Assembly (NCBI RefSeq): GCF_019429625.1
Contig: NZ_JAHXRW010000009.1
Location: forward strand, 62,001-126,000
DNA length: 64,000 nt
Reading direction: 5' to 3'
DNA from: Celeribacter sp. PS-C1
GTDB lineage: Bacteria > Pseudomonadota > Alphaproteobacteria > Rhodobacterales > Rhodobacteraceae
Shown one piece after another: positions 1 to 64,000 of the stretch. A program made the position numbers and the translations under genes. The notes beneath the pieces are model-generated. The model was not told the origin of the DNA, did no database searches, and was given only the letters and a program-made list of their open reading frames with translations. Position 1 is the stretch's first letter; every line of letters begins with the position of its first letter.

Positions 1-432
1 GCTAAGGCCGCGACCCATCACATCCCGCACGCCACCTACACAAGCCCCGAACTGGCGCAGGTCGGTTTGACGGAGGCACAGGCGCGCGAGACCTACCAAG
101 ACAAGCTGGAAATCGTCCGCGCAGACGTGTCCGGCAATGATCGCGCGATTGCGACTGGGCGGTCTGGCCCCGGCTTTATCAAACTCATGGTGGTCAAATC
201 CCGCCCGGTCGGCGTCACCATCGTGGGCCCCGACGCGGGCGAATTGATCGCCTTTTGGTCGCTTGTGCTGTCGCTCAAATTGAAGATGAGCAAAATCGCG
301 GGGATGGTCGCGCCATATCCCACATTGGCCGAACTTAACAAACGCGCTGTGAGTGCCTATTTTACCCCGAGGCTGTTCGACAGTCCCAAGGTTAAGACGA
401 TCGTTAAGATAATTCAGAGACTTGTGCCCTAA
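1..432 (+). CDS. Pyridine nucleotide-disulfide oxidoreductase, C-terminal part
   Basis: This is the 3' end of a gene that begins before the window. The reading frame is open from base 1 and stops at 430-432. The visible ~143 residues form the dimerisation domain of the FAD-dependent dihydrolipoamide dehydrogenase / mercuric reductase / glutathione reductase superfamily. The TYTSPELAQVGLTE segment is the usual domain entry, and APYPTLAE occupies the place of the C-terminal His-Glu region, with Tyr-Pro instead of the His-Pro of true Lpd. That makes a MerA-like or YkgC-like oxidoreductase more likely than a pyruvate-dehydrogenase E3. The substrate cannot be told, because the redox Cys pair lies outside the window. 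Confidence 0.85.
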   Translation, partial: AKAATHHIPHATYTSPELAQVGLTEAQARETYQDKLEIVRADVSGNDRAIATGRSGPGFIKLMVVKSRPVGVTIVGPDAGELIAFWSLVLSLKLKMSKIAGMVAPYPTLAELNKRAVSAYFTPRLFDSPKVKTIVKIIQRLVP

Positions 433-461
433 GGGGCGGCCCAGTGCGGCGAAGAGGAGCC

Positions 462-1901
462 ATGACGTTACCGCGTTTCATCAACACCCTGTCCGGGCGC
501 TTCCTGATCCTGACGGTCATTTTCGTGATGGCCGCCGAAGTCATGATTTTCATGCCTTCTGTCGCGCGTTTTCGCGAGGACTTTCTCCTGTCCCGTCTGG
601 AACGCGCCCAGATTGCCTCGCTGGCGCTCTTGGCCAATGACAGTCTTGATATGGATCTCGAAGACGAGCTTTTGGCGAATGCGGGTGTCTACAACGTTGT
701 GTTGCGTCGTAACGAGATTCGCCAGCTTGTGCTCTCCTCTCCGATACCCGATCAGGTCCACGCCACGTACGATCTGCGCAATGCCAACGCGTTTGAGTTG
801 ATCCGGGACGCCATGGTGACGCTTTTCGATCCCGAGGAGCGTGTGATCCGGGTGATCGGCGATCCGGTCAAACAGGCCGGTCTGTTGATCGAAGTCACCC
901 TGCCTACGGCGCCTCTGCGTATGGCAATGCTCGATTATGGTTTCCGCATTCTGTTGCTGTCGGCGGTGATCTCTTTCATCACGGCGTTTCTGTTGTTCCT
1001 CGCGGTGCGTGCGCTTTTGGTGCGGCCGATCAAACGTGTGGTGGGCGCAATGACGTCTTACACGCAAGCGCCCGAAGACGCCCGCCGCATCATCACGCCC
1101 TCGGCCAAGGTCGCAGAACTGCGCGAAGCCGAAGTGGCGCTCAAAGTCATGGAAACCGAACTCACGGCCTCCCTGCGCCAAAAGGAACGTCTTGCCCAGC
1201 TTGGCGGCGCGGTTGCCAAAGTCTCGCACGATCTGCGCAACATCCTGACCACGGCGCAGCTTTTCACCGACCGGCTGGAAATGTCCCAAGATCCCGCCGT
1301 GACCCGCTCCGCGCCAAAGCTTGTCAATTCGATCCAGCGCGCGGTCAATCTTTGTGAAACCACGCTGGCTTTTGGCAAGGCCGAAGAGCCCGCCCCGACG
1401 CTCACCGGCGTGCGGCTGGCCGAGCTGGTCGGCGAGGTCATAGAGGGCGAGCGACTTTCCATCGGCGATTTCGATCTGTCCTTCTCCGAAGACATCCCCG
1501 CCACCATGGTTGTGCGCGCCGATCCCGAACAAATGCACCGCGTGCTGTCCAATCTGGTGCGCAACGCCCGTCAGGCGATCATGGCGACCGGCACCTGTGG
1601 CGAGATTTCCGTCTCGGGGCGCGAGGATGAGGACGAATGGGTGCTTTCCGTGATCGACACCGGGCCGGGTCTGCCGCCGCGCGCGCGTGAATACCTGTTC
1701 CAGCCGTTCCAAGGCGGCACGCGCAAAGGCGGCTTCGGTCTTGGCCTTGCGATTTCTGCCGAATTGGTGCGCGGGCATGGTGGTCAGCTCTTGCTGGAGC
1801 GCTCCGACGAAACCGGAACGGCCTTCGCCATCCATCTGCCAAAGGGCTATTCCGTGCGTGGCGCCTCTGTGGCGGACAAGGAGGAACTGCGCGCGCATTG
1901 A
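462..1901 (+). CDS. Membrane-bound sensor histidine kinase
   Basis: The protein has 479 residues. ATG at 462 is chosen over an in-frame GTG at 444 because GAGGAG lies just before it. Residues ~13-35 and ~160-185 are membrane segments enclosing a ~125-residue periplasmic sensor domain. A HAMP-like linker follows, then a HisKA segment with phospho-accepting His256 in KVSHDLRN. The ATPase domain has an N box (VLSNLVRNAR, Asn364 and Asn368), a G1 box (DTGPG, 399-403) and a G2 box (GGFGLGLA, 423-430). No response regulator gene is adjacent, so it is an orphan kinase within this window. It starts 30 bases after the oxidoreductase and may be cotranscribed with it. The signal cannot be inferred. Confidence 0.93.
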   Translation: MTLPRFINTLSGRFLILTVIFVMAAEVMIFMPSVARFREDFLLSRLERAQIASLALLANDSLDMDLEDELLANAGVYNVVLRRNEIRQLVLSSPIPDQVHATYDLRNANAFELIRDAMVTLFDPEERVIRVIGDPVKQAGLLIEVTLPTAPLRMAMLDYGFRILLLSAVISFITAFLLFLAVRALLVRPIKRVVGAMTSYTQAPEDARRIITPSAKVAELREAEVALKVMETELTASLRQKERLAQLGGAVAKVSHDLRNILTTAQLFTDRLEMSQDPAVTRSAPKLVNSIQRAVNLCETTLAFGKAEEPAPTLTGVRLAELVGEVIEGERLSIGDFDLSFSEDIPATMVVRADPEQMHRVLSNLVRNARQAIMATGTCGEISVSGREDEDEWVLSVIDTGPGLPPRAREYLFQPFQGGTRKGGFGLGLAISAELVRGHGGQLLLERSDETGTAFAIHLPKGYSVRGASVADKEELRAH

Positions 1902-1951
1902 GCGGTGAAGAAATTTAAATGATGTTTTTTCATTTTTCTGACAAATGCCTC

Positions 1952-1980
1952 TTGCACCCCTCCGAGCTTATATGTATTCC
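1952..1980 (+). promoter_or_regulatory. Possible tRNA-Arg promoter
   Basis: TTGCAC at 1952-1957 is followed after 17 bases by TATTCC at 1975-1980. Initiation would fall about 5 bases before the tRNA. The -35 match is good and the -10 match poor, so this is only a position-based suggestion. Confidence 0.3.
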
Positions 1981-1991
1981 CCGCCTCCAGT

Positions 1992-2068
1992 GGACCGATA
2001 GCTCAGCTGGATAGAGTACTTGACTACGAATCAAGGGGTCGGGGGTTCGAATCCTCCTCGGTCCGCCA
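1992..2068 (+). tRNA. tRNA-Arg (anticodon ACG)
   Basis: A full 77-base cloverleaf can be read. The acceptor stem GGACCGA pairs with TCGGTCC, followed by G as discriminator and an encoded CCA (2066-2068). The anticodon stem CTTGA/TCAAG (2019-2023 and 2031-2035) encloses the loop CTACGAA with ACG at 2026-2028. The T arm carries GGTTCGAATCC. ACG is expected to be edited to ICG by TadA and to read CGU, CGC and CGA. It stands alone, with no neighbouring tRNA or sign of an integrated element at its 3' end. Confidence 0.98.
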
Positions 2069-2232
2069 CTACCCTCCTTTAAGATGCTGCATCGAAACGA
2101 CCTGCTCGTCAGGTCGGTCATGCGGCCTTCTGTTTCGGCCAAACGTTGATGGTGTGCACCCTTCCGGGGTGCCATCGCGGGACGTGCCTTCTCAAACCTC
2201 CATCCGCGGCCCTCAGGATGCTCTCACAACAT

Positions 2233-2273
2233 GAAAAAGCCCCAAGCTCTGTCAAGAAAGACAAAGCTTGAGG
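2233..2273 (-). terminator. Intrinsic terminator of the amidase gene
   Basis: Bases 2240-2253 and 2260-2273 form a 14-base stem around the loop AAGAAA. Read on the minus strand the two imperfect positions become G-U pairs, and the stem is followed by a CTTTTTC tract (2233-2238). It lies 38 bases after the amidase stop codon. The remaining sequence from 2069 to 2232, between the tRNA and this hairpin, shows no gene or clear signal. Confidence 0.75.
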
Positions 2274-2310
2274 CCGTTTCGAGTGCTGAGAATCTGATCG
2301 CAATCAGCGA

Positions 2311-3855
2311 TCACACCGCAGGTTTGCGGTGCCTGGTGTTTTGTTCGTAGGCGTAAGCGCATTGGATCAAAAGCGCCTCAGACCATTGCTTTCCAAGGAA
2401 TATAAGCTCGAATGGGGCGCCGGAGGCGTAATAACCTGCCGGGACTGTCACGCCGGGAATGCCCGCGATGTTGAGTTCCCCAACCGTGGTCTCCAGGATG
2501 GCATCGCCGGAGTGCAGCCCCGGCAACTCCTGAAGCATTTGCGGATAGACAAGCCCGTCGAGGTTATGCCGCGCAAACACCTCGTCCAGAAGTGTAAGGT
2601 AGGCGGCTTTCAATGCGGTGAATTCCGGTAGCGCGGGTGGCGTTTCCGGTGATTTGATCGCTTCGCAGAAGTCTTTCAGTTCGTAGAGGTAGCCAAGGAT
2701 CGCGCCTTTTTCGAACGGGTTTTCCGACGCGGTGGCGGCGACAAACTCGTCCCAAGTTTTCAGAGCTGCATCCGGGCCAAGGCGGCGCAGATACATCGTC
2801 ATGTCATATGCGATGGATTCGAGGCCGCGCCCGTCAAAGAACGGCGTGCCCGGCGTGACTTGGCGCAGGCTGGAAAACTCCGTGCCGGCAAAAGGATCCT
2901 CTACCAGAATGGCACCTGCGGCTTCCAATTCCGATTTGGCGCGAGCGTAGAGATCCGCTGCTTCGTCAGACAGCTGATCCGGACGCCAGCCCGGGCCATA
3001 TAGGCCGAGACGTTTGCCTTTTAGTCCGTCTTTCGACAGGTCGTCCGCGTAGCTCGTCGGGATTTTCCCGACAGAGGCCAGCGTCTTGGGGTCTTCGGTG
3101 GTAAAGCCTGCGAGGGCGTCAAGGCACAGCGCGGCGTCTTCGACGGTGCGGGCAATCGGGCCGACGACATCGCGGTTGCCGGACAGGGGAACGACACCGG
3201 CATTTGGCACGAGGCCGATGGTCGGTTTGATGCCCACAAGCCCCTGCGCGGAGGCCGGGTTCTGGATCGATCCGCCGGTTTCTTCGGCCAGGCCGACGAC
3301 GGCCATATGGGTCGCGACTGCGGCCGCAGTCCCCGCGCTCGACCCGCCGGGGGCGCGGTCTTCGATGGCGGGGTTGATGGTCGGGCCAGCCCAGCTGTCA
3401 TTGGCGTGGGTGCCGGTCCAGCTTAGGATCGGCACATTGGTTTTGCCGAGAATGACCGCGTCCGCCGCGCGCATTCGGGCTACGACCGGGCTGTCACGCT
3501 CGGGCATGAGATCGACGCCGCCCGACGCGGCATGAAGCAACCGCCACCCGGCGGTCGAGGGAAAGCCCTTCATGTCCATCGGATCTTTGACGACGACGGG
3601 CACACCGGCCAGAGGGCCAAGCGCTTCTCCCGCGGCGCGGCGGCGGTCGATATCTCTGGCGGTGTCGAGCGCCGCGTCGTTTTCAAAGATCACCGCATTG
3701 TATTTTCCATTCACCGCTTTCATCTGCGCGATTGCGGCTTTGGTCAGGGCTTCAGCGCTGTAGTGGCCGCTTTCGAGGCCTTTTTGAATGTCGCGAATCG
3801 TCAGCTCGCCCAGCGCCTCAGCGGTCAGATCGAGTGTCTCTTTGGTCGTCGTCAT
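2311..3855 (-). CDS. Amidase-signature family amidohydrolase
   Basis: This is a 514-residue serine amidohydrolase of the amidase-signature family, which cleaves carboxamides to acid and ammonia. The Ser-cisSer-Lys triad is visible: Lys90 in VVVKDPMD, Ser172 in the GGSSAG loop and Ser196 in ETGGSIQNPAS, with the usual 24-residue spacing between the two serines. The start at 3855 has GAAAGGA upstream; an in-frame ATG at 3954 lacks a ribosome site. No signal peptide is present, so it acts in the cytoplasm. It is transcribed divergently from the amide-sensing amiC-amiR-urt module, which suggests that it hydrolyses an imported amide. It is not related to the nitrilase-type aliphatic amidase AmiE of Pseudomonas. 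The substrate is inferred from context only. Confidence 0.93.
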   Translation of the reverse strand: MTTTKETLDLTAEALGELTIRDIQKGLESGHYSAEALTKAAIAQMKAVNGKYNAVIFENDAALDTARDIDRRRAAGEALGPLAGVPVVVKDPMDMKGFPSTAGWRLLHAASGGVDLMPERDSPVVARMRAADAVILGKTNVPILSWTGTHANDSWAGPTINPAIEDRAPGGSSAGTAAAVATHMAVVGLAEETGGSIQNPASAQGLVGIKPTIGLVPNAGVVPLSGNRDVVGPIARTVEDAALCLDALAGFTTEDPKTLASVGKIPTSYADDLSKDGLKGKRLGLYGPGWRPDQLSDEAADLYARAKSELEAAGAILVEDPFAGTEFSSLRQVTPGTPFFDGRGLESIAYDMTMYLRRLGPDAALKTWDEFVAATASENPFEKGAILGYLYELKDFCEAIKSPETPPALPEFTALKAAYLTLLDEVFARHNLDGLVYPQMLQELPGLHSGDAILETTVGELNIAGIPGVTVPAGYYASGAPFELIFLGKQWSEALLIQCAYAYEQNTRHRKPAV

Positions 3856-4211
3856 AACGGTCCTTTCCCGGCGCCAGACACAGCGCCGCCATGGCCCGGC
3901 CACAAGGGGCCGGACAGCATAAATACGAGAGATCGTCATGCGACATGCCAGCAACCGTGCAGGTCACCCAACGGGGTCGAACGACAATCGAAGTGAGAGG
4001 GTCTGACGGCGTTGTCAGTATGAGGAAATCATTCGAGAAAGATGATTTCCCTTTAAGACCAAGGGTCTGAATGGGGTCCGGTGGCCTGACGCGATGGGGC
4101 AGGGGACCGGCTATGCTTCTGATCCTGATCGCTCGCGGCGTTCTGGTCAAGCGCGAAAATTGTCCTGTCTGGCTGGGCGTCTCTCGCCACGAGGCTTCTG
4201 AAAATCGCCGT

Positions 4212-4234
4212 TTGACATTCGATCTGAATTCGAA
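4212..4234 (+). promoter_or_regulatory. -35-like box with overlapping dyad upstream of amiC
   Basis: TTGACA at 4212-4217 is a perfect -35 match. Directly after it comes the inverted repeat TTCGA-N7-TCGAA (4218-4222 and 4230-4234), placed where a regulator could act between -35 and -10. No good -10 hexamer follows at 16-18 bases (TTGTCT at 4235 is poor), so the promoter call is tentative. Confidence 0.35.
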
Positions 4235-4263
4235 TTGTCTTAAACTATTCAACCTTGAGCAGG

Positions 4264-4315
4264 GCGGCTCTCTTTCCAGAACGTGTTTCTGGATAGGGCC
4301 GCTTTTTGTTTTTTG
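4264..4315 (+). terminator. Leader terminator (attenuator) ahead of amiC
   Basis: GCGGCTCT (4264-4271) pairs with AGGGCCGC (4295-4302). An upper stem TCCAGAA/TTCTGGA (4275-4281 and 4287-4293) carries a 5-base loop. The hairpin is followed by TTTTTGTTTTTTG. It ends 17 bases before the amiC start, with no gene before it on this strand back to the tRNA, so it can only act as an attenuator. The AmiR antiterminator encoded two genes downstream is the obvious candidate to relieve it, giving autoregulation. That link is inferred. Confidence 0.8.
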
Positions 4316-4332
4316 TGGGGGTCAATTTGACG

Positions 4333-5484
4333 ATGGAAAATGTCTGGCCGATTGGCGTCGTGATGTCGGAAACGGGCGTCACGGGAACGGTCGAGAAAAC
4401 GCAGGTCACGGCTGTGAAGCTGGCGGTCGATGAGGTCAACGCGGAGGGCGGTGTCCTCGGCAAACCTCTTTTGCCGGTGTTCCGGGACCCGGCCTCGACG
4501 CCGCGCAACTACCGTGACATGACCCATGAATTGTGCCGAGACCACGGCGTGCGGGTGATCTTCGGCGGGCATATGTCCAGTACGCGCAAGGCCATGCTGC
4601 CGATGGTCGAATCCCAGAACGCGTTGATGTTCTACCCGACGCTCTATGAGGGGTTCGAGTATTCGCGCCATTGCATCTACACCGGGGCTGCGCCCAACCA
4701 GAACTCTGTGCCGCTGGTCGATTACCTGATCGAAGCCTTCGGCAAACGCATCTTTCTGGTCGGGTCGGATTACGTCTACCCCTACGAATCCAACCGCATC
4801 GTCGCGGATCTGTTTCGCTCGAAAGGTGGGCGGGTTCTCGACGAGATTTTCGTGCCGCTCGATCTGCGCGACGAGGACATCAAACCGATCCTCAATCGGA
4901 TTTACGAGATGCAGCCCGACATGATTTATTCGACCATCGTGGGCGATGGCATCGTCAAATTCTATGAGGCTTTCAAAGCGGCGGGGTTTGACCCGGAAAC
5001 CATGCCCATTGCATCGCAATCCACCTCCGAAGTGGATGTCATGCGCATGAAACCCGGTACCGCAGAGGGGCATATCATCGCCGCGCCCTTCTTTGACAGC
5101 TTGCAGGTGCCTTCCGCCTTGGGGTTCATCAAGGCGTTTCACGAGGTCTCTGGCGGGCTGCCCGCAACCGCCCCCGCAGAAGCAGCTTATTACTCGGTCC
5201 ATCTCTTTGCCAAAGCCTTGGCTCTGGCCGGGGAGGATCACATCGACCGGCTTTTGCCCGCGCTCTACGAGGTCGAAGTCGACGCCCCTCAAGGCCCAGT
5301 GCGGATTGATCGTTTGACCAACCATACACATCTCTGGCCACGCGTTGCACGCATTCGGGAAGATAGCCCGTACCAAATCGTCAATAGTCCGTCGCGCCGT
5401 GTCGCGCCCGATCCCTACCTCGTCAATGTGATTGGCTCGTCAGATGACGAAGTGGCCGATCTGATGTCTCTGGTCGGAAATTAA
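4333..5484 (+). CDS. amiC: AmiC-like cytosolic amide sensor
   Basis: The 383-residue protein has the type I periplasmic-binding-protein fold, with PIGVVMSETGVTGTVEKTQV at the start of lobe 1, but it has no signal peptide, so it stays in the cytoplasm. It shares many motifs with the exported binding protein at 6398, for example YPTLYEGFEYS against YQTHYEGFECS and GSDYVYPYE against GSNYVYPRE. In Pseudomonas, AmiC holds the antiterminator AmiR inactive until an amide binds. The gene directly upstream of an AmiR-type protein fits that pair. Start 4333 is used because the longer frame begins inside the leader terminator. GGGGG at 4317-4321 is a distant ribosome site, so translation may be weak. 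The exact ligand is unknown. Confidence 0.88.
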   Translation: MENVWPIGVVMSETGVTGTVEKTQVTAVKLAVDEVNAEGGVLGKPLLPVFRDPASTPRNYRDMTHELCRDHGVRVIFGGHMSSTRKAMLPMVESQNALMFYPTLYEGFEYSRHCIYTGAAPNQNSVPLVDYLIEAFGKRIFLVGSDYVYPYESNRIVADLFRSKGGRVLDEIFVPLDLRDEDIKPILNRIYEMQPDMIYSTIVGDGIVKFYEAFKAAGFDPETMPIASQSTSEVDVMRMKPGTAEGHIIAAPFFDSLQVPSALGFIKAFHEVSGGLPATAPAEAAYYSVHLFAKALALAGEDHIDRLLPALYEVEVDAPQGPVRIDRLTNHTHLWPRVARIREDSPYQIVNSPSRRVAPDPYLVNVIGSSDDEVADLMSLVGN

Positions 5485-5494
5485 GGGGAAAACG

Positions 5495-6136
5495 ATGTCT
5501 TACGCTTTTCTCAAAGAGCTTCGTAATCTTTCGGTGGTTGTGCTGCACCCGATGGACGAAGAGGGGATCGCCCTCACGGATCACCTGCGCCGCATTGGGT
5601 GTTCGCCTCAACTGATCTGGCCGGTGCCCGATAAATTGCCCGCGCGCACTGATATTCTGATCCTGTCCATCGAAGGGCATGAGCACAAAGAGCTGCGCAA
5701 TTTTGTGCGCTCGATCCCGAACCCGAGCCCGACCATTCTGGCGATTGTCAGCTATGAAAACCCGGCGACCTTGCAACTGGTTTTGGAAAGCGGCGCGATG
5801 GCGGTTCTGGGGCGTCCGATCAAACCTTTCGGGCTTTTGGCCAACCTCGCGATTGCCCGCAATGCGTGGAAGCGAACCCAGGATCTCGCCCGCGATGCCC
5901 GCCGCTACAAACGGAAGGTAAAGGGCGATCAGCTCGTTCTTCGGGCGAAATCGATTCTGATGGCGGAGCTCAAACTGCGCGAAGACGAGGCTCATCGCGA
6001 GTTGCGCGCGCGGGCCATGCGGCAACGTGTGGCCATCGAAGTGCTCGCCAAGGAATTCGTCGAGGCCTATGACGCGCGGGAAGCCGGAAAAGCCGCCAAA
6101 AGCGATGAAAATATCAGCAAACGGCGAACAGAATAG
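5495..6136 (+). CDS. amiR: AmiR-like ANTAR-domain antiterminator
   Basis: The protein has 213 residues. Residues ~11-120 form a response-regulator-like fold in which the phosphorylation site is lost: Ser58 stands where Asp is expected in DILILS. A coiled-coil linker follows (~125-150), then a C-terminal ANTAR three-helix domain (~150-192, AKSILMAEL to RQRVAIEVLAKEF). ANTAR proteins bind paired hairpins in leader RNA and prevent termination. Being unphosphorylatable and next to amiC is exactly the AmiR arrangement, where control comes from AmiC binding. AAGGGGA lies 6 bases before ATG 5495, and amiC ends 10 bases upstream. Predicted targets are the leaders at 6182-6287 and possibly 4264-4315. 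Confidence 0.9.
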   Translation: MSYAFLKELRNLSVVVLHPMDEEGIALTDHLRRIGCSPQLIWPVPDKLPARTDILILSIEGHEHKELRNFVRSIPNPSPTILAIVSYENPATLQLVLESGAMAVLGRPIKPFGLLANLAIARNAWKRTQDLARDARRYKRKVKGDQLVLRAKSILMAELKLREDEAHRELRARAMRQRVAIEVLAKEFVEAYDAREAGKAAKSDENISKRRTE

Positions 6137-6181
6137 CACTTGTCAGTGCGTTAAACCTCGCGCTAGTCTCTCCTCACATAA

Positions 6182-6230
6182 GGGAAGATCCCCAGATTTC
6201 TGGCCATCTCCCTGATCGGTTTACTCCGAT
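6182..6230 (+). promoter_or_regulatory. Candidate ANTAR-target double hairpin
   Basis: Two successive hairpins stand just before the leader terminator. The first pairs GGGA with TCCC, GAT with ATC and CCAG with CTGG (6182-6212). The second pairs ATCGG with CCGAT around a six-base loop TTTACT (6215-6230). Two hairpins before a terminator is the known layout of ANTAR antiterminator targets. The loops do not clearly show the conserved A and G reported for the NasR/EutV class, so the assignment rests on layout and context. A further small hairpin GCACT/AGTGC lies at 6136-6149. Confidence 0.5.
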
Positions 6231-6240
6231 AGACCCATAG

Positions 6241-6287
6241 GCAAAGACGCCCGTTTTGATCCCTCTCGGATCATGCGGGCGTTTTGC
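6241..6287 (+). terminator. Leader terminator ahead of the urt-type operon
   Basis: ACGCCCG (6247-6253) pairs with CGGGCGT (6276-6282), and an upper stem TGATCC/GGATCA (6257-6262 and 6268-6273) closes a five-base loop. GTTTTGC follows. It lies between amiR and the binding-protein gene, with ~110 bases of untranslated leader after it. It would block the transporter genes unless antiterminated. The remaining leader (6288-6397) shows nothing else I can name. Confidence 0.8.
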
Positions 6288-6397
6288 ATTCGACAATGTC
6301 GTCGACGCATTTTTTTCATTTGTAACAAAGGCTTGTTGTGTCTGGGGTGAAGGCTCCAGCGGGCTGAATGTTGCATCCGTCAACAGGGAAAACAAAC

Positions 6398-7645
6398 ATG
6401 AATATGAAACGTCGTCAGTTCCTCTCCACCGCCGCGCTGGCCACCGGGACGCTCGCCATGCCGGGCTATCTGCGCAGCGCATTCGCCGAAGGAGACGCGA
6501 TCAAGGTCGGGGCGCTGTATTCGCAGACCGGCGGGCTTTCGGTGGTCGAAAAGATGCTCGCCTCCGCCGTGCAAATGGCCGCCTCAGAAATCAATGCTGC
6601 CGGTGGCGTGATGGGCCGTCCGATCGAAGTGGTGACTGAAGACGGCGCCTCCGATCCGAAAACCTTTGCCGAAAAGGCGCAGAAGCTGGTGATCAAGGAT
6701 CGCGTTTCCACCGTCTTCGGCTGTCACACTTCCGCCTCGCGCAAAGCCGTGCTGCCGATCTTTGAACGCCGCGATGCGATGCTGTTTTATCAAACCCACT
6801 ACGAGGGCTTCGAATGCTCCCCGAACGTGGTATATTCCGGTGCTGTGCCGAACCAGCAGCTCGGCAATTACATCCCCTGGATCATCGAGAAACTCGGCAA
6901 GAAGAAATTCTTCATCGTCGGCTCGAACTACGTCTATCCGCGCGAGATGGCGAAAGTGTCCAAAGGTCTCATTGAGGCGGGCGGTGCCGAATGGGTGGCC
7001 GACGAATATCTCGAACTGGGCCACTCCGAATGGGCTGTCATGGTCAACAAGATCAAGGAATCGGGCGCCGATGTCGTGCTGTCGAATGTCGTGGGCGACT
7101 CGATCATTTCCTTCTACCGCGAGTTCATCAACCAGGGTCTGAGCCACGAAGAGATCCCGATCTGTGCGACCGTGACCTCCGAGATCGAGATCGCCGCAAT
7201 GGGTGCAGAATATGCGGCAGGCTCTTACACCTCTTTCCCCTACTTCATGTCGCTCGACACCGAGGCCAACAAAAGCTTCATCGAACGCTATCGCGCCTTT
7301 GTGGGCGATCCGGCCGCGACCACCTATCACTCGCTCGAAGCCGCATATTTTCAGGTCTTCCTGTGGAAACAGGCCATCGAGGCGTCGCAGGACACCACCG
7401 CCGAAGCGATCCGCGAAGGTGTGCGCGGCCAGACCTATGCCGCTCCTGGCGGCGATGTGAAAATCGACGAAGACAACCTGCACTGCTGGCTCACGCCGCG
7501 CATCGGGCAATGGACTGCAGACGGTCAGTCGCAAATCGTCGATGAGTATCCCGAGCCGATCAAGCCGTTGCCTTACGCCGCCTATGGTGAAGCGGCAGAC
7601 AACCTGTTCTGCACGGCGCAGGGCCTCGACAGCTCTAAGCTGTAA
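6398..7645 (+). CDS. urtA: Amide/urea ABC importer, substrate-binding protein
   Basis: The 415-residue protein is a branched-chain-amino-acid-type binding protein of the UrtA/FmdD group. The signal sequence carries a twin-arginine motif (KRRQFLS), so it is probably Tat-exported to the periplasm. IKVGALYSQTGG opens lobe 1. Start 6398 is preferred to the longer frame at 6368, since AGGGA precedes it and the signal peptide then starts correctly. It heads the operon with urtB to urtE and is the exported paralogue of the AmiC sensor. The family imports urea and short-chain amides. Given the amiC-amiR control and the nearby amidase, amides are at least as likely as urea. Confidence 0.9.
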   Translation: MNMKRRQFLSTAALATGTLAMPGYLRSAFAEGDAIKVGALYSQTGGLSVVEKMLASAVQMAASEINAAGGVMGRPIEVVTEDGASDPKTFAEKAQKLVIKDRVSTVFGCHTSASRKAVLPIFERRDAMLFYQTHYEGFECSPNVVYSGAVPNQQLGNYIPWIIEKLGKKKFFIVGSNYVYPREMAKVSKGLIEAGGAEWVADEYLELGHSEWAVMVNKIKESGADVVLSNVVGDSIISFYREFINQGLSHEEIPICATVTSEIEIAAMGAEYAAGSYTSFPYFMSLDTEANKSFIERYRAFVGDPAATTYHSLEAAYFQVFLWKQAIEASQDTTAEAIREGVRGQTYAAPGGDVKIDEDNLHCWLTPRIGQWTADGQSQIVDEYPEPIKPLPYAAYGEAADNLFCTAQGLDSSKL

Positions 7646-7667
7646 GGCTCAAAACCTGTTCCCCTGT

Positions 7668-7691
7668 CCCGCGGGCGTCCGCGTCCGCGGG
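7668..7691 (+). other. Intercistronic hairpin after the binding-protein gene
   Basis: CCCGCGG (7668-7674) pairs perfectly with CCGCGGG (7685-7691) around a 10-base loop. No T run follows, so this is not a full terminator. Such hairpins after binding-protein genes protect the upstream mRNA from decay and favour excess binding protein. That role is inferred. Confidence 0.6.
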
Positions 7692-7731
7692 ATGAAATGA
7701 GATAAGACATTTCGACAAGGAGACGCATGTC

Positions 7732-8625
7732 GTGTTCGACGTCCTCTTCATCGGGCTAAGCCTCAGTTCGATCCTTCTCCTCGTGGCGCTTGGTCTGGCT
7801 GTGACCTATGGCGCGATGGGGATCATCAATATGGCGCATGGCGAGATGGTTATGCTGGGGGCCTATGTCTCCGTTCTCGCCAACATTTGGCTTGGGGCCA
7901 ATCTTTTGGTCGCGATCCCGATTGCTTTTGTGGTCACGGCGCTCATCGGTCTTTTGATCGAACGCCTCGTGGTGCGGCGGCTCTACGGGCGATTGCTCGA
8001 TACGCTTCTGGCCACTTGGGGCATTGCGATCATCCTGCAACAGGCGATCCGCCTCGAATTCGGCCTGAGCTTTTTCGGCATTCACGTCAAAGGGCTCGGC
8101 TCCGGTCTGCAAAACGTGCCGGTGCCACAGGCCTTGCAGGGCACCGTGTCGATCTTTGGACAAGACCTGAACGCCTACCGAATTTTCATCGTCGCGATGA
8201 CGCTGGTGCTGGCCGTCGCCACTTGGGCGGTGATGTACCGGACATCTCTGGGCATGAAAGTCCGCGCGATCATTCGCAATCCGGGCATGGCCGCCGCCTG
8301 CGGCATCGACGTCAAACGCACGAATGCGATCACTTTCGCGCTGGGCTCGGGCCTTGCGGGTGTCGCGGGCGTCTTGATGGCCGGATTCAAAACCGTGGCC
8401 CCCGACATGGGCGCGACCATGGTTGTGGACGGCTTTATGGTGGTGGTCACCGGCGGCGTCGGAAGCCTCTTCGGCACCATCGCGGCCTCGGGTCTTTTGG
8501 GTGAATTCAACGCGCTTGTCGCGATGGTTTCCAACGACATCATCGGGCGGGCTGCGGTCTTTGCCGTGGTGATCTGCGTCATCCTGATCAAGCCTGCCGG
8601 GCTCTTCACATTCAAAGGGCGCTGA
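7732..8625 (+). CDS. urtB: Amide/urea ABC importer, LivH-type permease
   Basis: The 297-residue inner-membrane permease of the LivH/UrtB family shows about eight hydrophobic spans and the conserved segment YGAMGIINMAHGEMVMLGAY near the N-terminus. It lacks the long N-terminal extension found in many UrtB proteins. Translation starts at GTG 7732, with AAGGAGA 8 bases upstream. An ATG at 7727 is out of frame. It pairs with the LivM-type permease that starts two bases after its stop codon. Confidence 0.9.
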   Translation: MFDVLFIGLSLSSILLLVALGLAVTYGAMGIINMAHGEMVMLGAYVSVLANIWLGANLLVAIPIAFVVTALIGLLIERLVVRRLYGRLLDTLLATWGIAIILQQAIRLEFGLSFFGIHVKGLGSGLQNVPVPQALQGTVSIFGQDLNAYRIFIVAMTLVLAVATWAVMYRTSLGMKVRAIIRNPGMAAACGIDVKRTNAITFALGSGLAGVAGVLMAGFKTVAPDMGATMVVDGFMVVVTGGVGSLFGTIAASGLLGEFNALVAMVSNDIIGRAAVFAVVICVILIKPAGLFTFKGR

Positions 8626-8626
8626 T

Positions 8627-9757
8627 ATGAAAACGCTTTTCTCTTCCTATCATGTCTGGGCCTATCTGGCCTTTGCGATTGTCATTCTCGCGCTGCCCCT
8701 GATCGGGGACGAATTCTGGCTCAACCGGGTCGCGAAATACCTCTGCTATGGCATGTTGGGCGCGGCTGTCGCGCTCACTTGGGGCTATGCGGGTATTCTG
8801 AACCTCGGGCAGGGGCTATTCTTTGGCATCGGCGCCTATGCCATGGCGATGTCGCTCAAGCTCAAAAGCTACACCTCGATGCAGCAAGGCTCTGAGACGC
8901 CTGTGCCGGATTTCATGCTCTGGAACGCGGAACCCGGTGCTCCAACCGATCTATGCTGCATCACCCCCGGCTCCTGGCTTTGGATTCCGTTTCAATCGCA
9001 ATGGGTTGGCCTCATCGTGGCCGTCGTGCTCCCTGCGGTGTTTGCCTATATCATGGGGCGCATCATCTTCGGTCAGCGCATTTCGGGCGTGTTCGTCTCG
9101 ATCATCACGCTGGCGCTGGTGCTGTTGACGCGGCTTATCGTGACGGACGCGCAGCCCCTGACGAACGGCTTCAATGGCCTGACGGATCTGGGCTGGTTCA
9201 CCGTCTTTGGTGTCGAACTCGATCCCTATAGCAAGGTGACCTATATGGTCGTCGCCGTGGCACTGATCATCGTTCTGGCGCTCACCCGAATGCTGGTCGC
9301 CACGCGCGCAGGTACCATCCTTCAGGCCACCCGCGACAGCGACACGCGCGCGCTCTATCTGGGCTATGACGTGCCCGCCTATCAGAGCTTTTTCTTTGCC
9401 GTCTCTGCCGGGATCGCCGGTCTTGCGGGCATGCTTTATGTGATCGTGGCTGAATTCGCCTCGCCGTCTTTCCTCGAACTATCTTTCTCTGTGACCATGG
9501 TCGTCTGGGCCGCTGTCGGCGGGCGTGGTTCGATCCTTGGGGCCTGTATCGGTGCCATCCTGATCAATATGCTGGAGGCGCGGGTCTCCGAGACCGAAAG
9601 CCTTGTGGAAGCGTGGAAACTGATCATCGGTTTCGTCTTTGTGATCGTCGTCATCTACCTGCCGAAAGGCCTCTCCGGGTTGGCGCATGATCTCATGTCC
9701 AAACTGCAAAGCGCGCCCAAACTGTCGTCCGTTCAGAAAGAGGAGGCGCACCAATGA
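8627..9757 (+). CDS. urtC: Amide/urea ABC importer, LivM-type permease
   Basis: The 376-residue permease of the LivM/UrtC family begins at ATG 8627, two bases after urtB. It shows WGYAGILNLGQGLFFGIGAY, the usual LivM segment. It also has the extra ~45-residue periplasmic insertion around MQQGSETPVPDFMLWN that marks UrtC-type subunits and is absent from amino-acid LivM proteins. The C-terminal tail is hydrophilic. It forms the translocation channel with urtB. Confidence 0.9.
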   Translation: MKTLFSSYHVWAYLAFAIVILALPLIGDEFWLNRVAKYLCYGMLGAAVALTWGYAGILNLGQGLFFGIGAYAMAMSLKLKSYTSMQQGSETPVPDFMLWNAEPGAPTDLCCITPGSWLWIPFQSQWVGLIVAVVLPAVFAYIMGRIIFGQRISGVFVSIITLALVLLTRLIVTDAQPLTNGFNGLTDLGWFTVFGVELDPYSKVTYMVVAVALIIVLALTRMLVATRAGTILQATRDSDTRALYLGYDVPAYQSFFFAVSAGIAGLAGMLYVIVAEFASPSFLELSFSVTMVVWAAVGGRGSILGACIGAILINMLEARVSETESLVEAWKLIIGFVFVIVVIYLPKGLSGLAHDLMSKLQSAPKLSSVQKEEAHQ

Positions 9758-10503
9758 ATGCCGTTGCATTGGAGCTGGACGGTTTGGCCGTCGATTTTTC
9801 GGGGTTCCGTGCCGTGGACGGCGTGTCCATGGCGGTGGCGCATGGCGAGTTGCGGGTTCTTTTGGGGGCGAATGGCGCCGGGAAAACCACGCTGATGGAC
9901 CTGATTTCCGGCAAGACCAAATCCACCGAAGGCCGCGTCTATGTCCATGGTCGTGACGTGACCAACCAGCGCGAGCATAAAATCGCCCGCGCCGGTGTGG
10001 GGCGCAAGTTTCAGATCCCATCGGTGTTTTCGGGCCTGACCGTGCGCCAGAACCTCGAAGTGGCCCAGTCCGGGCAGCCGGGCGTGTTCGCCAACCTCAA
10101 AATGCGGTTGGACACGGAGGCGCAAGAGCGCCTTGACGAGACGCTCGATCTCATCGGTTTGACGGATGAGGCAGAGACAGAAGCGGGTGTGCTCAGCCAT
10201 GGGCAAACGCAATGGCTCGAACTTGGGATGTTGATGATCCAGAATGCCTCTGTGATCCTGTTGGATGAACCCACGGCGGGGATGACAGCGGGTGAGACCG
10301 CGAAAACGGCGGAGATCATCAACCGCCTCAAGGGCAAACACACGCTTTTGGTGGTCGAACACGATATGGCTTTCGTGCGCGACATCGCCGAACGCATCAC
10401 CGTGTTGCATCTCGGCAAGGTTCTGGCCGAAGGCAATGTGGCCTTCATCGAAAACCATCCTGACGTCAAAGCCGCCTATCTCGGAAAGCAGGGGATTTCC
10501 TGA
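9754..10503 (+). CDS. urtD: Amide/urea ABC importer, ATP-binding protein UrtD
   Basis: The 249-residue ABC ATPase has Walker A GANGAGKTT, Walker B VILLDEPTAG and the unusual signature LSHGQTQWLELGM, which is typical of UrtD rather than LivG. Its start overlaps the urtC stop (ATGA), so the two are probably translationally coupled. It powers import together with UrtE. Confidence 0.93.
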   Translation: MNAVALELDGLAVDFSGFRAVDGVSMAVAHGELRVLLGANGAGKTTLMDLISGKTKSTEGRVYVHGRDVTNQREHKIARAGVGRKFQIPSVFSGLTVRQNLEVAQSGQPGVFANLKMRLDTEAQERLDETLDLIGLTDEAETEAGVLSHGQTQWLELGMLMIQNASVILLDEPTAGMTAGETAKTAEIINRLKGKHTLLVVEHDMAFVRDIAERITVLHLGKVLAEGNVAFIENHPDVKAAYLGKQGIS

Positions 10504-11198
10504 TGCTCGATCTGATCAATCTCGAAAGCTATTATGGCCGCTCAAAGGCGCTCAACGGCATCACCCTGTCGATCCCCAAAGGCGAGATTACCGGCATTGC
10601 CGGGCGCAATGGCACAGGTAAAACGACGCTCTTGAAAACCATCATGGGGCTGACGGATGACAGTTCCGGGACGATCCGCCTTGCGGACAAGGATCTGATC
10701 ACCTGCCCGACGCATGAGCGTGCGCTGTCCGGCATCGCCTATGTGCCGCAGGGGCGGGGGATCATTCCCGAATTCACTGTGCGCGAAAACATTCTGATGG
10801 GTGCTTTCGCTCATCGCGAAGGCAAGCGCAGCATACCCGAGATCGTGCCGGAGCTTTTCCCCTATCTTGCCGACAATATGTCTCGTCCCGGTGGAGTTCT
10901 CTCGGGTGGGCAACAGCAACAACTCGCCATCGCACGGGCCTTGGCGGCGGAGCCGGATGTCGTGTTGCTCGATGAGCCGAACGAGGGCATTCAGCCGTCG
11001 ATCGTCGAGGAAATCGAAGCTGTCATTTTGCGAATGAAGGACGATCTTGGTCTGACAGTTGTGCTGGTCGAACAGAACATCGGCTTCCTGCGCCGTGCGG
11101 CGAGCAGCTTTGCCATGCTGGAAAAAGGTCGCGTCGTCGAGGCGGGCCAGATCGCGGCCCTCTCTGACGAAATGGTGGAGCGTCATATGACGATCTGA
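10503..11198 (+). CDS. urtE: Amide/urea ABC importer, ATP-binding protein UrtE
   Basis: The 231-residue second ATPase of the importer has Walker A GRNGTGKTT, signature LSGGQQQQLAIARAL and Walker B VVLLDEPNEGIQPS. GIQPS after the catalytic Glu is characteristic of UrtE/LivF. It overlaps urtD by one base (TGATG). Five bases separate its stop from the convergent Lrp-type gene, and no terminator is seen between them. Confidence 0.93.
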   Translation: MLDLINLESYYGRSKALNGITLSIPKGEITGIAGRNGTGKTTLLKTIMGLTDDSSGTIRLADKDLITCPTHERALSGIAYVPQGRGIIPEFTVRENILMGAFAHREGKRSIPEIVPELFPYLADNMSRPGGVLSGGQQQQLAIARALAAEPDVVLLDEPNEGIQPSIVEEIEAVILRMKDDLGLTVVLVEQNIGFLRRAASSFAMLEKGRVVEAGQIAALSDEMVERHMTI

Positions 11199-11203
11199 GG
11201 CGC

Positions 11204-11716
11204 TTACAAGTAAGAGGTCGGAATAGCCGTGGTGAATTTCAGTTCTTCCATGGAGATCATGGAATTCACCTGGCTGAACTCGAGGCGTTGGATCATGCGT
11301 TTGTAGACCGCATCATAGGCGGCCATATCTGCCACTACGACCTTGAGGATGTAATCCACGGTGCCTGTGAGCCGGTAGGCTTCGACCACCTCCGGGATGT
11401 CGTCGATCAGTTCGCGAAAGGTGTTGAGCCAATCGATCTCGTGGCGCGAGGTGCTGACCCCGATGAACACGGTCAGCGGCACATTGGCGCGGGTCTGATC
11501 CACGAGGACGACGCGCTTCTTGATCACGCCGGCCTCTTCCATGCGCTTGATCCGCCGCCAACAGGGGTTGGTCGACAGGCCGACCGCTTCGGAAATGGCC
11601 TGAATCGGCGTGTCGCTGTCCTGTTGAAGGATTTCCAGAATGCGTTGATCGGTCTCGTCGAAAGTCATGCTTTCGATCGGTTTCGATCCGGTTTTGCGTG
11701 GGCGAGGCTCTGTCAT
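11204..11716 (-). CDS. Lrp/AsnC-family transcriptional regulator
   Basis: The protein has 170 residues. An N-terminal helix-turn-helix (~20-65, IQAISEAVGLSTNPCWRRIKRMEEAGVI) is followed by an Lrp/AsnC ligand-binding and oligomerisation domain (~85-160) that typically senses an amino acid. The first ~16 residues are a basic extension. The start at 11716 overlaps the stop of the upstream VOC gene (ATGA), which favours coupled translation. It is the last gene of the SDR-VOC-Lrp unit and may control it or the divergent Dpp operon. The ligand is unknown. Confidence 0.92.
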   Translation of the reverse strand: MTEPRPRKTGSKPIESMTFDETDQRILEILQQDSDTPIQAISEAVGLSTNPCWRRIKRMEEAGVIKKRVVLVDQTRANVPLTVFIGVSTSRHEIDWLNTFRELIDDIPEVVEAYRLTGTVDYILKVVVADMAAYDAVYKRMIQRLEFSQVNSMISMEELKFTTAIPTSYL

Positions 11717-12573
11717 GCGGAAACAAACTCCAAAATTACACCGGCTGAAAATTCGGGTCCCACGGCGAGGCCGGAGGCGGTGTCACAAATCTTTACATTC
11801 GCATCTTTAAGGCAGTCGCGCAGGGTTTCAAGGCTGCGCACTTTGATGCGAAGCGCTGTAAACGCTCCCTTGGTCGTGCCGGAGATGTTGATGTCTGGAT
11901 AAAGAGCGGCCATGCGCGCCGCCGTCGCAAGGATGAGCGGTGCGGAATTGGGGCCTGTCGTGATGGTCGTGAGCCCGTCTTCGGTCTGCACCGCGCCGTC
12001 GGCCCAAAGTCTCGCAAAGCGCGGGGCGTCCTCCTCGGGTGTCTCGGAGATCGCAAGCACGGCATCCAATCCGCAGGCGGTGTTGGCGTGTTCCAAAAGT
12101 TCTGGAACCCACACCGTCTCACGGGTCTTGTGTTGGCACATGAACACCGTGCCGAATGGGGTCTCATCCGTGGTAAAGCTGACGGTGGAAAAGGCCGCGA
12201 TGCCTTCGGAGCCGTCGGGCAGGGGGACCGGGCGAGAGAAACTTCCAAGCCCTTGTGTCGTAATACCCAAAGCGCCAAGAGCCTCTGCGGCAGCTTCGGC
12301 GTCGTCAATCCGACAGGCAATGGCATGAAGGCCCTGACCCATCGTGGCCAACATCTCGCGACGTGAGGCGTTTAGTTCGGTCGGGGTGACGATGCCCAAA
12401 AGCTCGAAGTAGTCTTCCGGGAACATGATGGTGTAATTCGCCGTGCCTTTGGCGGCAGAATGTGTGCCGCGTGGCGAGAGGGTAAAGCCGAGCGCTTCAT
12501 ATTGCGCGGCGGCATTGTCGAGGTCGTCTACGAGGGCAAAGCAATGGTCGATGCCTTTGACGGGATGGGTCAT
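11713..12573 (-). CDS. VOC (glyoxalase-like) family protein
   Basis: The 286-residue protein has the vicinal-oxygen-chelate fold, starting with IDHCFALVDDLDNAAAQYEALGF, a typical glyoxalase opening. A second half-module lies after about residue 145 (TVWVPELLEHANTACGLDAV). It resembles the glyoxalase_3-like group of unknown activity. The family uses a metal to isomerise, cleave or oxidise small molecules, but the substrate cannot be named from sequence. It lies 25 bases after the SDR gene and overlaps the Lrp gene. Confidence 0.8.
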   Translation of the reverse strand: MTHPVKGIDHCFALVDDLDNAAAQYEALGFTLSPRGTHSAAKGTANYTIMFPEDYFELLGIVTPTELNASRREMLATMGQGLHAIACRIDDAEAAAEALGALGITTQGLGSFSRPVPLPDGSEGIAAFSTVSFTTDETPFGTVFMCQHKTRETVWVPELLEHANTACGLDAVLAISETPEEDAPRFARLWADGAVQTEDGLTTITTGPNSAPLILATAARMAALYPDINISGTTKGAFTALRIKVRSLETLRDCLKDANVKICDTASGLAVGPEFSAGVILEFVSA

Positions 12574-12598
12574 GTGCGAGTCTCTTTATAAATAGGCG

Positions 12599-13309
12599 TT
12601 ACGTGCGAACGGGGCTCAGAACGATTTCCGGCAGGCAGATGCCGGGCTGCATTTCGGCGACGAAGAGCGCGGTTTTCGCCATATCCTCCGGTTGGATCAT
12701 CGCGGCCATTTGTGCGGCATCGAAGCCGGGGCGTTTCGCCAAAAGCGGCGTCGCCACCTCGGCGGGGCAAAGGGCGGTGGAGCGGATGCCGTTCTTGCCC
12801 TCCTCGTCATTGAGGCTGAGCGAGAGATCGGACAGCGCATGTTTCGAGGCGCCATAGACCACGCCGCTGACCGGTGAATGAAACCGCCCGGCCCAGCTCG
12901 ACGTATGGATCATCACGCCGTCTTTCTGGGTGCGCATGATCGGCAGGCAGGCGGCGATCACATTGAGCGCACCGGTGATGTTGACGTCGATCACCCGATC
13001 CCAGCTCTCCCAATCGAGATCGGCCCAGCTGCGTTTCGGGATGTTGAGGCCGGCGTTGTTGCACAGCACATTGAGCCCACCGGACCAGTTCGCAATGCTT
13101 TGCGCGGCTTCTGACATGCTGGTGCGGTCTGTGACATCTCCGGGCAGGATCAGCACGGCTTCTGGGTCGGGCAGGGTGGCGGCCACGGCCTCAAGGCTGT
13201 CGCGCCCGCGCGCGGTCAGCGCCACGCGATATCCGGCCTCTGCAAAGCCCTTTGCCATGGCCGCGCCGATGCCGGAGCCCGCGCCGGTGATCCATGCAGT
13301 TTTTGTCAT
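12599..13309 (-). CDS. Short-chain dehydrogenase/reductase
   Basis: The 236-residue classical SDR has the NAD(P) motif TGAGSGIG (8-15), NNAG, a catalytic Ser in HTSSWAG and the YGASK (YxxxK) pair. It should oxidise or reduce a hydroxyl or keto group in the cytoplasm. It is the first gene of the leftward SDR-VOC-Lrp unit, divergent from the Dpp-type operon. The substrate is unknown. Confidence 0.9.
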   Translation of the reverse strand: MTKTAWITGAGSGIGAAMAKGFAEAGYRVALTARGRDSLEAVAATLPDPEAVLILPGDVTDRTSMSEAAQSIANWSGGLNVLCNNAGLNIPKRSWADLDWESWDRVIDVNITGALNVIAACLPIMRTQKDGVMIHTSSWAGRFHSPVSGVVYGASKHALSDLSLSLNDEEGKNGIRSTALCPAEVATPLLAKRPGFDAAQMAAMIQPEDMAKTALFVAEMQPGICLPEIVLSPVRT

Positions 13310-13407
13310 ATGTTCTGTCCCAGTGTTGTCGAATTAATGAGGATGCTAGCACCAAAATTTAATCATTGTGTAGAATTTTTTTCCAATCTTGTCTTAAAAG
13401 TTGGTTT

Positions 13408-13437
13408 TTGATGTTGACGAACGCGTTGTGCTACACT
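13408..13437 (+). promoter_or_regulatory. Possible promoter of the dpp-type operon
   Basis: TTGATG (13408-13413) and TACACT (13432-13437) are separated by 18 bases and lie ~70 bases before the binding-protein start. The flanking AT-rich stretch 13340-13400 also has to serve the divergent SDR gene. This is a prediction from pattern alone. Confidence 0.4.
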
Positions 13438-13507
13438 CAGGTGAGGGGGCATAATGTCCGCACAGGCCCGATACAGGGCAAACACTCGACCGGGAGAACC
13501 AGAAAAA

Positions 13508-15103
13508 ATGAGTTTGACGATAAAACAGGCGGGGCTGACGCTCGCCATGACCGGGGCTCTGAGTTCCGTGGCCTTCTCGGCCCAAGCGCAGGAAGAGGTC
13601 CAAAAAGGCGGCACCGCCGTCATCCACATGATTTCCGAACAGCGTATCCTCAATCCGGGCCTGCGTGCCTCCACTGGGGTGTACAACATCACCGGCAAGA
13701 TCATGGAGCCGCTGATCGACAAAAGCTACGACGGCTACGAGCCGGTGCTGGCGACCGAATGGTCCAGCTCCGACGACGGTCTGGCGATCACGGTGCAGCT
13801 GCGCGAAGGTGTGAACTGGCACGATGGCGAACCCTTCACCTGTGACGACGTGGCGTTTTCGGCGATGGAGCTTTGGAAAGAGTTGCTGAACTACTCCTCC
13901 GCGCTTCAGGCCAACCTTGAAAGTGTCGATTGCCCGACCCCGCACACGGCAGTGTTCAACTATTCCAAACCGATGCCGCTCGAACTCTTTGTCGCCGCCA
14001 TGCCCGATCTGGGCCATCCGGTGCCGAAACACCTGTTCGAGGGCACCGACATCCTGAAGAACGAATACAACACCGCGCCCGTCGGCACCGGTCCGTTCAA
14101 ATTCGTTGAATATGAGCGCGGGCAATATGTGCTGGCCGAGAAAAACGAAGACTACTGGCGCGAGGGCTACCCCTATCTCGACCGCATCGTCTGGCGTTTC
14201 ATCAAGGATAAATCCGCCGCCGCCGCAGCCCTTGAGGCGGGCGAGGTGCATGAATCCGGCTTTATCGGCGTTTCCATGGCCGATGTGGCGCGCTTCGGCG
14301 AAGACGATCGCTTTGACGTCGGCACGCAGGGCTATGAAAACAACGTCGCCCACTCGACCGTTGAATTCAATCACCGCAACCCGATCCTCGCCGACCTGAA
14401 AGTGCGTCAGGCGATGTATCATGGTCTCGACATCGACTATGCGATCCAGACGATCATGCATGGCTTTGCAAAACCGGGCCGTGGTCCGGTGCCGAGCGCC
14501 GGTGGCATCAACTACACCGACGACGTGCCGACCTATGCCTACGATCCGGAACTCGCCAAGCAGATGCTCGACGAAGCTGGCTATCCGGTGCAGGACGATG
14601 GCTTCCGCTTTCACCTGAAACACCGTCCGGCGCCTTGGGGTGAATACACCCAGCTTTGGGCGGAATATTACGCGCAGGCGATGAAAGAGATCGGCATCGA
14701 TGTCGAAATCCTGACCAACGACGCGCCTGGGTTCCTCAATGGCGTTTATCGTGACCACGATTTCGACACTGCGAACGGCTGGCACCAGTTCCGGTCTGAC
14801 CCGGCTGTGTCCACCATGGTGTGGCTGCGGTCCGGTCAGCCGAATGGCACGCCCTGGACCAACCAGTTCGGTTGGAAGAGCGACGAGATTGACCAGATGA
14901 TCGACGATGCGGCCTCCGAGCTGGACGTCGAGAAGCGCGCCGAGATGTATCACGTGATTCAGGCCAAGGCGATGGAAGAGCTTCCGGTGATCTTCGCGAT
15001 CGAGCACCCGTTCATTTCCGTCACCTCGACCAAGCTCCGTAACCACCACAACACGCCGCGGTGGAACTCTTCGAGCTGGTACGATCTCTGGCTCGAACAG
15101 TGA
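13508..15103 (+). CDS. Dpp/Opp-type ABC importer, substrate-binding protein
   Basis: The 531-residue family-5 solute-binding protein is of the kind that binds peptides, opines or glutathione. A Sec signal peptide ends near AQAQEE (~residue 31). Start 13508 gives an intact signal peptide; the in-frame ATG at 13454 would add 18 polar residues. The domain is full length for the family. It leads an operon with two permeases, a double ATPase and four enzymes likely to process the import, so its ligand is expected to be a small amide or cysteine-derived compound. That ligand is inferred. Confidence 0.93.
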   Translation: MSLTIKQAGLTLAMTGALSSVAFSAQAQEEVQKGGTAVIHMISEQRILNPGLRASTGVYNITGKIMEPLIDKSYDGYEPVLATEWSSSDDGLAITVQLREGVNWHDGEPFTCDDVAFSAMELWKELLNYSSALQANLESVDCPTPHTAVFNYSKPMPLELFVAAMPDLGHPVPKHLFEGTDILKNEYNTAPVGTGPFKFVEYERGQYVLAEKNEDYWREGYPYLDRIVWRFIKDKSAAAAALEAGEVHESGFIGVSMADVARFGEDDRFDVGTQGYENNVAHSTVEFNHRNPILADLKVRQAMYHGLDIDYAIQTIMHGFAKPGRGPVPSAGGINYTDDVPTYAYDPELAKQMLDEAGYPVQDDGFRFHLKHRPAPWGEYTQLWAEYYAQAMKEIGIDVEILTNDAPGFLNGVYRDHDFDTANGWHQFRSDPAVSTMVWLRSGQPNGTPWTNQFGWKSDEIDQMIDDAASELDVEKRAEMYHVIQAKAMEELPVIFAIEHPFISVTSTKLRNHHNTPRWNSSSWYDLWLEQ

Positions 15104-15113
15104 TCTGACACTG

Positions 15114-15146
15114 GCGGGCGCGTTGTCCCTGCGCGCCCGCTCTTTT
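15114..15146 (+). other. Hairpin with T tail after the binding-protein gene
   Basis: GCGGGCGCG (15114-15122) pairs perfectly with CGCGCCCGC (15132-15140) and is followed by TCTTTT. It lies between the binding-protein stop and the permease start. It looks like a partial terminator, allowing less permease than binding protein to be made. Confidence 0.65.
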
Positions 15147-15181
15147 GACATTTGCCCATGATCCCGAAGGATCCAAAGACA

Positions 15182-16171
15182 ATGACACTGCACATGCCCC
15201 CGATCCTGACTTACGCGCTGAGGCGGTTGGTTCAGGCCATTCCCGTGGTCATCCTGATCATGATCGGCACATTTCTTTTGCTCAAACTTGCCCCCGGCGA
15301 CACGGTCGATGCGCTTGTGGGCGACATGGGGGGCGCAGATGCCGCCTTCATCGCGCGGCTTCGGGCCGAATACGGTCTCGATCAGCCGATCTGGGTGCAG
15401 CTCTGGCGCTATATGGTCAAGCTGGCGAGCTTCGATTTCGGCTGGTCCTTTGTTTATGAGCAACCCGTGGCGACCGTTTTGATGGACCGCCTCGGCACCA
15501 CGCTGATGCTGATGGCTGCCTCTCTGAGCATCGCCTTTTGCGCTGGGATCGTGTTGGGCGCCATTGCCGCGCGCCGCGCCTATTCCGCGACCGACAACCT
15601 GATTTCCGTTCTGGGCCTCGTGTTCTACGCCACGCCGTCGTTCTTCCTGTCGCTGATGCTGATGCTGGTCTTCTCTGTAAAGCTCGGCTGGCTGCCGGTG
15701 GGCGGGATCAAGACCATCGCCGCCTTTTACACCGGCTGGGATCACGTCTGGGACGTGGTGCGTCACCTGATCATGCCGACCACCGCTTTGTCGCTGATCT
15801 ATCTGGCGTTTTACCTGCGCCTGATGCGGGCGTCCGTGATGGAGGTTGCCGATCTCGATTACGTCCGCACCGCCCGCGCCAAAGGCGCCCGCGAAGGCCG
15901 TCTTATGACCCACCACATTATGCGCAACGCGCTCTTGCCGGTGGTCACACTTTTGGGGTTGCAATTCTCCACCGTTTTGGGCGGCTCCATCGTGGTTGAA
16001 ACCATCTTTACCCTGCCGGGGCTGGGCCAGCTGGCCTACCAGTCCGTCGTCCAGCGCGACATGAACACCTTGATGGGGATCATCTTCCTCTGCGCCATCA
16101 TCGTTGTCGTCGTCAATTTCCTCACCGACCTGCTCTATGCACGTCTCGACAGCCGGATCGAACTCGCATGA
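15182..16171 (+). CDS. Dpp/Opp-type ABC importer, permease B
   Basis: The 329-residue DppB-type permease has about six membrane spans and the conserved cytoplasmic EAA-like loop (DYVRTARAKGARE). Start 15182 is preferred over 15152 because AAGGA lies ~10 bases before it and the first hydrophobic span then begins at the usual position. It forms the channel with the next permease, whose start overlaps its stop codon. Confidence 0.9.
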   Translation: MTLHMPPILTYALRRLVQAIPVVILIMIGTFLLLKLAPGDTVDALVGDMGGADAAFIARLRAEYGLDQPIWVQLWRYMVKLASFDFGWSFVYEQPVATVLMDRLGTTLMLMAASLSIAFCAGIVLGAIAARRAYSATDNLISVLGLVFYATPSFFLSLMLMLVFSVKLGWLPVGGIKTIAAFYTGWDHVWDVVRHLIMPTTALSLIYLAFYLRLMRASVMEVADLDYVRTARAKGAREGRLMTHHIMRNALLPVVTLLGLQFSTVLGGSIVVETIFTLPGLGQLAYQSVVQRDMNTLMGIIFLCAIIVVVVNFLTDLLYARLDSRIELA

Positions 16172-17043
16172 CCTTCGCCGATACAGAAATCGCCCCGCCC
16201 GAGCCGCCGCGCTACGTCATGTTCTGGCGCCGTTACAAACGCAACCGTGCCGCTTTGCTTGGCCTCGTGCTCTTTGTCCTCGTCGTGCTCATGGCGTTGA
16301 CGGCGGGCATCATTGATCCCGGTGACCCTCTGCGCCGCGCGGGGGAACCGCTCACTCCGCCGTTCATGAACTGGGACACGCCTTTGGGCACTGACCAATT
16401 GGGCCGCGATGTGCTCTCTGGTGTCTTCTACGGCGCGCGCATCTCGCTTTTGATCGGCGTGGTCGCCACCCTCGTGGCCATCGTCATCGGTGTCGTCATC
16501 GGCGCCCTTGCTGGCTACTTTGGCGGTTGGGTCGATGACGTGCTGATGCGCATCACCGAGGCCTTTCAGACCATCCCGAACTTTGTCCTCCTTTTGACGC
16601 TCGTCGCCATCATGGGCTCCAAGATCGAATGGATCACGCTGGCCATTGGTATCGTCAGTTGGACCGCACCCGCCCGTATGGTGCGCGCCGAGTTCATGTC
16701 GCTGCGAAATCGAGAATTCGTCGATGCCGCGCGCAATCTGGGCGTGTCGAACACCTCGATCATCTTCCGCGAAATCCTCCCCAACGCTCTGCCGCCGATC
16801 GTGGTTTACGCCTCCGTCATCATGGCGCTGTCGATCCTGATGGAAAGCGCGCTGGCGTTTCTCGCGCTGGGCGATCCGAACTACGCAAGCTGGGGCAATA
16901 TGATCGGTCAAGGCCGCGCCGTGCTGCGCTCCGCGCCTTACTGTGCCGTGATCCCCGGCATCGCGATCATCCTGACTGTGCTGTCCTTCTCGCTTCTGGG
17001 CGAAGGGCTCAACGATGCGCTCAATCCGAGGCAGAAGAAATGA
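16168..17043 (+). CDS. Dpp/Opp-type ABC importer, permease C
   Basis: The 291-residue DppC-type permease has a long cytoplasmic N-terminus followed by hydrophobic spans. It shows the family segment DQLGRDVLSGVFYGARISL and an EAA loop REFVDAARNLGVSN. ATGA overlaps link it to both the upstream permease and the downstream ATPase. Confidence 0.92.
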   Translation: MTFADTEIAPPEPPRYVMFWRRYKRNRAALLGLVLFVLVVLMALTAGIIDPGDPLRRAGEPLTPPFMNWDTPLGTDQLGRDVLSGVFYGARISLLIGVVATLVAIVIGVVIGALAGYFGGWVDDVLMRITEAFQTIPNFVLLLTLVAIMGSKIEWITLAIGIVSWTAPARMVRAEFMSLRNREFVDAARNLGVSNTSIIFREILPNALPPIVVYASVIMALSILMESALAFLALGDPNYASWGNMIGQGRAVLRSAPYCAVIPGIAIILTVLSFSLLGEGLNDALNPRQKK

Positions 17044-18686
17044 CCCAGACACCTCCTCCCGTTCTCGATCTCTGCAAACTTGAGATCTCTTTGCCCAAGG
17101 GCGCGGATCGCCCCTATGCCCTCGAAGGCCTCGATCTGACCATCAACGCGGGCGAGATTGTCTGTCTCGTCGGCGAAAGTGGCTCCGGCAAATCGCTGTG
17201 TGCAGGCGCCATCATGGGCCTTCTGCCGGAGCCGCATGTGCGCGTCACCGGTGGTGCGATCCGGTTCATGGGCGAAGAGCTTCGCGGCAAATCGGATGCC
17301 GAGATGCGCAAGCTGCGCGGCGCTGATATTTCGATGATCTTCCAGGAACCTATGACCGCGCTCAACCCGCAGAAAACCGTGGGCTGGCAGATCGACGAAG
17401 TGCTGCGGCTCCACACCAAAATGACCAAGGCGGAGCGCAAAGCTCGCGCGCTTGAGATGTTGGAGCGCGTCCACATCCCGGAACCTAGCTCCGCCTATAA
17501 CGCCTATCCGCATCAAATCTCCGGCGGCCAACGTCAGCGCGTGATGATCGCCATGTCTTTGGTGCTTTCGCCGAAACTCATCATCGCCGACGAACCGACC
17601 ACGGCGCTCGATGTGACGACCCAGCTTCAGATCCTCAAACTCATTCGGGAGTTGCAGGAAGAAGAGGGCGCGGGCGTTCTTTTCATCACCCACGACTTTG
17701 GCGTGGTGGCGGAGATTGCCGATAAGGTGGCCGTGCTCTGTCGCGGCGAATTGGTGGAGAGCGGCACGACGGATGCGGTGCTCAACCGCCCGCAGCATCC
17801 TTACACCCGTGCGCTGATCGGGGCCGTTCCTGCACTCACCCCGCCGCCGGTCAAAGCCGCCTCTGATGCGCCTGTCGTGCTCCAGGGCACGGGGTTGAAA
17901 AAGACCTTCGCCGCGCGTGGCGGATTGTTGTCCGGCAAACGCAAGGCGGTGACAGCGGTCAAGGATTTGACCTTTGAACTGCGTCAGGGCGAAACCCTTG
18001 GCGTGGTGGGCGAAAGTGGATCTGGCAAGACCACCGTGTCGCGCATCGTCACGCGTCTTTTGGAATGTGATCATGGCTCCGTCGAGTTGGACGGCACCGA
18101 TCTTTTGGCCGCGACGCCGAAAGAATTGCGCGCGTTGCGTCAGCACATTCAAATGGTGTTCCAGGACCCGATGGCCTCTCTCAATCCGCGCAAACGTGTG
18201 GTCGATCTCATCGCGCAGGGTCCTATCGTCCATGGGGCCGATCCGAAAAAGGCCCGCGAAGACGCGAAGCGGCTTTTGGAGCTGGTCGAACTGTCCCCCG
18301 CCGCCGCGAACCGTTTTCCGCATGAGTTCTCTGGCGGTCAGCGCCAGCGCATCGGCATCGCCCGCGCGCTTGCGATGGAGCCCAAGGTGATCGTGGCCGA
18401 CGAACCCGTCTCCGCGCTTGACGTTTCGGTGCAGGCGCAGGTTTTGAAACTGCTCGCAGACCTGCGCGACCGGCTTAACCTGTCCTTGCTCTTCGTCACC
18501 CATGATCTGCGCGTCGCAGCTCAACTCTGTGACCGGATCATCGTTATGCAAAAGGGCGAAATCGTGGAAAGCGGGCTCACCGCCGAGGTCTTCGCCAACC
18601 CGCAGCACCCCTATACGCAAAACCTGCTCTCTTCCATTCCGGGCCGCGACTGGACACCCCCGTCGCTGCACACGGATGCCGCCTGA
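17040..18686 (+). CDS. Dpp/Opp-type ABC importer, fused double ATPase
   Basis: The 548-residue protein holds two complete ABC ATPase domains, equivalent to DppD and DppF in one chain. Domain 1 (~1-265) has GESGSGKS, ISGGQRQR and LIIADEPTTAL. Domain 2 (~280-548) has GESGSGKTT, FSGGQRQR and VIVADEPVSAL. Each ends with the peptide-importer extension NRPQHPYTRAL or ANPQHPYTQNL. The start at 17040 overlaps the permease stop (ATGA); the open frame extends much further upstream but only as a shadow of the permease gene. Both nucleotide sites look intact. Confidence 0.95.
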   Translation: MTQTPPPVLDLCKLEISLPKGADRPYALEGLDLTINAGEIVCLVGESGSGKSLCAGAIMGLLPEPHVRVTGGAIRFMGEELRGKSDAEMRKLRGADISMIFQEPMTALNPQKTVGWQIDEVLRLHTKMTKAERKARALEMLERVHIPEPSSAYNAYPHQISGGQRQRVMIAMSLVLSPKLIIADEPTTALDVTTQLQILKLIRELQEEEGAGVLFITHDFGVVAEIADKVAVLCRGELVESGTTDAVLNRPQHPYTRALIGAVPALTPPPVKAASDAPVVLQGTGLKKTFAARGGLLSGKRKAVTAVKDLTFELRQGETLGVVGESGSGKTTVSRIVTRLLECDHGSVELDGTDLLAATPKELRALRQHIQMVFQDPMASLNPRKRVVDLIAQGPIVHGADPKKAREDAKRLLELVELSPAAANRFPHEFSGGQRQRIGIARALAMEPKVIVADEPVSALDVSVQAQVLKLLADLRDRLNLSLLFVTHDLRVAAQLCDRIIVMQKGEIVESGLTAEVFANPQHPYTQNLLSSIPGRDWTPPSLHTDAA

Positions 18687-18692
18687 GGATTT

Positions 18693-20321
18693 ATGATGTC
18701 ACTGGAATTTAAAGATATCCGTAGCGCTCTGATCGGTGAGGGGGCGGCGATGTCGGGCCCCTTCGGACCGCGTGCGCTGATCTATGCGGATTATGTTGCC
18801 TCCGGCCGCGCGCTTGGCTTTATCGAAGACGCGATCCGCACCCATGTTCTGCCCTACTATGGCAACACTCACACCGAGACCTCCTTTGTCGGACGGCGCA
18901 CCACGCAGCTGCGTGAAATGGCGCGCGAAGCGGTGCGTTCGGCGGTCGATGCGGATGAGAACCACGCGGTGATCTTCACCGGCTCGGGCGCCACCGGCGC
19001 GGTCGACAAGCTGGTGCGGGCCTTCGCGATGAAAGGTCTCTCTGAGGGGGTCGTTTTTGTCGGCCCCTATGAGCATCACTCCAACGATCTGCCCTGGCGT
19101 GAAAGTGGTGCAGAACTGGTGCGCATTCCTCTGAACGCGGCGGGCACAATCTGTCTTAAGGCGCTGGAGCAGGCCCTCAAAACCCATGCCGACGCGCCGC
19201 TCAAAATCGGGGCCTTTTCCGCCGCCTCAAACGTCACCGGCGTGCGCACCGATCTGCGGGCCATTGCCAAACTGCTCCACGCGCATGAGGCTTTCTGTAT
19301 CGCCGATTTCGCCGCCGCCGCGCCCTATATGCCGGTGGAACTTTCGGCAACCTTTGAGGGTGCAGGCGACCGGATCGATGCCGCCGTGATCTCTCCGCAT
19401 AAATTCCCGGGCGGTCCGGGGGCGTCCGGTGTACTGATCGCGGACCGAAGCCTGTTCGACACCGCGCGTCCGACGCTGACGGGCGGCGGCACGGTGAGCT
19501 ATGTCACCTCCGAAGGCCACAGCTACATCACCGATCCCGAGCATCGCGAAGAAGGCGGTACGCCCGCCATCGTCGACAACATCCGCGCCGGCATGGTGAT
19601 GCAGCTCAAGCGTGACATGGACGAGGCGCGTGTCGAGGCCCGCGAAACCGTGCTGACCCGCCGGATGGAAGAGGCGCTGCGCGCCATTCCGGGGATGGAG
19701 CTTTTGGGGCCGTCCAACGTGCCGCGTCTGGGGATTTTCTCGTTTAACCTACGCGTCAAAGGCAAGCTCTTGCACCACAACTATGTCGTGGCGCTGCTCA
19801 ATGACCTCTTCGGCATTCAGGCGCGCGGAGGCTGTTCCTGTGCGGGGCCTTATGGACACTCTCTGCTCGACATTGACCTGACGACAAGCGCGCGCCATGA
19901 GGCCGCTGTCCAGCATGGCCACTCGATCTTCCGTCCGGGCTGGGCGCGGTTCGGCGTGAATTGGTTCTTTGAAGACGAGGATGTGGACAAGATCGCCACC
20001 GCGATCCGCTTTGTCGCCGAGCACGGTCTCGACATGCTGGCCTATTACAGGTTGGACGCCGTTGAGGGCATTTGGCGCGCCACGCCTGCGTTCGAGGACA
20101 CTTGCCCCTCCGCGCTCTCCGCGCTGTGGGAAGGGCAGGCAACCAGCACCGATACAGTGCCTGATTTCACCACCTGTCTCGCGCAGGCTGAGGCGCTGGC
20201 CGAAACCGCCAAAACCCTGACGTGTTGCAAAGGGCCGGACCTGTCCGCCGAAGAAGAAGCGCTGCGCTGGTTCTGGCTGCCACAGGAAGTCACCGGCTTG
20301 ACCACGGAAGGGGCTGCGTGA
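18693..20321 (+). CDS. Class-V PLP enzyme, cysteine-desulfurase-like
   Basis: This is a 542-residue class-V aminotransferase-fold enzyme. Lys237 in ISPHKFPG is the expected PLP-binding lysine. C381 and C383 lie in GGCSCAGPYGH, aligned with the catalytic Cys loop of SufS-type desulfurases (GHHCAQP), with C383 at the key position. A ~100-residue C-terminal extension is beyond the usual ~410-residue desulfurase. Two adjacent ATG codons (18693 and 18696) are possible starts. It follows the importer genes by six bases and precedes the flavoenzyme by a one-base overlap. A role in taking sulfur from an imported cysteine derivative fits, but lyase activity on another amino acid is also possible. Confidence 0.8.
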   Translation: MMSLEFKDIRSALIGEGAAMSGPFGPRALIYADYVASGRALGFIEDAIRTHVLPYYGNTHTETSFVGRRTTQLREMAREAVRSAVDADENHAVIFTGSGATGAVDKLVRAFAMKGLSEGVVFVGPYEHHSNDLPWRESGAELVRIPLNAAGTICLKALEQALKTHADAPLKIGAFSAASNVTGVRTDLRAIAKLLHAHEAFCIADFAAAAPYMPVELSATFEGAGDRIDAAVISPHKFPGGPGASGVLIADRSLFDTARPTLTGGGTVSYVTSEGHSYITDPEHREEGGTPAIVDNIRAGMVMQLKRDMDEARVEARETVLTRRMEEALRAIPGMELLGPSNVPRLGIFSFNLRVKGKLLHHNYVVALLNDLFGIQARGGCSCAGPYGHSLLDIDLTTSARHEAAVQHGHSIFRPGWARFGVNWFFEDEDVDKIATAIRFVAEHGLDMLAYYRLDAVEGIWRATPAFEDTCPSALSALWEGQATSTDTVPDFTTCLAQAEALAETAKTLTCCKGPDLSAEEEALRWFWLPQEVTGLTTEGAA

Positions 20322-21619
20322 TGTCCGTCGAATTTCCGAAATCTATTTGGGCGGCGACCGCGCCCGAACGCAATTTGTCTGCGCCGCTCTCTGGTGTCGA
20401 GGAAACCGATGTTGCCGTGATCGGCGCAGGGTTCACTGGCCTGTCTGCAGCCATCGAGGCCCGCAAACGCGGCCATGCGGTCACCATCGTCGAAGGTAAA
20501 GCGGCCGGTTGGGGCGCGTCGGGACGTAACAACGGTCAGGTCATTCCGATCCTCACCTCCGCCGAACCCGATGTCTGGGTTTCGCGCTATGGCGAGGCGG
20601 GCAAACGCATGGTGCGGCTGATTGGCAACTCCGGCGATGTGCTCTTTGATCTGGTGCGCGAATTCGACATGCAGGCCGAAGCGGAACAGAACGGCTGGTT
20701 CCAGCCCGCTCATAGCCCCGGACGTGTGAAACTGTCGCAAAAACGGGTCGATGCATGGCAGCGCTATGGCTTTCCCGCGGAGCTGAAAGACGCCAAGCAA
20801 TGCGCGGACATTCTGGGCACCGATTTCTGGTATGGCGGTATGTTCAACCCGACGGGCGGCCATATCAACCCACTCGCATTGGCACGTGAAATGGCGCGGA
20901 TCGCGGAACATCTCGGCGCGGTGATCCATGAGGACAGCCCCGTCACGTCGTATGAGCGCATCGGCAATGAATGGGTGATCAAGACCGCGCAGGGCACGCT
21001 CAAGGCTCGGGCACTGATCCTTGCCACCAACGCTTACACGGGCGAGTTGGCTCCGCGTCTGGCGCCCCGCATCGCACGCTCTGTCGTGCCGGTTCTGAGC
21101 TGGCAAATGGCGACGGAGCCTGTAGGTGACAACCTGCGTCAGAAAATTCTGCCGGGGCGTCAGGCGGTCTCTGACACGCGTGGGGACTTGCGGTTCTTCC
21201 GCTATGATGCGCGCAATCGGTTGATCACCGGGGGTGCCGTGATGGGCTCGTTCGATGTCGCCAACCGCGTGCGCAAGAAAGCCGCGCGCAGTTTGGCCGA
21301 GGCCTTCCCCGAGTTGGGCGTGCCGGAGATGACCCATGTCTGGTCGGGTTATATTGGTATGAACTGGGACCGGTTTCCGCGCGTTCACAAACTCGGCCCG
21401 GATGGCTGGGCCTGGGTTGGTTGTAACGGGCGCGGCGTCGCGCTTGGCACCTCTTTGGGCCGCGAACTGGCCCGCGCCGCCACAGGCCAGCCCGAAGACG
21501 AACTTGCCCTGCCGGTGACCGAGCCGCATCCTTTCCCGGTGCACAGCTTTGTGCGCCGCTTTGCCCCCACCTATCTGGCTTGGCTCAAGCGCCAGGACCA
21601 TAAGGAAGTGAACCTATGA
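20321..21619 (+). CDS. DAO-family FAD-dependent amine oxidoreductase
   Basis: The 432-residue flavoprotein has the dinucleotide-binding motif VAVIGAGFTGLSAA (~30-43) and GWGASGRNNGQV, typical of the D-amino-acid-oxidase / PuuB group that oxidises primary or secondary amines to imines. The C-terminal GCNGRGVALGTSLGRELA contacts FAD in this family. The start at 20321 forms a TGATG overlap with the preceding gene. In this operon it could oxidise a ring amine, such as a thiazolidine, to a thiazoline. That substrate is inferred from the neighbouring hydrolase. Confidence 0.85.
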   Translation: MSVEFPKSIWAATAPERNLSAPLSGVEETDVAVIGAGFTGLSAAIEARKRGHAVTIVEGKAAGWGASGRNNGQVIPILTSAEPDVWVSRYGEAGKRMVRLIGNSGDVLFDLVREFDMQAEAEQNGWFQPAHSPGRVKLSQKRVDAWQRYGFPAELKDAKQCADILGTDFWYGGMFNPTGGHINPLALAREMARIAEHLGAVIHEDSPVTSYERIGNEWVIKTAQGTLKARALILATNAYTGELAPRLAPRIARSVVPVLSWQMATEPVGDNLRQKILPGRQAVSDTRGDLRFFRYDARNRLITGGAVMGSFDVANRVRKKAARSLAEAFPELGVPEMTHVWSGYIGMNWDRFPRVHKLGPDGWAWVGCNGRGVALGTSLGRELARAATGQPEDELALPVTEPHPFPVHSFVRRFAPTYLAWLKRQDHKEVNL

Positions 21620-22110
21620 CTGAAGAAAAAAAGATGGACCTGAACGACGTTCCGATCCTCCTGCGCCGCCGGATTGAGGCGATGATGCTCAAACATGTGC
21701 TCGACGTGATCACCGAGCGTTCTGGTCGCGAAGAGGCCGAGGCCGTGATCGGTGCGGCCTGTTCCAAATCGGCGATTGAACAGGGGCAGATGCTGGCCGA
21801 AGAGTTGGGCCACGCGCCCGACCTGACGGATTTCGCCGCGATCCAGCCGAACTGGACCCGCGAGGATGCGCTTCGGATCGAGACCATCGAGATGTCTGAA
21901 GAAAAGATGGATTTCAACGTGGTGAAATGCCGGTACGCGGAGATGTATCAGGAGATGGGGCTGGGCGATATAGGCCACCTTCTGTCCTGCAACCGAGATG
22001 GTGATTTCTGCATCGGCTACAATCCTGAGATCGAAATGACCCGGACCCAGACGATCATGAAAGGCGCAAGCCACTGCGATTTCCGTTACAGAATGAAGAA
22101 GGAGGCCTGA
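21616..22110 (+). CDS. L-2-amino-thiazoline-4-carboxylate hydrolase family protein
   Basis: The 164-residue protein matches, from memory of the family, the small ATC-hydrolase-type proteins of Pseudomonas cysteine-precursor pathways. The conserved C-terminal half runs KCRYAEMYQEMGL, LLSCNRDGDF, NPEIEMTRTQTIM and GASHCDFRYR. Those enzymes open the thiazoline ring to give an N- or S-carbamoyl cysteine. It overlaps the flavoenzyme gene by four bases and is followed one base later by an M20 amidohydrolase, the same enzyme pairing as in ATC degradation. Whether ATC itself is the substrate is not certain, since the family is broader than its named activity. Confidence 0.8.
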   Translation: MTEEKKMDLNDVPILLRRRIEAMMLKHVLDVITERSGREEAEAVIGAACSKSAIEQGQMLAEELGHAPDLTDFAAIQPNWTREDALRIETIEMSEEKMDFNVVKCRYAEMYQEMGLGDIGHLLSCNRDGDFCIGYNPEIEMTRTQTIMKGASHCDFRYRMKKEA

Positions 22111-22111
22111 G

Positions 22112-23281
22112 ATGGCTGTCGAAAATTGGGTCGCCAAACAGGTCGCTGATCTGACGGAGTTCCGCCGCGATCTGCATATGAATCCAGAGCTTCTTTATGA
22201 TGTCGAACGCACGGCGCAGAAGGTGGCCGATGCGCTTCGGGCCGCTGGGGTCGACGAGGTCCATGAGGGCATCGGTAAAACCGGCGTCGTCGGAGTGATC
22301 CGGGGTCAAAGCAATGTGTCCGGGCGCTCTATTGGTCTGCGCGCCGATATGGATGCGCTGCCTATTATTGAAGAAACCGGCAAGCCCTACGCCTCGCAAG
22401 TGCCGGGCAAAATGCACGCCTGCGGCCATGATGGACACACCACGATGCTCTTGGGGGCTGCGCGGCATCTGGCGGAAAGCCGGGCCTTTGACGGGACCGT
22501 GATCGTGATCTTCCAACCCGCAGAAGAGGGCGGCGCCGGCGCGCGCGCGATGATCGAGGACGGGCTGTTCACCCGCTGGCCTTGTAATGAGGTCTATGGC
22601 ATGCACAATCGCCCGAACCTTCCGGTCGGGCAATTCATCATCAACTCAGGTCCGATCATGGGCTCTGTCGATGAGGTCAAAATCTCCATCACCGGTCGCG
22701 GCGGCCATGCGGCGCGCCCGGATCAGACGATTGACCCGCTGCCCATCGCGGGGGCGCTGTTGCAGGCGGTTCAGACGCTGACATCGCGCAATATGGACCC
22801 GATCGACAGTGCGGTGATCTCGCTCTGCACCATTCAGGCCGGAAATGCGTTCAACGTCATTCCGCAAGATGTGACCCTGACCGGCACGGTGCGCACGCTG
22901 CGCGAAGAAGTGCGCGACATGATCGAGGAACGCTTGTCGGCCATGGTCGGCAATATCGCCGCCGCCTACGGTGCGGTGGGTACGACCGAATACCTGCGCC
23001 ACTATCCGGTGACGGTGAACCACGAGCGTGAAACCGAACTGGCCGCCAAGGCTGCGCAAGAGGTGGCGGGCGTCGAAAATGTGTTCCTCGACATGCCGCA
23101 GACGCTGGGCGGAGAGGATTTCTCTTTTATGCTCAATGAGGTGCCCGGTGCGATGATCAATGTCGGCAACGGACCATCCGCAGCGCTGCACCACCCGAAA
23201 TACGATTTCAACGACGATGTGATCGCTTGGGGCAGTTCCTATTGGACGACTTTGGTGCGTCAACGTTTGCCACTGGCATAA
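22112..23281 (+). CDS. M20-family amidohydrolase
   Basis: The 389-residue metal-dependent hydrolase is of the hippurate hydrolase / N-acyl-amino-acid amidohydrolase group. RADMDALPI and the metal-binding MHACGHDGHTTM are intact, a dimerisation lid domain lies at ~185-300, and GGEDFSFM near the C-terminus carries another metal-site residue region. AAGGAGG (22099-22105) precedes ATG 22112. It ends the operon and would release a free amino acid, possibly cysteine, from an N-acyl or N-carbamoyl form. The family also removes acyl groups from many other amino acids. Confidence 0.92.
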   Translation: MAVENWVAKQVADLTEFRRDLHMNPELLYDVERTAQKVADALRAAGVDEVHEGIGKTGVVGVIRGQSNVSGRSIGLRADMDALPIIEETGKPYASQVPGKMHACGHDGHTTMLLGAARHLAESRAFDGTVIVIFQPAEEGGAGARAMIEDGLFTRWPCNEVYGMHNRPNLPVGQFIINSGPIMGSVDEVKISITGRGGHAARPDQTIDPLPIAGALLQAVQTLTSRNMDPIDSAVISLCTIQAGNAFNVIPQDVTLTGTVRTLREEVRDMIEERLSAMVGNIAAAYGAVGTTEYLRHYPVTVNHERETELAAKAAQEVAGVENVFLDMPQTLGGEDFSFMLNEVPGAMINVGNGPSAALHHPKYDFNDDVIAWGSSYWTTLVRQRLPLA

Positions 23282-23291
23282 CGCACTTCTG

Positions 23292-23320
23292 GGCCGAGGC
23301 ATCACGTGTCTCGGCCTTCT
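23292..23320 (+). terminator. Probable terminator of the dpp/enzyme operon
   Basis: GGCCGAG (23292-23298) pairs with CTCGGCC (23310-23316), followed by TTCT. It lies 10 bases after the M20 stop and before the convergent IclR gene. The T tract is short, so termination may be partial. Confidence 0.5.
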
Positions 23321-23343
23321 CGCGTGGCCGAACGCCACAACGA

Positions 23344-24093
23344 TTACAGCATCTGCGAAATCAAATGCGCGGTTGTTCTGACCTTCTTGACCAGATCGTC
23401 GTTCGGGTTCATCTGCATTTCGTGGCCAGACAGGTTGATGGCCGCGATGTAATCGCCATGCCGGGACACGATCGGCGCGGCGATGGAGACCGTGCCGGTC
23501 GAGAGATGCGATTTTTGCGCGACATATCCGCGTTTCCGATCGGCCTTCAAAAGCGTCTTGAGTTCCGCGAGGGACGAGGGGGCCTTTGGGCTCATCTTTT
23601 CAAACACATAGTCTTTGAAACGACGGTCGAGTTCCGCCTCTGGGAGGTCCGACAACAACACGCGGCCCATGGTGGTCGAAAAGGCTGGCAAGCGCGAGCC
23701 GACCGGCACGTTCGACACCAACGCGCGGTCGGACAAGGCGCGGTAGACATAGACGATTTCCGTCCCTTCGAGGACAGAGACATGCACGGTGAACCCTGTG
23801 TCGGCCCGCAGGTCGTCGGCGGGGATGCGGGCGATGTCGTAGACGTCTTGCGAGGCGAGGTAGCGATAGCCCAAATCCATCACGCGCGGGGCGAGGCGAT
23901 AGCTGGTCTTGCGCTTGCTGAGATAGCCTTCGCGTTCAAGAGTGACGACAAAGCGATATGCCGCGCTGCTGGTGATCGACAGCGCCTCGGCAATTTCCGA
24001 GAGCGTCAGTTCAGGGCGGTCGGCGCTAAAGCATTCGAGAATGCTGAGCCCGCGCAAAAGCGAATTCGAGCGGTAGTCAGGTTCTTTTACCAA
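23344..24093 (-). CDS. IclR-family transcriptional regulator
   Basis: The 249-residue regulator has a winged helix (~10-65, LSEIAEALSITSSAAYRFVVTLEREGYL) and a C-terminal IclR effector domain (~80-245). I choose a TTG start at 24093, preceded by GGGGAGG, because the open frame upstream contains no other good start and would run into hutF. The resulting length is normal for the family. It lies between the M20 operon and the hut genes and may control either. It shares its orientation with hutF and hutG. Confidence 0.88.
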   Translation of the reverse strand: MVKEPDYRSNSLLRGLSILECFSADRPELTLSEIAEALSITSSAAYRFVVTLEREGYLSKRKTSYRLAPRVMDLGYRYLASQDVYDIARIPADDLRADTGFTVHVSVLEGTEIVYVYRALSDRALVSNVPVGSRLPAFSTTMGRVLLSDLPEAELDRRFKDYVFEKMSPKAPSSLAELKTLLKADRKRGYVAQKSHLSTGTVSIAAPIVSRHGDYIAAINLSGHEMQMNPNDDLVKKVRTTAHLISQML

Positions 24094-24130
24094 AGCGCCT
24101 CCCCGATGCGTCTTTGTGAGAGCCGTGCTG

Positions 24131-25543
24131 TCAGGTCGCCTTTCTGGCGGACAGCCGCTCTGCGACACGTGCCATGGCCACGGCATAGTCAGTGACAATC
24201 TTTTCTTCGAGCGGGTGATGGCCGTCAGAGATCACCTTTTTCCCGCGGACCACGACATCGCCGATATGAAAGCCTCGTCCAGCGAAGACATGAAAGTCAA
24301 GCGCGGCCTCGGGATCGACGGGTAGCATCGCCGCCGGTTCCGGCGAGGTGATCTCGACGAAGCTGGCCATGCCGCCGACTGCAAGTCCCTGTTCCGGGCG
24401 CCCAGAGGCCCGCGCGCCGCCTTGGGCCGCACGGTTCCAGAGATTGGCGGCGACATGCGGTGTGTCCATCGCGGCCAAGACGTTGCGCTGACGGTCGCGA
24501 AGGCGCTGGCTGTATTCAAGCTGTTGCAGTTCCTGCGCGGCAAAGGTGGCGATGTTAGAATCTGAACCGATGCCGAAGACACCTCCCTGTGCGATGTAAT
24601 CGGTCGCCCGGAAAATGCCGTCGCCAAGGTTTGCCTCCGTCATCGGGCAAAGGCCGACGGTGGCACCCGATTTCGCAATCATTCCAACCTCGCGGTCGTC
24701 CAGATGGGTTGCGTGTATCAGGCACCAGCGCGCGTCGACCGGTGCGATGTCGAACAGCTGTTCCACTGGACGGCGACCGTTCCATGCCAGCGCGTCTTCG
24801 ACCTCTTTGACCTGCTCGGCGACGTGGATATGCACCGGGCTGTCGGGAATGAGGTCGTCGCGCAGTTCGAGAAGTTTCGCGATCTCTTCCGGCGTGGCGG
24901 CGCGCAGAGAGTGCGGGGCGATGCCAAGCGTATGGCCCGCAGCTTTGGCCGGTGCACGCAGGCTGTCGAGCATTTCGGCATAGCCGTCGAGGCTCTGGAT
25001 AAACCGCCGCTGCCCCTCCGTTGGAGTCAGCCCGCCAAAGTTGGAGTGCGCGTAGAACACCGGCAGATGCGTCAGATCGAGACCCGTGGCCTGAGCCGCC
25101 TCGAATATGCCAAGCGACAGCTCCTCGCGCCGCGCATAGGGCGTGCCGTCGAGGTCGTTGTGCACATAGTGGAATTCCACGATCCCGGTGTAGCCGCCCT
25201 TGAGCAGCGACAGATAGAGTCGTGCGGCGATGGCTTGCAGGTCCTCGGGCGACAGGGTCAGAGCGAAGAAATACATGATGTCGCGCCAGGACCAGAAACT
25301 GTCGATCGGGTTGCGGCGTACCTCTGACAGGCCCGCCATCGCGTATTGAAAGGCGTGGCTGTGCAGATCGGTGATCCCCGGCACGACGGGGTTGTCATAG
25401 ACCGCGAATCCTTCCGGGTTGTCGTCCTCGGCGGCGGATTGGATCAGGCCGTCGGGCGAAAACTGTACCGAAAGATTGCGCACCCAGCCATCGGGGGTCA
25501 GTGCAAGGCGGAAATGTGCGCCTTTGAGTGTCTCGAACGCCAT
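24131..25543 (-). CDS. hutF: Formimidoylglutamate deiminase (HutF)
   Basis: The 470-residue amidohydrolase-superfamily enzyme has metal-binding DLHSHAFQYAMAGL near the N-terminus and the later His and Asp regions HIHVAEQ, HATHLDD and GIGSDSN. The DLHSHAFQ motif is typical of HutF, which converts N-formimidoyl-L-glutamate to N-formyl-L-glutamate and ammonia in histidine breakdown. The start at 25543 forms a TAATG overlap with hutG, and the upstream extension of the frame is a shadow of hutG. No hutH, hutU or hutI lies in the window, so either they are elsewhere or the pair acts on another formimidoyl compound. Confidence 0.9.
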   Translation of the reverse strand: MAFETLKGAHFRLALTPDGWVRNLSVQFSPDGLIQSAAEDDNPEGFAVYDNPVVPGITDLHSHAFQYAMAGLSEVRRNPIDSFWSWRDIMYFFALTLSPEDLQAIAARLYLSLLKGGYTGIVEFHYVHNDLDGTPYARREELSLGIFEAAQATGLDLTHLPVFYAHSNFGGLTPTEGQRRFIQSLDGYAEMLDSLRAPAKAAGHTLGIAPHSLRAATPEEIAKLLELRDDLIPDSPVHIHVAEQVKEVEDALAWNGRRPVEQLFDIAPVDARWCLIHATHLDDREVGMIAKSGATVGLCPMTEANLGDGIFRATDYIAQGGVFGIGSDSNIATFAAQELQQLEYSQRLRDRQRNVLAAMDTPHVAANLWNRAAQGGARASGRPEQGLAVGGMASFVEITSPEPAAMLPVDPEAALDFHVFAGRGFHIGDVVVRGKKVISDGHHPLEEKIVTDYAVAMARVAERLSARKAT

Positions 25544-26370
25544 TACGATTGCTCCGTCTTGGGGGTGAAATCGGCCATGACTGCGATCAGCTGCGCCAGC
25601 ACCTTTTTCAGGCGCTCGGCGCGGTCGGGGAGGTAGGTCCACGGGGTCTCTTCGATCATGTAACAGTCCTGCGCGATCTCGATTTGCAGGGCGTGCACGT
25701 TTTGCTCCGGTTGGCCGTAATGGCGGGTGATGTAGCCGCCTTTGAAGCGCCCATCGCGCACTACGCTGTAGTCACTGGCCTGAAGCGCCGCGAGGGCGGC
25801 GTCTGAGAGCTCTTGCGCGCAGGCTGCTCCGGAATTGGTGCCGAGATTGAGGTCCGGCAGACGGCCCTCGAAAAGGCGCGGAATGTGGCTGCGGATCGAG
25901 TGCATGTCCAGCAACACGCAATAGCCATGCGTGGCTTTGATACGGGTGATCTCTGCGGCCAGGGCGGCGTGATGTGGCGCCCACCATGTCGCTATTCGTT
26001 TGCTTTGTTCCGCCTCATCCGGCTCGGTGCCGGCCCGATAGAGCGGCACGCCGTCGAAGGTGATCGTCGACATCAGCCCCGTCGTCGCGCTCGTGTAGAG
26101 CGGCTTGTCATCCGGTGGACGGTTCAGGTCGACCGCATAGCGCGTGATCTGCGCGGTCATCAAGCTGGCGCCGTCGGGCAAGAGATCGCGGGCGATGCGA
26201 TCCATGTGCCAATCGGTGTCGCTCAGGTCGAGCGCTTCGGGAGTAAGAGCCTCGCGAAGTGAGTCGGGCACCAACGTTCCGGCATGGGGAACGTGAAGCA
26301 AAAGCGGGGAGCTGCCTCTAATCTGTTCAAAAACTGGGCGTTTTTCGGGGGCGGCCGGTGAATCCTGCAT
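25543..26370 (-). CDS. hutG: N-formylglutamate deformylase (HutG)
   Basis: The 275-residue protein of the N-formylglutamate amidohydrolase family releases formate from N-formyl-L-glutamate. Conserved segments include LLLHVPHAGTLVP, DLNRPPDDKPLY and LLDMHSIRSH. Start 26370 is chosen because AAGGA lies six bases upstream, while ATG 26385 has no ribosome site. It is the first gene of the hutG-hutF pair and may be followed by the IclR gene. It diverges from the TAXI-TRAP genes across 136 bases holding TTGACA at 26401-26406 but no clear -10. Confidence 0.9.
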   Translation of the reverse strand: MQDSPAAPEKRPVFEQIRGSSPLLLHVPHAGTLVPDSLREALTPEALDLSDTDWHMDRIARDLLPDGASLMTAQITRYAVDLNRPPDDKPLYTSATTGLMSTITFDGVPLYRAGTEPDEAEQSKRIATWWAPHHAALAAEITRIKATHGYCVLLDMHSIRSHIPRLFEGRLPDLNLGTNSGAACAQELSDAALAALQASDYSVVRDGRFKGGYITRHYGQPEQNVHALQIEIAQDCYMIEETPWTYLPDRAERLKKVLAQLIAVMADFTPKTEQS

Positions 26371-26506
26371 CTCCGATCCTTTCATATTTGAAAACTGTTA
26401 TTGACATACAAAATTCTCAGGTCAAGAAATTATGCATCCGACACCCGAGGGCCGCTCGGTCGGAAACGTGCGAGCGTGCACCTGTTAACCAACAATGGAG
26501 GATTTC

Positions 26507-27484
26507 ATGTCCCTTTCCCGTCGCCAATTTCTCGGCGCGACCACGGCGAGCCTCGCCCTGCTGTCCGTCCCGGCCTTTGCGCAAAGCCGCACTTTCTTCG
26601 GGATCGCCACCGGTGGCACCGGCGGCACCTACTATCCGCTCGGCGGCATGCTGGCTCAGCTGATCTCGAACACCGCGGAACTGCCGGACACGAAACTGTC
26701 GGCCACGGCAGAAACCGGCAACGCCTCCGTCGCAAACGCCCAGCTTCTGGGTCGTGGCGAGATTGAATCCGCCTTTGCAGCTGCCGACATTCTGGACGCC
26801 GCCTACAAAGGCGTGAACCAGTTCGAAGACGGCGGTCCGATCGAAAACCTGCGCGCCATCGGTGCGCTCTATCCGGAAACCGTGCAGCTCGTTGTGCGTG
26901 CCGACAGCGGCATCGCGACTTTTGAGGATCTCAAAGGCAAGTCCATCTCCTCGGGTTCGCCGGGCTCCGGCCAGTGGCAGCTTCTGGGCGACCTGCTTGA
27001 AGCTCACGGTATGACCCGTGATGACGTGTCCGAGGACTATTCCTCCTTCGCGCAATCCGTGGACAAGATCAAAGACGGCAACCTCGACGCCTCTCTGATC
27101 ACCGCCGGTCTGCCGACCTCCTCGGTGACCGATCTGGCCAATGGGCACGACATTCGCATCGTGCCGCTGACCGGTCCGGCGATTGCCAAACTGCAAGAAG
27201 CGCAGCCCTATTACGCCAACTCCACCATCGCGGCTGGCAGCTACAAAGGCGTCGAAGAGGATGTGCCGACGCTCGCCGTTCGTGCGATCTGGGCGACCCA
27301 TGCCGATGTGCCGGAAGACGTCGTCTACGCCGTCACCAAAGCGCTCTACGAGAACACCGAAACGCTCGGTCAGGTGCACCCGATGGGCAAACAAATCGCC
27401 CTCGACAAGGCCCTCGAATCCGTGTCGATCCCGGTTCACGCAGGGGCTGAGAAATACTACGCCGAGCAAGGTATTTCCAAGTAA
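26507..27484 (+). CDS. TAXI-type TRAP transporter binding protein
   Basis: The 325-residue exported solute-binding protein is of the TAXI family. A signal sequence with SRRQFLG suggests Tat export. FFGIATGGTGGTYYPLGGMLA is the family's N-terminal hallmark. GGAGG lies just before ATG 26507, and the earlier in-frame ATG at 26495 overlaps that site. It couples to the fused permease at 27993, and known family members favour glutamate-like or other dicarboxylate substrates. Being divergent from hutG, glutamate-related uptake is a reasonable guess. Confidence 0.92.
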   Translation: MSLSRRQFLGATTASLALLSVPAFAQSRTFFGIATGGTGGTYYPLGGMLAQLISNTAELPDTKLSATAETGNASVANAQLLGRGEIESAFAAADILDAAYKGVNQFEDGGPIENLRAIGALYPETVQLVVRADSGIATFEDLKGKSISSGSPGSGQWQLLGDLLEAHGMTRDDVSEDYSSFAQSVDKIKDGNLDASLITAGLPTSSVTDLANGHDIRIVPLTGPAIAKLQEAQPYYANSTIAAGSYKGVEEDVPTLAVRAIWATHADVPEDVVYAVTKALYENTETLGQVHPMGKQIALDKALESVSIPVHAGAEKYYAEQGISK

Positions 27485-27996
27485 TGCGGGGAGTTTTCCC
27501 CTCATACATGATCGGAAGGGCGGCCTATGCCGCCCTTCTCCTTACGCTTGTCGTGACGCTGGCCTTCCCGGCGACGGCGAGAGCGGCTGGCACTTGGCTT
27601 TGCCTGGCGGAAACGCGCGGCACACAGGCCGAAGTCACCCGCCTGCCGCTTGGTCCCGACCAGAGCTTTGATCTCAGTTTCATCCATTCCGTATCGCGCA
27701 CGCCTGTCGTCGACAGCTATCGTGTGGAGGATGGCGAAATTCTTCAGACGCGGGAGGTTTTCATGGCGCATGGCGCTGGACTTCCCTCGATTGCCAACGA
27801 TATGGATGCCACCGGCTGGCGGCATGAGGATGGTCATTTTATCCTTGATATGCAGCGCTATACCGGCCCGATCCCCCTGCGCATTCAAGCGCAATTCAAG
27901 AACACCCTGTCGATTGACGGCACCGATCTGCCTCTGGCCGATCTGGGCCATTCGGCTCTCACCCTTGCCCCATGCGACGAGGAGACACCCCAATGA
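27484..27996 (+). CDS. DUF1850 protein of the TAXI-TRAP system
   Basis: The 170-residue protein has a hydrophobic N-terminal segment (~9-33, probably a signal peptide) and a DUF1850-like body with FIHSVSRTPVVDSYRV and ILQTREVFMAHGAGLP. Genes of this family normally sit beside TAXI-TRAP permeases, and their job is unknown. A TAATG overlap with the binding protein and an ATGA overlap with the permease show tight coupling. A later ATG at 27508 is possible and would shorten the signal region. Confidence 0.8.
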   Translation: MRGVFPSYMIGRAAYAALLLTLVVTLAFPATARAAGTWLCLAETRGTQAEVTRLPLGPDQSFDLSFIHSVSRTPVVDSYRVEDGEILQTREVFMAHGAGLPSIANDMDATGWRHEDGHFILDMQRYTGPIPLRIQAQFKNTLSIDGTDLPLADLGHSALTLAPCDEETPQ

Positions 27997-30227
27997 CCCA
28001 AGGTCTTCCCCCCAAAGATAACCACGGCCATACCGCGGCCGATGGCGATCATGAATTCACCGCCGATGAGGTCGAAGCCCTCGTTCGCGAATACGACTCG
28101 GAATCGAATTTCCGAAACCTCGTGGGCCCGACCGCGATTTTGGTCACGATCGCCTCGGTCGTGCTGTCGCTGTTTCACGTCTACACCGCCGGTTTTGGCC
28201 TTCTGAACGAGGTGATGCACCGCACGATCCACCTGAGTTTCGTGATGGGCCTGATCTTCCTCGTCTTCCCGCGCAAACGGGCCACGCCGACCACCCGTCT
28301 TTGGGTTGAGTCCGGGCTTTTCGCGGCCTTCTATCTCTATATCCTCTACGGTCTGGCTGGATCGCTGACGGGCGGCATGGTCAAGACGGTGTTCATCGCC
28401 GTCATGCTGTTGCTGGTCGCTTTGACGCTGCCGTTCAATCGCAAGGGCGCCGACCCCGAAAAGGTCGCGATCCGGGACTGGATCTTTGCTGCCGCAGGCG
28501 CAGGCTTTTCGGCCTATCTGACGATCCTGTTTAAATATATCTTCATCGACAACGTCGGCAATCCGCCTGAGGCCGCCTATATGATGGGCTTTCTGGCGAT
28601 CATCATGACGTTGGAGGCGACGCGCCGCACGATGGGGCCGACGCTGGCGTGGATCGGGGTGTTCTGTCTGATCTATGCGCTGGCCGGGCCTTATCTGCCG
28701 GGCATTATGGCGCACCGCGGCTATTCGATCACCCGCATCATCAACCACCTCTTTGTCGGCACCGAAGGCATCTACGGCGTCGCGGTCGGCGTGGTGGCGA
28801 CCTATGTGTTCCACTTCGTTCTCTTCGGCATCCTTGCCCAGATGAGTGGCCTCGGCCAACTCTTCATCGACCTTGCGACGATCATCGCAGGCCGCGCCTC
28901 CGGTGGCTCGGCGAAGGTTTCCGTCGTATCCTCGGGCTTCTTCGGTATGATCTCCGGCTCTCCGATCGCCAACACGGTGACCACGGGTGCCTTCACCATT
29001 CCGCTGATGAAAAAGTCGGGGTTCTCCGGGCGGTTCTCCGGCGCGGTGGAGGCCTCTGCCTCATGCGGCGGTCAGATCACGCCACCGATCATGGGGGCCT
29101 CGGCCTTTGTCATGACCGAAATGCTGGGCGTGCCCTATAACGAGCTGATCCTGATCGCCATCGTGCCGGCTGCCTTCCACTACATCGCTATCCTTCTGAT
29201 GGTGCACCTTGAGGCCAAGAAACTTGGCCTGACAGGGCTGTCCAAGGACAAGATCCCGCAGTTCGGCACGGTGCTGGCACGGTCTTGGCACCTCTTCGTG
29301 CCACTGGGTGTGATGGTGGCGCTGCTTTTGATGCAATACACCCCCTTCCTCGCTGCCTTCTGGGGCATCATTCTGACCATCGTCTTTAGCTATGTGCCGC
29401 TTTTGATGCGCGCGCTTGGCAACACCACGATGGACACCTCGACCGTGTTGACGCCGCCGCGTCTCGTGCGGGGCTTTGAGGATGGGGCTAAATTTGCGCT
29501 TGCCATTGGTGCCGCCTGTGCCTGTGTGGGCTTCCTCTTGGGGATGACCACTCTGACCGGCCTCGGCTTCAAATTCTCCGCCGCCGTGGTGCAGCTTGCC
29601 CATGACGTCGCCGGGTTTGTCGTCGCGCTCGATTTCACCGGGTTGCTGTCGGAAAACGGTTTGGCGCTGTTCTTTGGTCTGATCTTCGTGGCCATCGCCT
29701 GTATCATCATGGGCGCGGGCATCCCGACGACGCCGACCTACATCATCCTCGCCTCAATCGCTGCTCCGGCGCTCACCGAATTCGGTGTGCCTCTGATCGC
29801 GACCCACTTCTTCGTCTTCTACTTCGGTGTTTTGGCTGATGTGACGCCGCCGGTGGCGCTGGCTGCTTATGCGGCAGCGGGTCTGGCGCGGGCCGAGCCG
29901 ATGACGACGGGGACGACCGCGTTCCGGCTGTCGATGGGCAAGGCTTTGGTGCCGTTCATGTTCATCTACGCGCCGAGTTTGCTGTTCGTTGATTTCACCT
30001 GGCTCGAGTTCATCACCGCGCTTTTGTCCGGTCTGATGGGCGTGGTGGCGCTGTCCGCGGCCTATATCGGCTGGTTCCGTCGCTCGCTCGTGCTCTGGGA
30101 AAAACTGGCGCTGACGGTCGCGGGGCTTTTGCTGATCTCGACGCATTTCGCGACGATCACAGTCGGGGCGCTGATCGTGCTGGCGATCTTGGCGCGTCCT
30201 GTGAACGCCCAGCCCGGAACCGCATAA
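27993..30227 (+). CDS. TRAP transporter fused permease (4TM/12TM)
   Basis: The 744-residue inner-membrane protein joins the small DctQ-like part (~40-200) to the large DctM-like part (~210-740). Conserved DctM segments are present, such as SGSPIANTVTTGAFTIPLMKK and a second GAGIPTTPTYI repeat. Start 27993 overlaps the DUF1850 stop (ATGA); the longer frame is a shadow. Together with the TAXI binding protein it forms a Na+- or H+-driven importer. Confidence 0.94.
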   Translation: MTQGLPPKDNHGHTAADGDHEFTADEVEALVREYDSESNFRNLVGPTAILVTIASVVLSLFHVYTAGFGLLNEVMHRTIHLSFVMGLIFLVFPRKRATPTTRLWVESGLFAAFYLYILYGLAGSLTGGMVKTVFIAVMLLLVALTLPFNRKGADPEKVAIRDWIFAAAGAGFSAYLTILFKYIFIDNVGNPPEAAYMMGFLAIIMTLEATRRTMGPTLAWIGVFCLIYALAGPYLPGIMAHRGYSITRIINHLFVGTEGIYGVAVGVVATYVFHFVLFGILAQMSGLGQLFIDLATIIAGRASGGSAKVSVVSSGFFGMISGSPIANTVTTGAFTIPLMKKSGFSGRFSGAVEASASCGGQITPPIMGASAFVMTEMLGVPYNELILIAIVPAAFHYIAILLMVHLEAKKLGLTGLSKDKIPQFGTVLARSWHLFVPLGVMVALLLMQYTPFLAAFWGIILTIVFSYVPLLMRALGNTTMDTSTVLTPPRLVRGFEDGAKFALAIGAACACVGFLLGMTTLTGLGFKFSAAVVQLAHDVAGFVVALDFTGLLSENGLALFFGLIFVAIACIIMGAGIPTTPTYIILASIAAPALTEFGVPLIATHFFVFYFGVLADVTPPVALAAYAAAGLARAEPMTTGTTAFRLSMGKALVPFMFIYAPSLLFVDFTWLEFITALLSGLMGVVALSAAYIGWFRRSLVLWEKLALTVAGLLLISTHFATITVGALIVLAILARPVNAQPGTA

Positions 30228-30262
30228 GGCGCATCGCGCGCCTGTGCGATCCCTTGAAAAAC

Positions 30263-30301
30263 AAAGCCCGCCGACGGTGTGACAACCGCGGCGGGCTTTT
30301 T
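30263..30301. terminator. Bidirectional intrinsic terminator
   Basis: GCCCGCCG (30266-30273) pairs with CGGCGGGC (30289-30296). It is flanked by AAA before and TTTTT after on the plus strand, and by a T-rich tract in the other direction (complement of GAAAAACAAA, 30256-30265). It serves the convergent TRAP permease and SDR genes. Confidence 0.85.
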
Positions 30302-30323
30302 GATGTCCCGTTTATGTGACGCC

Positions 30324-31088
30324 TCAGTGCGCGGTTTGCCCACCATCGGCGACAAAGACCGTGCCGTTGACGAACGACGCGCCCGGCGAGGCGAGGAAGA
30401 GCACCGCCGCGGCGATCTCTTCGGGCTGGGCCGCGCGTTTCATCGGGCTGTTGGCCATCAACGCGCCGGAGATCTCCGGGTCAGCCAGCCAACGTTTGGT
30501 CATCGGCGTCTCGATGAGACCCGGCGCCACGGCGTTGATGCGGATGTTTTTCGTCGCATAGTCCAAAGCCGCCGCCTTGGTCAGACCCGCCACGCCATGT
30601 TTCGCCGCCGCATAGGGCGCCATGTCGGGGTCGGCGACGACACCCGCCACCGACGAGGTGTTGATGATCGCACCGCCGCCTGCGCGCAGCATGGCTTGGA
30701 TTTCGTATTTCATCGACAGGAAGACGCCACGCAAGTCGACAGAGATGATGCGGTCGAATTCCTCGTTGCTGACCTCGGCCAGCGGTTTCGTTGCGGGCAG
30801 GATGCCTGCGTTGTTGAACGCTACATCCAAGCGGCCAAAGCGGCTTTCGGCTTCGGCTACAAGCGCCTCGACCTGCGCCGCCTCGGCGACATTGGTTTTG
30901 ACGAACACGGCCTCGGTGCCGAGATCGCGACAGGCCTGTGCGGTCTCTTCTGCCGCATCGGCCATGTCGCCGATCACAAGCCGTGCGCCGCGTTTGGCGA
31001 ATGCCAGCGCCGTGGCGCGCCCGATGCCCGTCGCGGCTCCGGTGATTAGTACCACTTTGCCGTCATAATCGAGAATTGCGTCGGTCAT
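30324..31088 (-). CDS. Short-chain dehydrogenase/reductase of the flavocytochrome operon
   Basis: The 254-residue classical SDR has TGAATGIG, NNAG, INTSSVAG and YAAAK as cofactor and catalytic motifs. Start 31088 has AAGGAG seven bases upstream; the frame to 31109 is unlikely. It ends the operon with the cresol-dehydrogenase-like flavoprotein and cytochromes, so it may oxidise the alcohol made by that enzyme to a ketone or aldehyde. The substrate is inferred. Confidence 0.9.
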   Translation of the reverse strand: MTDAILDYDGKVVLITGAATGIGRATALAFAKRGARLVIGDMADAAEETAQACRDLGTEAVFVKTNVAEAAQVEALVAEAESRFGRLDVAFNNAGILPATKPLAEVSNEEFDRIISVDLRGVFLSMKYEIQAMLRAGGGAIINTSSVAGVVADPDMAPYAAAKHGVAGLTKAAALDYATKNIRINAVAPGLIETPMTKRWLADPEISGALMANSPMKRAAQPEEIAAAVLFLASPGASFVNGTVFVADGGQTAH

Positions 31089-31144
31089 TTTGAGTCTCCT
31101 TAAAATCAAAATGGCGGAGGCATCGTGCCTCCGCCGGTGTCAGA

Positions 31145-32692
31145 TCAATTGGTGATTCCGGATTTTCCCGGGGCAAGAACGCCGTTCGGGTCCAGCGCCC
31201 GTTTGATCCTTCGGTTCAGATCGCGCTGCCCCGGACCATAGGTCTCAGCCACCTCGTTCATGAACGAGGTCGAGGTGCGGTAAATCCCGTAGCCCGCGCC
31301 ATGCAGCGCGTCGATCAGCGCGAGGTAACAGCGCCGCGCACGGTCCATTTCCTCGGCGTTGTTGCGGTCATAGAGAATGTCGGTGAGCTGTTCGGCGTGA
31401 CGTCCGCCGAACAGGAAGCCGCCGATATAGTCGAACCCGTATTCATCCAGAACCCCGTGCATCAGGTTCATTTGCTTGAGCGCCTCGGAACCTTCGCAGC
31501 GCACGACAGGTGCCAGCCAGGACGAGCCACCGCCGCCTTTGTAGTTGTAGATCGTGAACTCGGTCAGGGTCGGTTCGTTGGTCATATTCAGGTTCCAGTG
31601 ATGGAACGGCGTCGCTTCAATCGCCGGGTCGCGTTCCGTCAGGAATTCGCCGCCGGTGGTGGCAAAGGCCTCGCGCGCGATCTTCAGATTGACCTCGATC
31701 TGTTCCTCGGTGCCGTAGAGCGTCGAGATGTGGCCCCAGATGCCGAGCCCGATATCGTTACAAATCTCCCGCACCCGGTCGCGCGGGATGGCGCCGGGGC
31801 CGGTGTAGATCTCGTCGCGGCGATAGGTCTGGGCGATGTGATACATCGTGTGGCCCAAAACGCCGTTCTCGATCACCTTGTTGAGGTTGAGATGACGCAC
31901 GGCGTCGACGCCCGCGGCCATGCCGTCGTCATCGTTCCAACCGCACAGAAACCCGAGGCTCATCGCCGGTTTCGGCATCAGCCAGATGCCGATCTTGGTC
32001 ACGACGCCAAAGTTCGACTGGCTGAAAATCCCGTCCACCCAAGGCCCGTAGCCCCATCGATAGACATTCCATTCGCGGCTGTTCTCGACGCCACCCATGC
32101 CGGTGCGCACCAGAGAGCCGTCGGCCAGAACCACTTCGAGACCGCAGAAATTCTCGAAATGCTGACCGTAGCGGTTGTAGCCCACACCACGGTCGAGCGT
32201 GTTGCCCATCGGCCCTGCGACCGGCCCGGAGGAGGGAAACGAAATCCACAGTGGGATGTTGTTGGTCTCAAGGAATTGCTTGAGCTGCATATAGGTCACG
32301 CCCGGTTCCACCAGCGCGTAGCCCAGCTTTTCATCCACCTCGATGATGCGGTTCATGCGTTTCAGATCAAGCACCACCTGACCGGGGGTCGCGGGGGCTG
32401 CGTCACCATAACCGAGGTTCTTTCCGGTCGAAATCATCCAAAGCGGGATGCCGTAAGCATCTGCGATTTTGACGACGGCCTGCACCTCTTCGACAGAAGC
32501 CGGAGCAACGGCACCCGCCGGACGGTGACGCGCGTCGGGTTCGGGCAGCATGACTTTGGCGTAGGGCGCGAGGTTCTCGACGTCGGCGTGCACATTGTCT
32601 TCGCCAACAATAGCGCGCCATTCGCGAAGGGCGGCGGCAAAGTCGCTGTGAGACACGCCCGGGGGCAGGAATGTAATATCTTCAGTGGCCAT
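31145..32692 (-). CDS. 4-cresol dehydrogenase / vanillyl-alcohol oxidase-like flavoprotein
   Basis: The 515-residue FAD enzyme has an N-terminal PP-loop FAD domain (~45-270; APASVEEVQAVVKIADAYGIPLW, STGKNLGYGDAAP, MGNTLDRGVGYNRYGQHFEN) and a C-terminal cresol-dehydrogenase substrate domain (~275-510). Relatives such as the PchF and eugenol hydroxylase flavoprotein subunits oxidise para-alkylphenols at the benzylic carbon and pass electrons to a cytochrome c. The operon here supplies cytochromes just upstream. The protein has no signal peptide of its own. Its exact phenolic or alcohol substrate cannot be read from the sequence. Confidence 0.88.
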   Translation of the reverse strand: MATEDITFLPPGVSHSDFAAALREWRAIVGEDNVHADVENLAPYAKVMLPEPDARHRPAGAVAPASVEEVQAVVKIADAYGIPLWMISTGKNLGYGDAAPATPGQVVLDLKRMNRIIEVDEKLGYALVEPGVTYMQLKQFLETNNIPLWISFPSSGPVAGPMGNTLDRGVGYNRYGQHFENFCGLEVVLADGSLVRTGMGGVENSREWNVYRWGYGPWVDGIFSQSNFGVVTKIGIWLMPKPAMSLGFLCGWNDDDGMAAGVDAVRHLNLNKVIENGVLGHTMYHIAQTYRRDEIYTGPGAIPRDRVREICNDIGLGIWGHISTLYGTEEQIEVNLKIAREAFATTGGEFLTERDPAIEATPFHHWNLNMTNEPTLTEFTIYNYKGGGGSSWLAPVVRCEGSEALKQMNLMHGVLDEYGFDYIGGFLFGGRHAEQLTDILYDRNNAEEMDRARRCYLALIDALHGAGYGIYRTSTSFMNEVAETYGPGQRDLNRRIKRALDPNGVLAPGKSGITN

Positions 32693-32704
32693 GGGGGGTC
32701 TCCC

Positions 32705-33199
32705 TCAGAGATCGGCAATCAGGGTGGAAAAGGCGCTGGGGGCGTTAGTCCACGTCATTTCGGAATGGGGCTGGTTCAGGGTCTCGGCGAGAACCTTCGA
32801 GAGGTCTTGCGCCTGCCAGCCTGCGGTGGTCGCCGCGCGCGGCATCTGGTGACGGCTGCGCTGGATCACGCGGGCTTTCGGCGCATGATCGCCAAGCGCG
32901 AGATCAAAAAGCACCAGATCGGCCTCGCGCCCGATCAGCATCACGCGCTGACCTTTGAGGGCTTTGAGACGCGCGGGATCGGTCAGGAAGGCGCCGGTGT
33001 CGCTCTCCGTGACGACACATCCGGCGTCCTGAAGCGTATGCGTCAGCGCGTCGTTTTTCGGGAGGGCGAGGATCACCCGAAGCGGCGGGCGCGACAGGGC
33101 GGGATTGGCCAAGACCGAAGACACGGGCAGCGCCGAGAGCGACAGCCCCGCAAAACCCGCGGCCATGAAACCCCGGCGTGTGAGTGTGGTGTTGGACAT
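32705..33199 (-). CDS. Unrecognised Tat-exported protein
   Basis: I do not recognise this 164-residue protein. It begins with a clear twin-arginine signal (TRRGFMAAG, then a hydrophobic stretch ending near LANPAL), so it should be periplasmic. The mature part starts PLRVILALPKNDALTHTLQDAG and has a mixed alpha/beta look without Cys pairs or heme motifs. The start at 33199 forms a TGATG overlap with the cytochrome gene. The flavoprotein starts 12 bases after its stop. Lying between a cytochrome and a signal-less flavoprotein, it could help assembly or export of the enzyme complex. That role is a guess. Confidence 0.7.
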   Translation of the reverse strand: MSNTTLTRRGFMAAGFAGLSLSALPVSSVLANPALSRPPLRVILALPKNDALTHTLQDAGCVVTESDTGAFLTDPARLKALKGQRVMLIGREADLVLFDLALGDHAPKARVIQRSRHQMPRAATTAGWQAQDLSKVLAETLNQPHSEMTWTNAPSAFSTLIADL

Positions 33200-33591
33200 C
33201 AATGTTCCTCCACATGGTGGACGGTGCCCGGCGCCTTGCCCGGTTTTTCGCCCGGCTCGACCCGCAGAGAGGCGATATAGGCGGCCACCTGACGTAACTC
33301 GTCGTCAGAGATTTCGCTCTCACGGAAAGCGGGCATGGCGTTCAGCCCATGCCGCGTGACGTGGCGCAGGGTCTCAAATTCCAGCTTTTGCAGCCGCAAA
33401 TCCGGGCCGACGCCCGTGCCGTGGCATTGGAAACAGGTGTTCTGCGCGAGACGCGCGCCGGTGCGGTCGCCTTGCATTTCGGCGGCGGCTGCCGGATCGA
33501 CGGTCATTTCCTGCGCAACTGTGGCCGACCCGAAGGTCAAAAGCCCAAGGGCAAGGGCGCAGACGCGCAGCGGGGTTTTGGAAAATCGCAT
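33199..33591 (-). CDS. Monoheme cytochrome c
   Basis: The 130-residue periplasmic cytochrome has a Sec signal peptide ending near TVAQEM (~residue 28), one heme site CFQCH and an axial Met candidate in LNAMPAF. GGAGAGAGCC precedes the chosen ATG 33591; the frame to 33624 adds an implausible polar start. Its size and place match the small cytochrome subunit that accepts electrons from cresol-dehydrogenase-type flavoproteins. Confidence 0.9.
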   Translation of the reverse strand: MRFSKTPLRVCALALGLLTFGSATVAQEMTVDPAAAAEMQGDRTGARLAQNTCFQCHGTGVGPDLRLQKLEFETLRHVTRHGLNAMPAFRESEISDDELRQVAAYIASLRVEPGEKPGKAPGTVHHVEEH

Positions 33592-33607
33592 GGCTCTCTC
33601 CGCGGTC

Positions 33608-34897
33608 TCAGTGAAGGGTCTCACGCACCGCCGCGACCTGTTCAGGCGTGGCAGTGGCGCTTTCGGTGTCGTTCATCGCGTTGCGCACATAGTTGGCGAT
33701 GTCGGCGATGGAGGTGTCGTCCAGCAGGAAGGCAGGCATCGCGATGCGCCCGTCCTTGTCCGACAGGCCGGTCAGCACCGGCGCGATCACGTTGTCGGCG
33801 GAGGCGCCCACGGCGTGATGCCCGGCAATGGCGGGCGCGAAATTGGGCACGCCTTCGCCGTTCAAGCGGTGACAGGCGGAACAGTTGACGCGGTAGGCCA
33901 CCCGCCCGCGCTCGATCGACGCACTGGCGTCGGCATGATCGAGCGCCGCACCTGTGGCGTGCCGGATCGGCTCAAGCTGATGGAGGTAAGCGGCCATGGC
34001 ACGCAGGTCGCTTTCGGTCAGATGCGAGGTGCCCTCGGCAACCACGTCATACATCGGGCCGAAGGGGCCGCCATGCACGCCGTCTTTGCCGGACAGATAG
34101 GTGTAAAGATCGTCTTCCGACCATTTGCCCAGACCGGTTTCCGCATCCGGCGTCAGGTTCGGGGCCCAGAAGCCGTCGATCTGCGCTCCTGCCAACATCA
34201 TGCTGGCCTTCTGGGCGCCAAAGGCGTTGCGCGGGGTGTGGCATTCGGAACAATGCGCCGGACCCTGCACCAGATAGGCACCGCGGTTCACTTCGTCGCT
34301 TAAGGCCGGGTCGGCTTCGAATTCACTGTTGTCGAAGAACAGCTTGCGCCAACCGCTGAGCAAAAGCCGCTGGTTGAACGGAAAGTCCAACTCCAGATCG
34401 GGCGCCTCTTGGGTCACCGGCGGCATCGCCATCATATAGGCGTAAAGCGCGTCGATGTCGGCGTCCGACATCTTGGTGTAAGACGTAAAGGTCATCGTCG
34501 GGTAGAGATTGCCGGGATGCGCCGTCACGCCTTCGCGCACAGCGCGGGCGAACGCGTCGCGGCTCCAACCGCCGATGCCGGTCTCGGGGTCGGGGGTGAT
34601 GTTGGGGCTGGCCATCTTGCCAAAGGGCGTGTTGATCACCAAGCCGCCCGCATAAGGAATGCCGTCCGGCGCGGTGTGGCACGGTGCGCAGTCGGCGGCG
34701 CGGGCGACATATGCGCCGCGGGCGATTTCATCGTCGAGATGCTGTCCCAAGGCGGGCATTGGCGTCTCGGCGAGCTGGCGATTGATCGGGCTGAACATAT
34801 ACCCTGCCACCGCGATCCCGGCGATGGCGAGGACGGCGACACCTGTGATCAGCTTGCGGCGGAGCGGCGAGGGGGAGGAGGGCGTAGGTGAGGACAT
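33608..34897 (-). CDS. Membrane-anchored triheme cytochrome c
   Basis: The 429-residue protein has an N-terminal membrane anchor (~14-35) and three heme motifs: CAPCH (70-74), CSECH (216-220) and CSACH (339-343). Repeated NITPDPETGIGGW-like and NLTPDAETGLGKW segments follow the first two. This is the architecture of cytochrome subunits of periplasmic alcohol, aldehyde and gluconate dehydrogenases, which relay electrons to ubiquinone or the oxidase. Start 34897 is chosen for the anchor; its ribosome site is weak. It is the first gene of the leftward operon, facing the AraC regulator. Confidence 0.9.
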   Translation of the reverse strand: MSSPTPSSPSPLRRKLITGVAVLAIAGIAVAGYMFSPINRQLAETPMPALGQHLDDEIARGAYVARAADCAPCHTAPDGIPYAGGLVINTPFGKMASPNITPDPETGIGGWSRDAFARAVREGVTAHPGNLYPTMTFTSYTKMSDADIDALYAYMMAMPPVTQEAPDLELDFPFNQRLLLSGWRKLFFDNSEFEADPALSDEVNRGAYLVQGPAHCSECHTPRNAFGAQKASMMLAGAQIDGFWAPNLTPDAETGLGKWSEDDLYTYLSGKDGVHGGPFGPMYDVVAEGTSHLTESDLRAMAAYLHQLEPIRHATGAALDHADASASIERGRVAYRVNCSACHRLNGEGVPNFAPAIAGHHAVGASADNVIAPVLTGLSDKDGRIAMPAFLLDDTSIADIANYVRNAMNDTESATATPEQVAAVRETLH

Positions 34898-35017
34898 GGC
34901 GTTTGCTTGGGTCTCCGTACCGGCGGCGCGCGAACGATGGATGTTCCCGACTCCCGGCTGCACAAATTGCGACATTTTGAGGCAGATATAAAACGACGCA
35001 GGCGGACGGTCTTGTCG

Positions 35018-35048
35018 CTGAGGGACCAAAGTTATGGCTCTGAGGGAC
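35018..35048. promoter_or_regulatory. Perfect direct repeat, probable AraC-family binding site
   Basis: CTGAGGGAC occurs at 35018-35026 and again at 35040-35048, a 22-base period on one DNA face. A weaker GAGGGTC copy is at 35067-35073. Direct repeats two turns apart are typical of AraC/XylS targets. The site lies in the 286-base gap (34898-35183) between the cytochrome operon and the divergent AraC gene. The rest of the gap shows nothing I can name. Confidence 0.55.
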
Positions 35049-35183
35049 GCGGCCTGTGAGAGCCGAGAGGGTCTCTGTGCGCGCCGTCAAAGCTGCTCCG
35101 CATTGATGCAGGCGCTTTTGGGGCGTATTGAACGCTGAGGTGCATTTTTTCGCCACCGCATTTCTGGATCACGAGGCCACACC

Positions 35184-36152
35184 ATGCGTCCCAAAGCGCA
35201 AGCGTCTCATATTTCGACCTGTGACACGGACGGTTTGCAGCCGGATCAACAGGTGACGCTTTGGCAAAACTACACGCAGGCCAATGTGTTTCGGGTGCGG
35301 TTTCAGACCGTGAATGTCGAAACCCTGCACGGCACCCAGCGCAATTTCGAAACCGGATCGATCCATTTTTCCGACATGCGTGTGACGCCGCATGTGGTGG
35401 AGCGCAGCGAACAGGACCTGATCGACGATCCCTGCGACATGGTCCTGTTGATCATGCTGCTAGAAGGCGAGGCGACCTATGGGCAGGGCGGTGTTTGGAT
35501 GACCGCTCAGGCGGGGGAAATCCTCGCGCTGCGCTCTGATCGAGCGTTTCAGGGCATCTATAGCCGTCCCGTGCGGCAGATGGTGATGACCCTGCCAACC
35601 TGCGAGTTTACCGAGTTGTGCGGACGCGAGATCACCGGTCTTGAGCGCGCGACACAGGCGCAGCTCGGCAAAAAGAACGTCTCTTGGCTGTCTGAACAGG
35701 CGCTTGCGTCGCTGAGCGACACTGCCCGCAAACCCAATCAGGTGCTCAAGGGGCTGGAACTGGTCGCGGCGCTGTTCGGTCCTTCGGAGGGCACCTCTCC
35801 GCTGGGCCAAGACGGCCGCATGCGACCGCATTTTCTGGCGGCTCAGGCCTGGATCGCCGATCATCTTTCCGATCCCGCGCTTACACCCGGACAGATTGCC
35901 GAGGCGCTAAACATCTCTCTCAGACATCTCAACCGGGTCTTCGCCCGCGAAGGCGTTACGGTGCGGCAGATGATCGGCCAAAGGCGGCTGACCATGGCGC
36001 TGCACCTGTTGCAGGACCCGAGTTACGCGTCGCAAAGTATCGGTCAGATCAGCTATAAATGCGGGTTCTCGGATCAGTCCCTGTTCAGCCGTCAGTTCCG
36101 GCGCCAATTCGGTCAAAGCCCGAAAGCGGCACGCGAGGCCGCGAGACTTTAG
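35184..36152 (+). CDS. AraC-family transcriptional regulator
   Basis: The 322-residue regulator has an N-terminal cupin-like sensing domain (~30-190) and a C-terminal double helix-turn-helix (~220-320; LTPGQIAEALNISLRHLNRVFAREG and IGQISYKCGFSDQSLFSRQFRRQFG). It resembles FeaR-type activators. It is divergent from the flavocytochrome operon and is its likely activator. Its stop codon overlaps the convergent murB stop by four bases, so no terminator separates the two. Confidence 0.92.
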   Translation: MRPKAQASHISTCDTDGLQPDQQVTLWQNYTQANVFRVRFQTVNVETLHGTQRNFETGSIHFSDMRVTPHVVERSEQDLIDDPCDMVLLIMLLEGEATYGQGGVWMTAQAGEILALRSDRAFQGIYSRPVRQMVMTLPTCEFTELCGREITGLERATQAQLGKKNVSWLSEQALASLSDTARKPNQVLKGLELVAALFGPSEGTSPLGQDGRMRPHFLAAQAWIADHLSDPALTPGQIAEALNISLRHLNRVFAREGVTVRQMIGQRRLTMALHLLQDPSYASQSIGQISYKCGFSDQSLFSRQFRRQFGQSPKAAREAARL

Positions 36153-37141
36153 CTGCTCCCAAGCGTGATCGGTTCGGGCACCAATGTGACGCCAAACTTG
36201 GCGCGCACCCGGCGGATCACCTGATCGGCCAGTGCCTGAACCTGCGGCAATGTCGCGTGCCCGTGGTTCACGATCACCAAAGCATGCCCCTCATGCACCC
36301 CGGCATCGCCGATCCGCAGGCCTTTGAGCCCAGCGTGATCGATCAGCCAGCCCGCAGAGAGTTTCACGCCGCCGTCGGTCGGGTGTCCAGGCATCTCGGG
36401 CAGGGCGCGCCAGATTTCCTCAGAGACGACCGGATTGTGAAAGAATGAGCCCACATTGCCGAGCACACGCCAATCCGGCAGCTTGGCCGCGCGTTGCGCG
36501 AGAACCGCCTGCATCACCGTCTCGGGCGTCTGCGGTGTGGGCAGATCGCGCAGCCCCGCATAGCTCAGAACCGGGGCCCAAGGACGGGGCAGGCGCAGCG
36601 TCACCTCAGAGACGATGTAACGCCCGGGTTGTTCCTTGAAGACACTGTGACGATAGGCAAAACGACAGTCGGCCTTGGTCAGCGTGACCATCCTATTCTC
36701 TTTGCGATCATAGGCTTCGAGGCGCTCGAAGACATCGGAGAGTTCCACGCCATAGGCGCCGATGTTCTGGATCGGCGCGGCACCGACCGTGCCGGGAATG
36801 CCCGCTAGATTTTCCAATCCGCCGATCCCGCAGGCCGTGATCTGGGCCACCAGAGAGGGCCAGTCTTCGCCCGCCTGAGCGGTCACCTTGATATGATCTT
36901 GTGCGCTGTCATCGACGGACCACCCCTTGATCGCCATCACGGCAACCACCCCTTGAAGGCGCTCTGGCAAGAGGCAATTGCTGCCCCCGCCAAGTATATA
37001 AAGCGGCAGGTTTAGCCGTTCGGCGAAGCAGGCGATCTCGGAAATCTCTTCAACACGGGTTACCTCTGCGCCATAGCGGGCACGCGACGAGAAGCCGAAA
37101 CTGTTGCGGTGAGATAGGTCGAAGTAATCCGTGAGGCGCAT
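36149..37141 (-). CDS. murB: UDP-N-acetylenolpyruvoylglucosamine reductase, type I
   Basis: The 330-residue cytoplasmic FAD enzyme of peptidoglycan precursor synthesis reduces enolpyruvyl-UDP-GlcNAc to UDP-MurNAc. Visible motifs are LYILGGGSNCLL (FAD), GIPGTVGAAPIQNIGAYGVEL, CRFAYRHSVFKE and the active-site Ser region GNVGSFFHNP, with PEPI at the end. The RYGAEVTRVEE opening, the domain length and the YRHSVFK loop are those of the E. coli type I enzyme. It stands six bases after a regulator gene, not in a mur/fts cluster. Alphaproteobacteria normally carry a type II murB in that cluster, so this may be a second copy. Confidence 0.92.
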   Translation of the reverse strand: MRLTDYFDLSHRNSFGFSSRARYGAEVTRVEEISEIACFAERLNLPLYILGGGSNCLLPERLQGVVAVMAIKGWSVDDSAQDHIKVTAQAGEDWPSLVAQITACGIGGLENLAGIPGTVGAAPIQNIGAYGVELSDVFERLEAYDRKENRMVTLTKADCRFAYRHSVFKEQPGRYIVSEVTLRLPRPWAPVLSYAGLRDLPTPQTPETVMQAVLAQRAAKLPDWRVLGNVGSFFHNPVVSEEIWRALPEMPGHPTDGGVKLSAGWLIDHAGLKGLRIGDAGVHEGHALVIVNHGHATLPQVQALADQVIRRVRAKFGVTLVPEPITLGSS

Positions 37142-37147
37142 GAGAGG

Positions 37148-37900
37148 TTATCCGAGTGCCTTTGCGCGTTGACCTTCGGAAATCACATAGGTGCACCGCC
37201 GCCCGCCGCTCAGCACATGTTCGGCGCGCTCGATATGGGCGTCTGGCCCCAGAATCGCCCGGAACACCTCCATCTCGGCGCGGCAAAATCCCTGACAGAT
37301 GTTCGCGGCTGCGCAGATCGGACAGTGGTTCTCGATCAAATAAAGCGTGCCATCGCCGGGGTCCTCGACCGTGGCCATATAGCCGTCCTCCTTGCGCAGC
37401 TGCGCCAGCTTGTGGACGCGTGCGGCGAGGTCGGTGCAGCCGGTCATCGCGGCGCGATATTGCGCCTCCGTGCCGGCCTCGCGCGCGGCGATGATTTTAT
37501 CCAGCGCCTCGTCGCCGAGCACGGCGGAGATGTTGTTCAAAATCTCGACGGTGAGCGCGGCATGGGTGTCGGGAAAGCGCGTTTGCGCCTTCTCCGTCAG
37601 ATGCCAATACACCGCCGGGCGTCCACGTCCGGCGGCGCGGCGTTCTTCGGTGATCAGACCGTCGTCCATGAGTTTGGCAAGCTGTTGGCGCGCCGCCTCG
37701 CCGGTGATCTGCAACTGCTTGCCGACCTGCGCCGAGGTCATCGCGCCATGCATTTTGAGGGTCATCAGGATGCGTTCCGAGGGCGCGCGGGGCGACCAGG
37801 CGGTCTGATCCGGCCCGGTGTTCCGCACAGGCGTTTCGGAGCGTTCACCACCTTGGCGATATTTTTCGCCCTGACTTTTTTCCAAGTCATCACTTGACAT
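37148..37900 (-). CDS. SufR-like (COG2345) transcriptional regulator
   Basis: The protein has 250 residues. An N-terminal polar stretch is followed by a winged helix (~42-100; MTSAQVGKQLQITGEAARQQLAKLMDDGLI and a basic GRGRP wing). The C-terminal domain carries clustered cysteines, C193, C196, C202 and C206, plus C236, suited to bind an iron-sulfur cluster as in SufR-type repressors. Start 37900 has GAGGG upstream; the open frame continuing to 38710 is antisense to sodB. It is divergent from sodB, which suggests control of oxidative-stress or iron-sulfur genes. murB follows after six bases. Confidence 0.85.
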   Translation of the reverse strand: MSSDDLEKSQGEKYRQGGERSETPVRNTGPDQTAWSPRAPSERILMTLKMHGAMTSAQVGKQLQITGEAARQQLAKLMDDGLITEERRAAGRGRPAVYWHLTEKAQTRFPDTHAALTVEILNNISAVLGDEALDKIIAAREAGTEAQYRAAMTGCTDLAARVHKLAQLRKEDGYMATVEDPGDGTLYLIENHCPICAAANICQGFCRAEMEVFRAILGPDAHIERAEHVLSGGRRCTYVISEGQRAKALG

Positions 37901-37923
37901 ATTGCCCTCAATGTTTTTCAAAG

Positions 37924-37946
37924 CGCATACTTGTTTTAATAATGCG
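37924..37946. promoter_or_regulatory. Possible operator between regulator and sodB
   Basis: CGCAT (37924-37928) and ATGCG (37942-37946) form an inverted repeat across an AT-rich 13-base spacer. It lies 23 bases before the regulator start and ~70 bases before sodB. The length and symmetry suit a dimeric repressor, but the arms are short. Confidence 0.3.
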
Positions 37947-38017
37947 ACGGTCGCAATGACGCAAGCCCTGTTGAGGTCGACTTGCCCTGAACCGTCCCGC
38001 CTCGAAAGGAGACGCAC

Positions 38018-38620
38018 ATGACCTTCGAACTTCCCTCCCTGACCTACGCACACACCGCTTTGGCCGAACGTGGTATGAGCCAGGAAACGCTTGAGCTGCA
38101 CCATGACAAACACCACCAGGCCTACGTGACGGCGCTCAATGGCTTTGTCGACGCCAATGCCGACCTGCAAGGCAAGAGCCTCGAAGAGATCATCGCGCTG
38201 ACCTATGGCGATGACGCCCGTGCGCCGATTTTCAACAACGCGGGCCAGCACTGGAACCACATCCATTTCTGGAACGCTCTGTCCCCGACCGGTGGTGGCA
38301 TCCCGGGCAAGCTTGAGACCAAAATCACCGAAGCCTTCGGTACGGTCGACGAGTTCAAAGCCGCCTTCAAAGCCGCAGCTGTCGGTCAGTTCGGCTCCGG
38401 TTGGGCATGGCTGATCCAGAAAGCGGACGGCACGCTCGCCGTGACCAAAACGCCCAATGGTGTAAACCCGCTGGCAACCGGCGAAGGCAGGGCTCTCTTG
38501 GGTCTCGATGTCTGGGAGCACAGCTACTACGTTGACTTCCGCAACCGTCGCCCGGACTACGTGACCAACTTCCTCGACACTTTGGCGAACTACGAATTCG
38601 CCGAATCCAATCTGGTCTGA
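38018..38620 (+). CDS. sodB: Superoxide dismutase, Fe type
   Basis: The 200-residue Fe/Mn-family superoxide dismutase converts superoxide to oxygen and hydrogen peroxide. The metal ligands are His28, His81, Asp164 (LDVWEH) and His168. Gln77 in NNAGQHWNH is the second-sphere Gln placed as in iron enzymes; manganese enzymes have Gly there. No signal peptide is seen, so it is cytoplasmic. AAAGGAG precedes the start. It is divergent from the SufR-like gene and followed by a strong terminator. Confidence 0.95.
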
Positions 38621-38650
38621 CCGACATTCCCCCCGTTGCGCCAGACCTGT

Positions 38651-38684
38651 CCCGCCCGCGCCCTCTGCGGGCGGGATGTTTTTT
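38651..38684 (+). terminator. Intrinsic terminator after sodB
   Basis: CCCGCCCGC (38651-38659) pairs perfectly with GCGGGCGGG (38667-38675), followed by ATGTTTTTTC. It isolates sodB from fdxA, which must have its own start or depend on read-through. Confidence 0.9.
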
Positions 38685-38709
38685 CTCTGAAAAGTCGAAG
38701 CCCCCCCCA

Positions 38710-39048
38710 ATGACCTATGTCGTGTTAGAGAACTGCATCGCCTGTAAACACATGGACTGCGTTGAAGTCTGTCCTGTCGATTGCTTTTACGAAGGCGAGA
38801 ACATGTTGGTGATCCACCCGGACGAATGCATCGACTGCGGTGTGTGCGAGCCGGAATGCCCCGCCGATGCGATCCGTCCGGACACCGAACCGGATGTGGC
38901 GCAATGGGTGGAAATGAACCGCAAATACGCCGAGATCTGGCCGGTGATCACGCAGATCGGCACACCGCCTGCGAACGCAAGTGAGATGGATGGCGTGCCG
39001 GACAAATTCGAGACGCTGTTCTCGCCTAAACCGGGGAGCGGGTCATGA
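38710..39048 (+). CDS. fdxA: Seven-iron ferredoxin FdxA
   Basis: The 112-residue ferredoxin has one 3Fe-4S and one 4Fe-4S cluster. Cysteines at 9, 12, 17, 21, 25, 40, 43, 46 and 50 match the Azotobacter FdI pattern shifted by one. The ~50-residue C-terminal tail is normal for FdxA. It is a cytoplasmic electron carrier. The start is unusual: eight C residues (38701-38708) sit directly before AATG and no ribosome site is visible. It overlaps the flavin reductase gene by four bases. Confidence 0.95.
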
Positions 39049-39572
39049 GTTTACTGCAAAACCTGACGCTCGATCCAAGCTTTGAGAGCGGTGTCGAAAT
39101 GCAAGATTTTCGCGATGCGATGGCGTCTCTCGCAGCAACCGCCTGTCTTGTGACAGCGGGCGAGGGCGACACCCGCCGTGGGCGCACGGTGACAGCGGCC
39201 ATGTCGCTCACCGCAACGCCACCCGCGATTCTTGTGTCGATTGATGCCAAATCTGAACTGGCCGCACTGATCCGCAAATCTGGCGGCTTTTCATTTGCTA
39301 TGCTGGCGGAAGGGCAAAGGGCGGTGGCCGATGCTTTCGCCGGAAAAACCGCGCCGGAATTTCGGTTTGCGCAGGGTGCATGGGACGCATGGCCCTCCGG
39401 TCATCCGCGCCTTGAGAATGCGGTTGCCGCGATGGACTGTGCGGTGATCGCCGAAATTGACCTCGGCACACATATCCTGTTCGCGGGCGGGCTGTCCGGA
39501 ATTGTTCTTGACCGCGCAGCGCGGCCACTTGTGTGGCACGACCGGCGCTACAATGCCGTCCAGCCGCTTTGA
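39045..39572 (+). CDS. Flavin reductase-like FMN-binding protein
   Basis: The 175-residue protein of the flavin-reductase domain family has [20 protein letters not shown] at the start, [22 protein letters not shown] in the flavin-binding core and a C-terminal [12 protein letters not shown]. Such proteins supply reduced FMN or FAD to monooxygenases or act as small oxidoreductases. It is coupled to fdxA by an ATGA overlap, so ferredoxin and flavin electron transfer may be linked. The partner enzyme is unknown. Confidence 0.88.
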
Positions 39573-39623
39573 CGGTGTTTGATGGCCCGGCAAAGGTTGC
39601 CGGGCGCGAGGGGCGAAGGTCCC

Positions 39624-40058
39624 TCAGTTGGTGCCATTGGCGCGTTGTAATTCCCGCACATAGGCAATGATCGCTTTGACATCGCCTTGGGTGACGCCTT
39701 CTTGTGGCGGCATGTCGCCAAAGCGCCAGTGATGGGCCTGAACCCCGCGCTGGGCGGCCAAGAGGAATGACATGTCGCCGTGATGGGACGGTTCGTAAAT
39801 CTTATGAACCAGCGGCGGCCCAAAGCCCTCTTTGCCAGCGGCGTTTTCGCCGTGACAGGTTGCGCAGGTGCCATCAAAGGCCCGTTTGCCGATTTGTGCA
39901 TCGGAGGACAGCGTCTCCGGCAAGGTCACTGCCACAATCGGTGCGCCTTCTGCGGGGCTTGAGGAGGAGGCGAGGGGCGCAGGTTCCGGTTTGAGGAGGG
40001 TAAAGGCCCCGACGGCGAGAATGGCGACACCGGCCAGAGGCAGGATGAGTTTTTTCAT
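39624..40058 (-). CDS. Small membrane-anchored cytochrome c
   Basis: The 144-residue protein has an N-terminal signal-anchor (MKKLILPLAGVAILAVGAFTLL), a linker rich in Ala, Pro and Ser, then a class-I cytochrome c domain with CATCH and a Met ligand in GDMPPQ. ATG 40058 is preferred to GTG 40085 because the anchor then begins normally. It lies downstream of the small exported protein gene on the same strand. It probably shuttles electrons at the periplasmic face of the membrane. Confidence 0.88.
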   Translation of the reverse strand: MKKLILPLAGVAILAVGAFTLLKPEPAPLASSSSPAEGAPIVAVTLPETLSSDAQIGKRAFDGTCATCHGENAAGKEGFGPPLVHKIYEPSHHGDMSFLLAAQRGVQAHHWRFGDMPPQEGVTQGDVKAIIAYVRELQRANGTN

Positions 40059-40108
40059 GGGGTTATCCGTATCGAAAAGTGACACCTTGGCGCGTCACGG
40101 AAAAAGGG

Positions 40109-40495
40109 TCAGGCGAGGGTGACACCGATACGGGGAGGGGGAAGGTCCAGAGCGGGCGCGCGCGTTGTGACTTCCTTCGCAGAAGGCGCAGGAAATCCGA
40201 CCGGCTGAAGCGTGCGGCTTACGCGATGCTCAAGCCCACTGGACGGCGTGAACAACACGCAGATCGCCCCATGCGGACAGGGAATGTCGGCGGGCAGAGT
40301 TTTGGTGAGACAGTCCGGGCAGGTGTCGTGAGAATGTGCTGTCTCCAGGGTGTCCTGCACCATCCCGATCATCTGATGGCCGCTCGACTCATGCGCCGAC
40401 GTCTCAGGTGTGGCCGCAGCATGCATCATCCCCGCGCGGGGCGCGGAGAAGAGGGTCAGAACCCCGATGAGCAATAGGATCACAAGTCGAGACAA
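40109..40495 (-). CDS. Small exported cysteine-containing protein
   Basis: This 128-residue protein is not one I can name. A signal peptide (~1-25) is followed by a His- and Met-rich stretch (GMMHAAATPETSAHESSGHQMIGM, split here only by name) and a Cys pattern CPDC-N9-CPHGAIC. Together these suggest metal binding, perhaps copper. Translation probably starts at TTG 40495, with GGAG seven bases upstream. The adjacent cytochrome gene begins 50 bases downstream, so they may be cotranscribed. A role in copper delivery or tolerance is only a suggestion. Confidence 0.6.
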   Translation of the reverse strand: MSRLVILLLIGVLTLFSAPRAGMMHAAATPETSAHESSGHQMIGMVQDTLETAHSHDTCPDCLTKTLPADIPCPHGAICVLFTPSSGLEHRVSRTLQPVGFPAPSAKEVTTRAPALDLPPPRIGVTLA

Positions 40496-40578
40496 AGAGC
40501 CGCTCCGTCGTTTGTCTCCGTTATGGCGTCGCGTTGAGTGCAGGTCAACGCAGGCTCTCGCCAGAGGTGAGCGCGAGG

Positions 40579-41181
40579 CTAGCCGCAGACGGCGCGCATA
40601 TGTGTAGAGAGCGATTGGTTAAGATCTTCGAGTGTCATGTCTTCTGACATGGTATAGGTGGTGAACAGCCCGTTCAGGCTCATGAAGAGAACCTCTCCGA
40701 AGGCCGCCGGGTCGATCTCCGCACGCAAAAGCGATTGGGCTTGCAGCACTTCGACAAGCTTTGTGACCTGTTTCACCAACTCACTGTCGAGCATTCTGTA
40801 GCGATCAGAAAACGGCGTTTCCGGGTGCTGGATGGCCAGCGCCATGGCGGTGCGCCACATTTCTTTGGTCAGATAGACGAGCGAGTGGTCGTAGTAGATC
40901 GACGCCAGCCGACAGATGGCCTCGGGCGCGCTGTCGTGCGACCAACCCAGCACCGCTTCGCCTTGGTGAAGCACCTCTTCGACCTCCAAGGACACGATGG
41001 CCAGCAACAGATCGGCCTTGCTCGGAAAGTAATTGTAAAAAGTGCCGACGGAGACCTCTGCGCGTTCCGCGATCTCGCCGATTTTGGCGGCCTCATAGCC
41101 GTGTTGCTTAAAAAGCAGACTTGCTGCCTCGACGAGCGCACGCTTTCTGCTCGCCTTCTGTTTTTCTCGCAGCCCGGCCAT
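40579..41181 (-). CDS. TetR-family transcriptional regulator
   Basis: The 200-residue regulator has an N-terminal TetR helix-turn-helix (~12-58, AAKIGEIAERAEVSVGTFYNYFPSKADLL) and a helical ligand domain after it. ATG 41181 is chosen with GGGAG upstream; the frame begins two codons earlier at GTG. It is divergent from the polyamine-type ABC importer and the amine catabolic operon and is their likely repressor. Confidence 0.92.
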   Translation of the reverse strand: MAGLREKQKASRKRALVEAASLLFKQHGYEAAKIGEIAERAEVSVGTFYNYFPSKADLLLAIVSLEVEEVLHQGEAVLGWSHDSAPEAICRLASIYYDHSLVYLTKEMWRTAMALAIQHPETPFSDRYRMLDSELVKQVTKLVEVLQAQSLLRAEIDPAAFGEVLFMSLNGLFTTYTMSEDMTLEDLNQSLSTHMRAVCG

Positions 41182-41224
41182 CGGCACTCCCTTCCTGTGT
41201 TAAAATTAGTATTGACTCTAAAAA

Positions 41225-41236
41225 TGAATGCGTTCA
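41225..41236. promoter_or_regulatory. Short dyad in the TetR-importer gap
   Basis: TGAATGCGTTCA is a short inverted repeat (TGAA/TTCA) in the 109-base gap between tetR and the binding-protein gene. TTGACT at 41212-41217 could be a -35, without a good -10. Weak evidence for an operator. Confidence 0.25.
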
Positions 41237-41290
41237 ACTTTTTTCTCATACGGCGTTCCAAAAAGCCGAAACTGCCAACAGGAGATGACA

Positions 41291-42340
41291 ATGACCTTTA
41301 AACACAGCTGTGCAATCGCGGCGCTTATGGCCGGTCTTGGCCCGGCCGCTTATGCCGAAGACCTCAATGCTTTGATCTGGTGCGACCACGCCGATCCCGA
41401 ACTTCTCGAACCCTTCGAGACCGCTCATGACGTGCGGGTGAATGTCAAAGAATACGAAGGTACCGCAGCTGGTCTGACGCTTTTGGAGCAATCACGCCCC
41501 GGCGACTGGGATGTCATGGTGATTGATGCGGTGGATGTCGGGCGCGCAGTGGAGCGTGGCTTCTTGGCGCCGCTGCCCGAAGGCACTGCCCCGACCGCCG
41601 ATTATTTCCCCGAAGTGCTGCTTGAGGATCATGTGACGATTAACGGCACGACCTACGCCGCTGTCGAGAAATTCGGCTATAACACGGTCGCCTACAACAA
41701 ATCCGCTGTGGACCCCGCGGATATGACCAGCCTCGCGGCGCTGTGGTCTGGCAAATATGACGGGCGCATCGCGATCTACGACTATTACCTGCCGGTTTTG
41801 GGTCTTGTCGGTCTGAACGCCGGTGTCGACACCACCGATCTGGATGCCGCAGCGCTCGAAACCCTGCGCGATCCGCTGATGCAATTGAAAGCCGCTTCGA
41901 AACAGGTCTCCGATGTGGTCGGCAGCCAGACCGCTCTGGCGACCGGCGAAGTCGACGTGCTCATTGGTGGCGGCGAATGGCTGACCGCCGTGCTGAATGC
42001 CGAGAATCCCGATCTCGACTGGACGATCCCCGAAGAGGGCGGCCTGCTTTGGGCGCAATCTTTGGCCATCGTCGAAGGCACCGAAAAGCCGGAGCTGGCG
42101 GCGGAGTTCATCAAATATGTCACCTCTCCCGAAGGTCAGGCGCGGCTTGCGACCTCGTCCTGCTACTGGGGCATGCCTGCGAACAAAGCCGCTGGTGATG
42201 TGCTGAGCGACGCGCAAAAAGACATCCTGCGGTGGGACGATCAGGCCGAGTATCTGACCCGCGCCCAGCTTTACCCGGTGCCGGATGCAGATACCGATGC
42301 TGCGATGCAGGACCTCTGGACCGATATGCTTCAGAACTGA
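41291..42340 (+). CDS. Spermidine/putrescine-type ABC binding protein (system 1)
   Basis: The 349-residue exported binding protein has a Sec signal peptide (~1-22, ending AYAED). The PotD-like body includes LIWCDHADPELLEPFETAHDVRV, SRPGDWDVMVIDA and GLLWAQSLAIVEGTEKPELAAEFI. AGGAG lies six bases before ATG 41291. The first permease starts eight bases after its stop, without an intervening hairpin. The ligand is likely a polyamine or guanidino compound, inferred from the enzymes downstream. Confidence 0.9.
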   Translation: MTFKHSCAIAALMAGLGPAAYAEDLNALIWCDHADPELLEPFETAHDVRVNVKEYEGTAAGLTLLEQSRPGDWDVMVIDAVDVGRAVERGFLAPLPEGTAPTADYFPEVLLEDHVTINGTTYAAVEKFGYNTVAYNKSAVDPADMTSLAALWSGKYDGRIAIYDYYLPVLGLVGLNAGVDTTDLDAAALETLRDPLMQLKAASKQVSDVVGSQTALATGEVDVLIGGGEWLTAVLNAENPDLDWTIPEEGGLLWAQSLAIVEGTEKPELAAEFIKYVTSPEGQARLATSSCYWGMPANKAAGDVLSDAQKDILRWDDQAEYLTRAQLYPVPDADTDAAMQDLWTDMLQN

Positions 42341-42347
42341 GCCGGAT

Positions 42348-43202
42348 ATGAGCATCGAAGCCCAGGAAAAACGGCAGGGGGTGGCACTCGTCACCCCCGC
42401 GCTGCTATGGACCCTCGTCTTTTTCGCCGTGCCTTTCGGGGCGATGGCCCTGATGAGCCTTGCGCATCTTGAGGGGCGCGAGATCGTGCAGGGGCATGAC
42501 CTCGGCAATTACCTTCGGATTTTCACCGATCCGTCTTTGCGCCGTGGCATCTTTGTCTCGCTTGAGATCACCGCGACGGTCACGGTGATCTCGGTGCTTT
42601 TGGCTTGGCCTCTGGCGTGGATCATTGCCACCCGCGTGCCCCAGCGCTGGCGGCGTATGGTGCTCTTGCTGGCGGTCTTGCCGTTTTGGACCTCTTACGT
42701 GGTGCGGTCTTATTCCTGGGCTTTGGTTTTGGGCGAAAAGGGCGTGGTGATGAATGCTCTGGTGGGGCTGGGCCTCTTGGCGGAACCCGTTCAGATCATG
42801 GCCACCCGCGCCGCCACCGTCACGGGATTTGTGCATTTCTTCGTCATGCTTTTGACGCTGACGATCTATTCCAACCTCATTCAACTCTCGCCCAACTACG
42901 CCCGCGCGGCGCAGGATTTGGGCGCCTCGCAATGGCAAGTCATCCGCCTCGTGATCCTTCCGCTCACTTTGCCAGGGGTGATGACGGGGGCGTTCCTGAC
43001 CTTTGTTCTGTGCATCGGCGACTACATCACGCCGCAAATCCTTGGCGGCAACAACGAGCTGACCCTGCCGCAGCTCATCATGTTGCAGCTTGGGCGGCGG
43101 GGCGATTATCCGATGGCCTCGGCGCTGTCGATTGTCCTGATGGCGATCGTGACGCTGGCCTATGCCGCCTCGGCGCGCTGGTTGAAAATGGAGCGTGTGT
43201 GA
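42348..43202 (+). CDS. Polyamine-type ABC permease (system 1, PotB-like)
   Basis: The 284-residue inner-membrane permease has six spans, beginning WTLVFFAVPFGAMALMSLAH, with the EAA-like loop YARAAQDLGASQWQVIRLVILP. A TGATG overlap links it to the second permease. Confidence 0.92.
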   Translation: MSIEAQEKRQGVALVTPALLWTLVFFAVPFGAMALMSLAHLEGREIVQGHDLGNYLRIFTDPSLRRGIFVSLEITATVTVISVLLAWPLAWIIATRVPQRWRRMVLLLAVLPFWTSYVVRSYSWALVLGEKGVVMNALVGLGLLAEPVQIMATRAATVTGFVHFFVMLLTLTIYSNLIQLSPNYARAAQDLGASQWQVIRLVILPLTLPGVMTGAFLTFVLCIGDYITPQILGGNNELTLPQLIMLQLGRRGDYPMASALSIVLMAIVTLAYAASARWLKMERV

Positions 43203-43972
43203 TGCGGTATCTGTCTTGGGTCTACCTTCTGGCGCTCTTCACATTTATCCTTTTGCCGGTCGTCACCCTCGTGGTGTTCTCCTTTCAGGACGGTCGCCTG
43301 CCGGTGCCACCGTTCAAGGGGGTGACCTTCGAGTGGTATGCCAAGGTGCTCTCGGATCGCGCCATGATGGAGGCATTGTTCAACTCGCTGATCGTCGCTT
43401 TGCTGTCCTCACTTTGCGCGCTCACTTTGGGCTTTCTCGCCGCATCGGGACTGGCCCGCGTCATTCTTCCGGGCTCTGCGCTCATGCGCGGAGCGTTGAT
43501 TGCGCCGATGACGGTGAGCTACCTGATCATCGCGCTGGGTCTCTTGCAGATGTTCAACCAGATCGGTCTGCGCCCCTCGCTTTTGGCGACCGGGATCGGC
43601 CATGTGGTGATCAACCTGCCTTTGTGTTTCGCGATCATCTATGCGGCCATCGGTGAGCACCAAAAAAGCGCGCTCAAAGCTGCCCGTGATCTGGGCGCGC
43701 GCGAGTGGCAGGTGCTCTGGCTCGTTGCCGCTCCCATGCTCATGCCCTCGCTGGCCGCCGCTTTCTTCCTCGCCTTCACCTTCTCTTGGGACGAGTTCAT
43801 CATTGCCTTCCTGCTGACCCGCTTCGACGTCACTTTGCCTGTCGAGATCTGGTCCATGCTGCGTTCGGGTCTCTCGCCCGAGACCAACGCGGTCGGCTCT
43901 CTCGTCTTCCTCGTGTCCATCGCCATCGTCGTGGTGCTGGAACTCACCCTGTTTCGAAAGGGATCGAAATGA
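43202..43972 (+). CDS. Polyamine-type ABC permease (system 1, PotC-like)
   Basis: The 256-residue permease has six spans and the EAA loop KAARDLGAREWQVLWLVAAPML, followed by FTFSWDEFIIAFLLT, which is typical of PotC. Its start overlaps the PotB-like stop, and its stop overlaps the ATPase start. Confidence 0.92.
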   Translation: MRYLSWVYLLALFTFILLPVVTLVVFSFQDGRLPVPPFKGVTFEWYAKVLSDRAMMEALFNSLIVALLSSLCALTLGFLAASGLARVILPGSALMRGALIAPMTVSYLIIALGLLQMFNQIGLRPSLLATGIGHVVINLPLCFAIIYAAIGEHQKSALKAARDLGAREWQVLWLVAAPMLMPSLAAAFFLAFTFSWDEFIIAFLLTRFDVTLPVEIWSMLRSGLSPETNAVGSLVFLVSIAIVVVLELTLFRKGSK

Positions 43973-44994
43973 CCGCCGATGTTCATATCAACGCCGTCGA
44001 GCACCGGTTCAACAGCTTCACTGCGCTGCATCGGGTCGACCTTGAGATCGCAGCGGGCGAATTCATCGTTCTGCTTGGCCCGTCGGGCTGTGGCAAGACC
44101 ACGCTGTTGTCCATCATCGGCGGGTTTTACACCCCCTCTGAGGGGCAGGTTCTGATCGGCGGCAAGGACATGACCCATGTCGGCCCGAAAGACCGTCCGA
44201 CCACGACCATGTTCCAAGATTATGCCCTGTTCCCGCATATGACCCTGTGCGACAACGTGGCTTTTGGGCTGCGGATGCGCGGGATGTCCAAGGTGGCGCG
44301 GAGTGAAAAAGCCATGGAGATGCTCGACATGGTGGGGCTTGCCGACAAGGCCGGGCGCAAGCCGCATGAGCTCTCGGGCGGGCAACGCCAACGTGTCGCG
44401 CTCGCGCGTGCGCTGGCGGTGGAGCCGGATGTGCTTTTGCTCGACGAACCACTGGGCGCGCTCGATCTCAAGCTGCGCCGCCAGATGCAGGACGAATTGA
44501 AAGCCATCCAGCGCCGTGTCGGTACCACCTTTGTGCATGTGACCCACGATCAGGAAGAGGCCATGGCCATCGCCGACCGCATCGTGGTGATGAACCACGG
44601 GCGTATCGAACATTGCGGCACGCCCGAAGAGGTGTACCTCACGCCCAAAACACTGTTCTCCGCCAATTTCATGGGCGAGATGAACCGCATTCCGGTGAGT
44701 GCGGCGGGGGCCTCGCCGCTTGGTCAGTTGGATGTTCCAGCTGGGGAAGGTCTTCTCTGTCTGCGGCCCGAAAACATCGGTCTTGAAGGCCAGTTTAGTC
44801 TCGGCCCCGCGCGCCTCACTGAGGCGTCGTTCTTCGGCGCGCATCACCGGTGTCACTTCACGCCGGTGAACGCCCCCGATCTGACTTTGGTCGCGCATCT
44901 GCCGCAGGGGGCCTACCCGCAAGTCGGCGCGGAGGTCGAACTCTTCGGTCGCGATCCGGTTATCCTGCCGCCCGCCATGACGGAGGCCGCATGA
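43969..44994 (+). CDS. Polyamine-type ABC ATPase (system 1, PotA-like)
   Basis: The 341-residue ATPase has Walker A GPSGCGKTT, signature LSGGQRQRVALARAL, Walker B VLLLDEPLGALD and the switch His in THDQEEAM. A C-terminal TOBE domain (~265-335) is present, as in PotA-type subunits. ATGA overlaps join it to the permease and to the following MBL-fold gene, which ties import to metabolism in one transcript. Confidence 0.94.
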   Translation: MTADVHINAVEHRFNSFTALHRVDLEIAAGEFIVLLGPSGCGKTTLLSIIGGFYTPSEGQVLIGGKDMTHVGPKDRPTTTMFQDYALFPHMTLCDNVAFGLRMRGMSKVARSEKAMEMLDMVGLADKAGRKPHELSGGQRQRVALARALAVEPDVLLLDEPLGALDLKLRRQMQDELKAIQRRVGTTFVHVTHDQEEAMAIADRIVVMNHGRIEHCGTPEEVYLTPKTLFSANFMGEMNRIPVSAAGASPLGQLDVPAGEGLLCLRPENIGLEGQFSLGPARLTEASFFGAHHRCHFTPVNAPDLTLVAHLPQGAYPQVGAEVELFGRDPVILPPAMTEAA

Positions 44995-45719
44995 CCCGTA
45001 TTCCACCCAAGAACTGGTATCGCCAACGCGCCGTAGGCGACGGCATCACCTGGATCGACGAGCCTTACATTCAGGAATTCTATCGCTGCAACATTTGGCA
45101 TGTGCGGGGCCGTGATCGCGACCTGATGGTCGACAGCGGCATGGGGGTTGTGTCCCTGCGTGAATGGGTGCCGCTCGTGAGCGAACGCCCTCTGGATGCC
45201 GTGGCCAGCCACACGCATTTCGATCACATCGGATGCCACCACGAATTCCCCTGTCGCCTCTGTCACAGTGCCGAGGCCGAGATCCTCGCCGATCCAACAC
45301 GCGCCAACACGCTGGCCGATCCCTATGTCACCGACGAGATTTTCGACGCCCTGCCGGATGTGCCCTACAGCTCGACGACTTACGCCGTGAAAGCCGCCCC
45401 CGCGACGCGCATTCTCGAAGACGGCGACATGATTGATCTGGGCGACCGGCAGTTCGAAGTGATCCATACCCCGGGTCATAGTCCCGGAGGCATCGCGCTT
45501 TGGGAGGCGGCCTCGGGCGTTCTGATTTCCGGCGATCTCGTCTATGACGGGCCGCTCATTGAAGACACCTACCATGCCGATGCGGAGGCCTACATCAGCT
45601 CGATGCAGCGCCTTGCGCGTCTGCCGGTGCGCGTGGTGCATGGCGGGCATTTCCCGTCGTTCTCCGGCGCGCGTCTCACCGACATCATCACCACCTGGTT
45701 GAAAGAAAAGGGCCGCTGA
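44991..45719 (+). CDS. MBL-fold metallohydrolase
   Basis: The 242-residue metallo-beta-lactamase-fold protein has H74-x-H76-x-D78-H79 in SHTHFDHIG. Further metal-site residues lie in HTPGHSPGG, SGDLVYDG and the C-terminal HGGHF. It probably hydrolyses a thioester, lactone or similar bond. It sits between the ABC ATPase and the aldehyde dehydrogenase with overlaps on both sides, so it belongs to the amine catabolic operon, but its step is unclear. Confidence 0.85.
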   Translation: MTRIPPKNWYRQRAVGDGITWIDEPYIQEFYRCNIWHVRGRDRDLMVDSGMGVVSLREWVPLVSERPLDAVASHTHFDHIGCHHEFPCRLCHSAEAEILADPTRANTLADPYVTDEIFDALPDVPYSSTTYAVKAAPATRILEDGDMIDLGDRQFEVIHTPGHSPGGIALWEAASGVLISGDLVYDGPLIEDTYHADAEAYISSMQRLARLPVRVVHGGHFPSFSGARLTDIITTWLKEKGR

Positions 45720-47140
45720 TGGACCACAAGACCTTCTACATCGACGGCGCTTTCGTTGCGCCGCTCACCGCACGTGACTTTGCCGTCGAGAACCCCGCCA
45801 CCGAAGAGATCGTCACCCAGATCAGCCTCGGCACCGCCGCCGATGTCGATCGTGCGGTGGCCGCCGCCAAATCCGCCTTCCCGGGCTGGGCCGCGACGCC
45901 GCTCTCGGAGCGACGCGCCTGTGTGGTACGCCTCTTGGAGATTTACAAAGCCCGTTATGAGGAGATGGCGCAGGCGATCACCACCGAGATGGGCGCGCCG
46001 ATTTCTATGTCGCGGGCGCAACAGGCCGACACCGGCGTCGGACATGTCGAGGGCTTTCTTGAGGCGCTGGATGCGATGGAATGGGAATGGCAACTGCCCA
46101 ATGGCGACACGCTGATGCGTGAACCGATTGGTGTCGTCGGCCTGATCACGCCGTGGAACTGGCCGATGAACCAGATCGCCTTGAAAGTGATCCCGGCGCT
46201 TTTGACCGGCTGCACATGTGTGCTCAAACCCTCCGAGATCGCGCCTTTGTCGGCCATGCTGTATGCCGAGATGATCCATGAGGCGGGCTTTCCGGCGGGG
46301 GTGTTCAACCTCGTGAATGGGGACGGGCCGGAGGTCGGCGCTGCGCTTTCGCGTCATCCGGATATTGCCATGATGTCCTTCACCGGCTCCACCCGCGCAG
46401 GCGCCGCCGTGACCAGCGATGCCGCCGAGAGCGTGAAACGCGTGACGCTGGAGCTGGGCGGCAAGAGCCCCAATCTGGTCTTTGCCGATTGCGATTTGGA
46501 AACGCAAGTCGCGGCCTCGGTCGCCGAATGCATGAACAACACCGGCCAAAGCTGTGACGCGCCGACGCGGCTCATCGTTGAGGCCTCGGTCTACGACAAG
46601 GTCGTCGCGCTGGCCCAAGCGGCGGCGGAGGCCACGGTCGTGGGCGACCCGACCCAAGAGGGCGATCACATCGGCCCACTGGTGTCCGCGCTGCAATGGG
46701 ACCGGGTGCAGACCCTCATTCAAGCTGGCATCGACGACGGCGCGCGCCTGATCGCGGGGGGGACTGGCAAACCCGAGGGCCTCAATCGCGGTCACTACGC
46801 CCGCCCAACGGTCTTCGCCGATGTCACGCCCGACATGCGTCTGTGGCGCGAAGAGGTCTTTGGCCCGGTCTTGGTGATCACGCCTTTTGAAGACGAGGCA
46901 GAGGCCATCGCGCTTGGCAATGACACGCCTTACGGGCTGGCGGCCTATGTCCAGACCGGCGATCCGGCACGGGCGCGGCGTGTGGCCAAGGGGCTGCGCG
47001 CGGGCATGGTTCACCTCAACGGCGCGCCGCACAATTACGGCAGCCCATTCGGCGGCTACGGCCAGTCTGGCAACGGCCGCGAAGGCGGGCTTTTGGGGCT
47101 CGAGGATTTCACCGAGGTGAAAGCGGTGCACGGGCTATGA
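45719..47140 (+). CDS. NAD(P)-dependent aldehyde dehydrogenase
   Basis: The 473-residue aldehyde dehydrogenase has catalytic Cys279 (NNTGQSCDAP) and general base Glu245 (LELGGKSP), with PWNWP and FTGSTRAG cofactor segments. It oxidises an aldehyde to the acid. In this setting the aldehyde may be 4-aminobutanal, 4-guanidinobutanal or a related omega-amino aldehyde. It overlaps the MBL-fold gene by one base and the amidase gene by four. Confidence 0.94.
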   Translation: MDHKTFYIDGAFVAPLTARDFAVENPATEEIVTQISLGTAADVDRAVAAAKSAFPGWAATPLSERRACVVRLLEIYKARYEEMAQAITTEMGAPISMSRAQQADTGVGHVEGFLEALDAMEWEWQLPNGDTLMREPIGVVGLITPWNWPMNQIALKVIPALLTGCTCVLKPSEIAPLSAMLYAEMIHEAGFPAGVFNLVNGDGPEVGAALSRHPDIAMMSFTGSTRAGAAVTSDAAESVKRVTLELGGKSPNLVFADCDLETQVAASVAECMNNTGQSCDAPTRLIVEASVYDKVVALAQAAAEATVVGDPTQEGDHIGPLVSALQWDRVQTLIQAGIDDGARLIAGGTGKPEGLNRGHYARPTVFADVTPDMRLWREEVFGPVLVITPFEDEAEAIALGNDTPYGLAAYVQTGDPARARRVAKGLRAGMVHLNGAPHNYGSPFGGYGQSGNGREGGLLGLEDFTEVKAVHGL

Positions 47141-47913
47141 GCGCCTTGACCGTCGCCCTCTGGCAAGCGCCCTCTGTTGCAGGCGACTGCGATCTGGCGT
47201 TCGATCAGATCGCGAGTGCCTCGGCTGCGGCGGGTCTTGCGGGGGCGGAGGTCGTGGTCTTTCCTGAGCTGTTCCTGACCGGCTATGAGCGCCCCGATCT
47301 GGCAGATCTGGCGCTCAACCAAGAGACTTTGCGTGCCCGTCTCGCCCCGCTCGCGCAGGCGGCGGGTTGTGCGATCTGTGTCGGCTACCCGGAGCGGGCG
47401 GGCGACACGATTTACAATGCAGCGCTCTGTGTCTCGGCGGCGGGCGAGACCCTCGGCAACCATCGCAAAATTCAGCTTTACGGTCCGGAAGAGGCCGAGC
47501 GGTTCACCCCTGGAGACCGCTATACGCTGTTTGAACTGGCCGGTCGCAAGGCCGCCATGTTGATCTGTTACGACGTTGAGTTCGCGCCGCATATCGCCGC
47601 GCTCAAGCGCCAAGGTGTCGAGATCATCCTCACGCCCACGGCGGCGATGGACCCGTTTGACCATGTCGGCGCCCATGTCGTCCCGGCGATGGCCGCCAAT
47701 CACGGGTTGAGCATTGTGTATGCCAATCTCTGTGGTACGGAGGCGCATCTGAGCTACTTCGGCGGCTCCGTTTTTGTCGGCGCGGATGGCAAGATTTTGG
47801 CTCAGGCCGGGCGCGATCCGGCGATGCTTCTCGCCACCGTGCCTGCGTGCTATGATCCGTCGACGCTCTCCACACAGGAGCGCGATTACAGGCCGATTGA
47901 CACCGAGGTATAA
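47137..47913 (+). CDS. Nitrilase-superfamily carbon-nitrogen hydrolase
   Basis: The 258-residue amidase has the Glu-Lys-Cys triad Glu44 (FPELFLTGY), Lys111 (NHRKIQLYG) and Cys144 (LICYDVEF). Family members include N-carbamoylputrescine amidase, omega-amidase and aliphatic amidases. The polyamine context would suit hydrolysis of a carbamoyl or amide intermediate such as 4-guanidino- or 4-amino-butyramide. It overlaps the LysR gene by one base (TAATG). Confidence 0.9.
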   Translation: MSALTVALWQAPSVAGDCDLAFDQIASASAAAGLAGAEVVVFPELFLTGYERPDLADLALNQETLRARLAPLAQAAGCAICVGYPERAGDTIYNAALCVSAAGETLGNHRKIQLYGPEEAERFTPGDRYTLFELAGRKAAMLICYDVEFAPHIAALKRQGVEIILTPTAAMDPFDHVGAHVVPAMAANHGLSIVYANLCGTEAHLSYFGGSVFVGADGKILAQAGRDPAMLLATVPACYDPSTLSTQERDYRPIDTEV

Positions 47914-48869
47914 TGCAACTTTCTGGGGCAGACGTTCGATTGATGCGCGTGTTCGACGCGGTGGTGCGCCACCGGGGGTTTGCCGCGGCGCAGGCCGAGT
48001 TGAACGTCAGCCAATCGACGATTTCGACCCAGATCACCGCTTTCGAGGACCGGCTCGGCATGACGCTCTGTCGTCGCGGGCGGGCGGGGTTTCGGCTGAC
48101 GCAAAAGGGCGAGGCGGTGCATGCCGCCGTGGTGCGCTTTCTCGCGGCTTCTGAGGAATTCGTCTCGGAAACCGCCGTGCTACGCGGTGCGCTGTCGGGG
48201 ACTTTGCGGATTGGCGTGGTCGATCACGTTGTAACAGACCCGAATTTTCGCCTGTCCGAGGCAATAGGCGCGCTGGAAAATCGCGCCACCTCGCTGCGGT
48301 TTGAATTGGCGCAATGCAGCCCGCAGGAGTTGCAGGCCCGCGTGCGTGACGGCTCGCTGCATCTCGGCATCGGCTCGTTCCCGCATAAGGTTGCAGGGCT
48401 CGATTACAAACCGCTCTACACCGAGACCAACTATCTCTACTGCGCTTCGAACCACCTGTTATGGAAAGTGCCGGAAGAGGAGATGACGCCAGAATTCGTC
48501 ACCACCATGCGCACCGTCGGGCGCAGCTATTGGCGCGACGATCACTGGAACAACCGCGATTTTCCGAATTCTCCGGCCATGGCACAGGGGTTGGAGCAAC
48601 AGCTGATCATGATCCTCTCGGGCGCCTATATCGGCTATCTGCCGGATCATTCTGTGACGACTTGGGTCCAGCAAGGACGGCTCAAACCAGTGCTGAGCGA
48701 CCGCTTTATCTATCGATGCACCTTCGAGGCGATCACCCGCCCTGATGTCGATGCTTCGCCTCTGGCCCAAGAGATGCTCAAGGAGCTGTCGCGGATCTAT
48801 GTCGACCCGCCGGAGCCGGTCGGGAACGAGGTGAGGGAAATTGCCGAAAAAAGCGGCGCAGCTTCTTAG
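47913..48869 (+). CDS. LysR-family transcriptional regulator
   Basis: The 318-residue regulator has an N-terminal winged helix (~8-67; FAAAQAELNVSQSTISTQITAFEDRLG) and a LysR substrate-binding domain (~95-300). It is encoded in the same direction and probably on the same transcript as the amine operon. It lies ahead of the ureohydrolase gene, with a perfect inverted repeat just after its stop. It may respond to the imported amine. Confidence 0.92.
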   Translation: MQLSGADVRLMRVFDAVVRHRGFAAAQAELNVSQSTISTQITAFEDRLGMTLCRRGRAGFRLTQKGEAVHAAVVRFLAASEEFVSETAVLRGALSGTLRIGVVDHVVTDPNFRLSEAIGALENRATSLRFELAQCSPQELQARVRDGSLHLGIGSFPHKVAGLDYKPLYTETNYLYCASNHLLWKVPEEEMTPEFVTTMRTVGRSYWRDDHWNNRDFPNSPAMAQGLEQQLIMILSGAYIGYLPDHSVTTWVQQGRLKPVLSDRFIYRCTFEAITRPDVDASPLAQEMLKELSRIYVDPPEPVGNEVREIAEKSGAAS

Positions 48870-48875
48870 AGCTTC

Positions 48876-48897
48876 GATTTTTATCAAACTAAAAATC
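48876..48897. promoter_or_regulatory. Perfect 8-base inverted repeat before the ureohydrolase
   Basis: GATTTTTA (48876-48883) and TAAAAATC (48890-48897) are perfect inverted arms around TCAAAC. It lies seven bases after the LysR stop and 65 bases before the ureohydrolase start. It could be an operator, for example a LysR site, or a weak AT-rich terminator; the stem lacks GC for efficient termination. Confidence 0.5.
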
Positions 48898-48962
48898 TTA
48901 ATCGCGATATTTATCGGACGAACACTCCGGCGCATTCTCCGCTCGATTTAAGGAGAAAGCCG

Positions 48963-49919
48963 ATGAGCGAACACCGATTCAATCAACCCCTCTCTGGCAA
49001 CGAGATGCCCCGCACTGGCGGGCTGGCCTCGATGATGCGCCTGCCAGTGGCGCAAAGTGCCGAGGGGCTGGATGCCTTTTTTCTGGGGATTCCGATGGAC
49101 ATCGGCACCTCGAACCGCCCGGGCACGCGCCTTGGCCCGCGTCAGATCCGGGACGAAAGCCGGATGATCCGTCCCTACAACATGGCTACGGGGGCTGCGC
49201 CTTTCGAGCATCTGCAAGTGGCCGACATCGGCGACGTGCCGATCAACCTTTACGATCTGAAGAAATCCGTCGAGATCATCGCCGAGCATTATCGCGGTGT
49301 GATGTCCCATGGCGCGATCCCCTTGACCTTGGGCGGTGATCACACGCTGACATGGCCGATCCTGCGCGCCGTGGCCGAAAAACACGGGCCTGTCGCGCTC
49401 ATCCACGTCGATGCGCATTCCGACACCAACGAAGACATGTTCGGCGAGAAAGAGGCGCATGGCTGCCCGTTCCGCCGGGCGTGGGAAGAGGGCTGTCTGC
49501 AAAACGACAAGGTGTTTCAGATCGGTCTGCGTGGTACGGGCTATAGCAAGGCCGATTTCGACTGGGGCCGCGAGCAGGGCTGGACTTGTATTCAGGCAGA
49601 GGAGTGCTGGCACAAATCTTTGACGCCGCTGATGGCCGAGATCCGCGAAAAGATCGGCGATGCGCCGGTCTACCTGTCCTATGACATCGACAGCCTCGAC
49701 CCGGCTTTCGCGCCCGGCACCGGCACCGTCGAGGTGGGCGGTCTGACCACGATGCAGGGCCTCGAAATCATCCGCGGCACCGCCGGTCTGAACCTCGTGG
49801 GCTGCGATCTCGTCGAGGTTTCGCCGCCCTACGATCCGGCGGGCAACACCGCCGTGATCGCCGCCAATTTTCTCTTTGAAATGCTCTGCGCGCTGCCCGG
49901 CGTGCCGCAGGGTCGCTAA
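48963..49919 (+). CDS. Agmatinase/guanidinobutyrase-family ureohydrolase
   Basis: The 318-residue dinuclear-manganese ureohydrolase cleaves a guanidino group to urea and an amine. The metal-site motifs are His127 (GGDHT), Asp150-His152-Asp154 (DAHSD) and Asp241-Asp243 (SYDIDSLDP), with HGCPFRRA near 166-173. Agmatine, 4-guanidinobutyrate and 3-guanidinopropionate enzymes share these motifs and cannot be told apart here. AAGGAG precedes ATG 48963. It lies between two polyamine-type importers and would give putrescine or GABA plus urea. Confidence 0.92.
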   Translation: MSEHRFNQPLSGNEMPRTGGLASMMRLPVAQSAEGLDAFFLGIPMDIGTSNRPGTRLGPRQIRDESRMIRPYNMATGAAPFEHLQVADIGDVPINLYDLKKSVEIIAEHYRGVMSHGAIPLTLGGDHTLTWPILRAVAEKHGPVALIHVDAHSDTNEDMFGEKEAHGCPFRRAWEEGCLQNDKVFQIGLRGTGYSKADFDWGREQGWTCIQAEECWHKSLTPLMAEIREKIGDAPVYLSYDIDSLDPAFAPGTGTVEVGGLTTMQGLEIIRGTAGLNLVGCDLVEVSPPYDPAGNTAVIAANFLFEMLCALPGVPQGR

Positions 49920-49951
49920 TCCAAAGTCGGAACCACAGGGAGTTTCCAACC

Positions 49952-51016
49952 ATGCAAAGACGTCAGTTCCTAAAAGCGAGCGCCGCCACCGTGGCCGCTC
50001 TGTCCGCCCCCTCGATCCTGCGCGCCGCCAACAGCCCGCTCAAGGTCGGCACCTATGGCGGCTATTTCCAGGAAAGCTTTGATCAATACATCTATCCGGA
50101 GTTCACCGCCGCCACAGGCATCGAGATTGAGAGCATCGCCGAGCCGACCGGCGAAGCTTGGCTCGTGCAGCTGGCGCAGGCCGCCCGTGCCGGTCAGGCC
50201 CCGGCAGACGTGTCGATGATGGCGCAACTCGCGCGCATCAAAGGCGAGCGTTCGGGGCTCTGGGCGCCGCTCGATGAGGCGGCTCTGAGCAATCTCGGTA
50301 ACCTGCCGGATCACTTCGTGCACCGCTATGAAGACGGCAAGGTCTACGGCACGGGGGCTGTGAGCTGGTACATCACTTTGGTGACCAACACCGGTGCCTT
50401 TGTCGAGGCGCCGACGTCCTGGACCGCGCTTTGGGATGCGGCGAATGCCGACAAACTGGGCCTCATGTCCATGGCGACCAACTCCTTCCTTCTGGAAATC
50501 ACCGCGACGACCTATTTCGGCGGCACGGATATTCTCAAGACCGACGAGGGCGTGTTGCAGGTGATGGACAAGCTCGCCGAGGTGAAACCCAACGTGCGCC
50601 TGTGGTATCGTGACGAAGGCCAGTTCCAGCAGGCGCTCGAAACCGGCGAGATTCCGATGGGGCAATATTACCACGATGTGACGGGCCTCGCCGCCTCGCA
50701 AGGCAAGCCGGTGCGCTCCAGCTTCCCCGACGAAGGTGCTGTGTTGGACAGCGGCTCCTGGGTGGTGTCGAAAGCCTCGAAGGCCATCGAGCCGGCGCAG
50801 GAGTTCATCAACTACATGGCTCAGCCCGAAATTCAGGCGAAGCTGTCGCGCTTCGTCGGCACCGCGCCGACCGTGTCGCGCGAATTGACCGATCTCACCG
50901 ACGAGGAATTCGCCGCCGTGTCGTCCGACAAGACGCCGATCCTGCCGTTCAACGAGATCTATGTGGATCGTGGCGATTGGATCAACCAGATGTGGTCCGA
51001 GAAAATCACTGGCTGA
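49952..51016 (+). CDS. Spermidine/putrescine-type ABC binding protein (system 2)
   Basis: The 354-residue binding protein has a twin-arginine signal (QRRQFLKAS), so it is probably Tat-exported, unlike the Sec-type binding protein of system 1. The mature part begins PLKVGTYGGYFQESFDQYIY and carries the PotD/PotF fold. It is followed by a strong intercistronic hairpin and then the ATPase, a gene order different from system 1. The ligand is unknown; a guanidino compound is suggested by the ureohydrolase 32 bases upstream. Confidence 0.9.
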   Translation: MQRRQFLKASAATVAALSAPSILRAANSPLKVGTYGGYFQESFDQYIYPEFTAATGIEIESIAEPTGEAWLVQLAQAARAGQAPADVSMMAQLARIKGERSGLWAPLDEAALSNLGNLPDHFVHRYEDGKVYGTGAVSWYITLVTNTGAFVEAPTSWTALWDAANADKLGLMSMATNSFLLEITATTYFGGTDILKTDEGVLQVMDKLAEVKPNVRLWYRDEGQFQQALETGEIPMGQYYHDVTGLAASQGKPVRSSFPDEGAVLDSGSWVVSKASKAIEPAQEFINYMAQPEIQAKLSRFVGTAPTVSRELTDLTDEEFAAVSSDKTPILPFNEIYVDRGDWINQMWSEKITG

Positions 51017-51051
51017 TTTGTCAGTGAAGTTTTCCCTCTAAAATTTCCCTG

Positions 51052-51089
51052 GCGCGCCGCGGTTGTCCCCTTTCCGCGGCGCGCGTTTT
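51052..51089 (+). other. Strong hairpin with short T tail after the binding-protein gene
   Basis: GCGCGCCGCGG (51052-51062) pairs perfectly over 11 bases with CCGCGGCGCGC (51074-51084), followed by GTTTTG. It would partly stop transcription or protect the upstream message, favouring binding protein over ATPase and permeases. Confidence 0.7.
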
Positions 51090-51107
51090 GACGACAGGAG
51101 ACCCGAT

Positions 51108-52145
51108 ATGACCGAATTGCGCATCGACAGCTTGAGCAAAGACTTTGGCACTTTCAGAGCGCTCGACTCCGTGTCGCTCGATATTCCCAACGGCAAATTC
51201 GTCTGTCTGCTTGGCCCCTCGGGTTGTGGCAAGACCACGCTTTTGCGCCTCATCGCCGGGCTTGAAACCCCCACCGATGGGCGCGTCTATGTCGGCGGCG
51301 CCGATCAGACCGAGGTGCCGACGCACAAACGCGGCATGGGCATGGTGTTCCAATCTCTGGCGCTGTTCCCGCATCTCGATGTCGCTGACAACATTGCCTA
51401 TCCGCTGGCCATTCGCGGCGTCGACAAGGCGACCAGGCGGGCCCGCGCCGAGGAGCTTTTGGAGTTGGTACAGCTGCCCGGTCTCGGATCGCGCCGCATC
51501 CACCAATTGTCGGGCGGCCAGCGTCAACGGGTTGCCATCGCACGCGGCCTGTCGATCAACCCGCAGGTGTTTTTGCTCGACGAGCCGCTCTCTGCGCTCG
51601 ACGCCAGCCTGCGCGAGCATATGCAGATCGAACTGCGCCAGATTCAACAACGCCTCGGCGTGACCACCGTGGTCGTGACCCATGACCAGAAAGAGGCTTT
51701 GACCATGGCCGATCTGGTGATTGTCATGAAGGACGGCGTGATCCAACAGGCGGGCGCGCCGATGGAGCTTTATCACACGCCTGCCAATGCCTTTGTGGCC
51801 GGGTTCATCGGCACGACGAACCTGATGCCCTGCACCGTGGCCGATGGCGTGGTCTCCGTGCTTGGTCATGCCTTCCCGATCACCGAAGGCGACCGGATCG
51901 CCATCACGTCAGGCGAAGCGCAGCTCTCCGTGCGCCCCGAACATGTGTTGCTCGGCGCACCGGACGAGGGCCTGCCCGCCGAAGTCAGTTTCCTGCGCGA
52001 TTTGGGCGAGAGCCTGCATGTTCTGATGCGTGTCGGTGATCAGGAGATCACCGCGCATCTGGCCCCCGGGCATGGTCATGATCTGGTCACCGGTCAGACC
52101 GTCGGCATCCGCTTTCGCGATGGCGAAAAGGTGGTGGTGCAATGA
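51108..52145 (+). CDS. Polyamine-type ABC ATPase (system 2, PotA-like)
   Basis: The 345-residue ATPase has GPSGCGKTT, LSGGQRQRVAIARGL, VFLLDEPLSALD and THDQKEAL, with a C-terminal TOBE domain. ATG 51108 follows AGGAG; the frame from 51063 overlaps the hairpin and is rejected. An ATGA overlap leads into the first permease. Confidence 0.94.
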   Translation: MTELRIDSLSKDFGTFRALDSVSLDIPNGKFVCLLGPSGCGKTTLLRLIAGLETPTDGRVYVGGADQTEVPTHKRGMGMVFQSLALFPHLDVADNIAYPLAIRGVDKATRRARAEELLELVQLPGLGSRRIHQLSGGQRQRVAIARGLSINPQVFLLDEPLSALDASLREHMQIELRQIQQRLGVTTVVVTHDQKEALTMADLVIVMKDGVIQQAGAPMELYHTPANAFVAGFIGTTNLMPCTVADGVVSVLGHAFPITEGDRIAITSGEAQLSVRPEHVLLGAPDEGLPAEVSFLRDLGESLHVLMRVGDQEITAHLAPGHGHDLVTGQTVGIRFRDGEKVVVQ

Positions 52146-52996
52146 GCGCGACACCTGTGCAAACCGCCGCCCCACGCTGGCTCGGACTATGGCCCGCCGC
52201 CATGCTGACGCTGTTTTTCCTCGTGCCTTTCGGCATCATGCTGGCCGTCTCCGTCGCCCATCGCGATGTGAGCGGTTTTTACGAATGGTCGTTCGAATGG
52301 GACAGCTACGCGCGGTTTCTCTCCGCGTTTTTCGGCAAGGTCATGGCGGTCTCGATCTCCGTCTCGCTCACGGCGGCGGCGATCTGTGTCGCGCTGGCCT
52401 TTCCCTTCACGGTCTTTCTCTCAAACATGGGGCATCGGGCGCAGACCCGCATTCTCGTGGTGCTTTTGTCTGCGCTGGCGCTTTCCGAGGTGATCATCGG
52501 ATTTTCGCTCTCGACGCTCCTGTCGCAGACGGCGGGCATCGGCAATCTGTTCCACTGGCTGGGCCTGATTGATGAACCGCGCGCCTACACGCCCTCGCTT
52601 TTCGCGTTGATCACCGGGCTTTGTTACATCGGCTTTCCCTTCGCCGTTCTGGTGCTCTACCCGCCGGTCTCGCGGCTCGATCCCGAGATCGTCGAAGCCG
52701 CCCGCGTCATGGGCGCCTCCGGTCCGCGCGCGTTCTTTGGCGTGATCGTCCCGAACCTCCGGGGCGCCATCGTCGGCGCCTTCATCCTCGTCTTCGTCTT
52801 CACGCTGGGTTCTTATCTTTTGCCACAGCTTCTGGGCCGTTCCGAGCATTGGACCCTGTCCGTCCACATCACCGATCAGGCGGTTTATCAATCCAACTTG
52901 CCCTTTGGTGCGGCGATGTCGGTGTTTCTCATGCTGGTGGCGCTGGCGCTTGTGGGGCTGGCTTCTCTGGCCGGACGTGAAAGGGGGGCGGCATGA
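52142..52996 (+). CDS. Polyamine-type ABC permease (system 2, PotB-like)
   Basis: The 284-residue permease has six hydrophobic spans and the EAA loop EAARVMGASGPRAFFGVIVPNL. It overlaps the ATPase and the second permease by four bases each. Confidence 0.92.
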   Translation: MSATPVQTAAPRWLGLWPAAMLTLFFLVPFGIMLAVSVAHRDVSGFYEWSFEWDSYARFLSAFFGKVMAVSISVSLTAAAICVALAFPFTVFLSNMGHRAQTRILVVLLSALALSEVIIGFSLSTLLSQTAGIGNLFHWLGLIDEPRAYTPSLFALITGLCYIGFPFAVLVLYPPVSRLDPEIVEAARVMGASGPRAFFGVIVPNLRGAIVGAFILVFVFTLGSYLLPQLLGRSEHWTLSVHITDQAVYQSNLPFGAAMSVFLMLVALALVGLASLAGRERGAA

Positions 52997-53793
52997 CGCG
53001 CGCTTTGAAAACCACCTATGTTCTGGTGATCCTCGCCCTGCTTTTGGCGCCTCTGGTGATCGTGGCGGCGGTGTCTTTGAACGGCCCGCAGTCCTTGCGC
53101 TTTCCGCCGGTCGATCCGTCGCTGCGCTGGTATGGCGAGCTGTTTCGGCAAAGCGAATGGTTGGTGCCTTTGCGCCATTCTCTGGTGATCGCGGCCTGCG
53201 CGGCGGCGCTTGCGGTGGCGATTGCCCTGCCTCTGGCGCTTTACGTTTGGGAACGCCGCGGGATCGCGGCCAGGGCGCTCACCGGCATGGGGCTGGCCCC
53301 CTTCGCCTTGCCGCCGGTGATCTCCGCGCTTGGGTTCATGATCTTCTGGATGACGCTCGGCGGCTATGGCCGAATTTACGCCACCATCATCTCCCACGGC
53401 ATCTTCCTCGTGACCCTGCCTTTGGTCACCATCTCCCTGGGTCTCAAGGGCATCGACCGCTCTCTCATTGAGGCCGCACGGGTGATGGGCGCCGGGCGAT
53501 GGGGCGTGTTTCGCACCGTCATTCTGCCGTTGCTGATCCCCTATATGGTTTCGGGCTATGCCTTCGCCTTCGTCTTGAGCCTCAACGAATATATCATCGC
53601 CTATATGGTCGCGGGCTTCACCGTCGAAACCCTGCCGATCAAGATTTTCAACGCGCTCCGCTATGGCTATACGCCGATCCTCGCCGTGGTCTCCGTGATC
53701 TTTGCCGCCCTCTCGGCGCTGATCTTTGGCCTCATTGGTCGGTTCGGCAATCTGCCGCGACTTTTGGGCGCCGAAAGGAGCCAACATGACTGA
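52993..53793 (+). CDS. Polyamine-type ABC permease (system 2, PotC-like)
   Basis: The 266-residue permease has six spans and the EAA loop EAARVMGAGRWGVFRTVILPLL, then FAFVLSLNEYIIAYMVAG, typical of PotC. Its last eight bases overlap the alcohol dehydrogenase start. Confidence 0.92.
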   Translation: MTRALKTTYVLVILALLLAPLVIVAAVSLNGPQSLRFPPVDPSLRWYGELFRQSEWLVPLRHSLVIAACAAALAVAIALPLALYVWERRGIAARALTGMGLAPFALPPVISALGFMIFWMTLGGYGRIYATIISHGIFLVTLPLVTISLGLKGIDRSLIEAARVMGAGRWGVFRTVILPLLIPYMVSGYAFAFVLSLNEYIIAYMVAGFTVETLPIKIFNALRYGYTPILAVVSVIFAALSALIFGLIGRFGNLPRLLGAERSQHD

Positions 53794-54811
53794 TCTTCCC
53801 ACCACGATGAAGGCTGCGCTTTGCGATGCGCCGGGGGCGGCGCTTCGGATGGCCGAGGTGCCCGTGCCCGTGCCGGGGCCGGGGCAATATCTCGTCAAGA
53901 TCGAAGCCTGCGGCATTTGTCATTCGGACCTGCATGTGCAGCGCGGCGAGGAACCGATGCCGGAGGAGGCCTTTCCGCTCATCCTCGGTCACGAAGGCAT
54001 CGGTCGGATCGTTGCGGGCGACGGACCTTTGGCTGAGGGCACGCGGATCGGCTTGCCGTGGCTCTATGAGACCTGCCAACATTGCGATCCCTGTCTGACC
54101 GGGCATGAGACCTTCTGCCAATTGCAAAAGGCGCGCGGTCTCGACGCCTATGGCGCCTTCGCGGAATATGCGATTGTCGAGGCCGCCTTTGCCACCGAAA
54201 TCCCGGACGAGATCGACCCGGTCACCGGCGGGCCTTTGCTCTGTGCCGGGCTGACCGCTTGGTCGGCGCTGGAACGTTGCGAGGTGCAGGCCGGCAAGCG
54301 GCTTGTGATCGTCGGTGCCGGTGGGTTGGGGCAATATGCCATTGCCATCGGGCTGGCGCGCGGGCTTGAGGTGGCGGTGGTTGATCTCGATCCCGCCAAA
54401 CGCGCCGAGGCGTTGCGTCATGGGGCCAGTCTGGCCGTGGCCCCCGATGAGATCGAGGCCCTGCGCGCTTGGGGCGGGGCCGACATCACGCTGAACTTCG
54501 CGCCGACGTCGAAGGTCTGGGACATGATCGCCGCCATCGTCAATCCGCTGAGCCAGATCGTCGCAGTCGCTTTGGTGCACGATCCCGTGCCGCTGTCGAT
54601 GATGTGGCTGATCAATGGCGGGCATCGGGTGATGGGGTCCTCTGTCGGCACCCGCGCCGAATTGCGCGCCTTTCTCAACTTCGCCGCCAAACACATGCCG
54701 CCCGTCGAAATTGAGGCTCTGCCCTTCGAAGAGGTTGGCGCGGGGCTTGAACGTCTGGCGGCGGGCGATGTGAAGGGGCGGCTTGTCCTGACGATGGGTG
54801 ATCCGGCCTGA
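53786..54811 (+). CDS. Zinc-dependent alcohol dehydrogenase
   Basis: The 341-residue medium-chain dehydrogenase has a catalytic zinc Cys in CGICHSD, GHEGIGRI, four structural-zinc cysteines in CQHCDPCLTGHETFC and a nucleotide site VGAGGLGQYA. AAGGAG lies before ATG 53786. It overlaps the system 2 permease by eight bases, so it is part of that transcript. It may reduce or oxidise an alcohol or aldehyde arising from the imported amine. The substrate is unknown. Confidence 0.92.
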   Translation: MTDLPTTMKAALCDAPGAALRMAEVPVPVPGPGQYLVKIEACGICHSDLHVQRGEEPMPEEAFPLILGHEGIGRIVAGDGPLAEGTRIGLPWLYETCQHCDPCLTGHETFCQLQKARGLDAYGAFAEYAIVEAAFATEIPDEIDPVTGGPLLCAGLTAWSALERCEVQAGKRLVIVGAGGLGQYAIAIGLARGLEVAVVDLDPAKRAEALRHGASLAVAPDEIEALRAWGGADITLNFAPTSKVWDMIAAIVNPLSQIVAVALVHDPVPLSMMWLINGGHRVMGSSVGTRAELRAFLNFAAKHMPPVEIEALPFEEVGAGLERLAAGDVKGRLVLTMGDPA

Positions 54812-54830
54812 CATTTGCCGACACCATAGT

Positions 54831-54866
54831 AAAAGGCCGCCTCCGTGAGCTCGGGGCGGCCTTTTG
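54831..54866. terminator. Bidirectional intrinsic terminator
   Basis: AAAAGGCCGC (54831-54840) pairs with GCGGCCTTTT (54856-54865), giving a GC stem flanked by A and T runs on both sides. It lies between the convergent alcohol dehydrogenase and Gfo/Idh/MocA genes and can serve both. Confidence 0.88.
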
Positions 54867-54881
54867 TGTCTTGGGCAAGGC

Positions 54882-55973
54882 TTAGCCTTTTGCGGCGGCG
54901 GAGCGTTCGATCCGGTCCAGAAGATCGTGAAGAGCCACGGCCTCGGCAAAGCTTGGCGCGCTTTGGCTGCCGGTGCGGATGTCCTCGGCGAGACGGGCGT
55001 AGATCCCGGCCACGTTGCGAGCGCCTGCGAATTCGGGTTTGCCCTTATAGAGCTCAGGCGCGGGCATCAGATTGGTCAACTCCTTGTCCTCTCCGCGTGC
55101 GCCCTTGACGGTGAGTTGCACCATTTGGGCGTGGCCCAGATCGGCGGTGACCTGAATGTCGCCTTCGCTGCCGTTGATCTCCCACAAGAGGTTGGTGCCG
55201 CGCGACACGCCGCCGCGATAGTGGATCGACACCGCTGCGCCGCTCTCCATCGTGCCGTGCACCATGAGCTGATCGGGCGCGGTTTTGGGGCGGCTTTCCC
55301 CTCCGGCATCGGTCACTTCGACGGTTTTGAACCGGTTGAGGAAGCGGACGTCGAGTGTGCCGAAGTTGCCCAGCACATCCTGCACGGCTGCCAACGTGTG
55401 CGCCATCGGGATGGATTGCATCGTCGCGCCGTTATTGCTGTCGAAGAGGTAGTAATATTCCTCGATGGTTTTGTCGGACCAGTTGCCGCCGGACCCGATC
55501 AGGCTGGTCGAAAGCACCTCGCCGACAAAGCCGTCTTCGATGAGCTGTTTGAGGTGCAGGATTTCAAGCGCGGTGCGCGCCTGGGTACCCGCAACGGCGA
55601 CGACGCCTTTTTCAGCGGCCAGTTCTGCGAGACGGCGCGCTTCATCGAGACCGTTGCCGAGCGGCCATTCGCAATAGACATGTTTGCCAGCGTTCAACGC
55701 CGTGCTCACCAGTTCGAAATGATAGGGCACTTTCACAGTGACAACGACCAGATCTATATCGGGAGAGGCGACCAGATCGGCGGGGGTGTCGAAGGCATGT
55801 TTCAGCCCGAGCGCCTCTGCGGTGCGTTTGGCGCTTTCGAGCGTGCTGTTGGCGACGCCGGTGATTTCATATGTGTCGCCCAGAGATTTGAGGGCGGGAA
55901 GGTGGGCGGTGGCGGCCCAGTGGCTGTCGGGGTTGAGGCCGATAAAGCCGACCCGGATGGGGGTCTCTGTCAT
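54882..55973 (-). CDS. Gfo/Idh/MocA-family protein, Gal80-like
   Basis: The 363-residue protein has an N-terminal Rossmann domain (IRVGFIGLN, 6-14) and a C-terminal alpha/beta domain like that of Gal80-type members (GSGGNWSDKTIEEYYYLFD). The usual EKP motif of active dehydrogenases reads E102-W103-P104, so the catalytic Lys is absent. It may bind NAD(P) and a sugar without turnover, or use another residue. The start at 55973 has GAGGAG upstream. It follows the MFS gene by 22 bases on the same strand. Confidence 0.85.
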   Translation of the reverse strand: MTETPIRVGFIGLNPDSHWAATAHLPALKSLGDTYEITGVANSTLESAKRTAEALGLKHAFDTPADLVASPDIDLVVVTVKVPYHFELVSTALNAGKHVYCEWPLGNGLDEARRLAELAAEKGVVAVAGTQARTALEILHLKQLIEDGFVGEVLSTSLIGSGGNWSDKTIEEYYYLFDSNNGATMQSIPMAHTLAAVQDVLGNFGTLDVRFLNRFKTVEVTDAGGESRPKTAPDQLMVHGTMESGAAVSIHYRGGVSRGTNLLWEINGSEGDIQVTADLGHAQMVQLTVKGARGEDKELTNLMPAPELYKGKPEFAGARNVAGIYARLAEDIRTGSQSAPSFAEAVALHDLLDRIERSAAAKG

Positions 55974-55995
55974 GGTATGTCTCCTCATCTGTTGG

Positions 55996-57177
55996 TTAGA
56001 GCGTGTGTTGTCTTTTGGTGGCCCAGAGGCTGGCGAGCCCCAGAAACACGATCAGCCCGCCCGCCACCGGCACGGCGGCGTAGCCCAAATCCCAGCCGAT
56101 CACAGCCCCGCCTGCGCCCGCGCCCACAGCATTGCCCAAATTGAATGCGGCGATGTTGAACGCGGCACCGAGGGAGGGCGCGGCAGCGGCGGCCTGCATC
56201 GCGCGGATTTGCAGCGCAGGCACACAGGCAAAGGCAGTGACGGCCCAAAGCACAAAGCCGATCATTGCGCCGGGACCCGAGGTGGCCAAAAGCGGCAGTA
56301 GGAGAGACGACAGCGCAAGGGCGAGCATCGCGATGCGCGCGCCTTTATCCAGAGACCAATCGGCCAGCCGCCCGCCGAACCAATTGCCAAAGGTCAGGCC
56401 CAGACCAATCAGCGCCAGCACCAGCACGACGAAACTGTCATCCGCACCCGCCAGCGTGTGCAAAAGCGGCGCGACATAGGTGTAAACCGCAAAGAACCCG
56501 CCGGCGAACAGCACCGTGGCGATGAGTGTGATTGCCATCTGTGGATTGAGCAGCGCATGCAGCTCGGCCTTGGCATTCGGGCGCGGGCCGGGGGCTTCTT
56601 TCGGCAGGGCAAGCGCCAGCGCGGCGATAGCAAGGAGGCCGATGATAACCGTGGCGCCGAAGGCCATGCGCCAGCCGACATGGGAGCCGAGCCAGGCCGA
56701 AGCGGGCACCCCGCCGATATTGGCGATGCTGAGCCCCATAAACATGGTGGCCACCGCGCTGGCTTGGCGGTCTTTCGGGACAAGGCTCGTCGCCACGACT
56801 GCGCCGATGCCGAAAAACGCGCCTTGGCACATGCTGGTGATCAGCCGCCCGACCAAGAGCGTCCAATAGCCCGGCGCGAGGGCCGAAATCAGGTTGCCCA
56901 AAACAAGCACGGCCATCATTGCCATCAGCGCGGCTTTGCGGTCGAACCGCGACATGAACAGGGTCATCACCGGCGCGCTGACCATGACACCGATGGCATA
57001 GGCGGTGACCAATTGGCCCGCCGCGGGGATCGACGTGCCGGTTCCCTCGGCTATCGCGGGGAGTAGCCCCATAGGCGCGAATTCCGTGGTGCCGATGCCG
57101 AAGGAGCCGAGGCCCAGGGCCAGCAAGGGCAGGACGGGGGAGGTGGTCGCGGCGTGAGGCTCGGTTGTGCTGTGCAT
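55996..57177 (-). CDS. MFS transporter, drug/sugar efflux type
   Basis: The 393-residue inner-membrane protein has twelve predicted spans, of the DHA1/AraJ-like group (TEFAPMGLLPAIAEGTG; LFMSRFDRKAALM in the loop after span 2; VGRLITSMCQGAFFGIGAV). Start 57177 has AAGGA upstream. Such proteins export sugars, nucleosides or drugs by proton antiport. A perfect palindrome lies 67 bases upstream and may control it. It is the first gene of the pair with the Gal80-like protein. Confidence 0.9.
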   Translation of the reverse strand: MHSTTEPHAATTSPVLPLLALGLGSFGIGTTEFAPMGLLPAIAEGTGTSIPAAGQLVTAYAIGVMVSAPVMTLFMSRFDRKAALMAMMAVLVLGNLISALAPGYWTLLVGRLITSMCQGAFFGIGAVVATSLVPKDRQASAVATMFMGLSIANIGGVPASAWLGSHVGWRMAFGATVIIGLLAIAALALALPKEAPGPRPNAKAELHALLNPQMAITLIATVLFAGGFFAVYTYVAPLLHTLAGADDSFVVLVLALIGLGLTFGNWFGGRLADWSLDKGARIAMLALALSSLLLPLLATSGPGAMIGFVLWAVTAFACVPALQIRAMQAAAAAPSLGAAFNIAAFNLGNAVGAGAGGAVIGWDLGYAAVPVAGGLIVFLGLASLWATKRQHTL

Positions 57178-57243
57178 ACTGTGCGGTCCTTGGCGGGGTA
57201 GGTTGCGTGAAGACCTAGGGCGCATGGATAGGCGAGACTATGC

Positions 57244-57258
57244 TTTGAAAGTTTCAAA
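57244..57258. promoter_or_regulatory. Perfect 15-base palindrome upstream of the MFS gene
   Basis: TTTGAAA-G-TTTCAAA is a perfect palindrome in the 274-base gap (57178-57451) between the MFS and DUF2255 genes. Its length and symmetry suit a dimeric repressor or activator. No regulator gene is adjacent in the gap. The rest of the gap shows no gene I can support. Confidence 0.5.
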
Positions 57259-57451
57259 CACTGATGAGCTGAGATCATGAGAACGGGGCATTTTGCGGCG
57301 TCGGATCACTCAGTGGGGTTCATGAATTCTGGTCATGAGTGCCAGTTTTCGCGCGGCACTAATCGTGTTCCGGTGCCGGGTTATATGTGTCTCAACCGGC
57401 AGGCACTTCGGCGCCCGCTGGATGTTCGAGACGGAAAACAGGAGCCGGAAA

Positions 57452-57820
57452 ATGGACTGGACCAAGGATCAACTCATTGAGATCGCGGCTGCAGACGGCC
57501 TGAGGATTTCCCCGTTTCGCGAGGATGGCACGACCTATGGCACGCCGACTTTCATCTGGTCGGTTGTCGTGGGCGACGGGCTTTACGTGCGGCCGTATAA
57601 CGGCTCTTCGTCTCGTTGGTACAAGGCCGCGATGCGCGAAGGCGCAGGTCGGATTTCGGTCGCGGGGCAGGTCTACGACGTGGATTTTGCGCCTGCTGAC
57701 GCGGCGCTCAATGACGTGATCGATGCCGCTTATCAGGCGAAATACGCCAAAAGCGCATACCTTGCGCCGATGATCTCCGCCCGGACCCGCGCTGCCAGCG
57801 TGCGCATCACGCTGCGCTGA
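57452..57820 (+). CDS. DUF2255-family protein
   Basis: The 122-residue cytoplasmic protein begins MDWTKDQLIEIAAADGLRIS and contains TYGTPTFIWSVVVGDGLYVRPYNG and SRWYKAAMREGAGRI, as in DUF2255 proteins. The function is unknown; the split-barrel look recalls flavin- or F420-binding folds. AGGAG lies seven bases before ATG 57452, and the longer frame is rejected. An SDR gene follows 33 bases downstream and is probably cotranscribed. Confidence 0.8.
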   Translation: MDWTKDQLIEIAAADGLRISPFREDGTTYGTPTFIWSVVVGDGLYVRPYNGSSSRWYKAAMREGAGRISVAGQVYDVDFAPADAALNDVIDAAYQAKYAKSAYLAPMISARTRAASVRITLR

Positions 57821-57853
57821 GCCGTTCACAGATTTTAAGAAAGGAAGAAGATC

Positions 57854-58621
57854 ATGCATAAGATGCTCGAAGGAAAAACAGCGATTGTCACCGGCGCCAC
57901 CAAAGGCATCGGCCTTGCGATTGCCGAGCTCTTCGCGGAAGAGGGCGCGAATGTCATCCTGACCGCGCGCGGCAAGGACCTGCTCGACGGGAAAGTCGCT
58001 GAGATCAACGCCAAGGGCGGCACGGCGATGGGTCTTGTGGCCGACTCCTCCGATCCTGAGGCGCCTGCGCGCGTGTTCGAAGAGGCGATCAAGGCCTATG
58101 GTCAGGTCGACATCATGGTCAACAACGCGGGCTCCGGCGATATGGTCGCCATCGAGGAAGCCACCGACGAACATTTCGCCAAGATCATGGAGCTGAACCT
58201 CGCCGGGCCGTTCCGCTATTGCCGCGAGGCGGTGAAACATTTCATGCCGCGCAACGAGGGCCGGATCATCAACGTGTCGTCGGTGAACGGCACCCTGCCG
58301 ATCTGCGGTGTGGCCTATACCTCGACCAAGGGCGGGCTGAACACGATGACGAAAAACATCGCGATCCGCCTGTCTGGCACCAACATCCGCTGTAACGCCA
58401 TCGCGCCGGGTGTGACCGACACGGATGCGGCGCGCGCATGGGCTGCGGGCGAACAGGAAGGTGGCGATGTGATGCTGGAGTTTTCCGACAAATACACCAA
58501 CACCACCGTGCCGATGACCGAGCCGCGCGATCAGGCCTATGCGGCGCTCTATCTCGCCAGCGAAATGGGCAAGGCCGTCACAGGTCAGATCATTCAGGTC
58601 GACAACGGCGCTTTCCTCTAA
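57854..58621 (+). CDS. Short-chain dehydrogenase/reductase
   Basis: The 255-residue SDR has TGATKGIG (cofactor), NNAGSGD, a catalytic Ser in NVSSVNG and YTSTK (YxxxK). GGAAG precedes the ATG. Paired with the DUF2255 gene, it ends at a bidirectional terminator. The substrate is unknown; the adjacent quinate/shikimate-type genes on the other strand are suggestive only. Confidence 0.9.
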   Translation: MHKMLEGKTAIVTGATKGIGLAIAELFAEEGANVILTARGKDLLDGKVAEINAKGGTAMGLVADSSDPEAPARVFEEAIKAYGQVDIMVNNAGSGDMVAIEEATDEHFAKIMELNLAGPFRYCREAVKHFMPRNEGRIINVSSVNGTLPICGVAYTSTKGGLNTMTKNIAIRLSGTNIRCNAIAPGVTDTDAARAWAAGEQEGGDVMLEFSDKYTNTTVPMTEPRDQAYAALYLASEMGKAVTGQIIQVDNGAFL

Positions 58622-58639
58622 GCGAGGGCGCATAAGAAA

Positions 58640-58670
58640 AAAGACCGGGCCTCATTGGGGCCCGGTCTTT
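58640..58670. terminator. Bidirectional intrinsic terminator
   Basis: AAAGACCGGGCC (58640-58651) pairs perfectly with GGCCCGGTCTTT (58659-58670), with A-rich sequence before and T-rich after. It serves the convergent SDR and quiC genes. Confidence 0.92.
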
Positions 58671-58687
58671 GTGGATTTGGAAATGTG

Positions 58688-60583
58688 TCAGCCCTTCATC
58701 GCGGGCATGCCCTTTGGCCGCGCCAGACGTTTTTGTGCGGCAATCCGGAAGGGCGCATTGGCCGCGCCGTAGCCACCATAGCCCGGCTCGCGCTGCACGA
58801 TCTCAAAGAACATGCCGCCGGCGAAGCTGCGGGAATAGAGCTGGAAGAAGGGGCTGCCATTGAGTTCGTCGTAGAACACATTGGCGGCTTTCAAACGTTC
58901 CAAAAGCCCGGGCGAAAGATCGAAACGCGCCGCGAGATCGGCGTAGTAGTTGTCCGACAGGGGCAGGGGGTCGAAGCCACAGGCTTTCAACGCCTCGGCC
59001 GTGGCGAAAATGTCATCGGTCGCAAGCGCGATGTGCTGCACCGAGGCGCCAAAGCTTTGCGCCAAGAAATCCCCGGCCAGCGTGCGATGCGTCTCCGCGC
59101 CATTGAGCGAGACGCAGAACCCGCGACCTTCGCTCTCAACAACCTGAGACCGGACCAGACCGTCCGGGTCGATCACATCGACCATCGGCGATTTGTCCAT
59201 GTCGAAAAGCGCAGTGTAGAATAGGGTCCAGCTGAGCATATTGTCGTAGCTCATGGTCTGGGCGATGTGGTCGATGCGTTTGAGACCGGCGTCGGCGGTT
59301 GCTGCCTCGCCAGTCGCCACGAATTCCACGTCCCAAACCCGCGACAGCCCGCTTTCCTCGTCGATGAAATGCAAGACCGAGCCCTCAAGTCCGCGAATGG
59401 CCGGGATCGACAACTCGCCGGGGCCGATGGGTTGTTCAAAGGGGCTGGCGCCCAATGCGGTGGCGCGGGCAACGGTGTCCTTGGCCGAGCCGACTTTGAG
59501 CCCGATGTCACAGACACTGAGCCCCCGCGCGTTCCATACATGGGCGGCGTGGCCACTGTCTTCGGAGTTGAGCACGATGCGAATGTCGCCCTGTTGCCAG
59601 AGGCCGATTTCCTTGTTGCGGTGATGGCCGGTGTGCACGAAGCCCAGAGAAGTCAGAAGTGTCGAGAGCTTCTTCGCATCTTCGCCACGGGCGGCGAATT
59701 CGATGAAGGACACGCCTTTGATATCGACACGCGGCGGGATCGGCGGCAGGTCGATCAAGATCGTGGGCTCCGCCGTGCGCACATCGTCCATCAGCGAAAT
59801 CAGCGAGCGATAGCCGTCCTGCGCGATGGTCAAAGGATTGCCGCCGCGGAACTGATCGTTGAAAATCTCAAGGCTGATCGGCCCGGCATAGCCCGACGCC
59901 ATGACCGCACGCATGAAGCCCGTGACATCGAGATCGCCCTCGCCCGGCATGTTCCGGAAGTGGCGCGACCAATAGAGCAGGTCCATGTCGATGAGGGGCG
60001 CGTCGGCCAGTTGCACAAAGAAAATCTTGTCACCGGGGATGGAGCGGATCGAGTTCGGATCGAGCTTGCGCCCGAGCGTATGGAAACTGTCGACGATCAG
60101 GCCGATGTTGTCGTGATCGGCGCGGCGCACGATTTCCCAAGCGTCGCGGTGGTCGTTGATATGCCGCCCCCAGGCGAGCGCCTCGTAACCGACACGGACG
60201 CCATGCGCTTTGGCCACTTCGCCCAGCTCCGCGAAATCATCCGCCGCGCGGTCGATGCCGCCGAGGCTGGCAGGGTGGCAGGAGGAACAGAACAGGATAA
60301 GATCTGTGCCCAGCTCGTTCATCACGTCGAATTTGCGTTTCGCGCGATCAAAGGCCTTGGACCGAAGCGGCTCCGGCAGGCATTCGAAATCGCGAAACGG
60401 CTGGAACAGCGGGATGTCGAGGCCGTGATCGCGCACCATCCGCGCCACTTCGCGCGGGCCGCCGTCATGGGCGATGAAATCCTGTTCGAAAATCTCGATG
60501 CCGTCATAGCCCGCCTTGGCGATGGCATCGAGTTTTTCCCGGAAGTTGCCGGAAATCGAGACGGTGGCAATCGAGGTCTTCAT
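58688..60583 (-). CDS. quiC: 3-dehydroshikimate dehydratase, QuiC-type fusion
   Basis: The 631-residue protein joins two folds. Residues ~1-280 form a xylose-isomerase-like TIM barrel (IATVSISGNFREKLDAIAKA at the start, then VGYEALAWGRHINDH, LIVDSFHTLGR and GPISLEIFNDQF). Residues ~290-625 form a 4-hydroxyphenylpyruvate-dioxygenase-like VOC part (RIDHIAQTM, QHIALATDDIF, FEIVQRE). This layout is known from Pseudomonas QuiC1, where the barrel converts 3-dehydroshikimate to protocatechuate. The TRAP importer and shikimate dehydrogenase upstream on the same strand support a quinate/shikimate degradation role. Confidence 0.9.
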   Translation of the reverse strand: MKTSIATVSISGNFREKLDAIAKAGYDGIEIFEQDFIAHDGGPREVARMVRDHGLDIPLFQPFRDFECLPEPLRSKAFDRAKRKFDVMNELGTDLILFCSSCHPASLGGIDRAADDFAELGEVAKAHGVRVGYEALAWGRHINDHRDAWEIVRRADHDNIGLIVDSFHTLGRKLDPNSIRSIPGDKIFFVQLADAPLIDMDLLYWSRHFRNMPGEGDLDVTGFMRAVMASGYAGPISLEIFNDQFRGGNPLTIAQDGYRSLISLMDDVRTAEPTILIDLPPIPPRVDIKGVSFIEFAARGEDAKKLSTLLTSLGFVHTGHHRNKEIGLWQQGDIRIVLNSEDSGHAAHVWNARGLSVCDIGLKVGSAKDTVARATALGASPFEQPIGPGELSIPAIRGLEGSVLHFIDEESGLSRVWDVEFVATGEAATADAGLKRIDHIAQTMSYDNMLSWTLFYTALFDMDKSPMVDVIDPDGLVRSQVVESEGRGFCVSLNGAETHRTLAGDFLAQSFGASVQHIALATDDIFATAEALKACGFDPLPLSDNYYADLAARFDLSPGLLERLKAANVFYDELNGSPFFQLYSRSFAGGMFFEIVQREPGYGGYGAANAPFRIAAQKRLARPKGMPAMKG

Positions 60584-60607
60584 CGCGGGGAACTCCTATG
60601 AGGATGA

Positions 60608-60632
60608 CCCCACGCCTACGTCAGGCATGGGG
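60608..60632 (-). other. Intercistronic hairpin between dctM and quiC
   Basis: CCCCACGCC (60608-60616) and GGCATGGGG (60624-60632) form a nine-pair stem on the minus-strand RNA with one G-U pair. No T run follows, so it may affect stability or partial termination before quiC. Confidence 0.45.
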
Positions 60633-60640
60633 CGGTTTTA

Positions 60641-61915
60641 TCAATAGCCGAGCACGGTCGGCAGCCAGGTCACCGTTTGCGGCACGAAGGTGAGGATCAG
60701 GAGCACCAGCACCTCGACCAAAAAGAATGGCAAGATCGCGCGCGTGATCTTGGCCATCCCGACCTGCGCCACCCCTTCGGCGACGAAGAGACAGAGGCCC
60801 AGAGGTGGGGTGATCAGGCCGATCATCAGGTTGAAGATCACGAGAATGCCGAAATGCACCGGGTCGATGCCGAGGCTGACGGCAATCGGATGCAGGATCG
60901 GCACGAGGACCAACATGGCCGCGATGCCTTCGAGGAAGAGACCCACGAAGAGGAACAACAGGATCACGGCGATCAGGAAGGCGGTCTGACCGTCAACGTT
61001 CGACAGCACCCAATCGGTGAGCATGTTCGGCACGCGGTTGTAGGTCAAAAGCCAGTTGCCCGCACCGACGGCAGAGATGATCACAAGGATCACAGCGCTG
61101 TCGCGCATGGCGGCGGCAAAGATCGTCGGCAGGCGGTTGAGCTTGATCTTGCGGTAAACGAAGAGACCGAGGAACAGCGCATAGGCAACCGCAAAGCTGG
61201 CGGCTTCAGTGGGCGTCACGATGCCCAAGAGGATGGACCCCACCACAAAGACCGGCATCAACAGCGGCAAGATGCCGCCCATCAGGGCCTGACCCGCAGG
61301 TTGTGCCACCAGATCGCTGGTTTGATCGCCGTGGTCGATTTTGACCGTCAGCATCACATACGCCGAGAGGAACACGGCCAGAAGGATGCCGGGGATCACA
61401 CCCGCCATGAAGAGCGCGGGCACAGAAACGCCGGAGACGATCAGCGCATAGATGATCACCGGGATCGAGGGCGGAATGATCGGCCCGATCACCGAAGAGG
61501 CGGCGGTCAGGGCGGCGGCGAAATCGCGTTTGTAGCCGTGTTTCTCCATCTCGGGGATGAACACGCGCCCGATGGCGGAGGTGTCGGCCACGGCAGAGCC
61601 GGACAGCCCGGCAAAGATCACAGAGGCCCAGATGTTCACGAGCGCCAGACCCGCGCGCATCCGCCCGACGAGGACGTTGGCAAAGGCGATGATACGGCCG
61701 GTAATGCCGCTCTCGTTCATCATCTCGCCCGCAAGCACAAAGAGCGGGATGGCGAGAAGCGGGAAAGAGTTCAGGCTTCTGAACATCTCGGTGGCGACGA
61801 TGCGCATGACATAGGGGTTGTCCTGCGTCGCCATAAAGGAAAACAGCGCGGCGAGGATCGAGAAGGCGATCGGCACACCGGCGATCAGCGCAAGGATCAG
61901 AACGGCGTAAATCAT
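60641..61915 (-). CDS. dctM: TRAP transporter large permease DctM
   Basis: The 424-residue protein has about twelve membrane spans and the DctM family segments GLSGSAVADTSAIGRVFIPEM and IGLITPPLGLCLFVAEGVA. It couples substrate import to an ion gradient, together with dctQ, which overlaps it by four bases, and dctP. The substrate is likely quinate, shikimate or dehydroshikimate from the neighbouring genes. Confidence 0.94.
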   Translation of the reverse strand: MIYAVLILALIAGVPIAFSILAALFSFMATQDNPYVMRIVATEMFRSLNSFPLLAIPLFVLAGEMMNESGITGRIIAFANVLVGRMRAGLALVNIWASVIFAGLSGSAVADTSAIGRVFIPEMEKHGYKRDFAAALTAASSVIGPIIPPSIPVIIYALIVSGVSVPALFMAGVIPGILLAVFLSAYVMLTVKIDHGDQTSDLVAQPAGQALMGGILPLLMPVFVVGSILLGIVTPTEAASFAVAYALFLGLFVYRKIKLNRLPTIFAAAMRDSAVILVIISAVGAGNWLLTYNRVPNMLTDWVLSNVDGQTAFLIAVILLFLFVGLFLEGIAAMLVLVPILHPIAVSLGIDPVHFGILVIFNLMIGLITPPLGLCLFVAEGVAQVGMAKITRAILPFFLVEVLVLLILTFVPQTVTWLPTVLGY

Positions 61916-62445
61916 CGCTGCCCTCCTTTCAAAGCGTCATAACGCTCAAAAAATTTCCCAAAGGCCGCAAGCGCCAAAAGCACGCCGCCGATGGCCATGG
62001 CATATTGCCAGGTTCCGACTTTGCCGATCCAGGTGAGCGCCTCGATGCCGGTGGATTGCGCAAGGCTGTCGGCGGTGGACTTGAGACCAGACGAGGCCAG
62101 ATTTCCGCGACGCATCGCGAACATATGCCCGGAGTAAGCGAGGCAAAGCCCGGAGATCATGGTGACCACATCCACCGCGAGATAAAGCTTTTCGCGGGTC
62201 CGACGTTTGATCATGTCGACAAGGATCGTGAAGCGGATGTGCTGGTCGACGCTATAGGCCCAGGCCACGCCGAACATCACGCCGTAAACGGTCAGGTAGA
62301 TCGGAAGCTCCTCGCCCCAAGGCACGGATTGCCCGACGATGTAGCGGCGCAGCGAGTTCACGAAGATGATCGCAAAGACGAGCGCCATGGACAGGCCGGA
62401 GCCAAAGGCGAAAACCCGTCTGAGAATGGCGTTGAAACGGTGCAT
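61912..62445 (-). CDS. dctQ: TRAP transporter small permease DctQ
   Basis: The 177-residue membrane protein has four spans and the typical QSVPWGEELPIYLTVYGVMFG segment. It starts 81 bases after dctP, across a GC-rich hairpin, and its stop overlaps the dctM start. Confidence 0.92.
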   Translation of the reverse strand: MHRFNAILRRVFAFGSGLSMALVFAIIFVNSLRRYIVGQSVPWGEELPIYLTVYGVMFGVAWAYSVDQHIRFTILVDMIKRRTREKLYLAVDVVTMISGLCLAYSGHMFAMRRGNLASSGLKSTADSLAQSTGIEALTWIGKVGTWQYAMAIGGVLLALAAFGKFFERYDALKGGQR

Positions 62446-62459
62446 GGAGCCCCCTCTTT

Positions 62460-62497
62460 ACGGCGTTGGACCGGCACATTTTGCGCCGGTCCGCCGT
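62460..62497 (-). other. Hairpin between dctP and dctQ
   Basis: GGACCGGC (62468-62475) pairs with GCCGGTCC (62485-62492), and the outer arms ACGGC and GCCGT (62460-62464 and 62493-62497) extend it across a small bulge. It lies just after the binding-protein gene on the minus-strand transcript, without a T run. Confidence 0.6.
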
Positions 62498-62526
62498 CAG
62501 TTACGTGTCGTGTTCTGAGTGACGGA

Positions 62527-63534
62527 TCACTCAGACGCGGCGGCCACGGCGGCCTGCAGGTTGTCGATCCAGACGGCATCGTCGCCCAACTCGCCACGGA
62601 GGTATTCGACCACAGCGGGCTGTGCTTTCTCGGCGAAAGCGGCGATCTCATCGGAGGTCGGGGAGTAGACTTCCATGCCTTCTTCCTGAACCTTCTTGAC
62701 GCCTTCTGCGGTGTTCCACTGTTGGATCGAGCGGCCCATGTTGCCCGCGATGCGCGCGGCTTTCGCGACGACTTCCTGCTCGGACGCGGACAGATCGCCA
62801 AAGAATGCGTCGTCGATCACGATGAAGTCGGCGGCGTAGACGTGGCCGTCAAGCGTCATGTATTTCTGCAGCTTGTGCAGGCCGTTGTTGTAGATCACGC
62901 CGACCGGGTTTTCCTGACCGTCAACCACACCCGTGGAGAGCGCGTTCGGCAGTTCGGTCCATGCGATCGGGGTCGGCTCGCCGCCCAGACCTTTGACCAT
63001 TTCGACGTAAAGCGGGATCGGCTGAACGCGGAATTTCAGGCCTTCCATATCCTCGGGGCTACGGATTTCGCGGGTGCCGTTGGTGAAGTTGCGGAAACCG
63101 GTCTCACCGTAAGCCAGCGTGCGCAGGCCGGTTTGGTCGAGGCAGTGCTGGGCAAGGCTGTCGCCGAACTCGCCGTCGAGCACGTCCCAAGCCACGGTCG
63201 CAGACGCAAAGGTGTAGGGGATGTCGAGAACGGAGGCCGCCGGGCAGGCTTTCGACATGGCGCCGGAGACGATGGCCATCTGCAACAGACCTTCTTGGGC
63301 CTGGCCGATCAGCTCATCTTCGTTGCCAAGGGCACCGGCCGGGAAGATCTCGACCTCGAGATCGGTCTCACCTTCGACGATGTTCTTGAAAATCTGGGCA
63401 GCAGCACCTTTTTTCGAGCCGGTCCATTCGTCCGGGTCGACGTGGGCGATGCGGATGGTTTCCGCGCTGGCCATGGCACCCATGCCGAGCGTGAGCGCCG
63501 CGGCGGCGGTGAGGGTTTTCAGTTCAAAACGCAT
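62527..63534 (-). CDS. dctP: TRAP transporter binding protein DctP
   Basis: The 335-residue periplasmic protein has a Sec signal peptide (~1-24, ending AMASAE). The DctP body includes IRIAHVDPDEWTGSKKGAAA and GLKFRVQPIPLYVEMVKGLG, with the conserved carboxylate-binding Arg in the latter. GGAGG lies six bases before ATG 63534. It is the first TRAP gene after the shikimate dehydrogenase. Its ligand is probably a hydroxy-carboxylate such as quinate or shikimate. Confidence 0.93.
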   Translation of the reverse strand: MRFELKTLTAAAALTLGMGAMASAETIRIAHVDPDEWTGSKKGAAAQIFKNIVEGETDLEVEIFPAGALGNEDELIGQAQEGLLQMAIVSGAMSKACPAASVLDIPYTFASATVAWDVLDGEFGDSLAQHCLDQTGLRTLAYGETGFRNFTNGTREIRSPEDMEGLKFRVQPIPLYVEMVKGLGGEPTPIAWTELPNALSTGVVDGQENPVGVIYNNGLHKLQKYMTLDGHVYAADFIVIDDAFFGDLSASEQEVVAKAARIAGNMGRSIQQWNTAEGVKKVQEEGMEVYSPTSDEIAAFAEKAQPAVVEYLRGELGDDAVWIDNLQAAVAAASE

Positions 63535-63583
63535 AGTGTTCCTCCCATTTGCGTATCTTTCGTGTCTTGTCGTGTGCGTGACG

Positions 63584-64000
63584 TTAGCTCGCCTGCGCTT
63601 GCGGGACCTCGTCAAAGGCATCGAAACGGGCTTTCATCCGCTCTGGGCTGGCGGGCAAGCCGGTGAACAGTTCAAAGGCGCGAACCGCCTGAAACACCGC
63701 CATGCCGGAGCCGGGCAATACGGCGCAGCCCTTGGCGCGCGCGGCGCTCAGCAATTCGGTTTCCAGCGGGAAGTAGACGATGTCAGCGACCCACATCACC
63801 GGGTCAATCAGGTCGACCGGAAAAGAGGTGCCGGGCAGTTTCGCCATCCCCACAGGCGTGGCGTTGATGATGCCGTCAAGGCGATCTTCTGTGCGATCTT
63901 CGTTCACAAGGGCGGCCACATCGGTCACGGCGCGGGTTGTGCAGTTCGGGCGGTTGGCGCGGACCTGAGCAGCAAGGCTTTCTGCGCGCGCCGGATCGGT
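63584..64000 (-). CDS. Shikimate/quinate dehydrogenase, C-terminal part
   Basis: The gene runs off the right end of the window, and about 138 C-terminal residues are visible. The frame is open to base 64000, and the internal GTG at 63928 is not the true start. GIINATPVGMAKLPG, VADIVYFPLETELLSAARAKGC and GSGMAVFQAVRAFELFTG are AroE-family segments around the NAD(P) and substrate sites. Together with QuiC it would convert quinate or shikimate to 3-dehydro forms and onward. It could be AroE, YdiB or a dedicated catabolic paralogue; the missing N-terminus prevents a choice. Confidence 0.88.
   Translation of the reverse strand, partial: TDPARAESLAAQVRANRPNCTTRAVTDVAALVNEDRTEDRLDGIINATPVGMAKLPGTSFPVDLIDPVMWVADIVYFPLETELLSAARAKGCAVLPGSGMAVFQAVRAFELFTGLPASPERMKARFDAFDEVPQAQAS

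Follow-up and report, generated by a model that had tools for sequence, protein, structure and literature searches.

Known routes from cysteine-derived rings to cysteine

Thiazolidines can form from cysteine and aldehydes. A pathway from a cysteine-derived ring to L-cysteine has been described in Pseudomonas, where a characterised L-ATC hydrolase opens the thiazoline 2-amino-thiazoline-4-carboxylate (ATC), after which cysteine is released by another hydrolase (PMC10821248). For the saturated ring, conversion of thiazolidine-4-carboxylate into N-formylcysteine by bacteria and mitochondria has been published as an activity, and the product was reported to arise in buffer without enzyme as well (PMC9814826). 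In addition, oxidation of thioproline by ProC has been reported (PMC12899673). These mitochondrial and bacterial oxidations have the substrate and product proposed below, but they are performed by proline enzymes (proline dehydrogenase, ProC), whereas the locus described here encodes a DAO-family enzyme in an operon with an importer, a hydrolase and a deacylase. Thioproline has been described as driving the toxicity of formaldehyde in Escherichia coli, but not in Methylobacterium extorquens (PMC13131673). Further, the L-cysteine desulfhydrase Cds1 (Rv3684) is reported to turn cysteine into H2S and pyruvate (PMC8389258). No operon for thiazolidine breakdown was found in searches of the open-licence literature. 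The original prediction had regarded an oxidase, a PLP enzyme and a dedicated importer, added to the known ATC pathway, as new; as the conversion of thiazolidine-4-carboxylate into N-formylcysteine is in print (PMC9814826), the novelty would lie in the operon and its enzymes.

Gene content and organization of the cluster

For the analysed stretch of Celeribacter sp. PS-C1 DNA (64,000 nucleotides; the window), computation yielded the gene content and how the genes are coupled, their conservation and the exchange of their partners in relatives, as well as conserved residues and predicted folds. The ORF list and a profile search of the window revealed eight ORFs at 13508-23281, all on the + strand and tightly coupled:

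13508..15103, +, periplasmic substrate-binding protein, Dpp/Opp type (SBP_bac_5 PF00496, 270.8 bits)
15152..16171 (alternative start 15185), +, importer permease (BPD_transp_1 PF00528, 138.5 bits)
16168..17043, +, importer permease (PF00528, 117.6 bits; OppC_N)
17040..18686, +, two-domain importer ATPase (two ABC_tran and two oligo_HPY stretches)
18693..20321, +, class-V PLP enzyme, SufS-like (Aminotran_5, about 170 bits, 170.1-170.6)
20318..21619 (ATG at 20321), +, DAO-family flavin amine oxidase or dehydrogenase (PF01266, 209.3 bits)
21616..22110, +, ATC-hydrolase-family protein, V4R-like fold (PF14196, 124.5 bits)
22112..23281, +, M20 aminoacylase-type metallohydrolase (Peptidase_M20 and M20_dimer; TIGR01891, 346.5 bits)

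The start of the binding-protein gene at 13508 was favoured over an ORF opening at 13454 because it is signal-peptide-like. The ATPase start at 17040 was the analysts' choice, the domain scan having been run from the longer ORF start at 16629. According to the coordinates, overlaps of 4 bases occur between the two permease genes, between permease and ATPase genes (given the start at 17040) and between DAO and ATC genes; the PLP and DAO genes overlap too, 6 bases lie between the ATPase and PLP genes and 1 base between the ATC and M20 genes. ORFs, strand, junctions and profile scores all agree with the eight coupled genes and the families named earlier. The gene set is beyond chance, the same set being found again in relatives.

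Conservation of the cluster in relatives

Neighbourhoods were compared for the best 80 of 567 confirmed relatives of the ATC-hydrolase-like protein, a choice that biases the sample towards near relatives, and neighbours were counted as matches by identity and coverage. Conserved neighbourhoods without the predicted pairing of hydrolase and oxidase were looked for among these near relatives, and the pairing held, as a DAO gene was present in 77 of the best 80 (74 when counted by intact long ORF). It was on the same strand as the ATC gene in 77/77 cases, with its aligned end less than 200 bases away in 71/77. Similarly, an M20 gene (at least 44% identity) was found in 67 of these 80 loci (68 with a less strict identity threshold), always on the same strand and less than 200 bases from the ATC gene; it was not found in 13. 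A class-V PLP gene occurred in 35 of the same 80 loci, an unrelated Cds1-like PLP gene in 12 and both in none, a mutual exclusion with a hypergeometric value of 4.8e-4 over rows that are not independent. Neither PLP gene was found in 33 of the 80, which, together with the 13 loci lacking M20, indicates that the final steps are not always encoded at the locus. In five same-genus loci, the Dpp importer was exchanged for a Liv-type one, with the PLP, DAO, ATC and M20 genes retained. Hence, the idea of a single dedicated importer type has to be abandoned, as the two types substitute for each other.

Three divergently transcribed genes recur with the cluster, outside the limits drawn for it originally (counts refer to the best 80 of 567):

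12599..13309, -, SDR oxidoreductase (PF00106; 37/80 loci)
11713..12573, -, VOC (Glyoxalase_3) protein (PF13468, 121.2 bits; 62/80 loci)
11204..11716, -, Lrp/AsnC regulator (PF01037, PF13412; 25/80 loci)

The count of 25/80 is probably too low, as many flanks stop short of the gene, and it is possible that the Lrp/AsnC gene regulates the cluster. The VOC and SDR genes fit nowhere in the scheme proposed below. In the class sample, the top 20 DAO homologues (38-50% identity) include six with a VOC gene adjoining the DAO gene and one (L194) with a divergent ATC-family gene nearby, so that the pairing of VOC with DAO may predate that of DAO with ATC. A link to the use of histidine or formyl-amino acids, suggested by the neighbouring HutF and HutG genes (24131-26385, -), was rejected, since HutF and the adjoining IclR gene occurred in 0 of the best 80 loci.

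The ATC-hydrolase-like protein and its family

With 124.5 bits on PF14196 (cut-off 28.1), the protein encoded at 21616-22110 belongs to this family, and no other gene of the genome matches the profile at E 0.001. Its predicted structure (pLDDT 92.1) matched MopR/PoxR sensor domains with a probability of 1.00 and a TM of about 0.55, at 11-14% identity. Thus, it shares in its predicted model the fold of the V4R phenol sensors, but these are sensors, whereas an enzyme is proposed here. V4R and ATC-hydrolase domains have been described as sharing a three-cysteine cluster with a methanogen domain (PMC5847659). Three cysteines (C105, C125 and C154) are invariant in the family members compared and, together with R127, D128, R143 and T146, identical in carbamoylase-linked (9/9) and oxidase-linked (86/86) members. 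Two other positions differ between these groups, namely position 56 (A in 9/9 carbamoylase-linked, Q in 79/86 oxidase-linked members) and position 100 (Y in 9/9, F in 85/86). This comparison covered matches of at least 110 residues with no stop, outside the Azospirillum loci. A tree, computed by a quick method with one support value from 103 of 141 rows after thinning, contained some long branches.

Other PF14196 members of the window's class were considered at the strongest 62 of 68 distinct places. Their neighbourhoods contained a DAO gene once, a class-V gene never, and a carbamoylase-like and a Cds1-like gene once each; no DAO gene was found in 61 of the 62, some of which lie on short contigs, down to 5 kb. 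Neighbour clustering around these members, confounded by antisense ORFs, gave no readable partner that was broadly common. The predicted link to the oxidase applies to the near relatives (77 of the best 80 of 567) and not to 61/62 other members in the class. The ATC-hydrolase label spans a mixed family, and PF14196 alone was rejected as a predictor of the pathway, given the single DAO gene in 62 neighbourhoods.

Partner enzymes

The M20 protein belongs to TIGR01891 (346.5 bits, cut-off 153.75) and falls below the cut-off of the hydantoinase/carbamoylase model TIGR01879 (32.4 bits, cut-off 204). Its residues C104, H106, E138, E139, H165 and H360, the metal-ligand positions, are kept in at least 97% of 74 sequences. 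The oxidase-linked M20 partners of the window and of 4/4 other loci checked exceed the TIGR01891 cut-off. In contrast, a carbamoylase-family partner without a DAO gene was found in 5/5 relatives outside the window's class (one on a 5.4 kb contig) and in 4/4 plasmid loci (L024-L027), these nine partners scoring 394 to 492 bits on TIGR01879, all above the cut-off of 204. The check that yielded the five relatives outside the class covered 9/12 matches; the other three were the window, G126 and G167. Neither a DAO nor a carbamoylase gene was found in the neighbourhoods of G126 and G167, nor in those of L230-L233 of the window's class, save a 24% DAO match in L230. The contrast between a carbamoylase without oxidase and an oxidase with an aminoacylase-type enzyme supports the chemistry predicted originally. 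The operon departs from the Pseudomonas ATC pathway in having no carbamoylase and in encoding, besides the hydrolase, a flavin oxidase, an M20 enzyme of the aminoacylase type and a cysteine C-S enzyme.

The predicted structure of the DAO protein (pLDDT 85.5) shares its fold with sarcosine oxidase beta as well as L-proline dehydrogenase. The closest solved chain is L-proline dehydrogenase 1y56_B by sequence (E 1.6e-11) and sarcosine oxidase beta by fold, with 1y56_B at rank 6. Both L-proline dehydrogenase and sarcosine oxidase act on secondary amines. On the L-pipecolate oxidase AmaA model NF050086, the protein reached about 244 bits (243.7-244.3), below the cut-off of 600. As a different protein of the same genome scored higher (264.7 bits), this likeness is unspecific, and it was demoted to a weak pointer to cyclic imino acids.

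For the PLP enzyme, the best NCBIfam model was SufS (TIGR01979), at 161.6 bits below the cut-off of 475.1. The best solved chains were cysteine desulfurases (E 2.3e-32), and the Cys loop aligns with that of SufS. Lysine 237 and cysteine 383, the PLP lysine and the catalytic cysteine of the SufS type, are both present in the window's enzyme and kept in at least 97% of 38 sequences (37 from relatives, one from the window). Elsewhere in the genome, a class-V gene scores far higher on PF00266 (462.2 bits versus about 170), which makes it unlikely that the operon encodes the housekeeping desulfurase. Two Cds1-like proteins encoded at plasmid loci that are not among the 80 (L021 and L029) scored 561.7 and 533.2 bits on NF052478, against 153.4 and 131.6 bits on the next family; both lie below the cut-off of 600, so that membership is not claimed, and the Cds1-like proteins of relatives likely work like Cds1. 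A RidA gene (at least 50% identity) was present in five of the best 80 loci, all with the Cds1-like gene. The exchange of the class-V PLP gene for a Cds1-like gene, with RidA beside the latter, points to cysteine as product and likewise supports the originally predicted chemistry. Cds1 activity would thus likely form the end step in those relatives, whereas no Cds1-like gene was found in the window's operon, which carries the SufS-like class-V enzyme instead.

Proposed pathway and alternatives

The favoured reading, with a probability of roughly 0.58, is that the operon imports thiazolidine-4-carboxylate, oxidizes and opens the ring, recovers cysteine and removes its sulfur; the substrate, each reaction and the order of the steps are what we infer. 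The importer would take up the cysteine-aldehyde ring, and the DAO flavoenzyme would oxidize its N-C2 bond to give a thiazoline. The V4R-fold ATC-hydrolase-like protein would then open the ring by adding water at C2, yielding an N-acylcysteine (in the case of thioproline, N-formylcysteine), from which the M20 enzyme would strip the acyl group. Finally, the PLP enzyme would take the sulfur off cysteine, by a SufS-like persulfide route in the window's host and by Cds1-like beta-elimination, sometimes with RidA, in other hosts. The originally predicted sequence of thiazolidine, thiazoline, N-acylcysteine, cysteine and sulfur is supported in outline. Thioproline, formed from formaldehyde and cysteine, is the leading guess for the substrate. 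Acyl groups bigger than formyl are the more familiar substrates of this type of M20 enzyme, which favours a 2-substituted ring over thioproline. It is a tentative suggestion, on balance doubtful, that a dedicated pathway salvages thioproline by flavin oxidation and a V4R-fold hydrolase to formate, cysteine and sulfide, turning an aldehyde-damage product into food. Penicilloate or other beta-lactam-derived thiazolidines were set aside as substrates, as nothing at the locus points to them.

Salvage of an N-acylated cysteine or conjugate, of the mercapturate or YxeP type, would assign deacylation to the M20 enzyme and C-S cleavage to the PLP enzyme, leaving the oxidase and the ATC-like protein to process the other half. 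Among solved structures, YxeP (1ysj, E 1.6e-80) is indeed nearest to the M20 protein, YxeP being a deacetylase of N-acetyl-S-(2-succino)cysteine, and a release of cysteine would suit the Cds1-like as well as the SufS-like partners. However, such salvage would make the M20 and PLP genes the most constant, whereas the reverse was found, the oxidase and ATC-like genes being kept in 77/80, M20 in 67 and either PLP gene in 47 of the best 80 of 567; this explanation is considered improbable. An equally small chance is given to a sulfur-free ring or another cyclic or N-alkyl amino acid as substrate, with a misnamed ATC-like protein and PLP enzymes acting on another beta-substituted amino acid. It would fit the absence of these partners from most PF14196 neighbourhoods examined in the class, the placement of the oxidase in a broad group of amine oxidases, and the many compounds that Liv and Dpp importers each carry. 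Against it, two alternative PLP proteins match Cds1 far above any other model, and the characterised L-ATC hydrolase works on a cysteine-derived ring (PMC10821248).

Least probable by far is an ordinary ATC pathway, from 2-aminothiazoline-4-carboxylate through carbamoylcysteine to cysteine, with an oxidase added. The hydrolase family is the same and the seven residues are common to carbamoylase-linked (9/9) and oxidase-linked (86/86) members, but ATC requires no oxidation, the locus has no carbamoylase, its M20 protein prefers TIGR01891 to TIGR01879 (346.5 versus 32.4 bits), and A56 and Y100 of the carbamoylase-linked members (9/9 each) are set against Q56 (79/86) and F100 (85/86) in the oxidase-linked ones.

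If the thiazolidine reading is true, it would provide named genes for a route of thiazolidine breakdown and a function for one subclade of a protein family about which little is understood, and a V4R sensor fold would be seen to work as an enzyme.

Operon organization and conservation

The original prediction of an eight-gene operon was borne out, with all of its named gene families present on the plus strand and with overlaps or a spacing of 1 to 6 bases at the gene junctions from the permeases on.

13508-23281, plus strand: operon, in the order binding protein, two permeases, two-domain ATPase, class-V PLP enzyme, flavin oxidase (DAO), ATC-hydrolase-family protein, and M20 amidohydrolase
Upstream of the operon, divergent: SDR, VOC (Glyoxalase_3), and Lrp/AsnC genes

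A profile search of the genome retrieved a single PF14196 match, namely the ATC gene of the operon, the product of which shares 98% identity with its counterparts in three named genomes of Celeribacter, in line with an origin of the window from this genus. This gene was present in 11 of the 19 other genomes of the genus. All nine same-genus neighbourhoods fetched retained the class-V PLP, DAO, ATC, and M20 genes, accompanied by a Dpp-type importer in four (L030-L033); in the other five (L034-L038), an Lrp gene and an importer of the Liv type stood with them. A scan of species genomes, overlapping partly with those of the genus, yielded the 80 nearest loci (best 80 of 567), the hosts of which are mostly genera of Rhodobacterales and Hyphomicrobiales. 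The DAO gene occurred in 77 of these 80 loci (74 when an intact long ORF was demanded), always on the same strand as the ATC gene and in 71 of the 77 at less than 200 bases from it. Similarly, the M20 gene was found in 67/80 loci, never on the opposite strand and never more than 200 bases away, and VOC and SDR genes were found in 62/80 and 37/80, respectively. Downstream of the operon (24131-26385, minus strand), genes of the HutF type (formimidoylglutamate deiminase) and HutG type (N-formylglutamate deformylase) adjoin an IclR regulator; the former two look like ordinary histidine-utilisation genes, and neither HutF nor IclR recurred with the operon among the 80 nearest loci.

Proposed pathway

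In the most likely scheme, a thiazolidine-4-carboxylate would be imported, oxidized at N-C2 to a thiazoline, hydrolysed to an N-acylcysteine, deacylated, and finally stripped of its sulfur. With thioproline, the adduct of formaldehyde and cysteine, as the substrate, the acyl group would be formyl. Published work describes the conversion of thiazolidine-4-carboxylate into N-formylcysteine in mitochondria and bacteria, as well as its formation in buffer without enzyme (PMC9814826), and the oxidation of thioproline by ProC of E. coli (PMC12899673). Judged from the sequences, 2-methyl or 2-carboxy rings, arising from acetaldehyde or glyoxylate, would fit equally well, and the type of the M20 protein may favour them. 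The known ATC (2-aminothiazoline-4-carboxylate) pathway, in the description of PMC10821248, involves a racemase, a hydrolase, a carbamoyl intermediate, and an amidohydrolase, but no oxidase, unlike the present operon. No thiazolidine-breakdown operon was found in the open-licence literature searched on the subject.

Two partner layouts of the hydrolase

Among 398 genomes of the phylum, searched at a cut-off of 1e-30, 12 hydrolase matches were obtained, five of them outside the class. In all five, a carbamoylase-family gene adjoined the hydrolase gene; a Liv-type importer was present in four and a DAO gene in none, the fifth locus sitting on a contig of only 5.4 kb. The plasmid loci L024-L027, which carry a carbamoylase-family partner, likewise lacked a DAO gene within 24 kb. 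On the hydantoinase/carbamoylase model TIGR01879 (cut-off 204), all nine carbamoylase-family partners scored between 394 and 492 bits, whereas the M20 protein of the window scored 32.4 bits there and 346.5 bits on TIGR01891; those of four other oxidase-linked clusters reached 347 to 368 bits on the latter (cut-off 153.75). Two layouts of the hydrolase thus emerge: in one its partner is a carbamoylase-family enzyme and the oxidase is missing, and in the other an oxidase is combined with an enzyme of the aminoacylase type. This matches the chemistry, since 2-aminothiazoline carboxylate is already unsaturated and gives a carbamoyl product, whereas a thiazolidine needs oxidation first and gives an acyl product.

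A tree of 103 ATC-family proteins contained a main oxidase-linked group of 58 rows (SH-aLRT 97), 53 of which were oxidase-linked, and the oxidase-linked label required 7 changes versus 34.5 in shuffles. The Azospirillum proteins of L023 and L029 fell outside this group, the latter on a long branch, which suggests more than one origin or acquisition of the oxidase-hydrolase pairing. Within the oxidase-linked group, Paracoccus sulfuroxidans (L088) had neither DAO nor M20 nearby; a hydantoinase/carbamoylase-family gene (326.5 bits on TIGR01879) lies about 3 kb from its ATC gene, possibly reflecting a reversion to ATC use. At L022:12001-13987 of Martelella, an ATC gene that falls at the base of the group precedes an NAD(P)/FAD-dependent oxidoreductase gene, annotated differently, the product of which did not match the DAO protein of the window.

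In an even sample of the class, 56 of 385 genomes, the window's own included, had a PF14196 match. The neighbourhood comparison upheld the predicted coupling to an oxidase for the near relatives (77/80) and not for the other members examined in the class, as a DAO gene occurred in 1/62 neighbourhoods and a class-V PLP gene in 0/62. The PF14196 name by itself therefore says little about the pathway, and the oxidase link is a property of one subclade. Locus L156, with a PF14196 gene (35% identical) adjoined by a Cds1-like gene (60%) and no oxidase found nearby, is perhaps a further variant.

Properties of the individual proteins

The confidently predicted model of the ATC-like protein (pLDDT 92.1) has as structural neighbours the phenol sensor domains of MopR and PoxR as well as the Bet3 subunits of TRAPP, at a probability of 1.00 and a TM of about 0.55. 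This fits a statement in PMC5847659, in which a methanogen domain is said to resemble HNOB, V4R, and ATC-hydrolase domains and to have a three-cysteine cluster in common with the latter two. Residues C105, C125, R127, D128, R143, T146, and C154 were invariant in oxidase-linked (86/86, window included), carbamoylase-linked (9/9), and other members (28/28), and positions 56 and 100 largely distinguish the first two groups. A second, divergent ATC-family protein, retaining the three conserved cysteines, is encoded in Liv-type clusters (L064:2672-3334 and L069:3212-3820; 40.2 and 46.4 bits on PF14196) and in Azospirillum (L023:6811-7320 and L029:6702-7196; identity only 19-24%).

The DAO model (pLDDT 85.5) is closest to sarcosine oxidase beta chains; the L-proline dehydrogenase of P. 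horikoshii (1y56_B) ranked sixth by fold (TMt 0.81) and was the best solved match by sequence as well. All 28 aligned DAO proteins matched the L-pipecolate oxidase model, that of the window with 244.3 bits, a score that is unspecific, being surpassed by a different protein from the same genome (264.7). Three further DAO-type genes are clustered at G000:C39:30218-37256 of this genome, one being nearer to that model than the DAO of the operon. The M20 protein retains the metal-ligand positions, YxeP being its nearest solved structure. Counterparts of the VOC gene (11713-12573) adjoined DAO homologues without a nearby ATC gene in 6/20 loci (L187, L190, L191, L192, L193, and L195); a possible role of its product is the processing of aldehyde adducts or an epimerase reaction.

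Proposed sulfur removal

The class-V PLP gene was present in 35/80 nearest loci and an unrelated, Cds1-like gene, whose product belongs to the cysteine-synthase family (assigned in L082 to PALP, PF00291), in 12/80, both together in none and neither in 33; probabilities computed for this exclusion overstate the case, because the loci are related. Cds1 converts cysteine into H2S and pyruvate (PMC8389258). The Cds1-like proteins of Agrobacterium (L021) and Azospirillum (L029) plasmids scored 561.7 and 533.2 bits on the NCBIfam Cds1 L-cysteine desulfhydrase model (cut-off 600), with 153.4 and 131.6 bits for the runner-up family. RidA usually clears 2-aminoacrylate from such eliminations; its gene (at least 50% identity) occurred in 5/80 loci, each with a Cds1-like gene; outside the 80, a RidA gene also adjoins the Cds1-like gene of Azospirillum L029. 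Relatives of the class-V enzyme of the window retain the SufS lysine and loop cysteine. The best evidence that cysteine would be the end product of the pathway is that these two unrelated cysteine C-S enzymes replace each other.
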